Source: Allocoleopsis franciscana PCC 7113
GTDB lineage: Bacteria > Cyanobacteriota > Cyanobacteriia > Cyanobacteriales > Coleofasciculaceae
Length of the DNA stretch: 64,000 nt
Direction: 5' to 3'
Assembly: GCF_000317515.1 (NCBI RefSeq)
Contig: NC_019738.1
Location: 4,614,001-4,678,000 of the forward strand
The translations under genes and the position numbers were made by a program. This document shows, piece after piece, positions 1-64,000 of the stretch. The stretch's first letter is position 1; each line of letters opens with the position of its first letter. The notes under the pieces were generated by a model, which made no database searches, was not told the DNA's origin, and was given only the letters and a program-made list of their open reading frames with translations.

Positions 1-2
1 AT

Positions 3-845
3 GCCGTACCCGGATCGATTTCTTGGGTGGATTCTAATGGACTCTACCTTGGCGTTAATCGGCATCTCGCTGAAAGCTTGAACCTAACCCCAGATAGCAT
101 TGTTGGGAAAGAAATTGGCTTTTTCAAAAATAGCTCACAGTATGCTGAGTTTATGCATCAGTTTCTTGCCAGCGCTGAATCCTCTAGCTCTCAAGAAATT
201 CTGGTAAACGTTAATGGCTCTGTCCGATATTATCTGATGGCCGTGCAGAAATATCAGCAGGGTACAGCTACGGTATCTGTAGGAATTGATGTTACCAAGC
301 GTAGACAGGCACAGGAAGCTTTAAGGATTGCTGAAGAAAATTATCGCAGTATCTTTGAAAATGCCCTGGAAGGGATTTTTCAGTCCACATCTGATGGACA
401 CTACATTAGTATCAATCCAGCGATGGCACGCCTTCATGGATACGATTCTCCGGATGACATGATGGTCAGTGTGACAGAGATTGGTCGTCAACTTTATGTT
501 GACCCTAGCTGTCGCAGTGAGTTCAAGCGCTTGATGCAAGAAAAGGGAGAAGTCAACAGCTTTGTATATCAGGTTTATCGGAAAGATAGCAGTATTATTT
601 GGGTGGAGGAGAATACAAGAGCTGTCCGTGATACCTATGGAAATGTGCTGTACTACGAAGGCATCATTCAAGACATCTCCAAACGCAAGCAGGAAGAAGA
701 TGCACTCAAACGTCAACTCCAAGAATTACGCATTGAGATTGACCAGCAAAAGCGGAAACAGGATGTTGCGGAGATTACTCAATCTGACTACTTCCAGGAG
801 TTGCAGGCTGCTGTAGAACGATTACGATTTGACGAGGATTGGTAA
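3..845 (+). CDS. PAS-domain signalling protein, C-terminal part (5' end outside window)
   Basis: The frame is open to the left edge; residues before the GTG at 27 read PGSISWV, the start of a PAS fold, so this is the end of a longer protein. Two PAS units are visible: a first one (about residues 1-95) and a second starting near SIFENALEGIFQ and closing with the PAC-like YEGIIQDISKRK. The last 45 residues (RIEIDQQKRKQDVAEITQSD region, then YFQEL) form a charged helical tail that I know from cyanobacterial CHASE2/PAS/adenylate-cyclase-type signalling proteins. No kinase or cyclase domain follows, so the output, if any, lies upstream or acts through a partner. The role is inferred: ligand or redox sensing in the cytoplasm. 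The next gene is convergent. Confidence 0.8.
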   Translation, partial: AVPGSISWVDSNGLYLGVNRHLAESLNLTPDSIVGKEIGFFKNSSQYAEFMHQFLASAESSSSQEILVNVNGSVRYYLMAVQKYQQGTATVSVGIDVTKRRQAQEALRIAEENYRSIFENALEGIFQSTSDGHYISINPAMARLHGYDSPDDMMVSVTEIGRQLYVDPSCRSEFKRLMQEKGEVNSFVYQVYRKDSSIIWVEENTRAVRDTYGNVLYYEGIIQDISKRKQEEDALKRQLQELRIEIDQQKRKQDVAEITQSDYFQELQAAVERLRFDEDW

Positions 846-886
846 TCCGTTTTCAGTTACATGTACCACACACTAAGAACACGATA

Positions 887-2734
887 TTAAACATCGAGTT
901 GGTACAGTGATATCGGCTCTTCAATCCCCTCAAATTCTCGCTGTCCCAGATTAATCGGTTGCAGGGGTAAAAAATTTTTAACCGCTTCATAAACCGATTG
1001 AGAAATACAAATTCCTCCGGAGGGAGCTTCAGCTTGTAATAGCTCCGCAATCTTGATTCCTGTTCCAATAATATCGCTGCAACTGAAAATCACTTCACCC
1101 AAATGAATCCCAATGCGATGAGTGAGTAAAGGTTCTATAGGAGGTTCCGCCGTCTGCCGTAAAGCCAGTTGAATCTCTTGAGCACAATTTACCGCATTCA
1201 GCACATTCGGAAAGTAGATTAATAACCTAGCACCGAACGATTTGAGTAGCTGACCTTCAAACTGTTGAGCCAGTTGGCTAATCAATTGGAAGTCTTGGTA
1301 AAGCTGAGCCTGTGTTCGTTCTGGGTTCATGTTGAGATTCGCCTGAAAATTTACAGCATCCGTGAAAACAATCGTAGCGAGGCGACTGTCTTGGATTAAA
1401 TTTAGCTGCAATCGACTTAGGCGATCGCTAAAATACTGACGATACAAAGTGCAACTCGGCACTACCCGCTGATTATGCCCCCGCACCAGCCCCATACTTT
1501 GTAATTTAAACGCCTGTACTGGTTCTAATTCCACAGCGTTTTGGGACTTGACAACCTGCATCAACGCACTCACGAGTTCTGGATACTGCTTAAGATTCCA
1601 TAATTGCCGTCTCAAATAATCGCTGTACAGTCCATCTTCTGCGATGGCTGTTTCTAAGAGTTCCTCAAGCGTAATCTCTTCATTACTAATATGATGAAGT
1701 GCCAACTGGACTAAATAAGGATTCCCACCAATCAACGCCATTAATTGTTCGACTTGCTGATTCGTCCAATTCAATTCATATCGGATTGCTAAATCTTTAA
1801 CTTGCTCAGCCGTAAACTCTGGCAACTCCATCGACAACCCAACATTAAAAGGGGATTGATTGATGTTGAGCGGAATATAAACTTCTGTGGAATGAACCAC
1901 TAATAACCGCAATTTTTGCCAAACATCACTACTTTCATCTCCATACTTAGCTTTTTCATACCAAGCTCGCAGCAAGCCAAAAAAGTCGGTGGCAATTTCT
2001 GGGTAGTTAAATACCGCATCCACTTCATCTAATGCCAAGACGATAGGACTATCGATTGCGGCTAACAAGTAATTTTCAAAATAATCTGTGCAGTTATAAT
2101 TGCTGCCAAAGATATCATCCCAATACTTGGATAGCTGATTGGGAACACCTAAACTCCGGCTTACAATGGCACAAAACCACTGGAGAAAACGAGTTAAATT
2201 GGAGAACACGGTTGCATCCGCCAATTGAAAACTTAACGTCACGGTTTTATAACCTTGCGTTCGCGCCGAAGAGAGAATCCTCGCCATCAGCGAAGTTTTC
2301 CCCATCTGCTTGGGCGCTTTGATCCGAATCAACGCTCCCGGCTGCAAAATTGTCTCGTAACCCAGTCGCTCAATGGGAGGACGTTCTACATAAAAGGGAG
2401 AATTGAGAGGGACTTGACCTTTGAGGGTAACTCCCTGCTGATTCTCAAAATTTTCGCGCTCCTGCTTCGTGTAGTCACTGGGGTTGAGTGTCAGCTCAAA
2501 GGCGCTGAAAAACGATTCCAAGCTGTGTCGATCAACTGCAATTTCGCGGCGTTGGATTCGGGTGAGCGTATTAATACTCAAGCTTGTGCGATCGCGCAAC
2601 TCTTCCAGAGTATAGAGGTTGCCTGCATTTTGTTGAATTTCTGACTGCCGCTTCGCGGTTTGCAGCCGATTCAAACCTTGAGCCGTTAAGATCACACCTC
2701 GTTTACGCTTGGCTGGTCGATTTTCTATAGACAC
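887..2734 (-). CDS. HTH + AAA-like NTPase + degenerate class III cyclase domain protein
   Basis: Three parts are visible. Residues about 40-90 hold a helix-turn-helix-like segment (LEELRDRTSLSINTLTRI). Residues about 110-430 match the cyanobacterial AAA-like family (AAA_35 type), with P-loop APKQMGKTSL near 140 and acidic Walker B LALDEVDAVF near 235. Residues about 445-610 resemble a class III nucleotidyl cyclase: TIVFTDAVNF keeps the first metal-binding Asp, but the usual GD of the second metal site is GA (KSFGARLLIYF), so catalysis is doubtful. The start is GTG at 2734 with GGAGG 13 bases upstream. Related architectures in cyanobacteria are treated as signalling or conflict-type NTPases; I infer a regulatory switch with a pseudo-cyclase ligand-binding domain. 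Confidence 0.75.
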   Translation of the reverse strand: MSIENRPAKRKRGVILTAQGLNRLQTAKRQSEIQQNAGNLYTLEELRDRTSLSINTLTRIQRREIAVDRHSLESFFSAFELTLNPSDYTKQERENFENQQGVTLKGQVPLNSPFYVERPPIERLGYETILQPGALIRIKAPKQMGKTSLMARILSSARTQGYKTVTLSFQLADATVFSNLTRFLQWFCAIVSRSLGVPNQLSKYWDDIFGSNYNCTDYFENYLLAAIDSPIVLALDEVDAVFNYPEIATDFFGLLRAWYEKAKYGDESSDVWQKLRLLVVHSTEVYIPLNINQSPFNVGLSMELPEFTAEQVKDLAIRYELNWTNQQVEQLMALIGGNPYLVQLALHHISNEEITLEELLETAIAEDGLYSDYLRRQLWNLKQYPELVSALMQVVKSQNAVELEPVQAFKLQSMGLVRGHNQRVVPSCTLYRQYFSDRLSRLQLNLIQDSRLATIVFTDAVNFQANLNMNPERTQAQLYQDFQLISQLAQQFEGQLLKSFGARLLIYFPNVLNAVNCAQEIQLALRQTAEPPIEPLLTHRIGIHLGEVIFSCSDIIGTGIKIAELLQAEAPSGGICISQSVYEAVKNFLPLQPINLGQREFEGIEEPISLYQLDV

Positions 2735-2995
2735 TAAATTTTAAATCCTCCCAAGGAAATAATTTCTTGGGCTGTCTTCTGGTCAATCCGCACAGCTAGG
2801 GTATCAGGCTGGGATTTTGCCTGTGAAATTTTCTTATCCTCAGATTAACAGCTCGGCTGGCTCATCTATCCTACTAAAGCCGATGAGTTTTTCCGGAGTG
2901 AGCTTGAATCGTTCAGTTTCTGAGGTCAGGAGCGACTTAATTTTAGCAATGTTAGGGATTGGACATCTATCGTTCATTAGGTTTTTTCAAGCGTT

Positions 2996-3026
2996 GCGCG
3001 TTGGCGTAAGCACTACACCAACGCGC
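2996..3026 (-). terminator. Hairpin just downstream of carB
   Basis: A perfect 9-bp inverted repeat (GCGCGTTGG / CCAACGCGC) with a 13-base loop lies 12 bases after the carB stop. No U-run follows on the carB strand, so it is not a canonical intrinsic terminator; it may stabilise the 3' end instead. The rest of 2735-3038 holds no convincing gene. Confidence 0.35.
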
Positions 3027-3038
3027 TTTCAGGAGAAA

Positions 3039-6000
3039 TTAGTAAATATAGTCCTGTAACGCCTTCACCTCCAAGGGTTGGGACTGCAATGAGCGAATAG
3101 CCGCCGCCGTCGCCTTCGCCCCCGCAATCGTGGTGACAATAGGAACTTTGTAAGCCAAGGAACTACGGCGAATTAACCGCCCATCCACTCGTGCCTCTTC
3201 TCCAGAGGGTGTGTTGATAATGAGCTGAATCTGCTTATTTTTAATCCAATCCAGCACATGAGGACGACCTTCATGGAGTTTGAGTACCAACTCAACATCG
3301 ATCCCATGATCTTTGAGTGCAAGTCTTGTCCCTTCCGTGGCGACAACATGAAAGCCCAAGGCGATGAAGTCTTTCACCACTGGGACAACACTGGGCTTAT
3401 CGCGATCGCTGGTTGAGACAAACACGGTACCGGAAAGGGGCAAGTGCTGATTAGCGCCTAATTCAGCCTTGGCAAATGCCTTACCAAAGTCTACGTCAAT
3501 CCCCATCACCTCACCCGTGGAGCGCATTTCTGGCCCCAAAATCACGTCCGTACCCGCAAATTTCTCAAAGGGTAACACGGCTTCCTTAACGGCAACGTGC
3601 TTGATCGTGGGTTCTTGAGTCAATTCTAGGGATTCTAGAGTTTCACCGGACATAATGCGAGAAGCCAGTCCTGCCAGGGGCACCCCGGTTGCCTTCGAGA
3701 CATAAGGAATGGTACGCGATGCTCTGGGGTTGGCTTCCAGGATGTAAACTTGCGGTTCATAGCCTTGGAGTCCAACCACCGCAAACTGGATATTCATCAA
3801 CCCAATCACTTTGAGTTCCTTCGCCAACTCTACCGTCCAAGTGCGAATTTTGTCCAAGACGGTTGGGGGGAGGGAGACGGAAGGGAGGGAACAAGCCGAG
3901 TCACCGGAGTGAATCCCCGCCTGTTCAATATGCTCCATAATGCCACCAATCACCACACGACCCGTATGGTCTGCGATCGCATCCACATCCACTTCAACGG
4001 CGTTTTCCAGGAACTTGTCAATCAGAATTGGATGTTCTGGCTCAACTTGTACGGCAAACGTCATGTACCGTTCCAACTCCATGTCGGAATAGACAATTTC
4101 CATCGCCCGTCCTCCCAATACATAAGAAGGACGCACCACCACTGGATAACTAATGCGCTTAGCTACATCCAAGGCTTCTGAGTAACTCCGGGCTGCACCA
4201 TTGGGGGGCTGTTTGATGTCTAGCTTACGCAGGATTTTCTCAAACTTTTCTCGGTCTTCTGCAATATCAATCGAGTCCGGCGAAGTGCCCCAAATCTTGG
4301 TTAGCAGTGACTCTTGGATATCAGGACGGCGCAAAAATTCTTGCAAGGGTACCGCTAGTTTCAGGGGGGTTTGACCGCCAAACTGAATGATGATGCCTTC
4401 GGGTTGTTCGGTTTCGATGATGTTGAGAACGTCTTCTTTGGTTAGGGGTTCAAAGTAAAGGCGATCGCTCGTGTCATAATCGGTCGAAACCGTCTCTGGG
4501 TTGGAGTTGACCATAATCGTCTCAAACCCCTGTTTACTGAGAGCATAGGAGGCATGACAGCAACAATAGTCGAACTCGATCCCCTGTCCAATCCGGTTCG
4601 GGCCACCCCCCAAAATCATCACTTTGCGCCGATCAGAGGGTAACACCTCCGTTTCTTCCTCGTAGGTGGAGTAATAGTAGGGGGTGAAGGCTTCAAACTC
4701 CGCCGCACAGGTATCCACGACTTTGTAAACGGGTACAATACCCAAACTCTTGCGGTAAGCGCGAACCTCGTCTTCCGTAGTTTTAGTGGCGAAGGCAATT
4801 TGGCGATCGCTAAATCCTTGGCGCTTTACGTCCCATAATTGCTCTTTTGTCAACTGCTTTAAGGGAGTCCGCTTCAGGAATTTTTCAGTATCGAGCAACT
4901 GTTCAAACTTATCCAAAAACCAGGGGTCGATGTTGGTCAGTTCGTAAACTTCTTCCACCGTCATCCCCATCTGCATGGCGTGACGTACCGTAAAGATTCG
5001 CTCTGGATTGGGAGTTCTTAAGCCTGCGCGAATTTGCTCCAGAGAAGGTAGCTTCTCCGCCTGATCGCAACCCCAACCCGCGCGACCGGTTTCCAGCGAC
5101 CTCAGCGCTTTCTGGAACGACTCTTGGAACGTGCGCCCAATCGCCATGGCTTCCCCAACCGATTTCATCTGGGTGGTGAGGACGGGTTCGGCACCGGGGA
5201 ACTTCTCAAAGGCAAATCGGGGGACTTTCGTCACCACATAGTCAATCGTGGGTTCAAAGGAAGCGGGTGTTTTCTTGGTGATGTCGTTGGGGATTTCATC
5301 CAAGGTGTAGCCGACGGCTAGTTTGGCAGCCATTTTAGCGATGGGGAAGCCTGTTGCCTTAGAGGCTAAAGCCGAACTGCGAGAAACGCGAGGGTTCATT
5401 TCAATCACAATCAAGTCGCCGGTCACGGGATTAATGGCAAATTGAATGTTAGAGCCACCGGTTTCTACACCAATCTCGCGGATGATTTTAATTGAGGCAT
5501 CTCGCAGCCGTTGATATTCTTTATCCGTCAGTGTTTGGGCAGGAGCAACGGTGATAGAGTCGCCTGTGTGAATTCCCATCGGGTCGATGTTTTCAATCGA
5601 GCAGATAATCACGACGTTATCAGCTAAGTCGCGCATCACCTCTAGCTCATACTCTTTCCAGCCCAAGAGCGACTTTTCTACTAAGATTTGCGACATGGGG
5701 GAGGCATCTATGCCCACCTGTGCCATCTCTTCATATTCTTCCTGGTTGTAGGCGATACCGCCTCCTGTGCCACCGAGGGTAAAGGCGGGGCGAATAATTA
5801 GGGGATAGGAGCCAATTTGTCGGGCAATGTTTTTTGCCTCATCCATGTTGTTCACAATTCCTGAAGGACAGACGGCGACTCCAATTCGCTCCATCGCTTC
5901 TTTGAACAACTGGCGGTCTTCCGCCATCTCAATGGCTGGGAGTTTGGCTCCAATCAACTCGACGCCATACTTCTCTAGCACCCCATTCTTGGCGAGGGCA

Positions 6001-6299
6001 ACGGCAAGATTAAGGGCGGTTTGTCCCCCCATCGTGGGCAATAGGGCATCGGGACGCTCTTTTTCGATGACCTTTTCCACAATTTCTGGCGTCAATGGCT
6101 CAATATAGGTACGGTCAGCGGTTTCTGGGTCGGTCATGATACTGGCGGGATTGGAGTTGACCAGTACTACTTCATAGCCTTCTTCCCGGAGTGCCTTACA
6201 AGCCTGAGTACCGGAATAGTCAAACTCACAGGCTTGTCCAATTACGATGGGGCCAGAACCCAAGAGCAGAATTTTGTGGAGGTCGTCGCGGCGAGGCAT
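3039..6299 (-). CDS. carB: Carbamoyl-phosphate synthase large subunit
   Basis: This subunit makes carbamoyl phosphate from bicarbonate, glutamine-derived ammonia and two ATP, for arginine and pyrimidine synthesis in the cytoplasm; it works with the small amidotransferase subunit CarA, which is not in the window. The 1086 residues are close to the usual length of about 1070. Two homologous ATP-grasp halves are clear: the N-half opens with [20 protein letters not shown] and the second with [20 protein letters not shown]; each contains the metal-binding EMNPR or EANPR motif. The C-terminal ~140 residues (from [15 protein letters not shown]) form the MGS-like allosteric domain. The start is ATG at 6299 with the conserved [17 protein letters not shown] opening. 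It is transcribed alone on this strand. Confidence 0.98.
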
Positions 6300-6551
6300 A
6301 TTTTGTTCGTCCGTCGTAGATGACAGTTCAGACCAAATTATTCTAAATTAAATGTCCTCACCGCAATTATTTGCAGTGATTTTATCTAAGTTTGATGACT
6401 TAGTGGATACAGTCTTAAGGGTCTCAGTATAGATGGGCGATCGCTTCTTGCGGCGGATTGGGACGGGGAACGCCCCCTCCCCTCATTGGCATAAACCGTC
6501 GTCGCATCTCAATATTTGTAACTATTCTTCACTTTCCGACGGTCGATCCAG

Positions 6552-6779
6552 CTACAGAAAATCACCCACGTATAGCCGGATAAATTCTGCTGCTGCTTCA
6601 GGATTAATACTTTTGAGTGCCGTTGCAATCTCGGCAACGGTTTCGGCAGTAGGGTCTGTGAGTTCGTGATACCAACGGTAAACCACTGAACGTCGAACTC
6701 CTAGCGCTACTGCCAGTTTGTTCTGGCTGATGTCGTAATTCTCCAATACTTGCTTAAGGGCTTTGCCTGCTCTTCCCAT
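6552..6779 (-). CDS. Small XRE-family helix-turn-helix protein
   Basis: This 75-residue protein is almost entirely a Cro/CI-type HTH: SQNKLAVALGVRRSVVYRWY covers helices 2-3, followed by TDPTAETVAEIATAL. There is no second domain except a short acidic/aromatic tail (RLYVGDFL). It is divergent from the gene at 6905, and the 125-bp gap holds repeated TGACTA elements that look like its operators, so it is probably autoregulated and controls the divergent gene. It could be an antitoxin-type regulator, but the neighbour does not look like a known toxin. It lies too far from the restriction genes, and on the wrong side, to be called their controller. Confidence 0.8.
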   Translation of the reverse strand: MGRAGKALKQVLENYDISQNKLAVALGVRRSVVYRWYHELTDPTAETVAEIATALKSINPEAAAEFIRLYVGDFL

Positions 6780-6812
6780 GCCTCTAATCGTGTCAGAGGC
6801 TCATGACCAAGT

Positions 6813-6873
6813 AAATGACTACATTTATATATACATCAGGTACAATCTAAATGACTATATTTATGTAGTCATT
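6813..6873. promoter_or_regulatory. Direct and inverted operator-like repeats between divergent genes
   Basis: AAATGACTACATTTATATA (6813-6831) is repeated with two changes at 6849-6867. Residues 6814-6824 (AATGACTACAT) and 6863-6873 (ATGTAGTCATT) are perfect 11-bp inverted copies, and the second copy alone is a palindrome (AATGACTA-8-TAGTCATT). The spacing between the direct copies is 36 bp. The AT-rich cores can also serve as -10 elements. This layout suits a dimeric XRE repressor acting on both divergent promoters. Confidence 0.6.
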
Positions 6874-6904
6874 GCACCGACATTAAACAATCAGGTGAAC
6901 TCGA

Positions 6905-7159
6905 ATGCAAGAAGAATTTCTGCCTAATGACAACGAATTGACTTTTGCTGAGGTTTCCACTCCGGCTTCTACTAATCCAGGTTCTGGGCAAGAATATGTC
7001 AAAGTGATGGTCGTTGGTTCCCGTAAAGGGATAGACATGATCATCAAAAAGCTGTGTAGTCTTGGGTTTGCACAGGTGAGTGAGTGGAGTCCTGCGGTAC
7101 CTTATGAAGATTCAGGAGAGATGATGAGACTGGTGAGGAAAAAGGTTTCTCTGAGGTGA
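6905..7159 (+). CDS. Conserved small cyanobacterial protein, function unknown
   Basis: I do not recognise a named family for these 84 residues. A polar N-terminal arm (1-30) is followed by a compact alpha/beta stretch, YVKVMVVGSRKGIDMIIKKL, then GFAQVSEWSPAVPYEDSGEMM and a basic end (RLVRKKVSLR). The GSRKG turn after a hydrophobic strand hints at nucleotide or phosphate binding, but this is only a resemblance. The start is well supported by AGGTGA six bases before the ATG. It is divergent from the XRE gene and shares the repeat-rich intergenic region with it, so it is the likely regulated target. Confidence 0.7.
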   Translation: MQEEFLPNDNELTFAEVSTPASTNPGSGQEYVKVMVVGSRKGIDMIIKKLCSLGFAQVSEWSPAVPYEDSGEMMRLVRKKVSLR

Positions 7160-7239
7160 TGGGTGGGGGGGGAGCGATTGCTTGTGGAGGGTGGGGGGAG
7201 AGTGCGATCGCTTTTCTGATGTCGTAGGCAATGGCGTGT

Positions 7240-8268
7240 TTATGGTTCAGTATCTAAAGCCAGACTCAGATCGTTTTCTGTGGGTTGAGGAATTCCGAAA
7301 ACACGACTGAAATTATAGCGCCACTGCAATGCAGGACTCATACCAATTTGACCATCTAAGGGGCTGCTCAGAATACGCGCCCACTCATTGCTATTAGGGA
7401 ATCGTGCCAAGTCTTTCTGCATCTCAATTACCCAATTATCAGCCGCATCAATCACACCCAGATATAAAGGTTGAATAGAGTTTATCCTTTGTAAAGATTC
7501 AATATCTGACGTTGGAATAGGTGCAGCATCTTTAGCAATACGTTTTTTATTGACTTTTTGAAAGTCTATATAAGCTTGCTGAATCCATTGCTGCACAGAT
7601 GCAGAATCTTGCAGGCAGTCAAGCAAACGAAGTAGCTGTTTTGCACGCCAGTCACTTTGATTTACATAGGCTAGAAATCGGAATACCTTCTGCGCCCAAG
7701 CTTCGTTTTCTGCCAGCAGCCATTCCCGATGCTTCTTCGCAATCTGACAAAGTCGATAATCAGCTATCTGAGTTTTGTCAAGGTACTTAAATTTAATGAT
7801 TTGTAGTTTCAAGGGTGGCTTTTTCTTTGCCGTTTGATAGTCAGTGAGCAGAATGAGAGCATCATACTCTGAACCAATCAGTCTTTCATAAGCTGAAAAA
7901 AAGGGTTCACTTGTACAATAATTTTCTGAAGGAGATTTAATCCCTAGGTCTAAATCCGGTAGGTCAATTCCTCGCGCTGGATTAATCCGTAAAGGAGATA
8001 TTTCAAGACCATGAAATATAATTTTTTCTAGCACCGCTACGAGCAACATCTCAATAACGCTACCAATTGTCTTGCCATCTAGGTTTGGTAATGTTTGCTG
8101 AGTTTTGAGCTGCTCGTACCAATGCGGAATCCGTCCACCTCGTCCAATGCGGATTAAGACTTCTTCTAGCTGTTCAAGGTTTTCTCCTCTCAGTGTACGA
8201 TTGACTTCATAAATCGTGGTATCCAGAGATTCACGTAACCGTGCCCGTAATTCTTCTTTAGAAAGCAT
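7240..8268 (-). CDS. Probable type II restriction endonuclease
   Basis: This protein follows the cytosine methyltransferase gene and overlaps its end by 11 bp, the usual arrangement of a type II restriction pair. Residues about 95-150 contain LPDLDLGIKS and, further on, LKLQIIKFKY, compatible with a PD-(D/E)xK nuclease core, though I cannot assign the catalytic residues with certainty. The rest is mostly helical with no recognised domain. ATG at 8268 (MLSKEELRARL) is preferred; an in-frame TTG at 8298 would add 10 residues. It presumably cuts DNA lacking the partner's 5-methylcytosine mark. The specificity cannot be read from the sequence. G-rich sequence follows the stop. Confidence 0.65.
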   Translation of the reverse strand: MLSKEELRARLRESLDTTIYEVNRTLRGENLEQLEEVLIRIGRGGRIPHWYEQLKTQQTLPNLDGKTIGSVIEMLLVAVLEKIIFHGLEISPLRINPARGIDLPDLDLGIKSPSENYCTSEPFFSAYERLIGSEYDALILLTDYQTAKKKPPLKLQIIKFKYLDKTQIADYRLCQIAKKHREWLLAENEAWAQKVFRFLAYVNQSDWRAKQLLRLLDCLQDSASVQQWIQQAYIDFQKVNKKRIAKDAAPIPTSDIESLQRINSIQPLYLGVIDAADNWVIEMQKDLARFPNSNEWARILSSPLDGQIGMSPALQWRYNFSRVFGIPQPTENDLSLALDTEP

Positions 8269-9466
8269 TGGGTATGGAGAAGAGTGATAATTGTTCAAAT
8301 TTAGGCGTTGTCATTACTGCCACTTGATTTTGCAATATACAATCCATCACCCATCCAACCATAACTGGTGGCACAGCATTTCCGAAAAGAGGATATTGAT
8401 CGTAGATAGATATCCCTACACAATGTTCATCTGGAAAGCCTTGGATACGAGCATATTCTACATTTGTAAGACGACGGTACTGGTTTCCAATTTTATAACG
8501 CTCGTAGTGCCGACTGGTTGTAGAGGTGAGAGTTGGCGCAACACCATCAATCCCGAATACTGTGTAACCCATCCGCGCTCCCCCAACTTGATTGTAGAGA
8601 ATTTGAACTCCTTGGACGAAGCTATTGATTGGGGTGCTGTCTTTTAAGCGATTCAATGTTGACTCAGTAAAATCAAATTGGGGGTCTACATTGGATTTAA
8701 TGACTTTCCGTAATGGAACTCTCGGCATAGTACCTGAAAATTGGGCAAAATCATAGCCAATAAATCGACCATCGCTAGCGACACCCCAAGTTGGAAATCT
8801 TTTATTGTGTGCTTCGATTTTCATCCAACTTTCAAAATTAGTCAGGGTTTTAAAGTTGGATTCTGGTAAATCTGATAGATTCTGGGTTGAAGCTAATCGT
8901 ATAGATGGAAAATCTACCTGAGTATCGTTTCCTAAAACTCCGAGTATGACGATTCGTTGGCGATTTTGGGGTAAACCAAAATGCATTGCGTTGACTAAAC
9001 GCCACTCAATAGTATAGTCCAAACTCGCTAATCTGCTTAGTATCTTGGCAAAGTGAGTTCCTTCCTCCATCGACAACAAACGTTTTACATTTTCTAATAT
9101 GAAAAATCTGGGCTTGTGTCTGTGCAGAATATCAACAATCACTTCAAAAAGATTACCGCGTGGATCGCGTACTCCTTCTTTCTTTCCAGCACTGCTGAAT
9201 GGTTGGCAGGGAAAACCAGCCGTCAATAGCTCGTGAGGAGGGATTTCATGTGCTAATTCATTGATATTACCCTGCCGTAATTCTGCATCCCCAAATTGAG
9301 TGCGATACACTTTGCAGGCTTTCGGACAGATATCATTTGCCCATACCGTGCGTATGTTTCTCTTGTCAGCAGCAATGCGGAATCCTCCAATTCCACAAAA
9401 AAGTTCGACTGTTGTGGCGATAGTTTGCTGACTAAGACTATGCTTTTTACCTGTGAGTGTATCCAT
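8258..9466 (-). CDS. DNA (cytosine-5-)-methyltransferase of a type II R-M system
   Basis: The protein transfers methyl from S-adenosylmethionine to C5 of cytosine in the site cut by the adjacent nuclease. All key motifs are visible: I ELFCGIGGFRIA, IV with the catalytic Cys GFPCQPFSSAG, VI ENVKRL, VIII QNRQRIVILG, IX RLTNVEYARIQGFPDEH and X GNAVPPVMVGWV. The target-recognition domain sits between VIII and IX. The ATG at 9466 (MDTLTGKKHSLSQ) begins about 20 residues before motif I; the frame stays open to a TTG at 9571, but that extension crosses a HIP1 site and reads poorly. About 400 residues is normal for the family. Methyltransferase first, nuclease second, is common for protective timing. 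Confidence 0.93.
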   Translation of the reverse strand: MDTLTGKKHSLSQQTIATTVELFCGIGGFRIAADKRNIRTVWANDICPKACKVYRTQFGDAELRQGNINELAHEIPPHELLTAGFPCQPFSSAGKKEGVRDPRGNLFEVIVDILHRHKPRFFILENVKRLLSMEEGTHFAKILSRLASLDYTIEWRLVNAMHFGLPQNRQRIVILGVLGNDTQVDFPSIRLASTQNLSDLPESNFKTLTNFESWMKIEAHNKRFPTWGVASDGRFIGYDFAQFSGTMPRVPLRKVIKSNVDPQFDFTESTLNRLKDSTPINSFVQGVQILYNQVGGARMGYTVFGIDGVAPTLTSTTSRHYERYKIGNQYRRLTNVEYARIQGFPDEHCVGISIYDQYPLFGNAVPPVMVGWVMDCILQNQVAVMTTPKFEQLSLFSIPNAF

Positions 9467-9782
9467 GAACGTTGCTTGAGTATGCTTCAAGATTATAGCG
9501 ATCGCTTGTGGAGGCTTGAGGGGAGATGCGATCATACCTCCTAATACCAATTTCCTACAATAATGCAACACTCTGAGCTAAGCGCAAGAATCTCAAAGCC
9601 TTATCTTTCAGGTATAAAATTTGTTCAATTCCCTGGACAATTTCCTTGACACTGAGTCAGTTGAGTGCTAGCGTGTTGTACGTATAGCTGAGGCATAAGC
9701 ATCCAGCGCAAAACGTGGGCTGCTGTCTCATGTGCAGTATATGTATATTCACTGGTATGTGGGTATCACGTATGTATACTTT

Positions 9783-10023
9783 GTTAGGCAATTAATCAAT
9801 AGCCTAACTATTTGTTTAGCTAACTATATAGCTAAAGATGTGTATGCAAACACATACTGTACGTGAGACATCAGCTCACACCTAAAAATACATAAAAAGT
9901 ATTTGTAGAGTGTGAGTTGTTCTCATTGTATGGGCTTCCAGATAGAAAATTATCCCAAGCTAATGATTGAGTCAAAAGTGGTATTAATTGCTACTTATGA
10001 CTCGCTTTCGTTTGGGACAATTT
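9783..10023 (+). ncRNA. Dense run of stem-loops upstream of the small-ORF/HNH pair (candidate structured RNA)
   Basis: Successive short inverted repeats are visible: GTTAGGC/GCCTAAC (9783-9808), TTTAGCTA/TAGCTAAA (9815-9836), ATGTGT/ACACAT (9838-9855), GTGAG/CTCAC (9863-9879) and AAATAC/GTATTT (9886-9904), the last enclosed by CTCACAC/GTGTGAG (9875-9881 with 9910-9916). A long imperfect hairpin follows: arm 9946-9979 against arm 9993-10023 with loop 9980-9992. The right arm contains the ATG (9997) of the small ORF. No gene was seen in 9467-9996. Whether it is one transcript, and what it does, is inference; AT-rich DNA gives chance hairpins, so confidence is modest. Confidence 0.35.
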
Positions 10024-10116
10024 ACCTCTTGGAACTCCCTTGAGCAACAATCCGTTGGCGCTAAGTGCGTGATTTACCGACGCTGTCAAGTAGATAAGAC
10101 GCCAAAGGAAGCGTAA
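9997..10116 (+). CDS. 39-residue ORF translationally coupled to the HNH gene
   Basis: ATG at 9997 gives a 39-residue reading frame (starts MTRFRLGQFTSWNSLEQQ, ends RRCQVDKTPKEA) that stops at 10116, two bases before the HNH start codon. The HNH Shine-Dalgarno (AAGGAAG) lies inside its last codons, so the two are probably translated as a coupled pair. It is basic, with two cysteines and no recognised domain. Its start codon sits in the right arm of a large hairpin, which could limit initiation. It may be a real small protein, a leader peptide or an N-terminal relic; I cannot tell. Confidence 0.45.
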   Translation: MTRFRLGQFTSWNSLEQQSVGAKCVIYRRCQVDKTPKEA

Positions 10117-10118
10117 CT

Positions 10119-10367
10119 ATGAGCAGCATGAGTTCTAAACAGAAGTACAGCAAGAAGCAGAAACTCATTCTTTTGTATGGTTCTTGCTGTTGGTGGTGTC
10201 GGTGTGATTTCTTAGAAGACAAACTGACCCTTGATCACCTAATTCCCAAGAGTCGTGGCGGCTCTAACTCTCTAGAAAATCTACGACTTGCTTGTTTCCC
10301 GTGCAATAAATCTCGTGGTAACAGTCTCTATCCGCCTCCTCCCTGGAAAAAAGGTAACTGCTTCTAA
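10119..10367 (+). CDS. Minimal stand-alone HNH endonuclease
   Basis: These 82 residues hold a complete zinc-type HNH core and little else: CWWC and CFPC supply four cysteines, LDHLIPKSRGG gives the catalytic His, NSLENL the Asn, and CNKSRGN the last HNH element. A Lys-rich N-terminus (SKQKYSKKQK) would bind DNA. Proteins of this kind nick or cut DNA; many ride in introns, phages or mobile elements, others act in defence. No RuvC, reverse transcriptase or intron partner is visible. It is coupled to the 39-aa ORF just upstream and follows the hairpin-rich region. It lies beside the restriction pair, inside what looks like an accessory island. Confidence 0.85.
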   Translation: MSSMSSKQKYSKKQKLILLYGSCCWWCRCDFLEDKLTLDHLIPKSRGGSNSLENLRLACFPCNKSRGNSLYPPPPWKKGNCF

Positions 10368-10383
10368 GTAACATCTCAAGTCA

Positions 10384-10412
10384 GAACCCGGTTTACTTAA
10401 GCAACCGGGTTC
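10384..10412 (+). terminator. Strong hairpin after the HNH gene
   Basis: GAACCCGGTT and AACCGGGTTC form a perfect 10-bp stem with a 9-base loop, 17 bases after the HNH stop. There is only a weak pyrimidine tail. This GGTT-type hairpin recurs in cyanobacterial intergenic DNA; terminator or 3' stabiliser is inferred. Confidence 0.55.
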
Positions 10413-10538
10413 CTTCAATACTCCCACTACTAGCAGTTTTTTATAAATGCCCATCTAATCCATTTAAAATCATAAATTATTAGCAATATTTTTGCCATTT
10501 TCATAGAATAAATTTTTATAACAAGTAAGAACTTAGAA

Positions 10539-11222
10539 ATGCCCAAACTTCCAACAATTAAAGATGAAAACCTCCTACGCCAAGCCCTCACCCACCGTTC
10601 CTATGTCAACGAACATCCTGATGCAGGTGAACATAACGAACGTTTAGAATTCTTGGGTGATGCCGTACTGGGATTTTTGATTGGCGAACTTCTCTACAAA
10701 CGCTATCCAGAAATGAGCGAAGCCCAATTGACACGTCTGCGCTCTAATTTGGTGGATGAGAAGCAATTAGCTAAATTTGCTACTCAGCTAGGTATAGGTG
10801 AGCTAATACGCCTGGGGAAAGGTGCAATTAAAGAGGGAGGCCGTGAAAATCCATCCTTGCTCAGTGATACCTTTGAAGCTTATATTGCCGCCTATTTTAT
10901 AGAGTCAGGCATTGAAGCTGTCCAGCAATTTGTTCAACCCCTATTTACTAAAGTTGCTGACAGCATCGTTTTTCCTCAGTCCGATACTAACCCTAAAAAC
11001 CTTGTAGATTCCAAAGGTCAGTTTCAGCAATGGGCGCTGGCGAACTTTGTCCAAAATCCTGAATATTTGATTATCGATGAGTCTGGCCCAGACCATGCGA
11101 AGGAGTTTACGGCGGAAGTTCGTGTTAATGGCAAGGTTTATGGTGTTGGCATAGGTCGGCGCAAACAAGATGCTGAGAAACGTGCTGCTGAAGTCGCACT
11201 CAAAAAAGTTGGGCTAGTTTAG
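10539..11222 (+). CDS. rnc: Ribonuclease III
   Basis: This endonuclease cleaves double-stranded RNA in rRNA and mRNA processing. The signature HNERLEFLGDAVLG carries the metal-binding acidic residues, and the second catalytic cluster is LLSDTFEAYIAAYF. Residues about 1-150 form the RNase III domain, and residues about 155-225 (KGQFQQWALANFVQNPEY to AEKRAAEVALKKVG) are the double-stranded RNA-binding domain. At 227 residues it is of normal length. Cyanobacteria often carry more than one RNase III; this copy stands alone here, downstream of an AT-rich leader with a TAGAAT -10-like box about 30 bases before the ATG. Confidence 0.96.
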   Translation: MPKLPTIKDENLLRQALTHRSYVNEHPDAGEHNERLEFLGDAVLGFLIGELLYKRYPEMSEAQLTRLRSNLVDEKQLAKFATQLGIGELIRLGKGAIKEGGRENPSLLSDTFEAYIAAYFIESGIEAVQQFVQPLFTKVADSIVFPQSDTNPKNLVDSKGQFQQWALANFVQNPEYLIIDESGPDHAKEFTAEVRVNGKVYGVGIGRRKQDAEKRAAEVALKKVGLV

Positions 11223-11711
11223 ACTCATGCAATTCTCTGCAAAGAATCTCAACGGTCAACAATAGGATTTAGCCAGTGCGATCGCACCACTCCACTCACA
11301 TATCTTCACAAAAACTCATCCCCTGATTGCTGACATAAATTTCTGTTAAACCCTGGAACTAAAAACTCAGGGTTACTGTAAGCTTTTGGTTAAGTTGAAT
11401 ACAAACAAGAGTCGCTATTACTGGTTAGCTCTACAACACTCAAAGCCCTCTGCTCTGAGTATGAATTCCATGAATGCATTAATACTCTTAACCCTAATTC
11501 AGTAGCTATCTAGCCAAAGCGAACTCAACCGTCCAATCCCTGCAAGTTGGTCGGTAAATTTGACTCGGTGTTTGGTGTGAGATGAGGCTTTTCCATTAAT
11601 CAATAACGCGGCTGAGGGAATATTTATCTGACAGAAAGCCATTGGATTCTGATACAAACAAAAATTTACCCCATCAAAGCCGCCTACAACAAAAACAGGG
11701 GACTCAAGATT
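11223..11711. other. Intergenic region, nothing convincing
   Basis: About 490 bp between rnc and the pentapeptide gene. A reverse-strand reading frame at 11499-11765 has no family resemblance and overlaps the next gene's start, so I treat it as chance. No strong hairpin or repeat was seen. Confidence 0.5.
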
Positions 11712-12260
11712 ATGAAAGCACAAGACCTTTTGAATCAATACGCCGCTAGAGAATGGAATTTTCAAGAAGCGAACCTAGCTAGTGTTTCTTTGAGTAAAGT
11801 CAATCTAAGTCGGGCTGATTTGAGTAAAGCTGATTTAAGTAGGGCTGATTTAAGTCAGGCTGACTTGAGTGGAACGTCTTTCCACTGCGCCAACCTCACC
11901 AATGCTGACTTGACTGGGGCTGACTTAACCGGTGCAAACTTAACGGAAGCTAATTTTATTGGCACTGACTTGACTGGGGCAAACCTGAGGGGTGCTGATT
12001 TAAGTGGTGCTGATATGCGCTGTGCCAATCTTCATGGTGCCAATCTCACAGGTGCTAATCTGACTGATGCTGAACTCAGTGGTGCCGATTTAAGTGGGGC
12101 TTGCTTGAAGAATGCTACTCTAGCTGGAGCTTGCCTAGTTGGTGCGGATTTGATCGGTGTTGATTTAAGTGGAACGGAGTTACCCGAAGAACAACTCAAC
12201 GGAGAAATTAACCCCACTGGCATCTCTCACAATTGGGTGAGTTGGAACGGTAGTTGCTGA
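11712..12260 (+). CDS. Pentapeptide-repeat protein
   Basis: After a 20-residue lead (MKAQDLLNQYAAREWNFQEA), residues about 20-155 are an uninterrupted A(D/N)LxG-type pentapeptide array (for example ADLSRADLSQADLSG), which folds as a right-handed square beta-helix. The final ~25 residues (PEEQLNGEINPTGISHNW) lack repeats and resemble the C-terminal cap of other cyanobacterial members. No signal peptide or membrane segment is present, so it is cytosolic. Such proteins are abundant in cyanobacteria and mostly unassigned; some mimic DNA or scaffold complexes. It is flanked downstream by two G/C-rich hairpins. Confidence 0.9.
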   Translation: MKAQDLLNQYAAREWNFQEANLASVSLSKVNLSRADLSKADLSRADLSQADLSGTSFHCANLTNADLTGADLTGANLTEANFIGTDLTGANLRGADLSGADMRCANLHGANLTGANLTDAELSGADLSGACLKNATLAGACLVGADLIGVDLSGTELPEEQLNGEINPTGISHNWVSWNGSC

Positions 12261-12330
12261 TATAGCCCTTCTCGATTGGATGCGGTACACTCTGACCTCT
12301 GTGGGAAAACCTCTTTCTACCTCTGGCTAA

Positions 12331-12418
12331 CCCTCTCCCTAACAGGAGAGGGAAGCGGATAATTTTTTTAGCTGAGAGAGGCTTTGATTCTTACTCCCCT
12401 TCCCTTGTAGGGAAGGGG
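12331..12418. repeat. Two CCCTCTCC / CCCCTTCCCT hairpin repeats
   Basis: CCCTCTCC (12331-12338) pairs with GGAGAGGG (12345-12352), and CCCCTTCCCT (12396-12405) pairs with AGGGAAGGGG (12409-12418). Both sit in a short stretch rich in taaccctctccctaac-like motifs, a widespread cyanobacterial intergenic repeat type. They could end transcription of the pentapeptide gene and of the convergent TPR gene. Confidence 0.6.
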
Positions 12419-12480
12419 TAGGGGGTTAGGTTATTCGGATGTAAACGCACGCAACGGAGAATTGCTATATAGCGGTGGTA

Positions 12481-13491
12481 TTAGCCTGAAATATGCCCAT
12501 TGTGCTGACGAAGAAATGGGTGAAAAACCAAGGCATTAAACTGTTCATTTCCCCGCAAGCTATTAAAATCAGAGTCCGTTTTAGCAAGTTCTTGATATTC
12601 CCCGGCATTCAGATCAATGGCTTCTCGCAAACTAGCGATCGCTTTTTCCTTATTACCCAACAACGCATAACAACACGCTTGGTTGTACCAGGCATATTCA
12701 TCATCTGCTTCACTATCCAGCGCCTTGTCGTAGCTAGTAATCGCCTCCTGATATTGACCCAATTGCCGCCGAATTTCTCCTTGCTGATACCAACCCCAGT
12801 AGTCATCGGGTTTAGCTTCTACCGCTTTGCCATAGCTGGTAAGTGCTTCTTCAAGTTTTCCCCAGTGGCGTAGGGCGTCACCTCGACGATACCATGCCCA
12901 GTAGTCCTGTGGTCGTTGGTCGAGGGCTTGGTCATAGCAGGCGATCGCATCCTCATACTCTTCCAACTGACGCAGGGCATCCCCTTTACGGTACCAACTC
13001 CAGTAGTCATCAGGGCGTTCTGCCAGCGCTTTGTCGAAACAGGCGATCGCCTCTTCATACCAGTCCAAATCTTCCAATGCGACACGCCCTTTGTTGTACC
13101 AAGTCCAGTAGTCCCACGGACGGACTTCTAAAGCTTTGTCATAACTCGCGATCGCCTCCTCATAACGTTCCAGTTGCCGCAGCACTAGACCCCGTTTGCA
13201 CCAAGCCCAGTAGTCTTTCGGTTCAGTTTTTAACGCTTTGTCATAGCTAATTAGCGCATCTTCATAACAGCCCAAAGCATCCAGCACATCACCTCGCCCG
13301 TACCAAGCCCAATAATCTTCTGGCTTGTACTCCAAAGCTCTTTCATAGCTAACGAGGGCTTCTTCGTAGCGCTGTTGGTCGAACAACGCATTCCCCTGCT
13401 GGTACCAATCCTCAAAGCTATCGGGTCGGCACTCTAGGGTTCTGTAGATGGTATGGGACAAACCCTGCCTCCGATACATCACTCTACTCAT
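12481..13491 (-). CDS. TPR-repeat protein with very regular repeats
   Basis: Residues about 25-310 are eight or nine 34-residue tetratricopeptide repeats of unusual regularity, with consensus YEEAIASYDKALExRPxDY followed by WAWYxRGDxLRQL. The near-identity extends to the DNA, which repeats with a period of about 102 bp, suggesting recent internal duplication. There is no signal peptide or catalytic domain, so a protein-interaction scaffold is inferred. The last ~30 residues are a distinct cap (NSLRGNEQFNALVFHPFL). The gene is divergent from the Bax1-like nuclease gene with a 124-bp gap; no functional link is visible. Confidence 0.92.
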   Translation of the reverse strand: MSRVMYRRQGLSHTIYRTLECRPDSFEDWYQQGNALFDQQRYEEALVSYERALEYKPEDYWAWYGRGDVLDALGCYEDALISYDKALKTEPKDYWAWCKRGLVLRQLERYEEAIASYDKALEVRPWDYWTWYNKGRVALEDLDWYEEAIACFDKALAERPDDYWSWYRKGDALRQLEEYEDAIACYDQALDQRPQDYWAWYRRGDALRHWGKLEEALTSYGKAVEAKPDDYWGWYQQGEIRRQLGQYQEAITSYDKALDSEADDEYAWYNQACCYALLGNKEKAIASLREAIDLNAGEYQELAKTDSDFNSLRGNEQFNALVFHPFLRQHNGHISG

Positions 13492-13615
13492 CGTCCATCA
13501 CCCTCCTTAAATCAGCTCGTATCGAGTTGAAATTTCTCTACCTAATTTCACCGTAACATTGCTTTTATCAATTAATACGCTATCTATAAAACGCTAAAAA
13601 AATTAAGCGACTGAT

Positions 13616-14830
13616 ATGTTACCGACTGAGCTGTTAATAAATCGACAAAATGGGGAAACCATTATTCCTAAACGGTTGCCGATCAACTCCGAAATCTGTG
13701 CGATCGCCACAGAGTTAATCGCCTGCTTCCAAAACGCCGTCGGTAGCACTCAAGGTGACTTGGATCGACAGTTGTCGGAATTTGAAGGCGATAGTCCTGA
13801 TTATCGGGTCAAACGGGGTCTAGCTCATATTCTCAAAAGCAGTTTTTGCACCTTTGAAGTTGTCAGTCCCCTGGAACCAAAAGAACTGCGGCAGCGTGTT
13901 TTTACCCTTTCCGCCCAAGCTGTACCTAGTCATCAGGCATCCGAGGCAACCCTAGAAACCCTGAGTATTACCCTAAGTAAAGAGTTAAACCACGAAGTCT
14001 TGCCCCAGCAAATTCGTGTTGGTCTTTATGCAGATTTACAGGAAAATCGGATTTTGACTCAGTTTGAAGACCCCGCACCAGAGGCACTCATCCACCGCTA
14101 CAACTTATCGCAAGTGCAGGGAATCTTCTATCGGGCAAGTCAGATGGCGCTCAATGCTCATCGGAATGTCCCTGGTGAGTACAAGCTGTTATTCCGTTAT
14201 TTGAAGTTATTTCAGTTGATGACTTATGTGGAAGGCGATGCTGATCACGGTTTTACGATTACGATTGATGGCCCCACTAGTTTATTTAAACCGAGTACCC
14301 GTTATGGTTTAGCGATCGCCAAACTTTTGCCCGCTTTACTGCACGTTACCAAATGGAGTCTCTCAGCCACCTTACAAAGCCGCGATCCTTACAGTGGCGT
14401 GCCTAAAACTGGACGTTTCAGCCTGAATGACCGTTGTGGTTTAGAGACCCACTATCCCCCTGGTAAGCCCTATGACAGTATGTTAGAAGCCGCTTTTGCG
14501 AACCGTTGGGAGGCTTTAAAAACAGAATGGATACTAGAGCGAGAAGTGGATCTCATTCCTATTCCTGGGAGTGTGATGATTCCTGATTTCCGCCTTGTCC
14601 ATCCTGATGGGCGTACTTTTTTATTAGAAATTATTGGATTTTGGCGTCCGGAGTACTTACAAAAGAAATTTGCCCAGGTGCGTCGTGCGGAATGCGAGAA
14701 TTTAATTATTGCTATTTCTGAGCGGCTGAATTTGGATAAAGCAGGGGTGAAGGTGGCAAATGTCCCGGCTAAAGTGATTTGGTTTAAGGATAAGCTTTCG
14801 CCTAAAGCAGTGCTGGAGGTTTTAGAGTGA
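13616..14830 (+). CDS. Bax1-like (DUF790) nuclease
   Basis: The sequence matches the DUF790/Bax1 family: MLPTELLINRQNGETIIPKRL at the N-terminus, a central LPALLHVTKWSL segment, and a C-terminal PD-(D/E)xK-like nuclease core IPDFRLVHPDGRTFLLEIIGFW followed by EYLQKK. Here IPDF supplies the Asp, and LEI with GFW the acidic/second element. In archaea Bax1 binds the XPB helicase and cuts DNA around damage bubbles as a repair pair. An XPB-like helicase is present in this window at 48166, not adjacent. At 404 residues the protein is of normal family length. No neighbour gives further information. Confidence 0.85.
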   Translation: MLPTELLINRQNGETIIPKRLPINSEICAIATELIACFQNAVGSTQGDLDRQLSEFEGDSPDYRVKRGLAHILKSSFCTFEVVSPLEPKELRQRVFTLSAQAVPSHQASEATLETLSITLSKELNHEVLPQQIRVGLYADLQENRILTQFEDPAPEALIHRYNLSQVQGIFYRASQMALNAHRNVPGEYKLLFRYLKLFQLMTYVEGDADHGFTITIDGPTSLFKPSTRYGLAIAKLLPALLHVTKWSLSATLQSRDPYSGVPKTGRFSLNDRCGLETHYPPGKPYDSMLEAAFANRWEALKTEWILEREVDLIPIPGSVMIPDFRLVHPDGRTFLLEIIGFWRPEYLQKKFAQVRRAECENLIIAISERLNLDKAGVKVANVPAKVIWFKDKLSPKAVLEVLE

Positions 14831-14858
14831 TATCGAATCTGTTGCAGGGGAATTATAT

Positions 14859-14911
14859 TTTTTTAACGCAGAGAACGCAGAGGGGGACGCTGAGGGACGC
14901 TGAGGTTTTTG
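14859..14911 (+). repeat. TTTTTTAACGCAGAG-type dispersed repeat, copy 1
   Basis: Starts TTTTTTAACGCAGAG and continues with GCAGAGGGGGACGCTGAGG. The same motif occurs at 37079 and, inverted, at 54948. All three lie just after or between genes; this kind of repeat is common in cyanobacterial genomes. Confidence 0.7.
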
Positions 14912-14957
14912 AATCATTCTGATGCTAATGGAGATGAGATAAATCCACCAGTATCAT

Positions 14958-17309
14958 TTATCCATGCTTCGCCAGACTCGCCACCACAGTTGCTAGTTCT
15001 GCGGGTTCCACAGGTTTAGAAATGTGCATCTGAAAGCCAGATGAGATCGCTCTGGTTCGGTCTTCAGCTCTAGCATAGGCGGTTAGGGCGATCGCGGGAA
15101 TCTGTCCCCCCTGTTCTGCTGAAAGTTGCCGGACTTTGCGAATTAAGCTGTAGCCGTCCTCAAGCGGCATCGCAATATCGCTCACTAAGACATCTGGCTT
15201 CAACTGGGATATGGCTGCCAATGCCTCGCCGGCCGATGCAAACGCAAAGACTTTTGCTTCACACTGTTCCAGTGCGGCGACGAGAAACTCCCGCGAATCC
15301 ATCTCATCATCGACAATCAGGACTCGTACCCCATTGAGTGCTGGCGAGTTGTCGCATGGCGCGGCTAGAGCAACGGTGCGAGGGGAGTGTTCACCGGAGG
15401 AAGGCTCAACGACGGAGATCCGTGGCAGCTTAACGGTAAAGGTTGCTCCCTTGTCTTCACCTTCACTATGAGCACGCACTGTTCCGCCATGTAGTTCAAC
15501 TAAGTGTCGGACAATGGCTAGTCCCAATCCTAAACCACTATAGACCCTAGTGCTAGAACTATCGGCTTGGCGAAAGCGCTCAAACACATAGGGAACAAAC
15601 TCCGGGTCAATTCCTTTACCGGTATCCTTTACAGTAATCTCAACATGAGAGTTGACCCGTTCTAATTGCACCTGAACACATCCTTCTTTGGGCGTAAACT
15701 TGATGGCATTCGAGACCAAATTCCAGATGACTTGCTGCAATCGGTCAGAGTCACCTGCCACGGGTCCGGTTGCTGGGTCAAGCACACATTGGAGGCCAAT
15801 CTCCTTGGCTTGGGCAGCCGGACGTACTGTCTCAATCGCCGCTTCGATCACTGAAACCAGTTCAACCGGACGGGTATTTAAGCGCAGCTTACCTTGAATA
15901 ATCCGGGAGACATCCAGCAAATCCTCAACGAGTTGCGCCTGGGACTTGGCACTGCGTTCAATTGTCTGTAGCGCCCGCGCCGTCGTCGCTGCGTCAAACT
16001 GCCGACTATTGAGTAAGCGTGTCCATCCCAGCATCGCATTCAGGGGCGATCGCAGTTCGTGGGAGAGGGTTGCCAAAAACTCATCTTTCAAGCGGTTAGC
16101 GGCCTCGGCGGCAGCGCGTGCCTCTTGTTCACGAGCCAGTAGCTGGTTGCGTTCATCTTCAGCTCGCTTACGTTCAGTAAAGTCACGCATGATTTTAGAA
16201 AAGCCTCGTATCTGCCCCTGCTCATTTCTTAAGGGCGTGACGATGCCACTCCCCCAGAACCAACTACCGTCTTTACGGATATGCCAGCGTTCATTCTCCG
16301 CTCGACCTTCCGTGACTGCTATTTCCAGTTCTTGTTGGTCTGCACCCTGCTCAATGTCTTCAGGTGTAAAGATGATTGAACTTGGTTTTCCTAAGATTTC
16401 TGGTTCTTGATAACCCAAAATGCGTTCTGCCCCTAGGCTCCAACGGATAACACGCGCTTGGGTATCGAGGAAGAAAATTGCATAGTCCGTCACATTCTCT
16501 AACAGCAGGCGAAACCGCTCTTCACTCACCCGCAGTGCTTCCTCTGCTTGTTTACGGTCTGTAATGTCAGCCAGAATATAAACGGCACCGATGAACGTTC
16601 CCCCCTGGTTGAAAATGGGGTCTACCGTGACAGCAAACCAGTGGCTACCGCACTGAACCTCCCGACTCTCACGTTGGCGAGTTTCCTGAACAAGAGTGAA
16701 GGGACTTGCCTCAACAACACCCAAGGTCGATGGCATGAGTTCTTGATGCAGGCAACGAATGATCTCGCTAAAGGGTTTGTGTAAAAGCTCCGTCATCGCA
16801 CTATTACAGCGCATCACTCTTCCTTCCTCGTTTAGAAGGCAAACCCCATCGCTCATAGCATCAAAGGTGCTTTGCCACTCTTGCGCCAAGGTGAGTGCAG
16901 ACTCCTCTGCCTGCCGAATGCGAAGCAAAGCTCTAACCGTGGCAATTAATTCAATCGGTTCTACAGGCTGTGCCAGGTAGCCATCTGCACCACTGTCTAA
17001 TCCCTGTGCCTTGTCCCGACTTTCAATAAAACTGGCGGATAGATGGAGTACAGGAATAAAGGCTGTAGCTGGGTTAGCTTTGAGGCGGCGGCAGACTTCA
17101 AACCCATTGAGATCAGGTAGCTTCACATCCAGAATAATTAAGTCGGGTCTAGCTTGATCGACTAATTCCAGGGCCGCTTCACCCGTAGCCGCCTCAATCA
17201 CGTTAAACCCTACACGTTTTAGCATCCGGTTGACGGCATAGCGATTGGCTTCGTTATCGTCTACATGCAAGATTTTGATTAGCTGCTGCTCAAACATACC
17301 CTCTCTCAC
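14958..17309 (-). CDS. Hybrid histidine kinase REC-PAS-PAS-HisKA-HATPase-REC
   Basis: The N-terminal receiver (ILHVDDNEANRYAVNRML with acceptor in LIILDVKLPDLNG) occupies residues 10-125. Two PAS domains follow (about 145-265 and 270-390, the second with PAC ending FSKIMRDFTERKRAEDE), then the HisKA box LATLSHELRSPLNAMLGW, the ATPase boxes NLVSNAIKF, DTGKGI and GLGLGLAIV, and a C-terminal receiver (acceptor in DVLVSDIAMPLEDGYS). No membrane segments: a cytosolic phosphorelay protein. The start is GTG at 17309 with AAGG just upstream, or ATG at 17297; either overlaps the end of the preceding kinase gene, so the two are co-transcribed and probably work together. It is the last gene of the stressosome operon. 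Confidence 0.92.
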   Translation of the reverse strand: MREGMFEQQLIKILHVDDNEANRYAVNRMLKRVGFNVIEAATGEAALELVDQARPDLIILDVKLPDLNGFEVCRRLKANPATAFIPVLHLSASFIESRDKAQGLDSGADGYLAQPVEPIELIATVRALLRIRQAEESALTLAQEWQSTFDAMSDGVCLLNEEGRVMRCNSAMTELLHKPFSEIIRCLHQELMPSTLGVVEASPFTLVQETRQRESREVQCGSHWFAVTVDPIFNQGGTFIGAVYILADITDRKQAEEALRVSEERFRLLLENVTDYAIFFLDTQARVIRWSLGAERILGYQEPEILGKPSSIIFTPEDIEQGADQQELEIAVTEGRAENERWHIRKDGSWFWGSGIVTPLRNEQGQIRGFSKIMRDFTERKRAEDERNQLLAREQEARAAAEAANRLKDEFLATLSHELRSPLNAMLGWTRLLNSRQFDAATTARALQTIERSAKSQAQLVEDLLDVSRIIQGKLRLNTRPVELVSVIEAAIETVRPAAQAKEIGLQCVLDPATGPVAGDSDRLQQVIWNLVSNAIKFTPKEGCVQVQLERVNSHVEITVKDTGKGIDPEFVPYVFERFRQADSSSTRVYSGLGLGLAIVRHLVELHGGTVRAHSEGEDKGATFTVKLPRISVVEPSSGEHSPRTVALAAPCDNSPALNGVRVLIVDDEMDSREFLVAALEQCEAKVFAFASAGEALAAISQLKPDVLVSDIAMPLEDGYSLIRKVRQLSAEQGGQIPAIALTAYARAEDRTRAISSGFQMHISKPVEPAELATVVASLAKHG

Positions 17310-19452
17310 AAGCCTTCAGTGCTATGCCCGCCTTTACCAGTGCTTCCCTCACCCGTGCGATCGCTATTTCTTGGGAGGCTGTCTCTTTAGAAAGAATCGC
17401 CACGGTGTTCTGTGCCAGATTCTTTTGCTCTTCTGTTTCCAGGGACTGTGAAGTATTAATAATGACCGGAATATCGTTAGTTTTACTGTCACTTTTGAGC
17501 AACGATAATACCTTGTCCCCGCTCATTTCTGGCAGGGAAAGATCGAGAATGATACAGTCAGGCTTTTCGATTTGAGCCAGATCAATACCCTCGCGCCCAT
17601 CGAAGGCCTCGCTAATATTCAGGTCAGTGTCACTTAACAGTTGCTTCAACACATATTGGGATGCTGGGTCATCGTCAATGAGCAAGAGCTTTTGTGGTGT
17701 ATTCCGCTTTATCAGCGTATTGATTTGGTTCAATAGTGACCATCTATCCACAGGCTTAACTAAGAATGCATTAGCGCCCAATGCCCTGACTTGCTTTTCG
17801 TTATCAATCACCGTGACAACAAGAATCGGAATTTCTTGGGTAGCTTGATTCCCTTTCAATTCCGCAATGAATCCCCAGGTGTGTTGCTCCTCCAGCAAAA
17901 TATCTAACATAATCGCGGTGGGAGTAAACAAAGTCAGTGCCTGTTCGGCTTCGTCCAGTGTCCGTGCGAGGAAAGGCTGATAAATGGAACCCTGGAAATA
18001 TTTCTCGTAAGTGAAAAGGGTTTCAGCATTGTCCTCAACCACCAGTATGGGTAAGCGTTGGGGGTCTAGCTTCCAGGAGACGGGCGGCAAAGGTGACTCT
18101 TGATTAGAACCCGAATAAACCAGTGGGATGGAAGCAAAAAAGGTAGAGCCAACTCCTATGGTACCGGTTACCCAGACATTTCCTCCTAATAACTCCGCGA
18201 GTTTACGTGACAGTGGTAGTCCCAGCCCTGTGCCTTTTACCTGCCGTTGTAGGGGAGAATCCACCTGGACAAATTCTTCAAAGATGCGCTCCGTATCTTC
18301 TGCTGCAATGCCAATGCCGGTGTCGGCGACGGAGAAGGTGATCGTATTGCCAACTCGTACAGCGGATACTCGCACCTCACCTGTGGGTGTGAATTTTAGA
18401 GCATTAGAAATAAAGTTTCTGAGAATCTGGGCAACTTTTCCCTCGTCGGTGTAAAGCGTTGGGATATCACGGGGTTCTTCAAACACCAAAGCAATGGAGG
18501 AGTTGTGGGCGAGTAGAGGGCGCAGCATTCCCCTCAGGGTTCCGAAGAGTTCGCTCACTTCAAAGTTGTCGGGTTGCACAACAATTTTTCCCGCCTCCAC
18601 TTTTGCCAAGTCTAAAAGGTCATTCACTAACTCTGAAAGCCCTTCAGCCGCTTTGCGGATAAACGTTACCTGCTTTTCTTGGTCTGGTGTTAATTCACCA
18701 TCCATCCGGTCTAACAACATCCGAGATAGAGAAATTACGGAGTTAAGCGGTGTACGAAACTCATGGCTCATGTTTGAGAGGAAACGGGTTTTGAGTTCGT
18801 TGGCACGCTTTAAGGAATCGGCTTTTTCATCTAACTCGGCGTACAATGCCACAACACCCCGATTGGTATCTTCGAGTTCACGGTTGAGCTGAGTTAACGC
18901 TTCCTCTCGCTTTTGCAGTTCTGCTAAAGCACGCAGAAGTTCTTGGTTTTGCTGCTGGATTTCTTCCAACGGATTACTCGGCGATCGCTGAACCAACTCA
19001 TCCGCTATCTGTGCCAAGCGAGGCCCATTCACCACCAGAGCACGCTTCGGTAAGGGTTTTCCCATCTGCACCGTGGTTCCGTGACTGGACGAAGATTCAA
19101 TCTCAAACCACTCCATGAGTCGTTTGGAGCCAATAATTCCTAACCCCATCCCAGTTGCCGATGTGTACCGTCCCTCTAGAATCGAGTTCAGATTGGCAAT
19201 GCCTGCTCCCTTGTCACAAATGCAGATTAGAAGGCTTTGAGGCGATTCACCTTCTACTCGAAACTCAACTCGTCCTCCCTGGGCATATTGAAAAGCATTA
19301 CGAGCGATTTCCGAAACAGCCGTAGCAATGCGCGTCTGATCTTGAGCGTCAAAACCCAATAGTTCAGCAATCAGGCGTGCCCGCTGACGGGTCATAACGA
19401 CATCTTGTTCAAAGCGTATTTCTATGGTAATAATCGTTGCACTGATTGCCAT
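17290..19452 (-). CDS. Hybrid histidine kinase with N-terminal RsbT/RsbW-like ATPase and two receivers
   Basis: Residues about 1-135 are a GHKL ATPase of the anti-sigma/RsbT kind: N-box TAVSEIARNAFQYA, DKGAGI, and ATGMGLGIIGSKRL. A coiled-coil (about 165-225) links it to a true histidine kinase: SNMSHEFRTPLNSVI, then NFISNALKF, DTGIGI and GTGLGLPLS. Two receivers follow, the first with LDILLEE and the second with the clear acceptor CIILDLSLPEMSG. Having an RsbT-like module in the same chain as a kinase is notable beside rsbR-S-T-X, and suggests that stressosome input is passed to phosphorelay. A short hairpin lies between this gene and rsbX. Confidence 0.92.
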   Translation of the reverse strand: MAISATIITIEIRFEQDVVMTRQRARLIAELLGFDAQDQTRIATAVSEIARNAFQYAQGGRVEFRVEGESPQSLLICICDKGAGIANLNSILEGRYTSATGMGLGIIGSKRLMEWFEIESSSSHGTTVQMGKPLPKRALVVNGPRLAQIADELVQRSPSNPLEEIQQQNQELLRALAELQKREEALTQLNRELEDTNRGVVALYAELDEKADSLKRANELKTRFLSNMSHEFRTPLNSVISLSRMLLDRMDGELTPDQEKQVTFIRKAAEGLSELVNDLLDLAKVEAGKIVVQPDNFEVSELFGTLRGMLRPLLAHNSSIALVFEEPRDIPTLYTDEGKVAQILRNFISNALKFTPTGEVRVSAVRVGNTITFSVADTGIGIAAEDTERIFEEFVQVDSPLQRQVKGTGLGLPLSRKLAELLGGNVWVTGTIGVGSTFFASIPLVYSGSNQESPLPPVSWKLDPQRLPILVVEDNAETLFTYEKYFQGSIYQPFLARTLDEAEQALTLFTPTAIMLDILLEEQHTWGFIAELKGNQATQEIPILVVTVIDNEKQVRALGANAFLVKPVDRWSLLNQINTLIKRNTPQKLLLIDDDPASQYVLKQLLSDTDLNISEAFDGREGIDLAQIEKPDCIILDLSLPEMSGDKVLSLLKSDSKTNDIPVIINTSQSLETEEQKNLAQNTVAILSKETASQEIAIARVREALVKAGIALKACERGYV

Positions 19453-19484
19453 TTTAGGTTTTGGATTTTAAATTTTGGATTTTA

Positions 19485-19504
19485 GATGGGGAATTTGCCC
19501 CATC
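19485..19504 (-). other. Intercistronic hairpin in the rsb operon
   Basis: GATGGGG and CCCCATC form a perfect 7-bp stem with a 6-base loop in the 63-bp gap between the phosphatase and kinase genes. It may set relative transcript levels; this is inference. Confidence 0.4.
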
Positions 19505-19515
19505 TCCCCATCCCC

Positions 19516-20523
19516 CTATTTCCCCTCGCGAACAACCAAAACGGTTACATCATCACGACCTCGGTTGAAATCTCGGTACAAAACTCCCGCGATCAGGCTG
19601 GGATGTTTGGCAACTAAGCCAGGATAACGGTCTAAGCGCCACTGGGTACCCAATCCATCAGAGTGCATGACCAAAAGTCCGCCTTTAGGCCACTGATAGA
19701 CAAACTCCTGAATCTTGCGGACTTCATGACCAACCGTACCGTTATAGGAAACCATGCTATAGCTTTTTTCCGCCGCAAAAATCGTGCCAGAAATGTTTCC
19801 CACCCCAGCAAAACGCACGGTAAGCTGTTCAAAATCAACTTCTGCGATCGCTAAAGCCGCACCGCGCGTACTCCGCAATGCCGCGTGTGCCGCCTCAACA
19901 ATTTCTTTGGGACTTTTGCCCGAATGCGCTTGAAATATTCTCACTGCTTCACGGGATGCCTGGGCGGCTTGTGGGCCGTGACCCAAACCATCGGCGACTA
20001 GCAGCAAGGTGCGACCGCAATTTTGGGCGGTTGCCCAAGCATCTCCCGAAATCTCCTCACCGATTTTGGGCAAGCACACTACGCCCTTGTCTAAATCATT
20101 CTCTAGGGGTTGTACGGATGGGGAGTTTGCCCAGAGTTGAGCTAAACAGGCACTTCCCAGCTTGGGAACTGAATAAATATCAAAAAAAGCTGACAGACGA
20201 CTCATGGCTCCCAAACCCGTTCCCGAAGTTCCGGCGGTAGAAAAGCCATCTTGTAAACACTGGCTGATATTGCTGATTCCTGGCCCTTTGTCTAAGGCTA
20301 AGATTTCAATTCCCTCAATCTCGTTCCGGGTCAACGGTTGTAGCACTAATTCGCCATCTTTTGCGTGGCGAATCAGGTTATTAGCGGCTTCGGTCACCAC
20401 AATCCCGACTTTTCCTCGCTCCGTCTCGTTGAATCCCAAACGACTCGCCAGGGCTAGTGCAATCCGTCGCGCTTCACCCGCCTGACTAGACTCTACAATC
20501 GGTAAGGCAACAGCTTCTATCAT
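19516..20523 (-). CDS. RsbT-like ATPase fused to SpoIIE/RsbX-type phosphatase
   Basis: Residues about 1-135 form a GHKL ATPase domain (VVTEAANNLIRHA, DKGPGISNI, GTSGTGLGAMSRL). Residues about 140-335 form a PP2C-like SpoIIE phosphatase with the metal-binding GEEISGDAWA, LLVADGLGHGP, SDGLG and RDDVTVLVV. RsbX-type phosphatases reset phosphorylated RsbR and RsbS in the stressosome. The gene starts 8 bases after the rsbT stop, so it belongs to the same operon. Fusion to its own ATPase domain differs from the single-domain RsbX of Bacillus and may let it both phosphorylate and dephosphorylate STAS partners; that last point is inference. Confidence 0.9.
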   Translation of the reverse strand: MIEAVALPIVESSQAGEARRIALALASRLGFNETERGKVGIVVTEAANNLIRHAKDGELVLQPLTRNEIEGIEILALDKGPGISNISQCLQDGFSTAGTSGTGLGAMSRLSAFFDIYSVPKLGSACLAQLWANSPSVQPLENDLDKGVVCLPKIGEEISGDAWATAQNCGRTLLLVADGLGHGPQAAQASREAVRIFQAHSGKSPKEIVEAAHAALRSTRGAALAIAEVDFEQLTVRFAGVGNISGTIFAAEKSYSMVSYNGTVGHEVRKIQEFVYQWPKGGLLVMHSDGLGTQWRLDRYPGLVAKHPSLIAGVLYRDFNRGRDDVTVLVVREGK

Positions 20524-20531
20524 GATTTAAG

Positions 20532-20912
20532 TTATTTCCACTTGGTAATAGTGACGCAGGTGCCTTTTCCGACCTCGGAAACAATATTGAATTCGTTGAC
20601 CAGTCGTTTTGTACCGCTTAGCCCTAGACCGAGTCCGTTGCCAGTGGTGAAGCCGTCTTTTAGAGCCAAATCAATATCTGAAATCCCTGGCCCGTTGTCT
20701 TCAAAAGTCAGTCGCAAGCCTCGACGGATTCCTTCCTGTAGAGCTTCCAGCTTGACTGTACCGCCACCGCCATAATCCAGAGTGTTGCGTGCCAACTCAC
20801 TGGCTGCCGTGACAATCTTGGTCTGGTCTACCAAACTAAAACGTAGTTCCACAGCCCACTGACGCACGGATTGTCGGACTAAGACAACGTCGGCGGAGGA
20901 CTGGATGCTCAT
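20532..20912 (-). CDS. rsbT: RsbT-like serine/threonine kinase of the stressosome
   Basis: A GHKL-fold switch kinase: N-box VTAASELARNTLDYGGGG, G1 FEDNGPGISDI and G2 TGNGLGLGLSGTKRL. RsbT phosphorylates RsbS and RsbR upon stress and is then released to a downstream partner. ATG at 20912 (MSIQSSADVVLVRQ) is preferred because it lies four bases past the rsbS stop with GAGG upstream and gives the usual ~125-residue length; an in-frame start at 20999 or 20936 would overlap rsbS. It sits in the order rsbR-rsbS-rsbT-rsbX. The Bacillus output RsbU/SigB is absent here. Confidence 0.92.
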   Translation of the reverse strand: MSIQSSADVVLVRQSVRQWAVELRFSLVDQTKIVTAASELARNTLDYGGGGTVKLEALQEGIRRGLRLTFEDNGPGISDIDLALKDGFTTGNGLGLGLSGTKRLVNEFNIVSEVGKGTCVTITKWK

Positions 20913-20916
20913 CGTT

Positions 20917-21312
20917 TCAGACCTCACTATGTCCATCCGCGTTCTCTCTAGCAGAAGCTGCCAACGAGGCACGCAGGCGAGCCATTCCTTTTTCAACATT
21001 TAAGGCGGTGCGAATACCAGTGAGGGACAGTCCCAACTCGACCAAGGTGATAGCAACGGCTGGCTGCATTCCCACCACAACGGTTTCGGCATCCAGTACC
21101 CTCGACATTTTGGCAATGTTCCCTAGTATCCGCCCGATAAAGGAATCCACTATTTCCAAGGCGGAGATATCAATCAGCACACCACGAGCACTGATTTGGA
21201 CAATCCGGTTCGTTAGGTCGTCCTGCAAGGTCATGGCTAGGCGGTCATGCATATCGACTTGGATCGTCACTAGCAGGAATTCACCCATTTGCAGGATGGG
21301 GATACGTTCCAT
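20917..21312 (-). CDS. rsbS: RsbS-like STAS antagonist
   Basis: A single STAS domain of 131 residues: MERIPILQMGEFLLVTIQVD at the start, then GVLIDISALEIVDSFIGR, where the Ser in VDS is the predicted RsbT phosphorylation site, and TVVVGMQPAVAITLVELG. In stressosomes RsbS with RsbR forms the shell that holds RsbT until phosphorylated. The gene lies 16 bases after rsbR and just before rsbT. The C-terminal ~15 residues (SAARENADGHSEV-like) are variable tail. Confidence 0.93.
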   Translation of the reverse strand: MERIPILQMGEFLLVTIQVDMHDRLAMTLQDDLTNRIVQISARGVLIDISALEIVDSFIGRILGNIAKMSRVLDAETVVVGMQPAVAITLVELGLSLTGIRTALNVEKGMARLRASLAASARENADGHSEV

Positions 21313-21328
21313 ACAAAATCTCCTGGCT

Positions 21329-22198
21329 CTATACCATACCGCGATTGGTGCGACTAATCGACGCCCCAGTTCGCTTGAGAGCTAGCGCAAAGGCATCTGC
21401 CAGCGACGCTTTCGTCACCATATCAGCCAAATCGACGCCCAGATATACAATGGTTTGGGCAATCTGAGGACGAATCCCACTGAGGATGCAATCCGCGCCC
21501 ATCAGACGAGCGGCGGTGACTGTCTTCAGTAAGTGCTGAGCCGTCAGAGTATCGACGGTTGGCACACCTGTAATGTCAATAATCGCCACTTCCGAACCCG
21601 TCTCAACAATTTTCTGTAACAGAGACTCCATCACCACTTGAGTTCGGGCACTATCCAAGGTGCCAATAATCGGTAGGGCTAAAATGCCGTCCCATAGTTT
21701 TACCACTGGCGTTGACAGCTCCATCAGCTCCTCTTGCTGGCGCATAATCACTTCTTCGCGAGTTTTTTGATAGATCTCAGTCGTCCAGAGTCCCAGCTCG
21801 TCGAGCAAGTTACTGGCTAGCACAATTTCCTCAATCAGGCTAACAGCATCCTGCGCGAGTTCGGCTCGCAGACGGGTGAACAGAGGTTGCTTAAATGAGA
21901 AAACAAAGGTTGCTGTTTCCGTAGGCGTAAAGCCTTTTTGGGAGCGAGTCCGGGAAACACTCGCCAACATTTCTCGCACCCCCTTCCACTCTGGTGCGTG
22001 AGTATCACTCAAGTCACCCTGCTGTACAGCATTTTTGAACAGATCTAGGAACTCTCTGCACTCCTCTCGCAACTCCGTCTCTTTGTGCAAACCTTGGCGG
22101 GTACCATCGGTTATTTGCTGTTGCAGCCAATCCTCCAATAGTTGGACTTGATAATTTTTAAGAATCTCTGGAATTTTACTTTTGCCGCTCAAGCTCAT
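21329..22198 (-). CDS. rsbR: RsbR-like stressosome sensor (RsbRD-N + STAS)
   Basis: Residues about 1-155 are a helical N-terminal sensor domain of the RsbRD type (LLEDWLQQQITDG and ATFVFSFKQPLFTRLRAEL), not a globin as in Bacillus RsbRA. Residues about 165-280 are the STAS domain with TPVVKLWDGILALPIIGTLD, IIDITGVPTVDTLTAQHL (phosphorylatable Thr positions retained) and ILSGIRPQIAQTIVYLG. It builds the stressosome core with RsbS. It is the first gene of a six-gene operon. The nature of the signal sensed is unknown. Confidence 0.93.
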   Translation of the reverse strand: MSLSGKSKIPEILKNYQVQLLEDWLQQQITDGTRQGLHKETELREECREFLDLFKNAVQQGDLSDTHAPEWKGVREMLASVSRTRSQKGFTPTETATFVFSFKQPLFTRLRAELAQDAVSLIEEIVLASNLLDELGLWTTEIYQKTREEVIMRQQEELMELSTPVVKLWDGILALPIIGTLDSARTQVVMESLLQKIVETGSEVAIIDITGVPTVDTLTAQHLLKTVTAARLMGADCILSGIRPQIAQTIVYLGVDLADMVTKASLADAFALALKRTGASISRTNRGMV

Positions 22199-22399
22199 CT
22201 AACGGCTCCTTCGCTTAGCCGGAATTTTAGGGAGTCATTGTACAGGTCAATCATTAACTAGGCTTTTTGGTTCACTAGCTCGAATGGTGGCGCTGAACAC
22301 TGAAGTGTCTGGTAATTTCTTGAGTGCACTTAAAGCTGCTCAAGAGGATAATGTTGCCGATGACTGGAGGTAGTCCCTTAAAGGCTGATTGACTTACTT

Positions 22400-22405
22400 A
22401 TTATA
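22400..22405 (-). promoter_or_regulatory. rsbR: Consensus -10 box upstream of the rsb operon
   Basis: TATAAT reads on the minus strand about 200 bases ahead of rsbR. No good -35 element is seen at 17 bp, as is common in cyanobacterial promoters. The inferred transcript would have a leader of about 190 bases. Confidence 0.35.
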
Positions 22406-22462
22406 GGGACAAAGTGAGACAAAATTTACTAACTTCGTTATGATAAAATTTTTGTACTAATT

Positions 22463-22497
22463 TTTGAGGCTTTTAAACATTTGAGGCTTTTAAAGCC
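22463..22497. repeat. Tandem 15-bp direct repeat with nested palindrome
   Basis: TTTGAGGCTTTTAAA occurs at 22463-22477 and 22480-22494; the second copy runs into AGGCTTTTAAAGCCT, a palindrome. It lies upstream of the rsb promoter box. The rest of 22199-22670 shows no gene. Confidence 0.5.
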
Positions 22498-22670
22498 TAC
22501 CATTAGGATGTATTGAAAAATAAACAATTTTTTTAACGCTTTAATAAACGCCCATGCGGCTTCAATTTAGAAGTGCATTTAGCGATAAATTGATATTCAT
22601 TAATTTTCATGTTTTTAACGGCAGATGCAGGTACGCCGTTACTAATCAGCTTAATCTTCAGTTAAAGCGA

Positions 22671-22877
22671 TCACAAGGCATTGATAATCAGAGGATCTTG
22701 AGGAGTTGCGGTAGGCTTAATCGTTATCCACTGACCCGTTTGGGGGTCTCGATAAAGGGGTGCTTCAGCCAGGGTTTCCTCAACGGGTTCAGGTGAGTGG
22801 ATCGTCAGCCATCGACCCGTTTGAGGGTCTCGATAGGTGGTGAAGGGTTGTTGTCGGGGTTGCTTCCAAAGTGCCAT
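22671..22877 (-). CDS. Small protein with duplicated YRDPQTGxW motif
   Basis: ATG at 22877 follows a strong GGAG eight bases upstream and opens a 68-residue frame. Two copies of a 12-residue unit, YRDPQTGRWLTI and YRDPQTGQWITI, are separated by a Pro/Glu-rich spacer (HSPEPVEETLAEAP). The pattern (aromatic, DPQTG turn, Trp) looks like a small beta-hairpin or WW-like binding unit, but I know no named family. The stop comes soon after. It stands alone between the rsb operon and the acylase gene, on the rsb strand. The frame extends upstream to 22937 without ribosome-site support. Confidence 0.65.
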   Translation of the reverse strand: MALWKQPRQQPFTTYRDPQTGRWLTIHSPEPVEETLAEAPLYRDPQTGQWITIKPTATPQDPLIINAL

Positions 22878-23128
22878 AAAATTATCTCCATCGATCAGAA
22901 TGGCTTGTCCTGATAAAAATATATTAGTCTGCCCCAAAATAGAGTTTCGTGATTGGTAGCTCTATAATTTGGTGAAGAAAGTCACTGAAAACAGCGACCG
23001 CTGACAATCAAAAGTAGGATGTAAATTACAATTCAAGAGTGATAATTTGGCAGATTAGTGGTGATTGCGATCGCAGGACAATTGGAAATCTGTCACACCG
23101 ATAAGTTTGATACTGAAGTTGTTAAACA

Positions 23129-25213
23129 GTGATTAGACAACGCTTATTATGGATTTTTTCCTTACTGTTTTGCCTAGTTCTAGTTTTAGTTGTGAGTATT
23201 CGTAATCCAGCAGCGGGTTCAGACCGCACAGAAATTCTCTGGGATACTTGGGGTATCCCCCATATCTATGGAAAAAGCGATGGGGAACTCTTTCACGCCT
23301 TCGGCTGGGCGCAAATGCACAGTCATGGTGACTTGATTATGCGCTTGTACGCTCAAGCAAGAGGACGGGCGGCTGAGTATTTAGGTGAAAGTTACCTGGA
23401 TTCGGATAAATATGTCAGAACCATGGGCATTCCGGAACGAGCCAAGGAATGGTATCAGGAACAGAACCCAGCTATGCGCGGCGACCTGGATGCGTTTGCG
23501 GCGGGAATGAATGCTTATGCCCAAGAACATCCCGACCAAATTAACAATGAACTCAAGTCGGTGTTACCTGTCGATGGGGTGGATGTGCTGGCTCATGTGC
23601 AACGGGTGATTCATTTTAACTTTATGATTAACCCGCAAAGTGTGGAGGCACTCCGTTCTCGTCCCAGTGTGGCTGGTTCCAATGCTTGGGCGATCGCACC
23701 TTCTAAATCAGCGAGTGGTAACGCCATGCTACTGGCTAACCCCCACTTACCTTGGTCAGACTTTTATCTGTGGTATGAAGCGCAGCTTACTGCCCCCGGA
23801 ATGGATGCTTACGGGGTGACTTTGGTGGGAATGCCAATCCTGGCGATCGCGTTTAATGAGTCTCTGGGTTGGACGGTGACGGTGAACACCCATGATGGCT
23901 GGGATGCTTACGAACTGACACTAGCCGATCAGGGTTATCGTTGGGATGGCAAGGTTCGCCCGTTTGAAACCGAAACCCAAACCCTGAAAGTCAAACAAGC
24001 AAACGGTACACTACGGGAAGAACCCTTCGTTGTGACGCGATCGCTTCACGGCCCCATTGTCGCCCAACAAAATGGTAAAGCCATTGCCGTGCGCGTAGTT
24101 GGATTAGACCAGCCGAATATGATGGAACAATTGTGGGGCATGGCACGGGCAAACCAGTTGAGCGAATTTGAGGCGGCATTAAAGCCTTTGCAGTTGCCGA
24201 TGTTCAACATCCTCTATGCCGACCATCAGGGTCATATTTTATATGTATTCAACGGTCAGGTGCCCATACACCCAAAAGGAAATTGGAACGACTGGCAGGA
24301 TGTTGTACCCGCAGATACCACAGCGACGCTGTGGACGAAAACCCACCCCTATCAAGACTTACCGCGTGTCCTCGACCCTCCTTCCGGCTGGTTACAGAAT
24401 GCCAACGATCCCCCCTGGACAGTCACCTTTCCCGCAGCACTCAATGCCAACGATTATCCCTCCGATATGGCACCCCGTTTCATGCATTGGCGGGCGCAGC
24501 GTTCAGCCAAGCTGCTGATGGAGAAAGAAAAAATCAGCTTTGAGCAGATGATTGCGGATAAGTTCTCCTCCCGCATGGAATTAGCGGATCGAGTTCTGGA
24601 TGACTTAATTCGGGCGGCACGTCAGTCGGGTAGCGAATTAGCGAATCAGGCGGCTGATGTCTTGCAAGCTTGGGATCGCAACGCGGATGCAGAGAGTCGG
24701 GGTGCTGCACTCTTCGCCGCTTGGGCACGAACCATGCCTGCTCAAAACCGATACGCCAATCCCTGGAATGAAAATTCTCCTCTCACCACACCGAACGGTT
24801 TGGCTGACCCTGAAGGTGCAGTAAAGGTGCTGGAGACCGCCGCCACCACGGTAAAATTACTCTACGGAGCGTTGGATGTGCCATGGGGTCAGGTGGCTCG
24901 GCTACGGTATGGCAAGGTGGATTTACCGGCGAGTGGTGGCCCAGGTATGTTTGGCATTTTCCGGGTGATCGACGTGATGCCTTCTTCAGCGGATGGACGC
25001 TTCCAATCCTTTGCGGGTGATACTTATATTGCCGCCATTGAGTTTGCTAATCCCATCCGGGCAAAAGTTCTGAACACCTACGGGAATTCGACTCAGCCTA
25101 GTTCACCACATGTTGGCGATCAACTGGCTTTGTATGCCCGTAATGAAATGCGACCCGTTTGGCGTACCCGCAAGGAAATAGAGGAGAACTTAGAATCGCG
25201 CCAAGTTTTTTAG
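23129..25213 (+). CDS. Penicillin acylase-family Ntn-hydrolase, exported
   Basis: This family hydrolyses amide bonds of beta-lactams, acyl-homoserine lactones or related acyl amides after autocatalytic cleavage. Residues 1-30 are a signal peptide/anchor (LLWIFSLLFCLVLVLVVSI), so it acts outside the cytoplasmic membrane. The alpha-part opens with ILWDTWGIPHIYG and FGWAQMHSHGDLIMRLY; the nucleophile Ser is in GSNAWAI near residue 184, preceded by a short spacer, and LLANPHLPW follows. The Asn of the oxyanion hole is probably in the NDPPW segment. At 694 residues it is a little shorter than PvdQ-type acylases. The start is GTG (23129). The substrate is unknown; quorum-signal or siderophore-type acyl removal are possibilities. 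Confidence 0.9.
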   Translation: MIRQRLLWIFSLLFCLVLVLVVSIRNPAAGSDRTEILWDTWGIPHIYGKSDGELFHAFGWAQMHSHGDLIMRLYAQARGRAAEYLGESYLDSDKYVRTMGIPERAKEWYQEQNPAMRGDLDAFAAGMNAYAQEHPDQINNELKSVLPVDGVDVLAHVQRVIHFNFMINPQSVEALRSRPSVAGSNAWAIAPSKSASGNAMLLANPHLPWSDFYLWYEAQLTAPGMDAYGVTLVGMPILAIAFNESLGWTVTVNTHDGWDAYELTLADQGYRWDGKVRPFETETQTLKVKQANGTLREEPFVVTRSLHGPIVAQQNGKAIAVRVVGLDQPNMMEQLWGMARANQLSEFEAALKPLQLPMFNILYADHQGHILYVFNGQVPIHPKGNWNDWQDVVPADTTATLWTKTHPYQDLPRVLDPPSGWLQNANDPPWTVTFPAALNANDYPSDMAPRFMHWRAQRSAKLLMEKEKISFEQMIADKFSSRMELADRVLDDLIRAARQSGSELANQAADVLQAWDRNADAESRGAALFAAWARTMPAQNRYANPWNENSPLTTPNGLADPEGAVKVLETAATTVKLLYGALDVPWGQVARLRYGKVDLPASGGPGMFGIFRVIDVMPSSADGRFQSFAGDTYIAAIEFANPIRAKVLNTYGNSTQPSSPHVGDQLALYARNEMRPVWRTRKEIEENLESRQVF

Positions 25214-25227
25214 TCCGTCCTCGTAGG

Positions 25228-25345
25228 AGGTGCGGCGGTGGGCTTGGTTGGCTCACATCGTGCACCATTCTCAAGTTTGCCTCCACACCCGCCAAGAAAT
25301 TAATTTCTTGGCTTATAGCTCAAGTTCATTGAAATGGACTGAAAC
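25228..25345 (+). repeat. Covarying two-hairpin intergenic repeat, copy 1
   Basis: Left part resembles GTGGG...CTCACAT...ATTCTCA...CACCCGCC, followed by the perfect 20-nt palindrome CCAAGAAATTAATTTCTTGG (25292-25311), an 11-base linker and an imperfect hairpin AGTTCATTGAAATGGACT (25323-25340). The same layout with different but still self-complementary stems occurs twice at 49731-49953. Downstream (25369-25410) is a GGAGAACGCTGCGCGAA-type repeat also seen near 62500. No gene in 25214-25619. Confidence 0.7.
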
Positions 25346-25619
25346 TCAAATCCTGTCGTATGAAGCGGAGAACGCTGCGCGAATTGCCTTCTGCCTGCTG
25401 CCTTTCAAGACAGATCTGAGTGTATTCACTTTTTTCCCTCCCTCAAAACCTGGCAGGGATCTACCTACATCTGAAAATTTTGGGTAAGCAACCACTGAAG
25501 AATTAGCGGGATTATTGCCTTGAACCAGAAAGAATTAATACAGCCGCCGAAATCATTAACCTGTGCCGCAGAAAATCAGGGATTTAGGTGTGATTTAATT
25601 CTATTAGGAGAGACAAATC

Positions 25620-25838
25620 ATGACGATTAATTTTAACCCCAATCTTCTTCCTAACGATGCTCCCAGTGATGAACTGATTGCTGAAAAATTAGGAGCCTTA
25701 TTGCTGGGCGATCCCGACGCATTTCAGGAGGAAGTCGAGCTGTCAATCAGTAGAGGATGGGATGCAGCGACGTTTAACTTGATTTTTGATGATGATGAGG
25801 AAGATGAGGGAGATGAAGTAGAAGTGGAAGCTGCATGA
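25620..25838 (+). CDS. Small acidic protein, unknown
   Basis: A 72-residue frame with AGGAGAGA nine bases before the ATG. The middle (DELIAEKLGALLLGDPDAFQ) is predicted helical; the end is a run of Asp and Glu (DDDEEDEGDEVEVEAA). No family recognised. The acidic tail suggests binding to a basic partner or calcium, or DNA mimicry; none is proven. The next frame on the same strand, 135 bp on, is an equally tiny, very basic protein. A leader/core-like layout could also suggest a peptide precursor, but no modification enzyme is near. Confidence 0.65.
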   Translation: MTINFNPNLLPNDAPSDELIAEKLGALLLGDPDAFQEEVELSISRGWDAATFNLIFDDDEEDEGDEVEVEAA

Positions 25839-25973
25839 TTCTACCCCTAGAGAGTGGCTTGTTTTCAGTGAAAGCATTATCTTTCGGGATAATGGGTTGA
25901 TACTGAGGGTAGATACAATCCCCATCTGCCTAAACGGTGGGGGAGTAGAAGTCGTCTCTATTGGAGAATCGTT

Positions 25974-26075
25974 ATGTCAAAAGAGCAAAAGAGCAAGAAA
26001 GAATCTAAAAAGCCTAAAAAGGAATCTGATGGGAGTAAGAAACAAAAGAAAGACCCCAAAAGATATGATGGCTAG
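25974..26075 (+). CDS. 33-residue Lys-rich protein
   Basis: ATG at 25974 with GGAG seven bases upstream opens a 33-codon frame starting MSKEQKSKKESKKPKKES and ending KKDPKRYDG. Nearly half of the residues are lysine. Tiny Lys-rich proteins ending in a similar aromatic/Asp/Gly tail are, to my memory, conserved among cyanobacteria, but without known function. Nucleic-acid or polyphosphate binding is possible. It is below usual annotation size limits. It follows the acidic 72-residue protein on the same strand. Confidence 0.6.
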   Translation: MSKEQKSKKESKKPKKESDGSKKQKKDPKRYDG

Positions 26076-26245
26076 TCACACGTTGAGCTAGATAAAAGTA
26101 CACCTTTTCATAAAAAGCAGGTAGCGCAGAAGAAGGGTGATTAGCTGTCATCCAGCACCCAAGGGGCGATCGCAGAAATGGGAACAAAAGCGATCGCTTC
26201 CCCAATTCGGTAGGATGAGCATAGGTTTACCCCAACGGCGGCTGT

Positions 26246-26932
26246 ATGGTTAAAACACCCTCTCAGCATTGGACAATTCCCCCTTTAGAAAATGGCGATC
26301 GCTTAAACCGTTACGAATTTGAGCGCCGTTACAACGCCATGCCCAATCTGAACAAAGCTGAGTTAATCGAGGGGATTGTCTACATGCCTGCTGCACTACG
26401 TTTCAAGAGTCACGGTCAACCTCATGGCTGGATGATCGGATGGTTGGTAACTTACGAAGCTACAACACCAGGTGTTGCGTTGGGAGTTGAACCAACGGTG
26501 CGGCTTGATATCGACAACGAACCTCAACCGGATGCAGTACTCCTAATCATGCCACAAGCAGGGGGTCAAGCACGATTGAGTGAGGATGATTATATTGAAG
26601 GTGCTCCAGAGTTAGTTGTCGAAATTGCCGCTAGCAGTGTGGGAATCGATCTTCATGCTAAAAAACAAGCTTATCGCCGGAATGGGGTGAAGGAATATAT
26701 TGTCTGGCAAGTGCTCGATCAAAAAATTAGCTGGTTCTATCTAGATAAGGGTGAGTATCTCGATTTACCAACTGATACTGATGGAATTGTCCGGAGTCGA
26801 GTCTTTCCGGGGTTGTGGTTAGCGGTTGTAGAGTTATTAGCTGGGAATATGCAGGGCGTATTGGCAGTTTTACAAGAGGGAGTGCAATCTCCTGAACATG
26901 CCGCATTTGTCCAGAAATTAGCTAGTTACTAA
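26246..26932 (+). CDS. Uma2 (DUF820) family protein, PD-(D/E)xK fold
   Basis: The Uma2 family is strongly expanded in cyanobacteria and has a restriction-endonuclease-like fold. Visible here: ELIEGIVYMPAALRFKSH near residue 40, the PD motif in EPQPDAVLLI near 93, the GAPELVVEIAASS strand with catalytic Glu, and the Lys-bearing DLHAKKQAYRRNGVKEYIVW. Members are found both as stray single genes and in mobile elements; activity is mostly untested. 228 residues is slightly long owing to a C-terminal helix (AGNMQGVLAVLQEG). It stands alone; a HIP1 site lies just inside its start. Confidence 0.9.
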   Translation: MVKTPSQHWTIPPLENGDRLNRYEFERRYNAMPNLNKAELIEGIVYMPAALRFKSHGQPHGWMIGWLVTYEATTPGVALGVEPTVRLDIDNEPQPDAVLLIMPQAGGQARLSEDDYIEGAPELVVEIAASSVGIDLHAKKQAYRRNGVKEYIVWQVLDQKISWFYLDKGEYLDLPTDTDGIVRSRVFPGLWLAVVELLAGNMQGVLAVLQEGVQSPEHAAFVQKLASY

Positions 26933-26970
26933 TTAGCCCATTGTGAAGAATTAGCCTCAGCTTTCACGAG

Positions 26971-27558
26971 TCACAATGGCACTTGAAGACTAGAGTGACC
27001 TATTTTCTGACCTCTTTTTCGCCAAGAGGCAGCCTTCATCACACCACGAGTACTCATTTCCTTGCTGATAGTTGAAGGACTTGCAAAGCCTTGCAACTGC
27101 TCGGAACGCTTATTTGAGGATTGGCATTGCTCCTTAGTTCGATGGTTTCCTGACAGGAGAAAAGCCCTGACAACTTCGGTTAAGTCTGTAAAACAGAGGG
27201 TTTTGAAAATGTAGGCGATCGCACCTAGGTTCATGGCTTGGTCTTTTTTGTCCACATCGCTAATCATCACAATAGGTATATGTATCAGTTCAGGCTGCCG
27301 CTTTAGCCATGACAGTAAGCAAAGACCGGATAGATGAGGCATTGTTACACTGATTAGTATCAAATCAGGTAAGGGATACCGCTGTCGATTAGCATCAGTT
27401 TTTTTGCCTTTTAGGTAATTTATCGCTTCCTCTTTGTTCTCAACCAATTTGACGCAAACATCTAACTCTGTACTGGAGTTTAGACTACGATGGCAAGGAG
27501 TGCCGAGTAGAGAAGCAGTAATTACGGCAAAAAAATTAGTCAAGTTCGCGAGTGCCAA
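26971..27558 (-). CDS. Degenerate response-regulator receiver protein
   Basis: Residues about 40-130 follow the cyanobacterial Rcp1-type receiver: VENKEEAINYLKGK, YPLPDLILISVTMPHLSG, LSWLKRQPELIHIPIVMISD, and AYIFKTLCF. The phospho-acceptor Asp is replaced by Ser (LILISV instead of LxLLDL), and the acidic pair near the N-terminus is missing because residues 1-35 (MALANLTNFFAVITAS) do not resemble a receiver. The 65-residue tail after the receiver is basic and unassigned. It is either a pseudo-receiver or a decaying gene. It borders an IS element; another receiver remnant lies on its far side. Confidence 0.6.
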   Translation of the reverse strand: MALANLTNFFAVITASLLGTPCHRSLNSSTELDVCVKLVENKEEAINYLKGKKTDANRQRYPLPDLILISVTMPHLSGLCLLSWLKRQPELIHIPIVMISDVDKKDQAMNLGAIAYIFKTLCFTDLTEVVRAFLLSGNHRTKEQCQSSNKRSEQLQGFASPSTISKEMSTRGVMKAASWRKRGQKIGHSSLQVPL

Positions 27559-27727
27559 TCGCGAATAAAACTCAGCGCAATGAAACTGACATGAAATGAT
27601 ACAGACTTAAGCTCAAGCCGGGATGATTGCCCAGAACAAAAACTCTCGCGTGTGTCTCTCCGGTTCTGTGTTTCCGTGTCTACCCTAATCAAGAGCATCC
27701 AACCTGACATGTATAAGTCATGGGAAA

Positions 27728-27769
27728 GGGGAGAAAATGATAATTAACCAAAATCGATCATTTCTCCCC
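27728..27769 (+). promoter_or_regulatory. Hairpin covering the transposase start region
   Basis: GGGGAGAAAATGAT (27728-27741) pairs with GATCATTTCTCCCC (27756-27769), apart from one bulged A. The first arm contains both a ribosome site and the ATG at 27737. Such structures in insertion sequences block translation of read-through transcripts; here it is inferred by analogy. Confidence 0.45.
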
Positions 27770-29080
27770 TGCATGAACTATAAACAACTTCAAGAATTTC
27801 GCCAACAAGTTTACGACTTAATTAACTTCGCGCAGGATGCTACTTTTGAGTTGACTGATGCTGTACTCACAACTCGCAATGTCTATAGCCTAGCTGAATT
27901 TTCTTTAAGTCCCTTTTTTCGACGGAAGTGGCCGAGCATATATGAAGCTCTACAAGACTGTAGACCGAATCGCAACAAGTTAATGCGCCTGTATATCAAA
28001 CAGATACTAGTGCAGGAGCGCCCCGTTTTAGCCGTAGATCATACGGCTTGGGCAAGAGTTCATTCACCAACATTGCAAGACCGTACTTACTGCCATCAGC
28101 CAAGTGCGATCGCTTCCAACAAACCGATTAGTATCGGTCAAGGATACAGTACCATAGCTTGGATACCCGAACATAAGGGCAGTTGGGCATTACCTTTGAG
28201 ACATGAGCGGATTACCAGTTGGGAGAATCCGATTAGCAAAGCTGCTTGGCAAATCAAACAAGCTTGTAAGTATTTGCCACTACGTCCGATGATTTTACTC
28301 GATAGTGAATATGGCAATGCTTCCTTGCTCAATCAAACAGCCCAGATAGAAGCCGACTTTTTGATGAGGATTCGTTCTAATCGTTGTTTATACTCAGCAC
28401 CTCCTGCCTATACAGGTAAGGGACGACCCAGAAAACATGGTCAAAAATTTAAGCTCAACGACTCATCAACTTGGTGGGAAGCTACTGAAATGGTTGAAGT
28501 TGAGGACTCAAGGTTTGGGCAACTTCGAGTCCGGATGTGGCAAGACCTGCATTTTTCTGGTAGTGCTTCAATTGCTATGCAATTAATTTTAGTCGAACGT
28601 ATCCTGCCGGAGCAATCACACTCAAAGTCTCAACCGTTATGGTTGGTGTGGGTAGGTCAGGAAATGCTGCCCCTGCCTGAGATTTGGCGACAATATTTAC
28701 GTCGCTTTGCTGTTGACCACTGGTATCGTTTTCTTAAACAACGATTACATTGGACAGTTCCTCAACTGAGTACTCCATGCCAATGTGAAAGGTGGAGTGA
28801 TTTAATGCCCATATTGACTTGGGAATTATGGTTAGCTAGAGACTTGGTGGCACAACACCACCTTCCTTGGCAAAAACCCCTGTCAAATTTAACTCCTGGG
28901 CGGGTGGCTGAGTCGTTCGCATTACTTTTACCGGAGATTGGCACACCGGCTGTCTCTCCCAAACCCCGTGGAAAGTCTCCGGGTTGGCAAGCCGGGAACA
29001 AACGTACTAAAAAAACTCGTTACCCAGTAGTGAAAAAAGGAAAAACACCACACAAAAAACGGACAAAAAAAGCTGCTTAA
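27737..29080 (+). CDS. IS transposase (DDE type)
   Basis: A 447-residue transposase related to intact cyanobacterial IS proteins. The first catalytic Asp is probably in LAVDHTAWARV (about residue 98), and the second in MILLDSEYGNASLL (about 195), which fits an IS4-like DDE fold; the Glu likely lies in the C-terminal YRFLKQRLHW region. The C-terminus is strongly basic (KKTRYPVVKKGKTPHKKRTKK). An alternative start is the ATG at 27773 (MNYKQLQEF), clear of the hairpin. The frame is unbroken, so the element may be active. I could not define terminal repeats or target duplications. Confidence 0.85.
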   Translation: MIINQNRSFLPCMNYKQLQEFRQQVYDLINFAQDATFELTDAVLTTRNVYSLAEFSLSPFFRRKWPSIYEALQDCRPNRNKLMRLYIKQILVQERPVLAVDHTAWARVHSPTLQDRTYCHQPSAIASNKPISIGQGYSTIAWIPEHKGSWALPLRHERITSWENPISKAAWQIKQACKYLPLRPMILLDSEYGNASLLNQTAQIEADFLMRIRSNRCLYSAPPAYTGKGRPRKHGQKFKLNDSSTWWEATEMVEVEDSRFGQLRVRMWQDLHFSGSASIAMQLILVERILPEQSHSKSQPLWLVWVGQEMLPLPEIWRQYLRRFAVDHWYRFLKQRLHWTVPQLSTPCQCERWSDLMPILTWELWLARDLVAQHHLPWQKPLSNLTPGRVAESFALLLPEIGTPAVSPKPRGKSPGWQAGNKRTKKTRYPVVKKGKTPHKKRTKKAA

Positions 29081-29121
29081 TCTCTATTTTTTCTCTGGCT
29101 GTTCTTCTTTCTCAGCTTTTG

Positions 29122-29370
29122 TTATCGCTGAGTTAGTTTGTCGTAGTCTAATCTCCAGTCTGTACCTTCACCAACCGATGAACTAGGAGGGTAAGAAAGG
29201 TCTATTTTATTCAAACTAGAGGAATTATAATTTGCCGTTTTTTCCACAGGCTTTGACCAAGCCGCGACTAAGTTAACCTTATTCAGGAGACGCTTATTGA
29301 GGGCGCGTTGAATCAGAAATTGGTCGTCAGGATTATCTTCGACTAAGAGAATGGTAGTATTCATTCGCAC
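29122..29370 (-). pseudogene. Truncated response-regulator receiver
   Basis: The start is a perfect receiver N-terminus (TTILLVEDNPDDQFLIQRAL, with the acidic pair), but after about 37 residues the similarity ends and an unrelated 45-residue tail runs to the stop (ending DWRLDYDKLTQR). The acceptor-Asp strand is absent, so it cannot be phosphorylated as a receiver. It lies next to the IS, with a second defective receiver on the other side. A damaged gene is likely. A tail recruited as a new short protein is less likely. Confidence 0.6.
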
Positions 29371-29622
29371 CCTCGGATTGGAGATGATTATGGGGGATTC
29401 AGCAAACTTGATAATGACTAGTAATCACTAGAAAGAATGATTGTTTTCACCGCTCTCTTGTAACCTAAAGGTTCTTTTTATCCCCAACATCTCCTGTAAG
29501 AGGGAGCTAAATGTTAAATCAGGACGTGACTCTGGATACACAGAATCTATGACGAGGGGGTCAATTCATGCGCTAGAGTCGGAGCGTTATCAACTGCAAC
29601 ACCTGACGAGAGCAACGGAATT

Positions 29623-30501
29623 ATGTGGAAAGTATTGAGTGGATTTGGATTGCTGACAGGGGCGACTTACCCGTTTCGGGTTCTAGCGGTTTTCAGGCGC
29701 ACTCCCCGCCTCTGGGGGTATGTCGCTATACCGATTCTGGTCAATTGTATCGTCGGTGTTGTCCTGTATGCGGGATTACTCTTCTTTGGTTGGGACAGCG
29801 TGGCGTATCTCATGGGTAGTCTGACTCATTGGGTAGACTCCCTGATTACGAACCTGCCAAGATGGCTGGGTATTTTGGATTATTTAATTATTGGTGTTGG
29901 CTGGTTGCTGCGCTTGCTACTGGTAGTCGGCTTACTGCTACTGACTGGCTTTGTACTGGTGCAATTTGGGGTGTTGCTGGGTGCGCCGTGGTATGGTCAA
30001 CTTTCTGAGCAGTTGGAGGAACTTCGCACCGGTCAGCTCCATATAGTAGAAGTAGGGATTGTGCGAGATATTGGACGAGCCATCTTATTTGAGTTGAAGA
30101 AATTAGTGCTAGTCGTGGGAGTGGGGGTTGTATTACTCCTGTTGAACTTAGTACCGGGTATTGGGACGTTAGCCGCTACAGTGGGTGGCTTTGCACTGGC
30201 GACAACCATTGTCTGCCTCGACTTTATGGATGCACCCCTCGAACGCCGCCGCCTGCGCTTTCGGGAAAAGCTGAGAATTGTATTCCGCAGTTTACCCGCG
30301 AGTGCTAGTTTTAGTTGGGTTTGTTTGGCACTGGTGAGTGTGCCACTGTTGAATCTTCTGACAATTCCGCTGTGTGTGGCATCGGGAACGTTATTTTTTT
30401 GCGATCAGGTTTTACCGGGTGGCGAAGCCAATCGCGTTTCACCGGGTGCCGATGGTCTTCTCTTGACACAAACGCGACAGAAACGGCAGCAGCGAAGCTG
30501 A
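29623..30501 (+). CDS. EI24/CysZ-like membrane protein
   Basis: The family is named after eukaryotic EI24 and bacterial CysZ (sulfate uptake); cyanobacterial members are uncharacterised. The 292 residues carry an N-terminal amphipathic SGFGLLTGATYPFRVLAVF followed by hydrophobic segments near 35-60, 95-120, 165-205 and 235-260, with the conserved LGAPWYGQLSEQLEEL and DFMDAPLERRRLRFREKL loops. It is thus an inner-membrane protein with four or more spans. The tail after about 268 is polar. The start is ATG at 29623. No sulfur genes adjoin, so CysZ function cannot be assumed. Confidence 0.88.
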   Translation: MWKVLSGFGLLTGATYPFRVLAVFRRTPRLWGYVAIPILVNCIVGVVLYAGLLFFGWDSVAYLMGSLTHWVDSLITNLPRWLGILDYLIIGVGWLLRLLLVVGLLLLTGFVLVQFGVLLGAPWYGQLSEQLEELRTGQLHIVEVGIVRDIGRAILFELKKLVLVVGVGVVLLLLNLVPGIGTLAATVGGFALATTIVCLDFMDAPLERRRLRFREKLRIVFRSLPASASFSWVCLALVSVPLLNLLTIPLCVASGTLFFCDQVLPGGEANRVSPGADGLLLTQTRQKRQQRS

Positions 30502-30685
30502 GCGAATCTTGCCAAACCTTGCTCACTGCCAAACTGCGATGAATCAAACTCGGACAATCGCGTATCTGATAGTAGATCGGCTCATACTATACCCTCAACA
30601 ATATATAGGAGCTTAAAACCGCTCCAATACACATGCCCTATTAAAGACATATTTTTACCTAACGATGAAGTTCAAACCCCAGATT

Positions 30686-31036
30686 TTATCCCGGAACAGC
30701 AGGTATCTCTCGGAGCAAGTCAGGTTCATTGTGTACAAATGTAATTTGCAATGTCCCTACTAACTCCTTGTGTTTGGGCGTCGAGTTGTTAGCAGGGATG
30801 AGTTGCTCCAGGCTCTGTTGGCTCAAATGCAAACCTGTTTCTTGCACAGATGCAGCGAGCCTGTCCAAGTTGGCGCTGGGCACCTCAAAGTTGATGCAGA
30901 TGAGGACGTTCGAGTATAGGTGGAAGTCAGTAATCCAGGCTCCTGCTTGGCTAATCGCCTCACTCACACAAGCAGTCATCTGAATCCGTTCTGCTTTGGT
31001 GAACCCATCCAAGCGTAGAAACCGTTGCTCAAACAC
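30686..31036 (-). CDS. Conserved cyanobacterial protein of unknown function
   Basis: About 116 residues with ordinary globular composition: FTKAERIQMTACVSEAISQ helix, then ITDFHLYSNVLICINFEVP strand pair, a helix LDRLAASVQETGLHL, and a last strand GTLQITFVHNEPDLLREIP. This alternation suggests a small alpha/beta fold, possibly ACT- or ferredoxin-like, but no family is recognised. The GTG at 31036 is chosen because GGGAGGTGA stands just ahead of it; the frame also allows GTG at 31066. The opposite-strand frame has no coding character. Confidence 0.6.
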   Translation of the reverse strand: MFEQRFLRLDGFTKAERIQMTACVSEAISQAGAWITDFHLYSNVLICINFEVPSANLDRLAASVQETGLHLSQQSLEQLIPANNSTPKHKELVGTLQITFVHNEPDLLREIPAVPG

Positions 31037-31287
31037 AGCGTCACCTCCCAAGTGAATCAGCTCCACTATAGAGGAGTAATCATAGAGCGGTCTTCATCCT
31101 GCAAGGTCACCTATCTGGGTGATATTAAAGACGATACTTATTAGACCTGGGGGGCGAAAATCGAATGAGAGCAAGAGACTCCAAGAGCTGCGCTCACAAA
31201 CATGGGATGAAAGACTTTCCTCCTAACTTCTGACTCCTGACACCTGACTCCCGACTTTCAAGATAGGTCTATTTTAGAGAATTGGTA

Positions 31288-31836
31288 TTAACTCAATTGA
31301 TTTTGCCACTCGAAAAGTACAGCTCGACACTGAAGGCAAGTTAAATCTTGAAGTAAGCTGCGAATGCCTTCCGATGTCGTGGGATAGGTAGCTGCCACAA
31401 GGTCAGAGTTTACCGAGATTGTCGGATCGATTTCTACGACAAAACCGTAGAGTTTTTGGTTGGAGAACGAACTATTAATCGCCCAACCCTTAGGGTTAAG
31501 GAGAGTAAGGTGTGCGATCGCATCCTCCCTTAAGCCCAATTCCTTCTCTAAAATTTTCGGCACTGCCGTTTCGGGTGTTTGCCCCTCACTGACACGCCCA
31601 CCCGGAAAATCGAGCGTTGCTTCTCCCAATCCAGGGCGATAATTCAACATGGGAAACAGTAGCTGACCGTCATGAAGGGTCAACAGAACCACCGAATCTG
31701 TTTTTTCCACTCGCCAATAATCGATCACTTGCTGGCGATCGTCTTCTAAATGTTCACCCAATAACGTGAACCAAGGGGAACGGATTTCCAAAAATCGGTC
31801 TAAGGTTTTCCAGTGCTGTTGGCGAGTTTCATCCAT
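31288..31836 (-). CDS. Nudix-fold protein with degenerate Nudix box
   Basis: The fold is that of a Nudix hydrolase: substrate strand KTDSVVLLTLHDGQLLFPML, then LDFPGGRVSEGQTPETA and ILEKELGL. In the canonical GX5EX7REUXEEXGU box the early Glu is Gln, RE is KI, and EE is KE, so only one of the key glutamates survives. Hydrolysis of a nucleoside diphosphate derivative is therefore doubtful; a binding or regulatory role is more plausible. 182 residues is normal. It is divergent from the Tas-like reductase with only 36 bp between start codons. Confidence 0.8.
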   Translation of the reverse strand: MDETRQQHWKTLDRFLEIRSPWFTLLGEHLEDDRQQVIDYWRVEKTDSVVLLTLHDGQLLFPMLNYRPGLGEATLDFPGGRVSEGQTPETAVPKILEKELGLREDAIAHLTLLNPKGWAINSSFSNQKLYGFVVEIDPTISVNSDLVAATYPTTSEGIRSLLQDLTCLQCRAVLFEWQNQLS

Positions 31837-31872
31837 AATGTTTTTCAGTACGATTGTCCGGTAATTAGGGTA

Positions 31873-32910
31873 ATGGAATATAAAAGACTCGGCGATAGCG
31901 ATTTGTTAGTATCTGAAATCTGCCTGGGAACGATGACCTATGGTCATCAAAACACGATAGAGGACGCCCGTGAGCAACTCGATTATGCCATTGCCCAAGG
32001 TATCAACTTCATCGATACTGCCGAGATGTATCCGGTACCGGGACGGGCCGATACTCAGGGAAAGACTGAAGAATATATCGGTGATTGGTTGGTTCAGCAG
32101 CCGCGAGACAAACTGATTATCGCCACCAAGGTAGCAGGCCCTACCTCTCGCTTAAGTTGGATTCGAGGGGAAAAACGCCAAATTGACCGTCCCAATGTCG
32201 AGCAAGCGGTAGAGGATAGCCTCAAGCGTTTACGCACAGATTACATTGACCTCTACCAAATCCACTGGCCCGATCGCTATGTTCCCCTATTTGGTGCACC
32301 GGATTATGACAAGGCGCAGGAACGAGAGACTACACCCATTGCCGAACAACTGGAGATATTTGCCGATCTGATCAAAGCGGGTAAAATTCGCTACTTGGGT
32401 TTGAGTAATGAGACCCCTTGGGGGGTATGCGAGTTTTGCCATTTAGCGAAACAATTGGGATTGCCGAAAATTGTCTCGATTCAGAATGCTTTCAACTTAA
32501 TCAACCGGGTATTTCAGATTCACCTTGCCGAAGCCTGTCGGTTCAATAATGTGGGTTTGTTGGCCTATAGTCCCTTGGGATTTGGTGTTTTGACGGGCAA
32601 ACATCTCAATGGCAAAGCGGAACAGTCCCGGATGGCTTTATTTCCGGGATTTGGTCAGCGCTATGACAAAACTAATATGATAGAAGCAGTAAGGGCTTAT
32701 GTGGAAATTGCCCACAAGCATAACCTGACTCCGGCACAGTTAGCATTGGCATTTGTGCGATCGCGTTGGTTTGTTACCAGTACCATTATTGGGGCAACCA
32801 CAATGGGACAGCTTCAGGAGAATCTCAACAGTTTAGAGGTGACGCTGGATCAAGATATTTTGGCAGAAATCGATCGGGTTTATGCTCGGTATCCTAATCC
32901 CACTCCATAA
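31873..32910 (+). CDS. tas: Aldo/keto reductase, Tas-like
   Basis: An NADPH-dependent aldo/keto reductase of TIM-barrel fold, very close by eye to the 346-residue E. coli Tas: MEYKRLGDSDLLVSEICLGT, then AEMYPVPGRADTQGKTEEY with the catalytic Tyr, KLIIATKVAGPT with Lys, and IDLYQIHWPDR with His. The Asp is in NFIDTAEMY. Cofactor-binding residues come near ALAFVRSRWFVTSTIIGATT. ATG at 31873 gives 345 residues; the frame is open 60 bases further up but without support. The natural substrate of Tas is unknown. It shares a very short divergent promoter region with the Nudix-like gene. Confidence 0.9.
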   Translation: MEYKRLGDSDLLVSEICLGTMTYGHQNTIEDAREQLDYAIAQGINFIDTAEMYPVPGRADTQGKTEEYIGDWLVQQPRDKLIIATKVAGPTSRLSWIRGEKRQIDRPNVEQAVEDSLKRLRTDYIDLYQIHWPDRYVPLFGAPDYDKAQERETTPIAEQLEIFADLIKAGKIRYLGLSNETPWGVCEFCHLAKQLGLPKIVSIQNAFNLINRVFQIHLAEACRFNNVGLLAYSPLGFGVLTGKHLNGKAEQSRMALFPGFGQRYDKTNMIEAVRAYVEIAHKHNLTPAQLALAFVRSRWFVTSTIIGATTMGQLQENLNSLEVTLDQDILAEIDRVYARYPNPTP

Positions 32911-33154
32911 GCGATCAGTCTTCAATCATCGACGGTGTGCACCCATAATGCAGGAAAATATTCTCCCCTAATTTCACCTGCTTCCCCTGTCTGTTTTCGA
33001 GTCATGCGCTTCTCTTAAAATTAAACATCTCTCCTAGGTTAGGTTTCTTCCCAACATCGATTTATCGATTAAACTTTGATGGGTTTTGCGATCGCTCTAA
33101 CCATCCGTCAAATCTGAGTGTTGAACTACCTTGTAAGTTTCTGGGTGCATCCGG

Positions 33155-33176
33155 CTGAGGAAATATATCTCCTCAG
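33155..33176 (+). other. Hairpin in the leader of the first CHAT gene
   Basis: CTGAGGA and TCCTCAG form a perfect 7-bp stem with an 8-base AU-rich loop, about 165 bases before the start. The 32911-33319 gap also has a HIP1 site and nothing else I can name. Confidence 0.35.
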
Positions 33177-33319
33177 TTCAAGCTGGAATGAAGTTCATAG
33201 ATTGGCGCAAATAGCATCTTGATTCTCTTGGAAATGAAGCCTGAACGGGCACTTCTTGGGTGTAGCTACGACTTACTTTTTACCCTAAGCAACAGGTGGC
33301 TACTAAAATAAATTTAACT

Positions 33320-36300
33320 ATGATCAGAAAAATCTTTACACAGAGTACTCATCCCTGCCCTAACTTTTTCAGGAAAAAGAAGAGAGCACAACAAGAAAAA
33401 ATCTTGACTTTTTTCCTATTGCCTTTTGCTGGTTTTTTTTTCCCTTCTTTAGTAAAGGCACAATCCATCGTTCCGGCGGCTGACGGCACCGGGACAGTGG
33501 TAACACCTACGAACAATCAAATCGACATCACAGGCGGACAACTGTCTGGTGATGGAACTAATCTTTTCCATAGTTTCTCTCAATTCAACCTGAATCAAAA
33601 CCAGATTGCAAACTTCCTCTCTAATCCATCCATTCAAAATATTTTGGGTCGAGTCAGCAGTGGAGATGCCTCAATTATTAACGGTTTAATTCAGGTTACA
33701 GGTGGTAATTCTAACTTATTTTTGCTCAACCCAGCCGGGATTGTTTTTGGTTCTAATGCAAGCTTAAATGTGCCTGCCTCTTTTACTGCCACAACGGCTA
33801 CAGGAATTAGTTTTGGTAACAATTGGTTTAATGCCACGGGGGTGAATGACTATCAATCCTTAGTCGGTACGCCCAATACGTTTGCCTTCAATACCTCCAC
33901 CCCTGGGGCAATTGTCAATGCTGGCAACCTTGCCGTGGGACAAGGACAAAACTTAACTCTTTTAGGGGGTACGGCAGTCAGTACCGGGCAACTGTCTGCA
34001 CCCGGAGGACATATCACCGTCGCCGCCGTACCAGGCTCCCATTGGGTGCGCCTGAGCCAACAGGGAAGCGTACTCAGCTTGGACATCCAACCGCTGACGG
34101 GAAATGGTAGTCAACCAGAACAGTGGACATTCCCGGTTGCCTCTTTACCTCAACTTTTAACGGGTGGCAATGCAGGAAATGCCACGGGATTGGCTGTCAA
34201 CAGCGATGGCACTGTGCAGCTAACAGGTTCCGGCATCGGTGTAGAAACTGGGGATGTGGTAGCGCAGAACGTAACGGCTCAAACGGCAACACTATCGGCG
34301 AACCACAATTTAACCTTAGTGGAAAGCCAACTCATCACGACCGGAAATCTGACGCTTCTGGCAAAGGATACGGTGCGAGTGCGGGATAGCGTGACCAATC
34401 CCTTTATGGTTCAGGCAGGGGGAAATCTCTATATTCAGGGCGATCGCCATATCGATATTTTGGCACTCAACCATCCCCAGACTCCGTTTACTAGCGGCGG
34501 TCAACTGAGTTTAGTCAGTAATGGTGATATTTCTGGGGATGCTCACTTTGCCAGTAATGGGTTCTCGATTCTCAACTTGGCAGGCGCTCCTGGTAATTTT
34601 GTCAGCCTTTACGACCCTATTATTAGTTCAAATGGGGATGTCACGTTTGGAAATTACACCGGTGTGGCACTTAAGGTAGAGTCTACAGGCAGCATCACGG
34701 GTGGGAATATCACAATTACGGGGCCTGATACCGCTCTGCTTGCGGGTTCCGATCCGGATATTCCAATTTTGCAGAGTAGTCCAGCCCTGATTTTGCGAGC
34801 GGGTTTGACTACCTTAGCCAATGCCCTGAATGCTCCTATTCAAGTAGGGCAAACAACCTTTACTTCTTCTGGAACCTCGTCATCTCCGGCAAGCATTACC
34901 GTAGGGAATATTGACACCTCGAATCAAGGTCAAGGCAGTGCTGGACCTGTGATCTTATCGGCTCCAGGCAACATTACCACCAACAATATCACTTCAAACG
35001 ATCAGGGGCCAGGTGATGCTGGTTCTGTAACGTTGACGAGTACACAGGGTAATATTATCACAGGTGATATTTTAGCTAACGATCAAGGCCCAGGTAATGC
35101 TGGTTCCATCACGCTTACGGCTGGAGGTACAAATACCATCGGCGTCACCAATGTCCAGAATCAAGGTCCTGGTAATAATGGCACTTTGTCCATAGTACCC
35201 AGTCCGAATCCTTCACCCAGTCCGAATCCTTCACCCAGTCCGAATCCTTCACCCAGTCCGAATCCTTCACCCAGTCCGAATCCTTCACCCAGTCCGAGTC
35301 CCTCACCTACTCCAAGTCCTTCCACCAGTCCAAATCCCATACCCGTTCCCACTCCCTCACCCACCTCAAACTCTCCAACTACCAATACGGGGGGTAGCCC
35401 AACCAGCACTGATAGTGGCAGCACAATCAGCAATACGGGGGGTAGCTCAACCAGCACTAATAGTGGCGGCACAACCAGCAATACGGGAGGTAACACAACC
35501 AGCAATGCAGGAGGTAACGCAACCAGTACTGACAGTGGCAGCACAACTAGCAATACGGGAGGTAGCCCAACCAGCACTGACAGTGGCAATGCCAACTCAC
35601 CTGGAGGAGACACAACCAACACCGATGGTAGAGCGGAAGAACCGACTCAAGCTAGTACCAATGCAGCACAGAGCAATTCTGATTCCACGCCGGATTCTGC
35701 TGAGGCTGCATCACAACTGTTTTCCAGGCTAGAAGGGCTGTTCTCGCGACAATACCAAGACTATTTTGGGTTGCCTGTTGATACAGCAGTTTCAACTTTG
35801 GCAGATGCCCGTAACATTCTCCTGAATATTGAGCAATCCACTGGAGTGAAGCCGGCACTCATCTATGTCGCATTTGTACCCCAGAACGAAAGCCGTGAGA
35901 AAACAGCTTCGCAAGAGTTGGGGAAAGAAAATCGTCTCTCCCAGAGTAAGAACCAGAGTAAGAATAGCGATCGCTTAGAATTGCTGGTGGTGACAGCTCA
36001 AGGAGTGCCGATTCGCAAGCCGATTGAGGGAGCAACGCGTGAGCAAGTCATGAAAGTTGCAGATGAGTTTCGTTCTGAGGTAACCCGCTCTCGCAGGGAT
36101 AAGAGCTATCTGGCTCCATCGCGACAACTCTATCGATGGATAGTGGCTCCTATAGAAGCCGATTTAAAAGCGCGAGGCATTGAGAACGTGAGTATGGTGA
36201 TGGATATTGGCTTGCGTTCTCTTCCTATTGCTGCTCTCCATGATGGTCAACAGTTTCTGATCGAGAAATACAGCGTTGGCTTGATGCCCAGTCTAACGTT

Positions 36301-36997
36301 GACGGATACCCGCTACAAGGATATTAAAAACTCCCAGATTCTAGCGATGGGGGCATCGCAATTTGTCGAGCAAAAACCCTTACCGGCTGTGCCGCTAGAA
36401 TTATCCACGATTACTGATTCTTTGTGGCAAGGCGAATTCTTTCTTAACGAGGCATTTACCCTAGGAAATCTTAAGGCACAGCGACAACAGCAACCGTTTG
36501 GGATCATCCATTTGGCTACTCATGCTTCTTTCCAAGCAGGGAGTCCCGGCAACTCTTACATTCAACTTTGGGACACCAAACTGCGGTTGAATCAACTACG
36601 AGAATTAGGCTGGAATAATCCACCCGTCGAGTTATTAGTCTTGAGTGCCTGTCAGACAGCTTTGGGGAATCAGGATGCTGAATTAGGCTTTGCAGGGTTA
36701 GCTGTGCAAGCTGGGGTTAAGTCAACTTTGGGCAGTTTGTGGTTTGTCAGTGATGAGGGAACGCTGGGGTTAATGACAGAGTTCTATCAGCAGCTAAAGC
36801 AGGTACCGATTAAGGCAGAGGCATTGCGACAAACACAACTGGCAATGCTTAAAGGACAGGTGTATCTCCAAGGAAGCCAATTAGTCACGAGTACTCAATC
36901 AGCGCCTCTTTCAGAAGCACTCGCCCAGCTAGGAGACAAAAATTTTGAACATCCTTATTTTTGGGCGGCTTTTACGTTGGTTGGGAATCCTTGGTAA
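33320..36997 (+). CDS. Secreted TPS haemagglutinin-type protein with C-terminal CHAT protease
   Basis: A signal region ([20 protein letters not shown]) is followed by a two-partner-secretion domain (about residues 50-290) with the hallmark [34 protein letters not shown] and [17 protein letters not shown] beta-rich stretch leads to a Pro/Asn/Ser repeat (coding 35198-35305) and a Gly/Ser/Thr-rich linker. The last ~330 residues are a CHAT caspase-like domain: [20 protein letters not shown], catalytic His in IIHLATHAS, catalytic Cys in [12 protein letters not shown]. The TPS part implies export through a TpsB pore, which is not in the window. A surface-exposed or released protease is inferred. 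The start may be ATG 33320 or GTG 33296. A paralogue lies at 56835. Confidence 0.9.
35198..35305 (+). repeat. Six tandem 18-bp units inside the CHAT gene
   Basis: Five identical units CCCAGTCCGAATCCTTCA and a sixth with two changes encode PSPNPS repeats. Perfect copies favour slippage, so linker length may vary between strains. Confidence 0.95.
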
Positions 36998-37078
36998 TGT
37001 TGTTTTTGGCTGGATTCATTGATTAAAAATTGATGGAGTTGGCTCTTAATCATCGAATCTGTTTGCCTTGCAATCATA

Positions 37079-37131
37079 TTTTTTAACGCTCCAGAGCGCA
37101 GAGGGGGACGCGGAGGAACGCCGAGGTTTGT
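37079..37131 (+). repeat. TTTTTTAACGC-type dispersed repeat, copy 2
   Basis: Starts TTTTTTAACGCTCCAGAGCG and continues GCAGAGGGGGACGCGGAGG; matches the copies at 14859 and 54948. It separates the CHAT gene from the convergent CheW gene. Confidence 0.7.
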
Positions 37132-37159
37132 GATTAATCCCATGTAAATGGAAAGGATA

Positions 37160-37684
37160 TTACAGTTGAGCAGAAAGTTCTTGGAACATTGGCAGGAGTC
37201 GGTCAACATCCAGGACAAAAATAGTGATGGATGTTTCATTTTGGGGAATAACTGCTACATGACTCGCGACATCTAACGTATCTGAACGGCGGTAAGACTC
37301 TGGTAAAACCCGAATCATTCCTCGTGAAACTTCCATTAAAGCAGGAGTCTCATTAACTGGAATTCCATAGAGTTCACCTGTGATATTTTGTACAACTATT
37401 AGATAGCTGCTTAGGTTAGATTCGCTGATTTGGCTAGCGTTAAAAAAGCGTTGATGCAAATCTACAACGGTAATTTCACCCTCACCTAAGTGAGTTATTC
37501 CTACTGCTTTCAATCCACTCCCATAAGTAGATGTATGATTAACCACTTTGTAAACTGACTCAATCCGTAAAGCCAGATTTAGACGCCCAATGTTGAAGAC
37601 GATGAGTTTGACTAATGATGTAATTTTCCTTGTTCTGGAAAGTTCAGGCTCACCAGATTGTAAGTGAAGTAACAGATTGTTCAT
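37160..37684 (-). CDS. CheW-like adaptor, second copy of the hmp locus
   Basis: The CheW fold is seen in VKLIVFNIGRLNLALRIESV, GITHLGEGEITVVDLHQRF, YLIVVQNITGELYGIPVNET and ITIFVLDVDRLLPMF. An N-terminal arm of about 22 residues precedes it. CheW proteins link receptors to the CheA kinase in arrays at the membrane. The gene starts 25 bases after hmpE and is therefore the last gene of the chemotaxis operon; hmpC at 44564 is the other CheW. It is more divergent than a standard CheW, so it may serve another receptor or dampen signalling. Confidence 0.87.
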   Translation of the reverse strand: MNNLLLHLQSGEPELSRTRKITSLVKLIVFNIGRLNLALRIESVYKVVNHTSTYGSGLKAVGITHLGEGEITVVDLHQRFFNASQISESNLSSYLIVVQNITGELYGIPVNETPALMEVSRGMIRVLPESYRRSDTLDVASHVAVIPQNETSITIFVLDVDRLLPMFQELSAQL

Positions 37685-37708
37685 AAGTTGTAAAAGACGG
37701 ATTGAAGA

Positions 37709-40700
37709 CTAAACAGGTATTCGTTCAACAGTCGGTTGACCCATGAGCTGTTTAATTGCCACTAAAAACTCTTGTTCTAAATAAGGCTTAGTAAAGTAAG
37801 CATTAGCCCCTAATTGCATGGCTAACCATCGATGCTTATCATTACTTCGGGAGGTCAACATAACAACCGGAATGGTCGAGATTTGAGGGTCTTGGCGACG
37901 ATGACTCAAGAATTCAAAGCCATTCATGTTTGGCATTTCAATGTCACAAATTACTAATTCTACGGATGAACTTTGCTGCAATCGTTCGATTGCTTCCCGC
38001 CCATCTCTGGCTTGTAAGACTCTAATTCCGGCTCTTTCTAAGCTGAGAGCCAAGGTTCGGCGCAAGGCAACGGCATCATCCACCACCAAAACGGTTGGCG
38101 TTTTCATCGGTGTGCTATGAGGCAAGCTGTTGCTGAATGATGCACTTCCCGGTGCGGCTGACTCCATCAGCATCGCCTGCGGATTCAATCCTGTCGTTGT
38201 CGCCGTTGCCGCTGCACTTTGGGCTAAGAGTTGATCGAGCAGAACCGTTGCATCAATCACAGGAATCACACTGCCATCCCCCAAAATGGTACAACCGTAG
38301 GTGGAACTGGGAGGTGCGATCGCACTTCCAAACGGTTTGATCACCAGTTCTTGCTCGGTTACCAATCGATCCACTTCTAACGCTAGAAAAGTGTTTTCTT
38401 GGCGCAGGACTAACATGGGCGACGCCCAACTCTCCGGCGTCGGTACAGCCAGTAACGCTCGGCTGGGAGATGTGTCCGGTAAGGGACAGGCATACTCCAA
38501 AAGCTCAGTCAGTCGATAGGTGGGCACAATTTCTCCGCGCCAGTGCAAAAACTGCTGGCTTCCCGAATACTTAATTTGCTCCGGTTTAGGAATAACAATT
38601 TCTTCAATACTGTCAGACGGCAACGCCAGCGCTGTGGAACCGCTGAAACAGACGAGTAACTTGGCAATGGTTAAGGTTAACGGCAGGCGTAAGCTAAACG
38701 TGGTACCCACTCCCGTCTCCGAAGAAACCCCAATCGTGCCTTTGAGCGATCGCAATTGTGATCGCACCACATCCAATCCGACACCCCGTCCCGAAAGCTC
38801 ACTCACTTCACTGGCGGTGGAAAATCCCGGCTCGAAAATTAAGTTGAACAAGCGACTCGTGGGAATCATCGCCAGTTGTTCAACTGACACCAACCCTAAT
38901 TCCACCGCCCGACGACTAATCCGTTCGAGATTTAAACCTTGACCATCATCCTTAACTTCAATGACGGTTTGACTGCCTCGGTGGTAAGCTTTAATTTCAA
39001 TTTGACCTTGTTCCGGTTTCCTCAAGCTGCGTCGAATGTCTCTCGATTCGATCCCATGATCGAAGGCGTTCCGAATTAAGTGCAGCAAGGGATCGAAGAG
39101 TTTTTCCAAAACGGCTTTATCCACCAACACTCCCGTACCACTCAGCTTTAAACTGATCGGTTTGTGATAAGTGGTCGATAAATCCCGCAACATCCGAGGA
39201 AAACGGTTGAGTACTTCCCCTAGGGGCAACATTCGCGCCCACATCAGTTCATCCCGCAATTGAGTTAGCATTTGTCGCTGTCGTTCCAGCGTCTGATCCG
39301 TCGCCTTTGCAAACAAGACAATATCATCCACCGACTCTTCAAGCTGCATCATCTCTTCGAGGAGTCCTTGCAACTCAGAGTGAACAACTCCATAGTTGTC
39401 CAATTCCAGAGAGTCAAAATCATCAAAATTTGATTGCGCAACCTTGAATGTTCCCAACGGATCTAAAATCCGGGGTAGTGACCCTAAGTTGTGGCGTTCT
39501 GGAGCAATTAGCATTTTGTCTGACAAGTTCTGCAATTGACCCACCAAATTTTGCACACGAGAAAATCGATTCAGCAGTTCTCGAACCGATCCCTGGAGTT
39601 GCTCATTTTGCAGCGAGAGTCCATTGCGGTTAATGGCAAGCTCACCCACTAAATTATTCATCCGTCCCAATCGTTCCACATCAACCCGCACCGATAGGTT
39701 AGGCGTGGGAGCCGCTTCACTCTTCGCTCCAGTTGGAGAATTAACGGTTGTGGAATCTTGAATATTGACTTTAGAATTGGGTGTCAAGCTATTAGCGATC
39801 ACCTCTATACTTGATTCAGCAAGCTCTGGTAAACTCTCAAAGATTTGCTCAATCTGATGAATCGCTACTTCTAAAGTCTCTGGTGTTGAACTGAGCTCAA
39901 TCTCTTCTGAGGTTTGTGCTTGAAGTGCATCGAATGACGATGTCACCGGGACGATAGCGCTTGATGTTGGAGCCTCTATCTCTACAGGAATAAAAGCATC
40001 CCCAAAACCCTGCTCTAATGCAGGAATCCCTGCTTCCGCCTCATCCGTTATTCCTATCGCTTGTGCCCATTCAACCTCTAGGATTTCACTATCTGATACC
40101 AACTTGCTGTCAAAGGCAGCAGACTTGTTCTCTCGTTCCCCGTCCTCACCAAAGCTTAGGCACTGTTCCCCTGCTATATCAGGGGTAGCCATAGCCCCGC
40201 CAAAGATGTCTTCAAGTGAGGGAATAGGGTCTTCTATTTCTGCATGGGTTAGCTCGAATAGCGAAGAGATGGTTTCTTCATTGGGTTCAATATTGGCCTC
40301 GAATAACGAAGAAATATTGTCTTCAATCGGTTCAATATTCGACTCGAATAACGAAGAAATATTGTCTTCACTCGGTTCAATATTCGGCTCAATGATGGAA
40401 CGGGTGATCTCTTTGGTGACCTCTTTACTGGGTTCAACGCTCAGTTCAAACGAAGAAAATAGGTTGTCTTCCGCTGCTTCCAAGCTCGGCTCAAACAGTG
40501 AAGACATGCTATCTTCGGCTGGAGCAACACTCAGATCAAATAGGGAGAAGATATCGTCTTCAACGGGTTCAAAGCTTGGCTCTAGCTCGACAATCGACTC
40601 AGTTATTGGAGTAGCGGTATTGGCTAAGGCGATTAAAGCTGGAGACGGTTTAATCTCAACACAAGAGCGAGTGCTAGAATTTCTACCTGCGAGTACGGCA

Positions 40701-41416
40701 ACTCTTGCCATCTGAAAGTCCACCAGCGCTAGTTGCGTAATCTCTAAAGCGCGGTCAGGGTGAGCCTTCAGAGCCGCTAGGGTGGTGTGAGCGATCGCGC
40801 CAAAATCGGGCAAGTTGAGAAACTCGGCAAACCCCGCAAACACTTCCGCTTGTGCCCTCAGTTCTCCTGCTACTTCATAGTTTTGAGGATTAGCGACAAC
40901 AACAGTGAGGCGTTCTACTCCCTGAGCCACATCGACTTCAAAAATCGACTGAGTCATATCCACGCCCAAGTCGGCTGAACTCGGCATGTAAGTGTCTGCT
41001 TGGCTCAATTGCTCACTAAAGCGTTCCTCAAGCTGGGCAAAGATGGGTTCGGCTAAGTCAAAGGCTTGGGAGGGGTCAAAGTAACCGGTTTGAATCTGCT
41101 CCATTAAAGGAAGACGCAGACAGTCGTAGGCTTGCAGCAGTTGACTTTCCAGGTCAGTATCAACGTGTAACTCATCGCTGTAGAGTACCTTGAAGATATT
41201 TTCTAGGCGGTGAGCGAGGGTGGCAATTGCTTCGAGTTCTACGCTAGCGGCTCCACCTTTAATCGAGTGGGCAAATCGCATCAAGTTGTGAACGTGGCTC
41301 GTATTTTTCTCCTGCTTCAGGGTGAGCAAACCTGATTCGATCGCCTGTAACAGTTCGGGAGCTTCTTCGATAAAAAACTGATAGGCTTGGTCGCGGATCT
41401 CAGGATTGAGTGCCAT
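37709..41416 (-). CDS. hmpE: Hybrid CheA histidine kinase with C-terminal receiver
   Basis: CheA/PilL-type kinase for type IV pilus motility. ATG at 41416 (MALNPEIRDQAYQFF) opens an Hpt domain with phosphorylated His in MRFAHSIKGGAAS. A P2-like region follows. Residues about 270-410 are an acidic linker of near-repeats with SSLFExxIEPxEDNI, unusual for CheA. Then come the dimerisation region, the ATPase boxes (HLIRNAFDHGIE, DDGQGLNLE, GRGVGLDVV), the CheW-like regulatory domain and a receiver (TVLVVDDAVALRRTLAL, acceptor in LVICDIEMPNMNG). It matches the CheA of hmpABCDE in Nostoc punctiforme and pilL in Synechocystis. The upstream extension to 41521 reads through simple ATTGG repeats and is not coding. 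Confidence 0.93.
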   Translation of the reverse strand: MALNPEIRDQAYQFFIEEAPELLQAIESGLLTLKQEKNTSHVHNLMRFAHSIKGGAASVELEAIATLAHRLENIFKVLYSDELHVDTDLESQLLQAYDCLRLPLMEQIQTGYFDPSQAFDLAEPIFAQLEERFSEQLSQADTYMPSSADLGVDMTQSIFEVDVAQGVERLTVVVANPQNYEVAGELRAQAEVFAGFAEFLNLPDFGAIAHTTLAALKAHPDRALEITQLALVDFQMARVAVLAGRNSSTRSCVEIKPSPALIALANTATPITESIVELEPSFEPVEDDIFSLFDLSVAPAEDSMSSLFEPSLEAAEDNLFSSFELSVEPSKEVTKEITRSIIEPNIEPSEDNISSLFESNIEPIEDNISSLFEANIEPNEETISSLFELTHAEIEDPIPSLEDIFGGAMATPDIAGEQCLSFGEDGERENKSAAFDSKLVSDSEILEVEWAQAIGITDEAEAGIPALEQGFGDAFIPVEIEAPTSSAIVPVTSSFDALQAQTSEEIELSSTPETLEVAIHQIEQIFESLPELAESSIEVIANSLTPNSKVNIQDSTTVNSPTGAKSEAAPTPNLSVRVDVERLGRMNNLVGELAINRNGLSLQNEQLQGSVRELLNRFSRVQNLVGQLQNLSDKMLIAPERHNLGSLPRILDPLGTFKVAQSNFDDFDSLELDNYGVVHSELQGLLEEMMQLEESVDDIVLFAKATDQTLERQRQMLTQLRDELMWARMLPLGEVLNRFPRMLRDLSTTYHKPISLKLSGTGVLVDKAVLEKLFDPLLHLIRNAFDHGIESRDIRRSLRKPEQGQIEIKAYHRGSQTVIEVKDDGQGLNLERISRRAVELGLVSVEQLAMIPTSRLFNLIFEPGFSTASEVSELSGRGVGLDVVRSQLRSLKGTIGVSSETGVGTTFSLRLPLTLTIAKLLVCFSGSTALALPSDSIEEIVIPKPEQIKYSGSQQFLHWRGEIVPTYRLTELLEYACPLPDTSPSRALLAVPTPESWASPMLVLRQENTFLALEVDRLVTEQELVIKPFGSAIAPPSSTYGCTILGDGSVIPVIDATVLLDQLLAQSAAATATTTGLNPQAMLMESAAPGSASFSNSLPHSTPMKTPTVLVVDDAVALRRTLALSLERAGIRVLQARDGREAIERLQQSSSVELVICDIEMPNMNGFEFLSHRRQDPQISTIPVVMLTSRSNDKHRWLAMQLGANAYFTKPYLEQEFLVAIKQLMGQPTVERIPV

Positions 41417-41539
41417 AGTTTCGTGATGGGGAATTGGTAATTGGGCATTGGTGATTGGGCATTGGTAATTGGGAAAAAAAGAATGCCAGGAAGACAAGGG
41501 ATAATTTTCCCAATTACCCATTACCCATTACCGATTCTT

Positions 41540-44383
41540 TTAACCGACTTTGAACTGACCCACTTCTGTTTCTAGGGCTTTCGCTACTTTTAGGAGTTGC
41601 TCAAAGGAAGAGGATACAAACGTGGCTTCTTGGGAGGTTTTTTCCGCGATCGCGGCGACGTTGGTCATGGTTTGAGTCACGGCTTGGGAGGCTTGGGACT
41701 GAACAACGGTGGCTTGGGTAATGGATGCAACCAAGTCGCTAATCTTGGAACTAACGGTGGTAATTTTGTTCAGACTCTGGCGGGTTTCATCCACGAGTTT
41801 GGTTCCCATCACAACCTGCTCAGTACCTGCTTCCATGGCAGCAACCACCTCATTAGTTTCCCCTTGAATCGCAGCCACGAGTTTTTCAATTTCGCTGGTG
41901 GCTTCTGCTGATTGCCGTGCGAGCGATCGCACTTCATCCGCAACCACCGCGAAGCCTCGTCCTTCTTCCCCGGCGCGTGCCGCCTCAATACTGGCGTTCA
42001 ACGCTAGCAGGTTCGTCTGTGCGGCGAAGGTACTAATCAGGTTAACGACGGTAGAAATCTTTTGGGACGATTCACCTAAGTGTTTGACTTTTTTGGCTGT
42101 TTCTGCCACTGTTTCTCGAATTGCCAGAATCCCGTCTACTGTACGGTTCATGGCTTGGTCACCTTCTTCCACCGTTTGAGAGGCTTCGACCACAGCGGCT
42201 AAGGCTTCTTCTGCGTTGCCCGCCACCAATTGCACCGATTGCGCCATTTCTTGTGCTCGATCTAGAGCCAGTGCAATTTCCTCGGCTTGGCGTAAGGCTT
42301 CCGTCGATAGTGATTGAATCGAGGCTTCATTACTACTGGTCGTTTGAGCCACCTGACTGGCGGCTTGTTGCACTTGAAGCACGATTTTCCGCAAGTTACC
42401 TACTGTAGCGTTGTAGGAGTCAGCGATTGTACCAATTTCATCCGCTGTTACCTTTGCCCGGATAGTCAGATCCCCTTTACTAATCGGGTCTACTTCCTGG
42501 AGCAAGTCTAGAGCACGTCGCTGTAAGCCTTCTTTGAGTTGGCGCTGCTCTTGAGCCAGTTGTTCCGTTTGTTCAAGTAGGAGTACACGGTCGAGGGACA
42601 GACCCATCTGAGCCGCTAATTGCTGGAGGAAGTTGATCTCCGAGGATTGCCAAGTATGGGCAGTTTCGCAGTGGTGAGCCATCAGCAACGCATAAGGCCG
42701 ACCTTCATTGAGAATCGGGACTTCCACACTGGCTCTGATTTCCAGACGTTCCATTACTCTCAACTGCTCTGGCGCAAGATTGGCGTTGAGGATGTTATTT
42801 ATGGGCTGAATACTACCCTCGATATACGCTTCGAGTTGCTGCTCTGATACAAAAGAGTGATCAATTTTGGTAATCAGGGCACTGGGCCAACCTCTTGCCA
42901 CCGATTCAGATACGATTTCCCCATCCCCATTGGGGTTGAAGCGATAAATCACAATGCGATCAACGTTCAGGCTTTTACGGGCATCATCCACAACTTCACC
43001 GAAGAGATTATTCAATTCCTGCGAACTTAGAGCACGAGAACCCGTCACTTTGGTGAGTAGGAAGGCTCGTTCAGCAGCGAGTGTTTGTTCTTGCACAAAC
43101 GTCTGTAGCTGTTCCGCCATCACGTTAATGTTCGATCCCAGTTCGGCAATTTCATCTTCCCCTTGAATTTCTAGGCGGGTTTCCAGTTCTCCCTGACCAA
43201 TTTTGTCCACCGCGCCTGCCGCCGAGAGAATGGGACGTACCGTGCGGTTGGTGACGAAAATCGCGATCGCACTCACCAAGACGGCTGTGATTAAAGTACC
43301 AAGCGATACGGCTAGAAGTAATTGTCTCTGGGGTTCAAATGCAAGTCTTGTTGGCTGTGCAATAATGACTTGCCAGGGCAAATCAGGTAAGCCTTCTAGT
43401 TTTGTAAACTTGGTAAAGCCGAACAATTTCTCAACCTTCTCCGCCTGATCGTTAAAGATTAAAGTATTAGGTTTGTCAGCAGCTTGCAGTTTAGATAAGC
43501 CTGGGAAAATGGGCAGAGGCTCTTTAAATTCCTTACTTTTCTGCGAACCCAGAAAAATTTTGTTGATCGCGGTGTCAATCACATAATATTCGTCTCCACT
43601 TGCAGCGAAGTTTTTGCTCAACTCATCTAGACTTTCAACTGGCAAACGGGCGCGGACAATGGCAATTGTTTTACCCGTAACGCTATCTTTTACAGGTGCT
43701 GCAATGTTAATCGCAGGTCTTTCAGGATTTGCAGAAACCCTAGGTATGATCGCACTAGTAATGACGGGTTTATCTGTTTTAAGAACGTCTTGAAAATATT
43801 CCCGATCACTTTGATTGGGTAAAGGATCGCTTTTAGATTTGAGAATGACATTGCCCTTCAAATCACTTACAGAAATAAGGTCATAGGTTTTATAATTTTC
43901 GACGATTTCGTCTAAAGATGCTTCTTTTTCCTCAACAGAAATTTTGTCTCTAAACTCAGCTTTAGTGAGAAAGTTACGCCGAGATATAACTTGAATATCC
44001 CCATAACGTTCCCGCATGAAGCGTTTGAGCTTATCTTCCAAACCAGCAGCACGGTCTAATTTGACCGTAGCAATTTGTTCCGTAAACCCTCGGTTTGCAA
44101 AATAATAGCCAATTCCACCCGTTACTAGCACTGGGATAGTACCAAGACTAATAGCCAATATTGCGGCTTTGGTTCGCAGGCTGCTCCATTGAAAACCGTG
44201 GCGTTTACGGTCTGAGAAAGGCGCTTTGGGAATCAGTAATCCAGGCTCACTTATACCCGTGTTATGAACTGGAAGCGCATGATTACCAGCCGTTCCACCT
44301 TCAAGCTGAAGAGTCTTAGAAGAGGGCATACGACCGTTTCCGTTCGTGTCATTTTTAGAAGAATTAGGAGAAATCTGAGTCAT
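41540..44383 (-). CDS. hmpD: Methyl-accepting chemotaxis protein, PilJ/HmpD type
   Basis: A polar N-terminal arm precedes a first membrane segment ([21 protein letters not shown]), a periplasmic Cache-like sensor ([12 protein letters not shown] to [16 protein letters not shown]), a second segment ([20 protein letters not shown]), a HAMP, a GAF domain (about 460-620), a second HAMP and the methyl-accepting signalling helix pair with [20 protein letters not shown] and [15 protein letters not shown]. The GAF has no obvious bilin Cys. It would signal to HmpE via HmpC. ATG at 44383 with GAGGTG six bases upstream is preferred. A 150-bp gap with no gene separates it from hmpC. Confidence 0.93.
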
Positions 44384-44563
44384 GGAACACACCTCGTCAA
44401 ATATAGGGGGTTTTTGCGGTTAGACGGACTAAAAAGACATGCAAATCCAAAGCTCTATTTGAGCTAGATCCGAAGAAAATATTGGGCTAGATTTTAGATA
44501 AAAAACCTAATCTAGAATGACCCTATTTCGTTATTTATTCATCATTCCTCATTTTTGTTAAGT

Positions 44564-45112
44564 TCATTTAGGCATCGATCCGATAATGGCTTGACCATCT
44601 ATGACAACTAGCATTTCACCGTTCGGTTTCAACCAGTAACCCCGTAAAAATGGAGCGAGTTCAGGGGTAACCGTGGACGCTGGCGGGGATTGAATCCAAT
44701 CAGGGTTACACAACTCAATATCTTCTACACGATTCACCACAACGCCTAACATTTGGCTTTTCAATTTATTCGGCGCGGACTGATTGGAATGAGCTTGGAG
44801 TACAATTGCTCGATAAATTGAACTACTATTCGCTTGTCGATGCCAGGGAGTAAGTCCTACTAAATGACCTAAATCTATCATCCAAAGAATTTCCCCGCGC
44901 CAATTGTAGACACCCATTACCCAGGCAGGCATGTGAAAAATCGGTACAATTTGCCCATTAGGAATTGTCAGTACTTCAGTCAGTTGTTCCATCGGCAATA
45001 AGGCAGTTGTATTGGGCATCAGATGAAACCGCAAAAACTGCTGACTGGCTTTTGAGGAAGCTGTTTCTGTAGGTAATAATAGAGAATCTGGAACGGCTAA
45101 GGAATCAGACAT
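44564..45112 (-). CDS. hmpC: CheW-like adaptor protein
   Basis: A CheW fold in 182 residues: QFLRFHLMPNTTALLPMEQL, PAWVMGVYNWRGEILWMIDL (the characteristic GVxNxRGxIxxxxDL), and SQMLGVVVNRVEDIELC. It couples the receptor (next gene downstream, hmpD) to the CheA kinase. Order and content match hmpC of Nostoc punctiforme and pilI of Synechocystis. Upstream, 45113-45480 holds no gene but one hairpin (45256-45279). Confidence 0.9.
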   Translation of the reverse strand: MSDSLAVPDSLLLPTETASSKASQQFLRFHLMPNTTALLPMEQLTEVLTIPNGQIVPIFHMPAWVMGVYNWRGEILWMIDLGHLVGLTPWHRQANSSSIYRAIVLQAHSNQSAPNKLKSQMLGVVVNRVEDIELCNPDWIQSPPASTVTPELAPFLRGYWLKPNGEMLVVIDGQAIIGSMPK

Positions 45113-45255
45113 TAATCCAAGCGGGGGTTAGCGGAGCGAGACAACATTCAAGACGGAGCAAAATTTTGGGTTAAGGAATAATACGAAGTCGCGGCCTGGA
45201 AAGGTTAGGCAAGGTCAATCCTGTTGATACCTGTAGATGCCGAACCTACCGAAGA

Positions 45256-45279
45256 GAGAGGGTATTTTATTTCCCTCTC
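45256..45279 (-). other. Hairpin between hmpB and hmpC
   Basis: GAGAGGG and CCCTCTC form a 7-bp stem with a 10-base AT loop. It may be a processing or partial termination site inside the operon. The rest of 45113-45480 holds simple ATTAG-like repeats only. Confidence 0.4.
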
Positions 45280-45480
45280 CCCCTTCATTGCTGGGTTAAA
45301 GTAGAAGGTTACCCAAAATTAATCCATATTGTTCAATAAAATTTTTGTAGTTTCTTAGCTTTCCATCATTAGTGATTAAGTGATTAGGAGTTAGGGCACG
45401 CTTTCACATTTATCATCACCAATGACTTATGACTCATCACTACCAATTAGAGAACAGAGGAATGATTTCGAGGTGATACT

Positions 45481-45846
45481 TTAGCTCTTGATTAGTTGTT
45501 TAACGGTGCGGACGAATTCGTCTTGATCGACCGGCTTAGCTAAATAAGCATCTGCTCCCTGTTTCATTCCCCAAAATTTATCCATTTCGCCTCCTTTCGT
45601 CGAACAAATCACAATGGGGATGTTGCTGGTAGCAGCGGCAGCTTTGATTTCACGACAGACTTCAAATCCACTAGAGCCTGGTAAGACCACATCTAGAATG
45701 ATGATGTCTGGCTTCTGGTTATTCAGTTTAGCGAGAGCTTCTTCTCCACTGTTAGCGGTCACAACATTGAGACCTCCTTGCTGTAAACAGCGGCTCAGAA
45801 TTTGCATATCGGTCATGGAATCGTCAACAACTAGAGCTGTACTCAT
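45481..45846 (-). CDS. hmpB: CheY/PilH-type response regulator
   Basis: A single receiver of 121 residues: ALVVDDSMTDMQILSRCL with the acidic pair, acceptor Asp in DIIILDVVLPGSSGFEV, Thr/Ser switch in IVICSTKGGEMD and Lys in AYLAKPVDQDEF. It accepts phosphate from HmpE and sets pilus motor activity or direction. ATG at 45846 (MSTALVVDD) has GAGGA upstream and is better than the start at 45870. It lies directly after hmpA. Confidence 0.92.
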   Translation of the reverse strand: MSTALVVDDSMTDMQILSRCLQQGGLNVVTANSGEEALAKLNNQKPDIIILDVVLPGSSGFEVCREIKAAAATSNIPIVICSTKGGEMDKFWGMKQGADAYLAKPVDQDEFVRTVKQLIKS

Positions 45847-45937
45847 GATAGTTTCCTCAGTAAATAACAACAGAAATTAAGAAAAGATGACTGGCAGGTT
45901 AGTCGGTTGGATGTTCAACTTTAAAAGATTCAACGTT

Positions 45938-47152
45938 CTAACCTTCACCCTTTAACCTCGGATCACCCTGTTTTAAGTGCTTGCGTAGTACGCCTAGCAC
46001 TATCCCAGCATCTATTGGTTTGCTGAGAAAATCTGATGCGCCAACAAGCTTTGCTCTCACCCGATCAACGATGCCACCATTGCCCGTCAAAATTACGATC
46101 GGTGTATCTCGGAAACAAGAAAGCTTGCGTAATTGAGCGCAAATTTCATACCCATTGGCATTCGGCATGACTAAATCTAAAAAGATTAAATCTGGCTTAC
46201 GGGCTAACAGGATTGCGAACGCCCGCATCGCATCATCCACGCCTAAAAACCGATAGCCGGATGCCACAAGTAGGGATTCCATGGTTTGCCGAACCAAAGG
46301 ACTGTCATCGACACAGGCAATTAGTGACCCTGTGGATTCTGCTGACGGAAGCGGCGTTTCAGGAATCGGGGTATCAACCGGACTGGGCAGATCTGAGATG
46401 CTAATCAGTTCCACTAACTCCCATTGAATGTAGGGTAGGAGTGAACGGGTGACTTGCACAATATCTTGCTTCATCTGCACGGCTAGGTCACGCAAAGTGC
46501 GTTGCCCATTCAGCAATTGTGTCAGATTTTGATAAGCCGCTTGTGATGTCCGCTGGCGCAGTTCTTCCGGCTTTTTGATGATGGGTGCAGCGTTGGGAGA
46601 ATAGTCGGCAATGGTCGGATTACGCCAAACGCGCCAATAGGGCTGAACTTGTGCGATCGCTTCCTGTATATCAATCAATACGAGGGGCTTTGGTAACAAG
46701 TCATCTTGATTAATTTGATAAATGACGCGCATCGCTTGCACGAGATCAAACAGAACCTCTGCAATCACTGAGCGAATTATCTTAGTCGCTTGCTCACTCG
46801 TGATTTTTTGCTGTGTGACCCATAAACTTAGCAGTTGATATTCCCAGGACAGTCCAGAATCTGTAGCCTTAAGATTCGTCAGATCGCGCTGTAGCGTTGG
46901 GCGATAACTCAACCACTGAGGACAGTGAGCATCTAAATTTCTTTGCCACCGTCTGACGGGATGAGTTCCCCCTGTCGCATACATAATGTGACCCAGGTAC
47001 AAATAAAAAACCCATTGTTCTTCTTTGGAACTGGTGAACACGAGTTGACCGCTAAACCGCAGCCGCTTCAAAGTTTCCAGGAATTGGATTTGCTTCCCAG
47101 CACTAAATAAGCTAGCCGAGGCAAGAGGAGGAGATTGTTGAACATTTCTCAC
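45938..47152 (-). CDS. hmpA: PatA-type response regulator (PatA N-domain + receiver)
   Basis: Residues about 10-250 follow the PatA/DUF4388-like N-terminal domain (FLETLKRLRFSGQLVFTS, EEQWVFYLYLGHIMYATGG), and residues about 275-395 form a receiver (SLIACVDDSPLVRQTMESLL, acceptor in DLIFLDLVMPNANGYE, Lys in DFLSKPID). In Nostoc punctiforme the first gene of the hmp locus encodes such a protein; PilG/PatA relatives control motility and heterocyst patterning. The start is GTG at 47152, with GGGAGAAT well placed ahead of it. It is the first gene of the operon and follows a 1-kb region without genes. Confidence 0.88.
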   Translation of the reverse strand: MRNVQQSPPLASASLFSAGKQIQFLETLKRLRFSGQLVFTSSKEEQWVFYLYLGHIMYATGGTHPVRRWQRNLDAHCPQWLSYRPTLQRDLTNLKATDSGLSWEYQLLSLWVTQQKITSEQATKIIRSVIAEVLFDLVQAMRVIYQINQDDLLPKPLVLIDIQEAIAQVQPYWRVWRNPTIADYSPNAAPIIKKPEELRQRTSQAAYQNLTQLLNGQRTLRDLAVQMKQDIVQVTRSLLPYIQWELVELISISDLPSPVDTPIPETPLPSAESTGSLIACVDDSPLVRQTMESLLVASGYRFLGVDDAMRAFAILLARKPDLIFLDLVMPNANGYEICAQLRKLSCFRDTPIVILTGNGGIVDRVRAKLVGASDFLSKPIDAGIVLGVLRKHLKQGDPRLKGEG

Positions 47153-48165
47153 TACAGATTCTCCCTAACAAGTTGACGGATAACATCCTTAAAACGAATA
47201 GTTTTGAGGTATTTTAATGACTCGAAGACGCACCTCTTCTACATCCTGGCAGCCTTAAAAGAGAACTTTTTCAGCAGAAAATAGAGTGATTTTTTCTCAC
47301 TACCTTTAAACATGAGAAGTAGGAACGTAACTAACAAAGGATTTCCAGTACCGGGAGCCAGTTTTTGTCTATGTCCGATTGAAGAAGTGAAGTCAAGGGA
47401 TTGTAGTCCTCTAGATTTAGCTGTTGAGGAAATCTTTTTAGTTCTGGCATCTTTTGTGGAATCCTCAGATTTCTCTGACGGAAAATTTTGAATTCTCTAT
47501 AGAGTGCTCTGGGCGCTGACCCCTTGTCATCATTATTTGAATTTCTGTCATACGCTCTCGCAATACTTGTATTACAAAAGCTTCTCTACATTTCTATCAT
47601 TAATGTGTATCAATGTCGATTGAAATTCAGAACTTTATAAATTCTTTTTTTCTTTTGTGAATTGTTTTTAAACTCCTTATCAAAGGAAATTTGACCAATC
47701 TCCACTAGAGTAAGGGATTAAACCCTTAACTCGAAAGGCTTTGAGAGGATATGGGGAAAAAGAGTGAGTGTTTAATTGACGAAAGAATAAAAAAATAATT
47801 TCTGCTATTCAAAGAAATTCAGCAGAACTAGGCTCGCTATTAAAGCGGGCAATACAAATTAAAAACTTATGAATTAATACTGATACAACTGAAGTTTAAA
47901 AAATCGGTATGTAAGATTTTCAGAACTTTATCTCTCTTGTCCGGATAATTTTCAACTCAATTAGAGTGATTGAAGCTTCCTGAAATTATTCTTCGACAAA
48001 ATTAATAATTTAGAGACACCAAAACAGTCTTAATCCTCATGGCTAGAGGGATGGAACTGATGGGTAAGACGTAATACAACGCCTGACGGCTGCACTTGTA
48101 GCCCCTGCTCTCCCTTAAAATAACTGGGGAATCACTCACTGGGGAATTGGGAAGTCGCAACACAG
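47153..48165. other. One-kilobase AT-rich region upstream of hmpA and the helicase gene
   Basis: No reading frame with coding character on either strand. The hmp operon and the helicase gene diverge from here, so it must hold both promoters; several AT-rich -10-like boxes exist but none stands out. Its length suggests a long hmp leader or an unannotated small RNA. Confidence 0.5.
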
Positions 48166-49719
48166 ATGGTTCGTACCCCTACTTTAGCGTTCGATCGGGG
48201 CACCCTAATTTTGCATCCACCGCCACGGGGGAAAACCTGGGTGGATTATGCGACTTGGGATGACCGAGTGGAGAAGTTTCGCATCCCTGCTATGCACTAT
48301 CGCCAACTGGTGGAAGCCTTGCAAGCGGAAGGGACTGACTTTAACGATGAGGCTAAGGAATTTTCTCCCTTAGAATTGGTTCCCAGCTTTGAGATGGAAC
48401 CTTATCCTCATCAGACAGAAGCGCTTTTCGCGTGGAAGCAAGCAGGGCGTCGAGGGGTGGTGGTGCTTCCCACCGCCGCCGGGAAAACCTATTTGGCGCA
48501 ACTGGCGATGCAGGCAACGCCCCGCACCACATTGATTGTGGTGCCAACCCTAGATTTGATGCACCAGTGGTATGCTCACTTAACCGCCGCTTTTCCGGAT
48601 GCAGAGGTGGGATTATTGGGGGGCGGTTCGCGGGATAGAACCCCGATTCTGATTTCCACTTACGACAGTGCCACCATCCATGCTGAATCATTGGGCAATC
48701 AGTATGCCATGCTGGTTTTTGATGAGTGTCACCACTTACCCACTGACTTCTACCGAGTAATTGCGGAATATGCGATCGCACCTTACCGTTTAGGACTCAC
48801 TGCCACTCCCGATCGCTCCGATGGGCGTCATGGGGACTTGAAGGGCTTGATTGGGCCAGAAGTCTATCGTAAATCCCCAGAGGACTTGGCGGGGTTTGCC
48901 TTGGCGGAACACAAGTTAGTACAGATTAAAGTGAAGCTGTCCCCAAAAGAGCGCGATCGCTATAATACCTGCATCAAACTCCGCAATGAGTTTTTAAGGG
49001 AGTCGAAGATTTCCTTGGGCAGTTTGGAGGGTTGGCAAAAGTTTGTCATGGCGAGTGCGCGATCGCAAACGGGACGCAGAGCCATGTTAGCGCATCGGGA
49101 AGCCAAAGAAATTGCTTCGGGTACCGATGGCAAACTCAGGATTCTCACTGACTTACTGGCTCAACATTACCCAGAACGGATTCTGGTCTTCACTAACGAT
49201 AACGCTACCGTCTACCGCATTTCCCAAGACTTGCTGATTCCAGCGATTACCCATCAAACGCCGGTCAAGGAACGCCATGAAATCCTCACTCGTTTTCGGG
49301 AGGGGGAGTACAAAACCTTGGTAGCATCCCACGTTCTCAATGAAGGGGTAGATGTCCCAGATGCTCGTGTGGCAATCATATTATCGGGTACAGGTTCCAG
49401 TCGGGAATATATTCAGCGCTTGGGTCGAGTATTACGTAAGGGTTCTGAGGGACATAAACTAGCGCTGCTTTATGAAGTTGTGGCAGAAGATACCAGTGAG
49501 GAAGGGACATCTCAACGTCGGCATGGTTCCGAAGGGAAGAAGGAACCACAAAGGCACAAAGAACACCGAGTCATTGAGAAGCCGAAGAAACCGAAGTTAA
49601 AGCAGGAACAGTTAGAAATTTTTCCGTCTCAACCCATTTACGGGGTGAATCAAAACCAGACTCCGAAAGCGGCTGAGTCACCTGCGAAGTGGGGAGAGGA
49701 TGAGACACCGGAATTCTAA
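48166..49719 (+). CDS. XPB/Ssl2-like DNA repair helicase
   Basis: An SF2 DNA translocase. Residues about 1-75 form a damage-recognition-like N-domain (LAFDRGTLILHPPP). Motif Q/I is YPHQTEALFAW and LPTAAGKTYLA, motif II is DECHH, motif III LTATPDRSDG, and motifs V/VI are SHVLNEGVDVPDARV and QRLGRVLRKG. A thumb-like insert (KVKLSPKERDRY) and an RED-like stretch are compatible with XPB. In archaea XPB pairs with the Bax1 nuclease; a Bax1-like gene is at 13616. The last ~75 residues are Lys/Gln-rich and disordered, which is extra compared with the core family. A role in excision repair is inferred. Confidence 0.9.
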   Translation: MVRTPTLAFDRGTLILHPPPRGKTWVDYATWDDRVEKFRIPAMHYRQLVEALQAEGTDFNDEAKEFSPLELVPSFEMEPYPHQTEALFAWKQAGRRGVVVLPTAAGKTYLAQLAMQATPRTTLIVVPTLDLMHQWYAHLTAAFPDAEVGLLGGGSRDRTPILISTYDSATIHAESLGNQYAMLVFDECHHLPTDFYRVIAEYAIAPYRLGLTATPDRSDGRHGDLKGLIGPEVYRKSPEDLAGFALAEHKLVQIKVKLSPKERDRYNTCIKLRNEFLRESKISLGSLEGWQKFVMASARSQTGRRAMLAHREAKEIASGTDGKLRILTDLLAQHYPERILVFTNDNATVYRISQDLLIPAITHQTPVKERHEILTRFREGEYKTLVASHVLNEGVDVPDARVAIILSGTGSSREYIQRLGRVLRKGSEGHKLALLYEVVAEDTSEEGTSQRRHGSEGKKEPQRHKEHRVIEKPKKPKLKQEQLEIFPSQPIYGVNQNQTPKAAESPAKWGEDETPEF

Positions 49720-49730
49720 GTCATAGGTAA

Positions 49731-49953
49731 GGTGGGTTAGCTCACATCTTGCAGCTACCCACTCACCCGCCAGGGAATTAATTCCCTGGCTCACAGCGAA
49801 AGTCCTCTGAAGAGGACTAAAAGCTTACTATACAAGGATTTCAGTCCACTTGAGTGGACTTGAGACTATTAGCCCGGAAATTAATTTCCGGGCGGGTTGG
49901 GTAGCTTACTGAGAATGCTGCAAGATGTAAGTTAGGCGAAACCGTAACCCACC
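49731..49953. repeat. Two inverted copies of the covarying hairpin repeat
   Basis: Copy A: CCAGGGAATTAATTCCCTGG (49770-49789) then AGTCCTCTGAAGAGGACT (49801-49818). Copy B, opposite orientation: AGTCCACTTGAGTGGACT (49843-49860) then CCCGGAAATTAATTTCCGGG (49873-49892). Outer arms also pair: GGTGGGTTA (49731-49739) with TAACCCACC (49945-49953), and CATCTTGCAGC (49745-49755) with GCTGCAAGATG (49917-49927). The element fills the whole gap between the helicase and the NRPS-like gene. Confidence 0.85.
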
Positions 49954-50033
49954 CCATGCCTGGTGAGGGCACCCACCTCAATCCTTTACTTGGCTAAAGC
50001 ATCCTACAAACTCTTCATTAGAGTTCGGTGCGT

Positions 50034-53000
50034 TTAGCGGTAGCGCTTCACAAAGTAATCATTGTTTAGCACAGATTCACGTTGACGAATCAGCAGTTGA
50101 GTAGACTCTTCGTCTTCGCTGTCGCTGTAATCGTTGCGTACATCCTTCAGTCCTAAGTAAGAGAAGTAGGCACCCAGCAATCTGGAATCAATGCGCGGAC
50201 AGGTGATAGACGTTCCCACCAATCCAGCCAAGGTATTTTGAGCATCAAATCCCTGAAAAACCAAAGCCGCTGTCTCTAGATAACTTTCTTGACTTCCGGT
50301 TTTCCATTCGGTAAACAAAAACAACAAGGGACTTAGAGCATTATCCGATTGAGAACTTGCCGCCTGAAGCAATTGGGCTTGCCACTGGGGATAATTTGTC
50401 CACTCCATAGGGTAGCCGATTGCCTGGATTTCATCCACCATCTCCCGTAAGGGCAAGGCATGAGGACTTACCAAATGAAAGGCTTGCCCCAAAGAGGCAG
50501 ACTGTAGCGATAAATGGACAATCGCTTGGCTGACATAATCTACAGGAGTCAGACTCATATTTAAGTCTAAATCCGGCGCACTGCCCAGTTGAGCCAAACC
50601 TTTGATCAGTCGGCAGACGAGGTCATTGGTTTGAGAAGCGCCCGTTTTGCTATCTCCAGTAATCATACCGGGTCTGTAGATACAAGTCGGAATGCCTCTG
50701 GCATGAGCCGCCTTCATTAACTTTTCACCCACCCATTTGCTCTGGGCATATCCATCAGCGAGACTTTCACCGTAGGCGAGGTCATCGTCTTCAAAGATAG
50801 CCTCCATCTCACCATACTCAGGAGATTGGAAGACATCCAAGGTCGAGATGAAATGAACGGGTTTGACTTTGATTTGGCTGGCTAACTTCAGAATTTCCTT
50901 CGTACCCAGCACATTTGCCGCTCGCAAGGCAGAGTAGGGATAGATTAAATTAACGAACGCCCCATTGTGATAAATCAGGTCAATCTCAGCCGCTAACTCG
51001 CCAAACTGCTGCTCACCGATGCCCAAGCGGGGTTGAGATAAATCCCCAACCACTGGCACAACCCGATTTTCTAGCTTGTCATCGGCAAGTAAATAGCGTT
51101 TCAGATTTCTTTTGAGCTTCTGCTTGGCGTCTTCAAGGTTGGCGGAACGAACTAAACAATAAATGGTGGCTGAGGTTTGTTGCAGCAGTTCGTGCAATAA
51201 AAACGCACCCAGAAAACCCGTTGCGCCGGTTAAGAAAATCCGTTGAGGCTCAATTCCAGAGTCAACAAAGGGAACTTCTGGGATAATAGACGGTTCCAAG
51301 ATGGCATCCGCCTGCATCTGTGCAACTGGCGTAGTCCCCCGTGTCGAGGCACATTCGGGAGCTGATGTGGTGTCACTCGCACAGTGTTGTTGTAAGAGAA
51401 TCGCCTCCGCCAGTGCAGCAACTGTGGGAGATTCAAACAACGTTGCTAAAGGTAACTCGACTTGGAACGTTTCTTTGATCTGAGACAGTAACTGAGCAGT
51501 AAGTAGAGAATGTCCCCCCAGTTCAAAGAAGTTATCATGAATACCCACTTGCTCCAGCCCCAAAACCTTTGTCCACATTTGGACTAATTGAGCTTCTACT
51601 GGGGATTGAGGAGCAACAAAGGCTTCTTCCAACAAAGACCGCGTTTGGTTTGGTGCCGGTAGTGCCTTGCGATCCACCTTACAGTTGGGGGTTAAGGGCA
51701 GGGCATCCAGCATCACGAAGGCAGAGGGCACCATATACTCAGGGAGTTTCTCTTTCAGGAAAGAGCGCAAGTGGGAAACGGATAATCCCTGGGTTTCGAT
51801 GATATATTCCATGCCTTGATGAATTTGAGCCTGTTGAGTTGGTATGCTCTCAAACTCAATCCCCGCATCCTCTCCATCATGCCAAACCACTCTTCCGTTT
51901 AAGCAAAGCTCGTTTGGAACTCCGGGCAGTTGTAACTGTAAGTGGAGACGTTGCCCTGCTTGCCAGATTTCGGGGATAGGGGCAACCAAGCGGATACCCC
52001 CACGACCAATATTTTGGGTGATTAACTCTAGGGTGTCACCCGACTCCAATTCCACAAAACAAGTGGTTTGTAGGGGTACGCGAGACTCGACACGGCGCAA
52101 ATCGCTCACCTCAAATCCATCGGTTTGGATGATCTGCTTAATGCTTTGGCGCAGAATCGCTTCTTCACTCGGTGTCGTCTTAAATAGAATTCCGGCAAGC
52201 ACCTTCTGCCGCCAAGCGAGGGTTCCTTCCAGGGTGAGTTCGCCTTGAACTCCAGGCAATGGTAAGTGGAGAAGCAGGCGCTGTCCTTCTATCCAGTCGG
52301 CTGGCACATTCACCACACAGATGCCACTGGCGGAGAGATCGACGGTGGTAAGTATTACATCCGAGTGATTGTCCCACTCCACCCGACAATGACTCTGAAA
52401 CGGTACTCGCTCTAAGCTGAGGTCAGCTACGAGATAGGCAACCAGACGCTTGTCTCCTGGCTTGTCTTCTCGTGCAATCACTACGCTTTCTTGTACGGCG
52501 GCGTGTTGCCTCAATACCGACTCAATCTCTCCCAACTCAATGCGGAAGCCCCGAATCTTCACCTGATGGTCAATCCGACCTAGACATTCCAGGGTGCCGT
52601 CGGGTAAGTAACGTGCTAAATCACCAGTGCGGTAGAGACGAGCTCCCGGTTCCTGGCTAAAGGGGTCAGGTATAAATTTCTCATCCGTCAGTTCCGGTCG
52701 GTTGAGGTAACCCCGTGCCAAACCAACTCCACCAATTAGTAATTCTCCCGGTTCTCCTATGGGGACGAGTTTAAGGGGGTCATCCTTTCCGTTTACATCC
52801 AGGTCTACGATATAAATTTGGGTATTGGCGATCGGACGACCAATCGGAATTGGGTTGTTTCCAGGCTCGACTTGATGAACCGCAGACCAAATGGTCGTTT
52901 CCGTCGGACCGTACATATTCCAAACCGAGCCACTCCTCGAACGGAGTTGATCTGCCAAGTCGCGAGACATGGCTTCCCCACCACAGAGAATTTTGAGTGT

Positions 53001-53927
53001 AGAAGAACCCTGCCAACCGGCTGAAATTAGCATTCGCCAAGTAGCGGGGGTGGCTTGGATCACAGTGGCATCGGATTGAGCCAGTGCTTCAATCAACTGG
53101 ACGGCATCTGAGGCGACTTGTCTGGTTACCAAAACAATCTGAGCACCGACAGCTAGGGGTAAGTAGAGTTCTAGCGCCGCAATATCGAAGGAGATTGTGG
53201 TAACAGCAAGTAAGATATCTTGATCGCTCAATCCAGGCGCTTGGCTCATGGATGCGAGAAAATTTACCACCCCACGATGGAGAACCTGCACCCCTTTGGG
53301 CTTACCAGTAGAGCCGGATGTGTAGATGGTATAAGCCAAGTGGTCTGGGGTGACCCCACTATCGGGGTTTTCTTCACTGTGTTGAGCGATGTTCTGCCAC
53401 TCGGTTTCCAGGCACACTACCTTGATGGGAGGAAGGGATTGTTCTGGGATTTGATCGTATGCAGTTCGGGCGATCGCTATGCTCTGCTCACGCAGGTTAT
53501 CAGCTAAGGCGAGGCTATCAGTCAACAGTACGGGAAGTTGGGAATCTTCGATCATCAATGCCAATCGATCCGGAGGGTAGCCTGGATCGAGGGGTACATA
53601 GCTACCACCGGCTTTGAGAATGCCCAGAAGTCCAATCACCATTTCTAGCGATCGCTCCATGGCAATTCCCACTAATACTTCCGGTCCCACTTCCAGTGTT
53701 TGCAAGTAGTGGGCTAACTGATTGGCACGGCGATTCAGTTCCTGGTAAGTGAGCTCTTGGTCTGCAAAAATAACTGCAATTTTCTCCGGGTTCCGCGCTA
53801 CCTGAGACTCAAGCAAATGATGAATACATTGATGGGTGGGATAGTCAACTTGTGTGTTATTCCATTCCTGAAGTAATTGCTGCAATTGAACCTGATTTTT
53901 CGGTAATAGATGCTCTGCCTGAGTCAT
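50034..53927 (-). CDS. NRPS-like A-(PilZ-PilZ)-PCP-thioester reductase
   Basis: Numbering here is from the TTG at 53942; ATG at 53927, with GGAG nine bases upstream, is the likely start. Residues 35-500 are an adenylation domain (YTIYTSGSTGKPKGV, NMYGPTETTIW, YRTGDLARYLPDG, GRIDHQVKIRGFRIELGEIE). Two PilZ-like domains are inserted at about 507-723, before the A10 motif LPLTPNCKVDRKAL: the first has VDLSASG, the second RVESR plus NIGRGG. A carrier domain (FFELGGHSLL) and a reductase (FLTGATGFLG near 905, YAQSKW) follow. The specificity residues read D-I-L-Q-L-G-M-I-W-K, one change from the glycine code. Predicted: activates an amino acid, probably glycine, and releases it reductively as an aldehyde or alcohol; c-di-GMP control is inferred. 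Confidence 0.9.
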   Translation of the reverse strand: MTQAEHLLPKNQVQLQQLLQEWNNTQVDYPTHQCIHHLLESQVARNPEKIAVIFADQELTYQELNRRANQLAHYLQTLEVGPEVLVGIAMERSLEMVIGLLGILKAGGSYVPLDPGYPPDRLALMIEDSQLPVLLTDSLALADNLREQSIAIARTAYDQIPEQSLPPIKVVCLETEWQNIAQHSEENPDSGVTPDHLAYTIYTSGSTGKPKGVQVLHRGVVNFLASMSQAPGLSDQDILLAVTTISFDIAALELYLPLAVGAQIVLVTRQVASDAVQLIEALAQSDATVIQATPATWRMLISAGWQGSSTLKILCGGEAMSRDLADQLRSRSGSVWNMYGPTETTIWSAVHQVEPGNNPIPIGRPIANTQIYIVDLDVNGKDDPLKLVPIGEPGELLIGGVGLARGYLNRPELTDEKFIPDPFSQEPGARLYRTGDLARYLPDGTLECLGRIDHQVKIRGFRIELGEIESVLRQHAAVQESVVIAREDKPGDKRLVAYLVADLSLERVPFQSHCRVEWDNHSDVILTTVDLSASGICVVNVPADWIEGQRLLLHLPLPGVQGELTLEGTLAWRQKVLAGILFKTTPSEEAILRQSIKQIIQTDGFEVSDLRRVESRVPLQTTCFVELESGDTLELITQNIGRGGIRLVAPIPEIWQAGQRLHLQLQLPGVPNELCLNGRVVWHDGEDAGIEFESIPTQQAQIHQGMEYIIETQGLSVSHLRSFLKEKLPEYMVPSAFVMLDALPLTPNCKVDRKALPAPNQTRSLLEEAFVAPQSPVEAQLVQMWTKVLGLEQVGIHDNFFELGGHSLLTAQLLSQIKETFQVELPLATLFESPTVAALAEAILLQQHCASDTTSAPECASTRGTTPVAQMQADAILEPSIIPEVPFVDSGIEPQRIFLTGATGFLGAFLLHELLQQTSATIYCLVRSANLEDAKQKLKRNLKRYLLADDKLENRVVPVVGDLSQPRLGIGEQQFGELAAEIDLIYHNGAFVNLIYPYSALRAANVLGTKEILKLASQIKVKPVHFISTLDVFQSPEYGEMEAIFEDDDLAYGESLADGYAQSKWVGEKLMKAAHARGIPTCIYRPGMITGDSKTGASQTNDLVCRLIKGLAQLGSAPDLDLNMSLTPVDYVSQAIVHLSLQSASLGQAFHLVSPHALPLREMVDEIQAIGYPMEWTNYPQWQAQLLQAASSQSDNALSPLLFLFTEWKTGSQESYLETAALVFQGFDAQNTLAGLVGTSITCPRIDSRLLGAYFSYLGLKDVRNDYSDSEDEESTQLLIRQRESVLNNDYFVKRYR

Positions 53928-55027
53928 AAGCACTAACTCCAATTAATTCGTGATTAGCAATACGAACTTGACCATCTCGTACTACTTTATTCGCTCGACA
54001 ATCCCAGAAAGATTCCTCTTTAGATAGAGGTATTGATTGGAACAAAGAAATTATGATGCCAATTAATCTCTCTGGTTTTATTATCTGATTTAACTCTGTT
54101 CAGAGAATATTTAGAACGAGGAAAAAATCAATAGGCGCACATATCTAGAACCTCAAAAAATGAGGCTTGAGTACATGAACTATTGATACTCCTACTAAAC
54201 TTTGCTGCTATTGAATTACGTTCTGTTCGGCTAACGTAATAGGCACATTTCTACGCAAATACTAACGCTAACCGTTTTTTTCTATGCTCAGAGAAACAAT
54301 CACTAACTGTCATTGATAGCTTAATTAGTTCGTCGATGTCAATGTCAATGTTCGATGATTTGCCAAATATTTAAAAAGATCATTGCCCGGTCAAGTTTCT
54401 ATGAATTATTTTTCTTTCAGAGTTTAATTATCCCCTATGATTGTCATCCATTTCCAAGTTGATTATTCTTTCAACAGAGTTTATTCTGATTCTTGATATG
54501 TAGCGGATTGGGAATGATAGATAGGTCAAACTGGCTTCAAAGAGTGTCCATCTTTTAATACACAGCCGTGGCAGAAATGACCCATCTAGCGGGGTGTGAC
54601 TCATGATAAATAGAGTATCAATATGTAATACGAATCACAATATAAGCTGTAATACCTTTTGATTTTTTTAATCCCATTTGAAGCCTTGAATTGACCGAAT
54701 GGTGAGGTATTCAAAATTAAAAATCTTTGCATCCAAATAGGTATTAGACTGTAGTACAGGAATCTCACTGAGGCTGTTTCTCACACCAAACTCTATAAAC
54801 ACTGTGACAACAAGAAAGTTTTAACCGACAGATAGTAACCCTCGTGACTCACTCCAGAAATGGGAATCCCCACCCAACTGATGGGCAGGGTGGAGAGACC
54901 CGTCATATCCTTAGCGTTTGCATCACAATTAACCGAGATGGGAGTCCAAAAACTCTGCGACCCTCTGCGTGACCCTCTGCAACCTCTGCGTTAAAAAACC
55001 TAATATTCCGATGCCAACGATGCGATA
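53928..55027. other. 1.1-kb intergenic region
   Basis: AT-rich with no coding frame. It holds scattered short repeats (TCAATGTCAATG near 54348) and, at the permease end, an inverted TTTTTTAACGC-type repeat at 54948-54998. It must include the promoter of the NRPS-like gene. Confidence 0.5.
54948..54998 (-). repeat. TTTTTTAACGC-type dispersed repeat, copy 3 (inverted)
   Basis: Reads CTCTGCGTGACCCTCTGC and CCTCTGCGTTAAAAAA on the plus strand, the reverse of the copies at 14859 and 37079. Confidence 0.7.
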
Positions 55028-56485
55028 TCACTCTAGAACCTTTGCACCCATCAACGCACTCGCTTCTTCCGGGGCCTGAGCGACTAATCGATTTTTGCTA
55101 TATAAAAAGTAGTAAACAGTCGCCCCGACCAGAGCGATCGCAAGACCCAAAAGACCGGGTTGGTAGTCAGGCACAAAGCTACAAGCCACCAAAGCAAAAA
55201 GAGCGAGGCTTGCTCCAACACCCGCCCCCACAGTTCCCAATGGGCTTTTGTACGGTCTGGGTAAATCAGGCCGACTGCCCTTGAGCTTAATATAGCTAAG
55301 CATGACGAGGACATAGGAAATCAAGGCTCCAAACACAGCCGTATTCAACAGCACCGCATCGACTGACTTGTTACCTCTGTCAATCAAGATGACAAAGATT
55401 AAACCGACAACTGTACCGAGAATTAATGCCCTTTTGGGAGTAAACTCTCGACCCGTAACCGACAGCGAGTCTGGTATATATCCGGCACGGGAAAGGGAGA
55501 AGAGGATGCGTCCGTAGGCGTAAATTTGTGTCGGCAAGCTAGCCGCTAAGCCAAGAGTGAGAGAAAGCGCTGTAACAATACTACTAGTAGATCCCTTGCC
55601 AAAGTAAGCCTCCAACCCATCTCCTAGGGGTATATCTGATTTACCAATCACCTCCGCGCCACCCCCGATACCAGAGTTCAGCACCAGGGTACAAACAGAA
55701 AGAACAATCAGGGTAAACATCCCAGATATCAGTGCAGTAGGCATATTTCTACGCACATTATCGGTTTCTTCGCTAGCCAGTGGCAGCATTTCAATCGCCA
55801 GGTAAAACCAGATGGCATAAGGCAAGGCAGCAAAAACCCCCTGCCAGCCTTTCGGTAACCAAGTAGCTGATTGTCCGGGATTGGCCGGAATGTTGAACAG
55901 GAGTTCTGAGTTGAAAACACCAGCCCCCAGCATACTCAAATAGAACGTGAATAACACCATGATCGCTAACAGCGTCAGGAAAAGACTCACATTCAACGTC
56001 AGTTCCAGGCTGTGGATGGTGACCGCCATGAAAATGGAATAGGCGATCAACCACACCATAAAACTGGGTACAAAAGGAATCAAGGGCTTGATGTAGTTGC
56101 TCATACTGTAGACCAGTGCAGCCGTCGCCAGTACATACTCAAGAGTGACCACTACACCGCAAATAAAGCCCCAAAAAGGTCCAAAGGCGTTGCGAGTGAA
56201 CGAGTACAAACCCCCGGAATGGGGGAGTGCGGTGGAAAGTTCCGCGAGAGAGAAGACCATGCACAGATACATGATCGCCATTAAGAAGGTAGCAATCGCT
56301 AATCCCCAGAATCCACCTGCCGCTAAACCATAGTTCCAACCATAGAAATCACCGGAGATGACAGCGCCAACCCCTAAACCCCATAACAGGAAGGGGCTAG
56401 CACTTCCTCTGAGTTGCCGCCGCCGGAGATAACTCTCATTTACACTTCTGTAAGACATCATCCCTTCAGGCTTTTGCATAGACAT
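55028..56485 (-). CDS. eat: Ethanolamine permease-family APC transporter
   Basis: A 485-residue APC-superfamily permease with about twelve hydrophobic segments. The N-terminal part (LLWGLGVGAVISGDFYGWNY, LCMVFSLAELSTALPHSGG, RNAFGPFWGFICG) closely resembles the Eat ethanolamine permease family rather than general amino-acid permeases. It would import ethanolamine or a related small amine across the plasma membrane. The start is ATG at 56485 after GAGAGGAAGGA. It lies downstream of, and on the same strand as, no close gene; the NRPS-like reductase is 1.1 kb away on the same strand. The substrate is inferred from family resemblance only. Confidence 0.82.
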   Translation of the reverse strand: MSMQKPEGMMSYRSVNESYLRRRQLRGSASPFLLWGLGVGAVISGDFYGWNYGLAAGGFWGLAIATFLMAIMYLCMVFSLAELSTALPHSGGLYSFTRNAFGPFWGFICGVVVTLEYVLATAALVYSMSNYIKPLIPFVPSFMVWLIAYSIFMAVTIHSLELTLNVSLFLTLLAIMVLFTFYLSMLGAGVFNSELLFNIPANPGQSATWLPKGWQGVFAALPYAIWFYLAIEMLPLASEETDNVRRNMPTALISGMFTLIVLSVCTLVLNSGIGGGAEVIGKSDIPLGDGLEAYFGKGSTSSIVTALSLTLGLAASLPTQIYAYGRILFSLSRAGYIPDSLSVTGREFTPKRALILGTVVGLIFVILIDRGNKSVDAVLLNTAVFGALISYVLVMLSYIKLKGSRPDLPRPYKSPLGTVGAGVGASLALFALVACSFVPDYQPGLLGLAIALVGATVYYFLYSKNRLVAQAPEEASALMGAKVLE

Positions 56486-56834
56486 TCCTTCCTCTCAACT
56501 TTTTACTCCTTAACCCAAGGGCACTCACGGCTAGCAACGTTACAGCACCTCGCCATGAACTAAAGATGCGGCTGAAAACTTAAACCCATTAACACAGGAC
56601 ACAACCTCGATTCAGCCAAGGGAAAGCTGACTTTAGCTGTGACGCCAAACTGGATGTCAGGGTGGACGGATGAGTCATGGGGAGTCTGGTGCCAGAGGGG
56701 AGTTCTAGGCACTGAGAACCGCTACATTGACTTTTTCATGACTGTGACACTGAAAACAGGATAAAACTCTCAGTCTCTTGAAACGCTTGAGCAACTTGAG
56801 TCAATTTTGCAGTTTTTCTAAGCGGTATTAGTGA
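56486..56834. other. Intergenic region between permease and second CHAT gene
   Basis: No coding frame. GGCACTGAGAACC-like and TGGTGCCAGAGG stretches give some weak hairpins near 56680-56730 that I could not fit to a known riboswitch. It carries the 5' leader of the permease gene. Confidence 0.4.
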
Positions 56835-59800
56835 TTACCAAGGATTACCAATCATCGTGAAAGCACTCCAGTAGTAAGGATGGGACAATTCGCTATTTCC
56901 TAGAGAAGCTAGAGTTGGCGGTAAGGGGAAACGACCCGTGCTTATGATCAGGTTTCCTTCCTGCAATCGTACCTCTCCTTTGAGCATCGCTAATTGAGTT
57001 CGCCGTAGGGCTTCGGCTTTAATTGGAGCCTGTTTCAATTGGTCGTAAAATTCAGCCATTAAGCCCAATGTTCCTTGGTCACTGACATACCACAAACTCC
57101 CCAAAACCGACTTCACCCCAGCTTGCACGGCTAACCCCGCAAATCCCAGTTCTATCTGTTCATCCCCTAAAGCCGTGCGACATGCACTTAAAACTAATAG
57201 TTCTACAGGCGGTTTCTTCAATACAAGTTGTCGTAATTGATCGAGGTGCAGTTGGCTATTCCAAAATTGAATATAGGACTTTCTGGGATGACTGATTTTA
57301 AACTCAGCATGGGTGGCTAAATGGATAATGCCATAGGAGGCTTCCTGACGAGCCGCTTTAAGATTTTCCAGAGTAAAAGAGTCATTGAGGTAAGATTTTC
57401 CCGACCATAACTTGCCGACAATCGTCGATAATTCCACAGGTACAGCGGGTAAGGGGCTTTGCCCCACAAATTGTGAAGCCCCCATAGCTAGAACCGAGGT
57501 ATTCTTCACACTGACATAGCGAGTATCGGTGAGCGAAAGACTGGGCATTAAGCCGACGCTATATCGTTCGATGATAAAATTTTGACCATCGTGAAGCGCT
57601 GCTAAAGGGATGCTGCGTAATCCGGTGTCCATGATGTAAACCAGATTCTTGATGTTCCGCTGTTGTAAATCTTTTTCAAGAGGAGCTGTTAGCCATCGAT
57701 ACATCTGTTGAGCCGGAACAAGGAAGCCTGAACGGTTAGTGCGATCGCTCACTTGGCTGCGAAATTCCTGCGCCATTTGGGCAACTTCAGCTCTCGTTGC
57801 ATTCACGGAGCGGCGAATGGGATTTCCTTGAGCCGTGATCAGAATCAGTTCCAAGCGCTCTTGCTGCCAAGAGGCAGCGCTAACGTTAGCGTCAGGCGTC
57901 AGGGAACGTAACAAATGGGACTGAATTTCTTCTACCCCAGCGCTTCTGTTTTCTCGCTCTGTAGTGGGGACTGGGGTAATCGTCGAGGGAACAAACACCG
58001 CATAGATCAGCGCGGGTTTAATACCCGTGGCACTCTCAACTTGGCGTAGTAGGTTACGCGCTTGGGAGAGAGTAACGGGACGAGTCTTACCCAATCCCAG
58101 CCCTTGGGCAAACTCGTCGCTCAAGGATTGATCAATCGGCAAAGCCCCTAAGTCATTATCGGGCAGCAGTGGAAGTTTCTCTAGCTCTGCTTGTACTAGA
58201 AGCTGCCCAATCGGATTGATGGTTTGTTTAGAAGTAGGAGGAGTGGAGGGTGGTTGAACAGGAGTGAGGAATGGAGTCGATACCGTGGGAACGGGAGTCG
58301 GTAAAACAGCAGGTGGATTCGGTAAAACAGCAGGTGGAGTTGGTAAAACAGCAGGTGGAGTCGGCAAAATAGCGGGTGGAGTCGGCAAAATAGCGGGTGG
58401 GTTAACACTAATAATCCGAATATTGCCTTGCGTATAGGTGAAGGGAAAGGAGGCAAGCGGCGCAATGGTGAACTCGCCACTCGTCAGTGTTCCCGCTGTA
58501 CCGTTCACGGTGGCATTCCCCACATCAAAGGGAATAATTCCCCCGCCTCCATGTCGAATGGTGATATCACCGCCACGATTCCCGCCTAGGGTAGAAATAC
58601 TAACCAATTCCCCATTGGCAGCCTTAAAGGTACTGGTGGCTCTGAATAGACTGTCGGTGGTGATATCCACACTACCCCCCTGGGTACCTCCCTGGGCATT
58701 AATTGAACTCACTTGAACAGCACCGGAAGGGACAAAGAGGACATTGCCACCTTGTCCAAATGCCCCACTAGTATTGATTTGACCCGCTGTAATTTGAGTC
58801 TGGGCGTTCAGCGTGATGTTGCCACCATCGGTCAGTCCCGATGCGTTGAGGTTTCCGGTGGTAATGGCTCCGTTATCACTTTTCAGGGTAATATTCCCAC
58901 CTTGAGTGGTAGAAGAGCTGGAGTTCAGTGTCCCCGCACTCGTATTAATATTGCCCAAGAAACTGGTTAGGGTAATGGCTCGACCCGGATTGATGATATC
59001 GCCCGTGGTAATGCCTTGGTTAGCGAACAGGCTAATTGTGGCGTTGTTCGTTCCCGTTAAGGTAAACCCGCTGGTGTTGATTGAACCGTTGCCAACGGGC
59101 GATCGCAAGATCACTGGGGCATTAAATGTCGTATTCCCAGCTAAGATAATCGCACCACTCCCCGATGCACTGCCGATGGTGATACTGTTAAACCCAGGCT
59201 GTAAGGCGGCGAGATCACGAGCGATTAAATCCAACGTAGTCAAGCTAGTATCGACACTCCCTCCCAGTACGATCGCGCGATCGGGAGTAAATGGCTGAAG
59301 TATTAAATTGCCCGTTCCCGACACCGCTTGGAGAAAGTCAATGCCGTTGGCATTCAAGGTAAGATTATTTATCCCGGCGGCTAGAATGCTGTTAAATACC
59401 AGCCATCTAGGAGTATTAATCGTAGTGTTGCCAATCAGGGTGACGGGATTGTTGAATCTGTAGCCATTGAGAAAGGTATAGTCGCCAGCTAGCTGAATCA
59501 GCCCAGTGCTATTCAGGGTTAAGTTGCCTAGGGGTACACGCTGACCAATCCCATTAAAAGTAATGGTGCCATTGCCGGAATTTACAATTAAGTTTTGCGC
59601 CCCAGTTGTCGTCCCATCCAGTGAGCCATTGAAAGTGATGTTGCCGTTAGATGCTGGCCCGGTTGAATTCAGGGTAACCGTGGGCTGATTGAGGGTGACA
59701 TTGCCCGTCAAGTTGATACTGCCACCGCTTTGGCTACGGCTGGAAGTATTGATGGTGCTGCCACTGAAGCTAATATTGCCACTACCCGCATTTAGGGTTA

Positions 59801-62120
59801 CATTAGCACCGTTGCCGCTGCTGCCCTGATTCGCTTGAGAACTTGCGTTAATCCCAACAGCACCACTAATGCTAATATCACCACCTGCATTCAGGGCGAT
59901 CGCTCCGGCATTACCCGCGTTGCCCGAAATTGCACCCCCCAGTGCTTGGCTGACAATTCCCTCGAAAGGCGTATTGACACGAATATTGCCCTGAGGAGCA
60001 TTGATCGTCAGATTCCCAGCATTACCCGCATCCCCAATTCCATTCAAATTATCCACCAGTGCGGGCAGGAACAGCAGATTGGTGGTAATGTCGCCCTCTG
60101 TAGTTGTCAGACTGATATTCCCCGCATTACCCGTCCTTAAGCCAAAACCATTGGTTTGAGAGCGAGTATCGATCACATCAGCCGCAATGCCCTTACCCGC
60201 ATTCAAAATCACGTTCCCGCCATTACCGGGAGAAGCCGTAGAGTTCCTTGATGTCTGCGAGTCAGCTTCAATCGTCCCCGTGATGTTAATCAGCCCAGAG
60301 GCGTTGACCGTAATATTACCACCATTGCCAGAGCTACCCGTTGGCGGTTCAGAGTCAGCCCTGAGACTTACGGCATTGACATCGCCATTGGTGGCAGTGA
60401 TGTTGATATTACCCGCAGGGTTGCCCACCCCATCATTGGTGAAAGTGGCGATGGTTCCAGCGGTAACACTCGCGCCGGAAATCGTGATATTTCTCCCCGC
60501 TGCTGTGATGGATTGGGTTTGATCCATCGAAAAAGACCCAACTTGATTGTTATCAGCATCGGCCTTCAACGTAATTGTCCCACCCGGACTGGCAAAGTTG
60601 AGTGACAAACCAGGGGCGATAGTAATGTTATTCGTTGCCTCTAGAATAATATTGCCCGTCTGAGCGGCAAGGACACCAGCGGAGAGGGTGAAGTCCACCG
60701 CCCCCCCATCATCCGCGAATATTGCCCCAGCAGGGTCGTTGGCATTCGGAACATTGGCGTTGAGTTGGTTATCGTTGGCACCGGTAGGGACAATGGTGAT
60801 ATTGGTTGGGTCGAACAGAATTGTGCCACTTACCCCTTGAGTTGCACCCACATCCACCTGTCCCTGAAATGCCAAATCTTGCTTACCCGAAATTTCGACA
60901 AAGCCCCCATTCCCGGAATGGGCACCGCCACGGGCTGTCACCTGACCGGCAAAACCGGTTAATTGGTCTGCCCAGGCGATCACACGACCGCCATTGCCGT
61001 GAAGTAAGGCATCAGCCTGGATGCTGGAATCAGCACTGATGAAGGTGCGAGAGGCATTGGGTACAGTGCCTAACCCTTGGAAATCACCGCCAACTCTCAC
61101 GGTGCCACCTCCATGAGTGCCAGAGGCGTTGAGGTTGGCACTGATCACACCAACTTTGTTACCGAAAACATTGATCGAACCACCCACTCCTGATGGTGAA
61201 CTCCCTTGGGTTACAGGGGATGAAGTATTGAGGGTACCAGACGCGATCGCACTGCCCAAGTCTGTTGGAATAGTTGTCCCAGAATGGCTTAGCTGTACTG
61301 CGCCTGTTGGGGAAACACTCAGTCCTGTCTCTAGGCTTGCTGGTACTCCCGTGAGTAGAGTGGGTAAATTGAGAGGTGTAATTGAGAGTAACTGCCCAGC
61401 CTGATTTCTAGGTGCTTCAATCTCCAAACTCAGCAAATGTCCAGTTTGGCTAATCCGAACCCGATTTTCACCGGGGACAGCGGCAAGTGTAATCGTTCCA
61501 GATGGTGCCGTTAGTTGCCCGGTATTGATTACGGTGCCACCCAGTAAGGTTAAATGCTGTCTAGGGGAAACCGTGAGATTTCCTGCATTGATCACGCTTC
61601 CAGGTTGAACAGAGTCAAAGGCAAACTGACTGGGAGTACCGATTAAGCTGGGGTAATCATTCCCGCCCACAGCGTTAAACCAATTCTTCTCACTAAATCC
61701 AATACCCGTAGCTGTAGTCGCGATGAAGTCAGAGGGTACATTCAAACTTGCCTGAACACCAAAAACAATCCCGGCTGGGTTGAGCAAATATAAGTTAGAA
61801 TTTCCTCCCGTGACTTGAATTAGACCATTAATGATAGAAGGGTTACCTCCGACAACCCGCCCCAGAATATTCTGAATAGAAGGTTGTGAGAGAAAATTAG
61901 CAATCTGACCTTCTTGGAGTCCAAATTGCTCAAAACTGTGGAAAAGATTGCTCCCATCTTGAGAAAGGGAACCGCCCTGGATATTCAATTGATTCTCGTC
62001 AGGAGTGATAATGGTGCCAGTCCCATCGCCTGCGGACACAATCCCTTGGGCGTGCAGGGTCTTTTCAGAGACAGCAGCAGTCCAGCCGAATACGGCAAGT
62101 GTTACGAGAACTTTTTTCAT
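56835..62120 (-). CDS. Giant secreted TPS haemagglutinin-type protein with C-terminal CHAT protease
   Basis: Signal peptide [17 protein letters not shown] ends near residue 25. The two-partner-secretion domain follows ([56 protein letters not shown]). Residues about 290-1230 are long beta-helix-like repeats rich in Asn, Gly, Thr and Ser, typical of adhesins. A Pro-rich 7-residue repeat (58297-58401) joins them to a CHAT domain: [20 protein letters not shown], His in IIHLATHAE (about 1602), Cys in [12 protein letters not shown] (about 1647). It shares the whole plan with the protein at 33320 but with a longer passenger. A cell-surface protease or proteolytically regulated adhesin is inferred. 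No TpsB gene is seen nearby. Confidence 0.9.
58297..58401 (-). repeat. Five tandem 21-bp units inside the second CHAT gene
   Basis: Units like GGTAAAACAGCAGGTGGAGT repeat every 21 bp and encode the heptad [14 protein letters not shown] linker. Copies differ at few positions, so expansion and contraction are plausible. Confidence 0.9.
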
Positions 62121-62566
62121 CGTTTAAATCGCTGCACCCAAATTTTAGAGAACTAGCGACATTAAGCCTTCAGCCCCCTTTATAATACTTGCGTTTCTTA
62201 TACAATTCTTTCTTTTAAGAGATTGACAAAATAAGTCTGATTGATGATACCCAAGTTTGCTCTAAGCTGAATCTTTGCTCTTCTATCGGTAGAGAGAGAT
62301 TGATATTTTCATGTTTTCGTTGAGAAGCTTCTTCGGTCGAATGCAGGCTATAAAAGGTTTGCACATCCAGAATGAATGAAAATCTTTCTGACCCTAGTGC
62401 AGCGCGGCGAAAATACCCCACTCGTCCAAAAAGGTTAAAAAGCTTACTGTACAAACGTTCTTCCCTCTTGCCTCCTGCCTGATCTCTACTCCTACGGAGA
62501 ACGCTACGCGAACGGCCTTCTTGCACTAGTTTTTATGATGAGTCCCTATTTTGAACCCTTCATGAT
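62121..62566. other. Intergenic region with GGAGAACGCTACGCGAA repeat
   Basis: A minus-strand frame at 62215-62526 has no family resemblance and starts within a known type of cyanobacterial repeat (GGAGAACGCTACGCGAA around 62496-62512, also near 25370). I see no real gene. Confidence 0.5.
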
Positions 62567-62713
62567 ATGAGAGGAATAATACTTGCTTCGATTACTGTCA
62601 CAGCCTGGGTATTGGGAATCCGTCATTTCGGCGGATTGCAACCCGTCGAAGTGGCAGCATTTGACCTGATGGTGCGGCTGCGTCCCGATTTCCGCTGTCC
62701 ATCCCCAACTTAA
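62567..62713 (+). pseudogene. N-terminal fragment of a CHASE2-domain protein
   Basis: The frame gives 48 residues: a hydrophobic start IILASITVTAWVLGIRHFGG followed by LQPVEVAAFDLMVRLRPD, the classical opening of cyanobacterial CHASE2 sensors (membrane segment, then the extracellular domain). It stops right after RLRPDFRCPSPT. The rest of the sensor, of several hundred residues, is missing; downstream sequence is repeat-like. A truncated gene is the simplest reading. The PAS protein at the start of the window has the tail common to CHASE2 proteins but is 60 kb away. Confidence 0.65.
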
Positions 62714-62783
62714 TCATTGCGGGCACTCGGCGTTGCCTCGATATATCCCGCTTGCTTTGAAGTTGGGGACTTCCGCGATTCCG

Positions 62784-63551
62784 TTAAAAAAACAGTTCAC
62801 TGAGCCATCGCCCCAAACTTAACCCTGACAAACAGGTTCCCGCCATAATCATAAAAGTATGGGACTTACTAAAAGACTTAATTAATTCCTTCCTCGCCTT
62901 AGAGACAGCCCCTACAATAAACCCAGCAATAGCGCCAGCCACAGCCCAAGTCCAAAGAGCACCTCCAGCCAGAAAGGCAAACCCCACCCCAACAGCTACC
63001 CATACCACGCCCCCAACGACAACTCCAGCCAACGCCTCAAACACAAACCAAGCCCAAGCCCAAGCCCAAGCCCAAGCAATCACCACAACCACAATAAAAA
63101 ACTTGCCCGCGCTCATCGCCAACGCAACACGTCCAGCCACTGAGCCAAACACAAACCACGTTATAGCCCCAGTTCCAGAAAAAACAGCTATCGTGATGGC
63201 ACTTCCCAAGCGTCCACGCGGCAAAGTAAAAGCCACATGTCGAGATATCGCCCAAAGAACGAACCAAGCCACAGCCCCAGCCATGCCAGCCCCAGCCACA
63301 GCCCCAGCCAGCCCTGTTCCAGCCTTAGCCACAACCACAAGCCCAACCCAAGCCATAGGCACAATCCCAACCCAAGCCTCAACCCATACAAAAGGCATGA
63401 GTTTTGCCCAAGAACCAATGGCTTCAGCTAACACAAAAGCCACAGCAAAAGCTATAGCCCACAACGGGGTATTGACGAAAAAGAAGCCTGCTGTGGCATA
63501 GCCTAAGAAGCTGCTCAAGAGTTCACTCTCAGGAAGAGATCTGCGTTTCAT
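62784..63551 (-). CDS. Trp/Ala/Gly-rich multi-pass membrane protein, unknown
   Basis: The 255 residues are almost continuous hydrophobic sequence rich in Ala, Val, Gly, Trp and Phe, interrupted by a few charged turns (SRHVAFTLPRGRLGS, SKARKELIKSFSKSHT). A striking (AW)5 run comes from five CCAAGC units at 63048-63077. Probably six to eight membrane spans. No family is recognised; the simple composition looks like expansion of a short GCC/ACC-rich DNA repeat. The N-terminus MKRRSLPESELLSSFLGYA and the C-terminal ~45 residues are more complex and could be the conserved ends. Reverse frames are also open because of the biased composition, but only this one gives membrane-like sequence with sensible ends. 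Confidence 0.6.
   Translation of the reverse strand: MKRRSLPESELLSSFLGYATAGFFFVNTPLWAIAFAVAFVLAEAIGSWAKLMPFVWVEAWVGIVPMAWVGLVVVAKAGTGLAGAVAGAGMAGAVAWFVLWAISRHVAFTLPRGRLGSAITIAVFSGTGAITWFVFGSVAGRVALAMSAGKFFIVVVVIAWAWAWAWAWFVFEALAGVVVGGVVWVAVGVGFAFLAGGALWTWAVAGAIAGFIVGAVSKARKELIKSFSKSHTFMIMAGTCLSGLSLGRWLSELFF
63048..63077 (-). repeat. Five CCAAGC hexamers (Ala-Trp run)
   Basis: Five perfect tandem hexamers encode alternating Trp and Ala in the membrane protein. Perfect short repeats can change length by slippage. Confidence 0.9.
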
Positions 63552-63718
63552 AGCTGACCGTGTTACCTATCTCAAAAGAATAAAGCTCATCAGCCGAAAG
63601 GTCTGTCTATGGTAGTTCAGATATTGCAAAGGGTAAGTAGGTTAGTAACACTTTAGAGATGTTTGCATCCAAGTTGCCTATATTCGACTTCAACACAATT
63701 AAGAACGAATAGCACCCT

Positions 63719-64000
63719 CTACACACAATCTCGATTCGATACTTCTCCATCTGGCATAATGGTTTGACAAATCAGCGCACACCTCATGTTGGCTCCCCCT
63801 AAATTGGCATCACTCAGGTTGGCACCGAACAAGTTAGCACTTCTCAAATTGGTCGCCATCAAGTTGGCTCCTGTCAAATCAGCTCCACTTAGGTTAGCAC
63901 TCCTCAAGTTGGCACCAAATAAGTTAGCTTCTCTTAGATAAGCGTGATATAAGTCAGCTTCTCTTAAAAGGGCACTATTTAGATAAGCATGATACAGATC
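63719..64000 (-). CDS. Pentapeptide-repeat protein, C-terminal part (runs off window)
   Basis: The minus-strand frame is open to base 64000. It reads [19 protein letters not shown], then [20 protein letters not shown] and further A(N/D)LxG units, a right-handed beta-helix. The array ends with [20 protein letters not shown] and a Cys-containing cap, a C-terminus shared by many cyanobacterial pentapeptide proteins. The N-terminus is outside. A stand-alone or C-terminal array of a larger protein (for example a kinase) both remain possible. Confidence 0.88.

Follow-up and report, generated by a model that had tools for sequence, protein, structure and literature searches.

Within the 64,000-nucleotide stretch of the Allocoleopsis franciscana PCC 7113 genome analyzed here (the window), one gene raises the question of whether amino acid activation by an adenylation (A) domain can be coupled directly to the second messenger c-di-GMP. 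The gene encodes an A-PCP-reductase whose A domain is interrupted by two PilZ domains. Here we report the domain organization and predicted fold of this enzyme, the distribution of the same insertion among cyanobacterial A domains, and the conservation of the c-di-GMP signature in single and tandem inserts, and we weigh ligand control of the enzyme against alternative roles of the insert.

Domain organization of the A-PCP-reductase

The enzyme, a stand-alone A-PCP-reductase of 1297 aa, is encoded by a minus-strand open reading frame with its ATG at position 53927 (Table 1). The thioester reductase model scores well above its cut-off (358.2 bits versus 213.35), and the domain has both the NAD(P)H motif and the YxxxK motif. 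As the A, PCP, and reductase motifs are all intact, the enzyme should be active, judging by its motifs. The A domain retains A1 to A10 apart from the interruption by the PilZ insert (residues 503-713), which follows A8 and precedes A9 (LPEYMVP). This places the insert in the C-terminal subdomain (Asub), at the site known for tailoring domains, where the original prediction had located it. That prediction was also right that the distance from A8 to A10 is enlarged, although its figures of about 215 residues against a usual 20-30 were not reproduced: the distance from the end of A8 to the start of A10 is 278 aa in the window enzyme versus 69-71 aa in most uninterrupted relatives, which corresponds to about 208 extra residues. 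In Pfam, the insert matches PilZ alone and no enzyme family, and so does not represent a tailoring-enzyme insert.

Table 1. Coordinates of the A-PCP-reductase gene, its domains and motifs, and the upstream permease gene in the window
Feature	Position	Strand	Residues	Evidence
A-PCP-R (NRPS-like reductase) gene	50034..53927	-	1297 aa	ORF and Pfam/NCBIfam domain calls
A-domain core (AMP-binding), glycine-type code DILQLGMIWK	52572..53813	-	39-408 (AMP-binding match)	Pfam 2.1e-89; code via GrsA alignment
A8 motif GRIDHQVKIRGFRIE, start of mobile Asub subdomain	52536..52580	-	450-464	Invariant alignment columns
PilZ unit 1; R2 (R507) and DLSASG kept, R1 absent (L503)	52116..52421	-	503-604	Pfam; AF2 barrel and helix; residue tally
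PilZ unit 2; complete RxxxR and NxGxxG	51789..52097	-	611-713	Pfam 51.1 bits; AF2; Foldseek/VIA to c-di-GMP receptors
RVESR (R612, R616), c-di-GMP signature arginines	52080..52094	-	612-616	Sequence motif
NIGRGG, c-di-GMP signature second half	51996..52013	-	639-644	Sequence motif
Remaining Asub: A9 (LPEYMVP) and A10 (PNCKVDR, catalytic Lys750)	51642..51779	-	A9 728-734; A10 747-753	Invariant columns; motifs
PCP (PP-binding; LGGHSL)	51399..51590	-	780-843; LGGHSL 803-808	Pfam 3e-17
Thioester reductase domain (TGATGFLG; YAQSK)	50148..51239	-	897-1260; TGATGFLG 900-907; YAQSK 1060-1064	TIGR01746 5.5e-107
APC permease, ethanolamine-permease-like, upstream of A-PCP-R	55028..56485	-		TIGR00908 373.8 bits, cut-off 381.75

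Two predicted PilZ barrels in the insert

The PilZ model (PF07238) matches the open reading frame with an E-value of 5.6e-21 and the insert searched alone with 3.7e-23, in two stretches. In a scan of the own genome both units exceed the cut-off of 22.5 bits, unit 1 with 34.6 bits and unit 2 by a wider margin (Table 1). The complete c-di-GMP signature, RxxxR followed by (D/N)x(S/A/G)xxG, is confined to unit 2, where R612VESR616 is combined with N639IGRGG644 and the loop has Gly at the position usually occupied by Ser. Unit 1 carries VDLSASG at residues 529-535 and has L503 in place of the first arginine (R1).

A static AlphaFold (AF2) model of the A-PilZ2-PCP part, built for the first 862 aa with an alignment of 48 A domains, has a mean pLDDT of 87; its A domain resembles solved A domains, and a pattern of six strands and a helix appears twice. 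The strands follow the PilZ order in both units, with unit 1 spanning residues 513-583 (strands) and 586-603 (helix) and unit 2 spanning 622-693 and 696-713. The insert modeled alone has a pLDDT of 83, and its nearest PDB folds in Foldseek are c-di-GMP receptors, namely PlzA with bound c-di-GMP (2.2e-9) and MotI/DgrA (4.5e-8), then MrkH, YcgR, BcsA, and VCA0042; VIA gave Z-scores of 13.8 for MotI and 13.2 for the PilZ domain of Alg44. Both units are thus confidently predicted to form the six-stranded barrel with a C-terminal helix seen in solved PilZ domains. The claims of two PilZ domains, of their fold, and of a full signature in the second one alone are borne out by these analyses, so that the original interpretation is supported in part. 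Elsewhere in the 7.97-Mb genome PilZ domains are found only in three BcsA-like proteins, giving five places with the two window units. The genome also encodes 11 GGDEF domains, and therefore c-di-GMP is very likely made in the host.

Probable substrate, product, and gene neighborhood

The specificity code DILQLGMIWK was extracted by alignment to a GrsA fragment, which gave its known code DAWTIAAICK. The window code has been reported for glycine-activating domains (PMC12283262). Since the enzyme has no C domain and ends with a reductase, it most likely loads glycine on the PCP and frees it by reduction, giving aminoacetaldehyde, perhaps further reduced to ethanolamine, a proposal that draws on the code and the gene neighborhood. 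For the upstream permease gene, the best model is TIGR00908, with the next model at 114.1 bits, and because the TIGR00908 score lies under the cut-off we call the protein ethanolamine-permease-like only. A role in ethanolamine catabolism was rejected, as a search of the genome for EutB found none.

Among the genomes of the host's family, the eight with a close PCP-R orthologue (at least 63%) are the same eight that have the permease, and the other 12 have neither (8/8 versus 0/12). A PCP-R search for insert-free paralogues gave matches of at most 54% outside these eight genomes. The permease gene also adjoins two insert-free relatives of the enzyme (L011 and L012), and the gene cassette is thus older than, or independent of, the PilZ insert.

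Other genes of the window include, on the opposite strand and adjoining the A-PCP-R gene, an XPB-like DNA repair helicase (48166-49719; 205 bits versus a cut-off of 610) and, downstream of the NRPS region, a putative chemotaxis-type cluster of a methyl-accepting protein, a CheW-like protein, and two response regulators (41540-47152). The region 56835-62120 encodes a protein of 1761 aa whose N-terminal domain is of the filamentous-haemagglutinin type (TIGR01901) and whose C-terminal part resembles CHAT on visual inspection.

Orthologues with an empty, occupied, or deleted site

The insertion site takes different states in the glycine-coded A-PCP-R enzymes. It is empty in L011 and L012, carries a methyltransferase-like insert in L010, L014, L016, and L061 (A8-A10 spacing of 484-507 aa), two PilZ units in the window enzyme, L006, L143, L144, and L145, and three in L007 and L008. 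In genome G521, a congener of two tandem carriers, the insert was deleted in frame (L169:6260-9388), leaving the scar LNVERIP-QSMDYLIETQG, in which the beginning of unit 1 runs directly into the last helix and a short IP is shared at the point of fusion. The enzyme can therefore be retained without the insert, and the insert-free, methyltransferase-bearing, and PilZ-deleted relatives together argue that the insert is dispensable and probably modulatory.

Distribution of PilZ insertions among cyanobacterial A domains

The insertion recurs in other cyanobacteria, and dozens of other genomes have it at this very site. A protein search of a phylum-wide sample found it in 10 of 386 genomes, and a profile of the insert with its flanks matched 53 of 389 genomes of the host's order, representing 34 of its 149 genera; four of the 53 matches are weak and cover the flank only (G479, G521, G602, G101), so the true count is about 49. 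PilZ was verified by Pfam in all 17 inserts sampled, and in all A domains examined its position is constant, starting about 50 aa after A8 and ending about 20 aa before A9. This recurrence, together with the E-values, excludes a chance origin. No match was found in plasmid records.

Carriers include multimodular NRPSs, in which the PilZ-bearing module often has neighboring modules whose insert at this site is the size of a methyltransferase. The 54 PilZ-bearing A domains have 32 different specificity codes, ruling out a link of PilZ to one substrate. In the tree of A-domain cores, at least nine changes of the PilZ state are required on well-supported branches. A single gain on this tree is thereby ruled out; it is likely that the insertion was gained several times, or that cores were exchanged while Asub stayed in place.

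Single and tandem inserts differ in the c-di-GMP signature

R1, which lies four residues before the second arginine (R2), is absent from all 50 distinct single inserts and from all 11 first units of tandems, so that unit 1 of the window enzyme shares its loss with 60 other first or single units; nearly all of these units retain R2 and D-x-S-x-x-G. By comparison, R1 is kept by 11 of the 13 units in second or third position of a tandem, spanning several families, the exceptions being L144 (His for R1) and L145 (both arginines lost). The difference in RxxxR between second or third units (11/13) and single or first units (0/61) has a Fisher P-value of 1.9e-11, which is overstated because the sequences are related. 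In a tree of the units, built from few columns, single, first, and second units fall largely into separate groups, the two main groups of tandem units having support values of 91 and 89, and with L103 and one unit of L007 misplaced. The separate grouping suggests that the tandem cassette is probably old and that its second unit kept the full signature throughout.

This retention is the main argument that the window insert may bind c-di-GMP and that the commoner single insert may not; on residue conservation, there is good reason to propose c-di-GMP sensing by tandem inserts, including that of the window enzyme, and sensing by single inserts is doubtful. The loss of R1 in all single and first units rules out that every inserted PilZ unit is a c-di-GMP sensor. 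PilZ insertion into A domains is therefore not in general a c-di-GMP switch, and the single inserts, the majority at this site, indicate that the site tolerates PilZ units with an incomplete signature.

In the alignment of single inserts with their flanks, a conserved LKxLQRT follows the last helix (columns 112-120). Its Arg might substitute for the missing R1, because the two ends of an inserted domain should sit close together. In modules of L107, L118, L127, L128, and L125, the Asub(PilZ) segment is apparently duplicated in tandem within one module, the second PilZ-A9 lying about 235 aa after the first. Two free-standing proteins, L152 (3513-frame, minus strand, 355 aa) and L153:3354+ (359 aa), resemble the remains of an NRPS Asub bearing two PilZ units; they lie outside any NRPS gene, are without A core or PCP, and have Arg for the A10 Lys, and a guanylate-kinase-like gene is found in their neighborhood. 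They are perhaps an exapted c-di-GMP module.

Proposed mechanism and alternative explanations

ANL enzymes switch between an adenylation and a thiolation state by rotation of Asub. The tandem PilZ cassette of the window enzyme sits in this mobile lobe, between A8 and A9, and its unit 2, with the RxxxR linker and the NxGxxG loop, most likely binds c-di-GMP, while unit 1 would be a degenerate barrel akin to the one at the N terminus of YcgR/MotI-type receptors. Once bound, the ligand would fix or alter the packing of both barrels on Asub, much as it changes the packing of YcgR-type receptors, and this would favor or block the rotation and could hold one of the two states, so that glycine activation would be coupled to c-di-GMP. 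We rate this complete reading, a glycine A-PCP-R with a tandem PilZ in Asub whose unit 2 binds c-di-GMP and couples it to activation, as evenly balanced between true and false.

Alternatively, the barrels could serve structure or protein docking and be free of ligand control; they would stabilize Asub or place the PCP, the reductase, or partner proteins, the motif of unit 2 being a relic. In favor of this, all 50 single inserts lack R1 and yet persist in A domains of about 30 specificity codes, some PilZ proteins are known that do not bind c-di-GMP (the PDB title of XC1028 speaks of "trivial c-di-GMP binding activity"), and R2 and DxSxxG may persist for folding. A relic would not explain, however, why R1 and R2 are retained together in second units of several families, and the top structural matches of the insert are bona fide c-di-GMP receptors; we consider a role of this kind rather unlikely.

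It is less probable still that the insert binds c-di-GMP but localizes the enzyme or recruits a partner, without controlling the motion of Asub. Several PilZ proteins, such as YcgR and MapZ, do work via partner proteins, and the MapZ-CheR complex is among the Foldseek matches of the insert model, but the insert is embedded within the catalytic subdomain rather than at a terminus, and the sole conserved neighbor found, the permease, also adjoins insert-free relatives. An assembly chimera, a frameshift artefact, or a misannotation can practically be dismissed: some of the relatives are MAGs, but the frame is open without stops and the same junctions recur in many genomes, including the single-contig assembly G382.

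Returning to control by c-di-GMP, we tentatively extend it, with somewhat less than even confidence, to a type of interrupted NRPS A domain that would be widespread in cyanobacteria and so far unreported, in which PilZ domains in Asub would make amino acid activation directly c-di-GMP-responsive. Tandem inserts would be the canonical sensors, and single inserts either modified sensors, maybe with the conserved C-terminal QRT Arg for R1, or structural derivatives. If true, this would provide a direct post-translational link from c-di-GMP, a biofilm and motility signal, to nonribosomal and perhaps natural-product enzymes, and a possible route to engineered switchable NRPS modules. We know of no earlier case in which a second messenger controls an A domain allosterically, and this would be the first. 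Since insert-free, methyltransferase-bearing, PilZ-bearing, and PilZ-deleted orthologues occur naturally, the idea is directly testable.

Comparison with known systems

The PilZ insertion in A domains appears to be undescribed. Reviews of interrupted A domains cover M, Ox, and KR inserts, and neither mentions PilZ (PMC11355689, PMC8949500); no report of PilZ in an NRPS A domain was found in open-access PMC papers, where a study of Microcystis PilZ proteins describes CelA and single-PilZ proteins only. In the interrupted A domains of TioS, KtzH, and McyA, the insert likewise separates a8 from a9, the A domain being intact otherwise, and close cyanobacterial A-PCP-R relatives carry a methyltransferase-like insert at the very site of the window's PilZ domains, with 480-507 aa from A8 to A10. 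The inserts known at this site are tailoring enzymes (a methyltransferase, oxidase, or ketoreductase), whereas the window enzyme has a non-catalytic, signaling-type insert with the fold of a second-messenger receptor. The order of A, PCP, and thioester reductase is that of the MxcG terminus and of L-aminoadipate reductase, and the window enzyme scores 669.6 bits with NRPS_MxcG and 604.7 bits with alpha_am_amid, both below the cut-off; it differs from them in that it consists of one glycine-coded module, has no C domain, and carries the PilZ insert.

The tandem PilZ receptors YcgR, MotI (DgrA), MrkH, and VCA0042 are among the best Foldseek matches of the insert, which shares the layout of the YcgR/MotI type, that is, a degenerate N-terminal PilZ-like barrel, an RxxxR linker, and a canonical PilZ domain. 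These receptors are free-standing, whereas the window tandem is nested inside an A domain. BcsA and Alg44 likewise have PilZ domains as part of a biosynthetic enzyme or complex, but there these domains regulate polysaccharide synthesis or secretion and no carrier-protein enzyme, while the PilZ tandem of the window belongs to an enzyme of the carrier-protein type.
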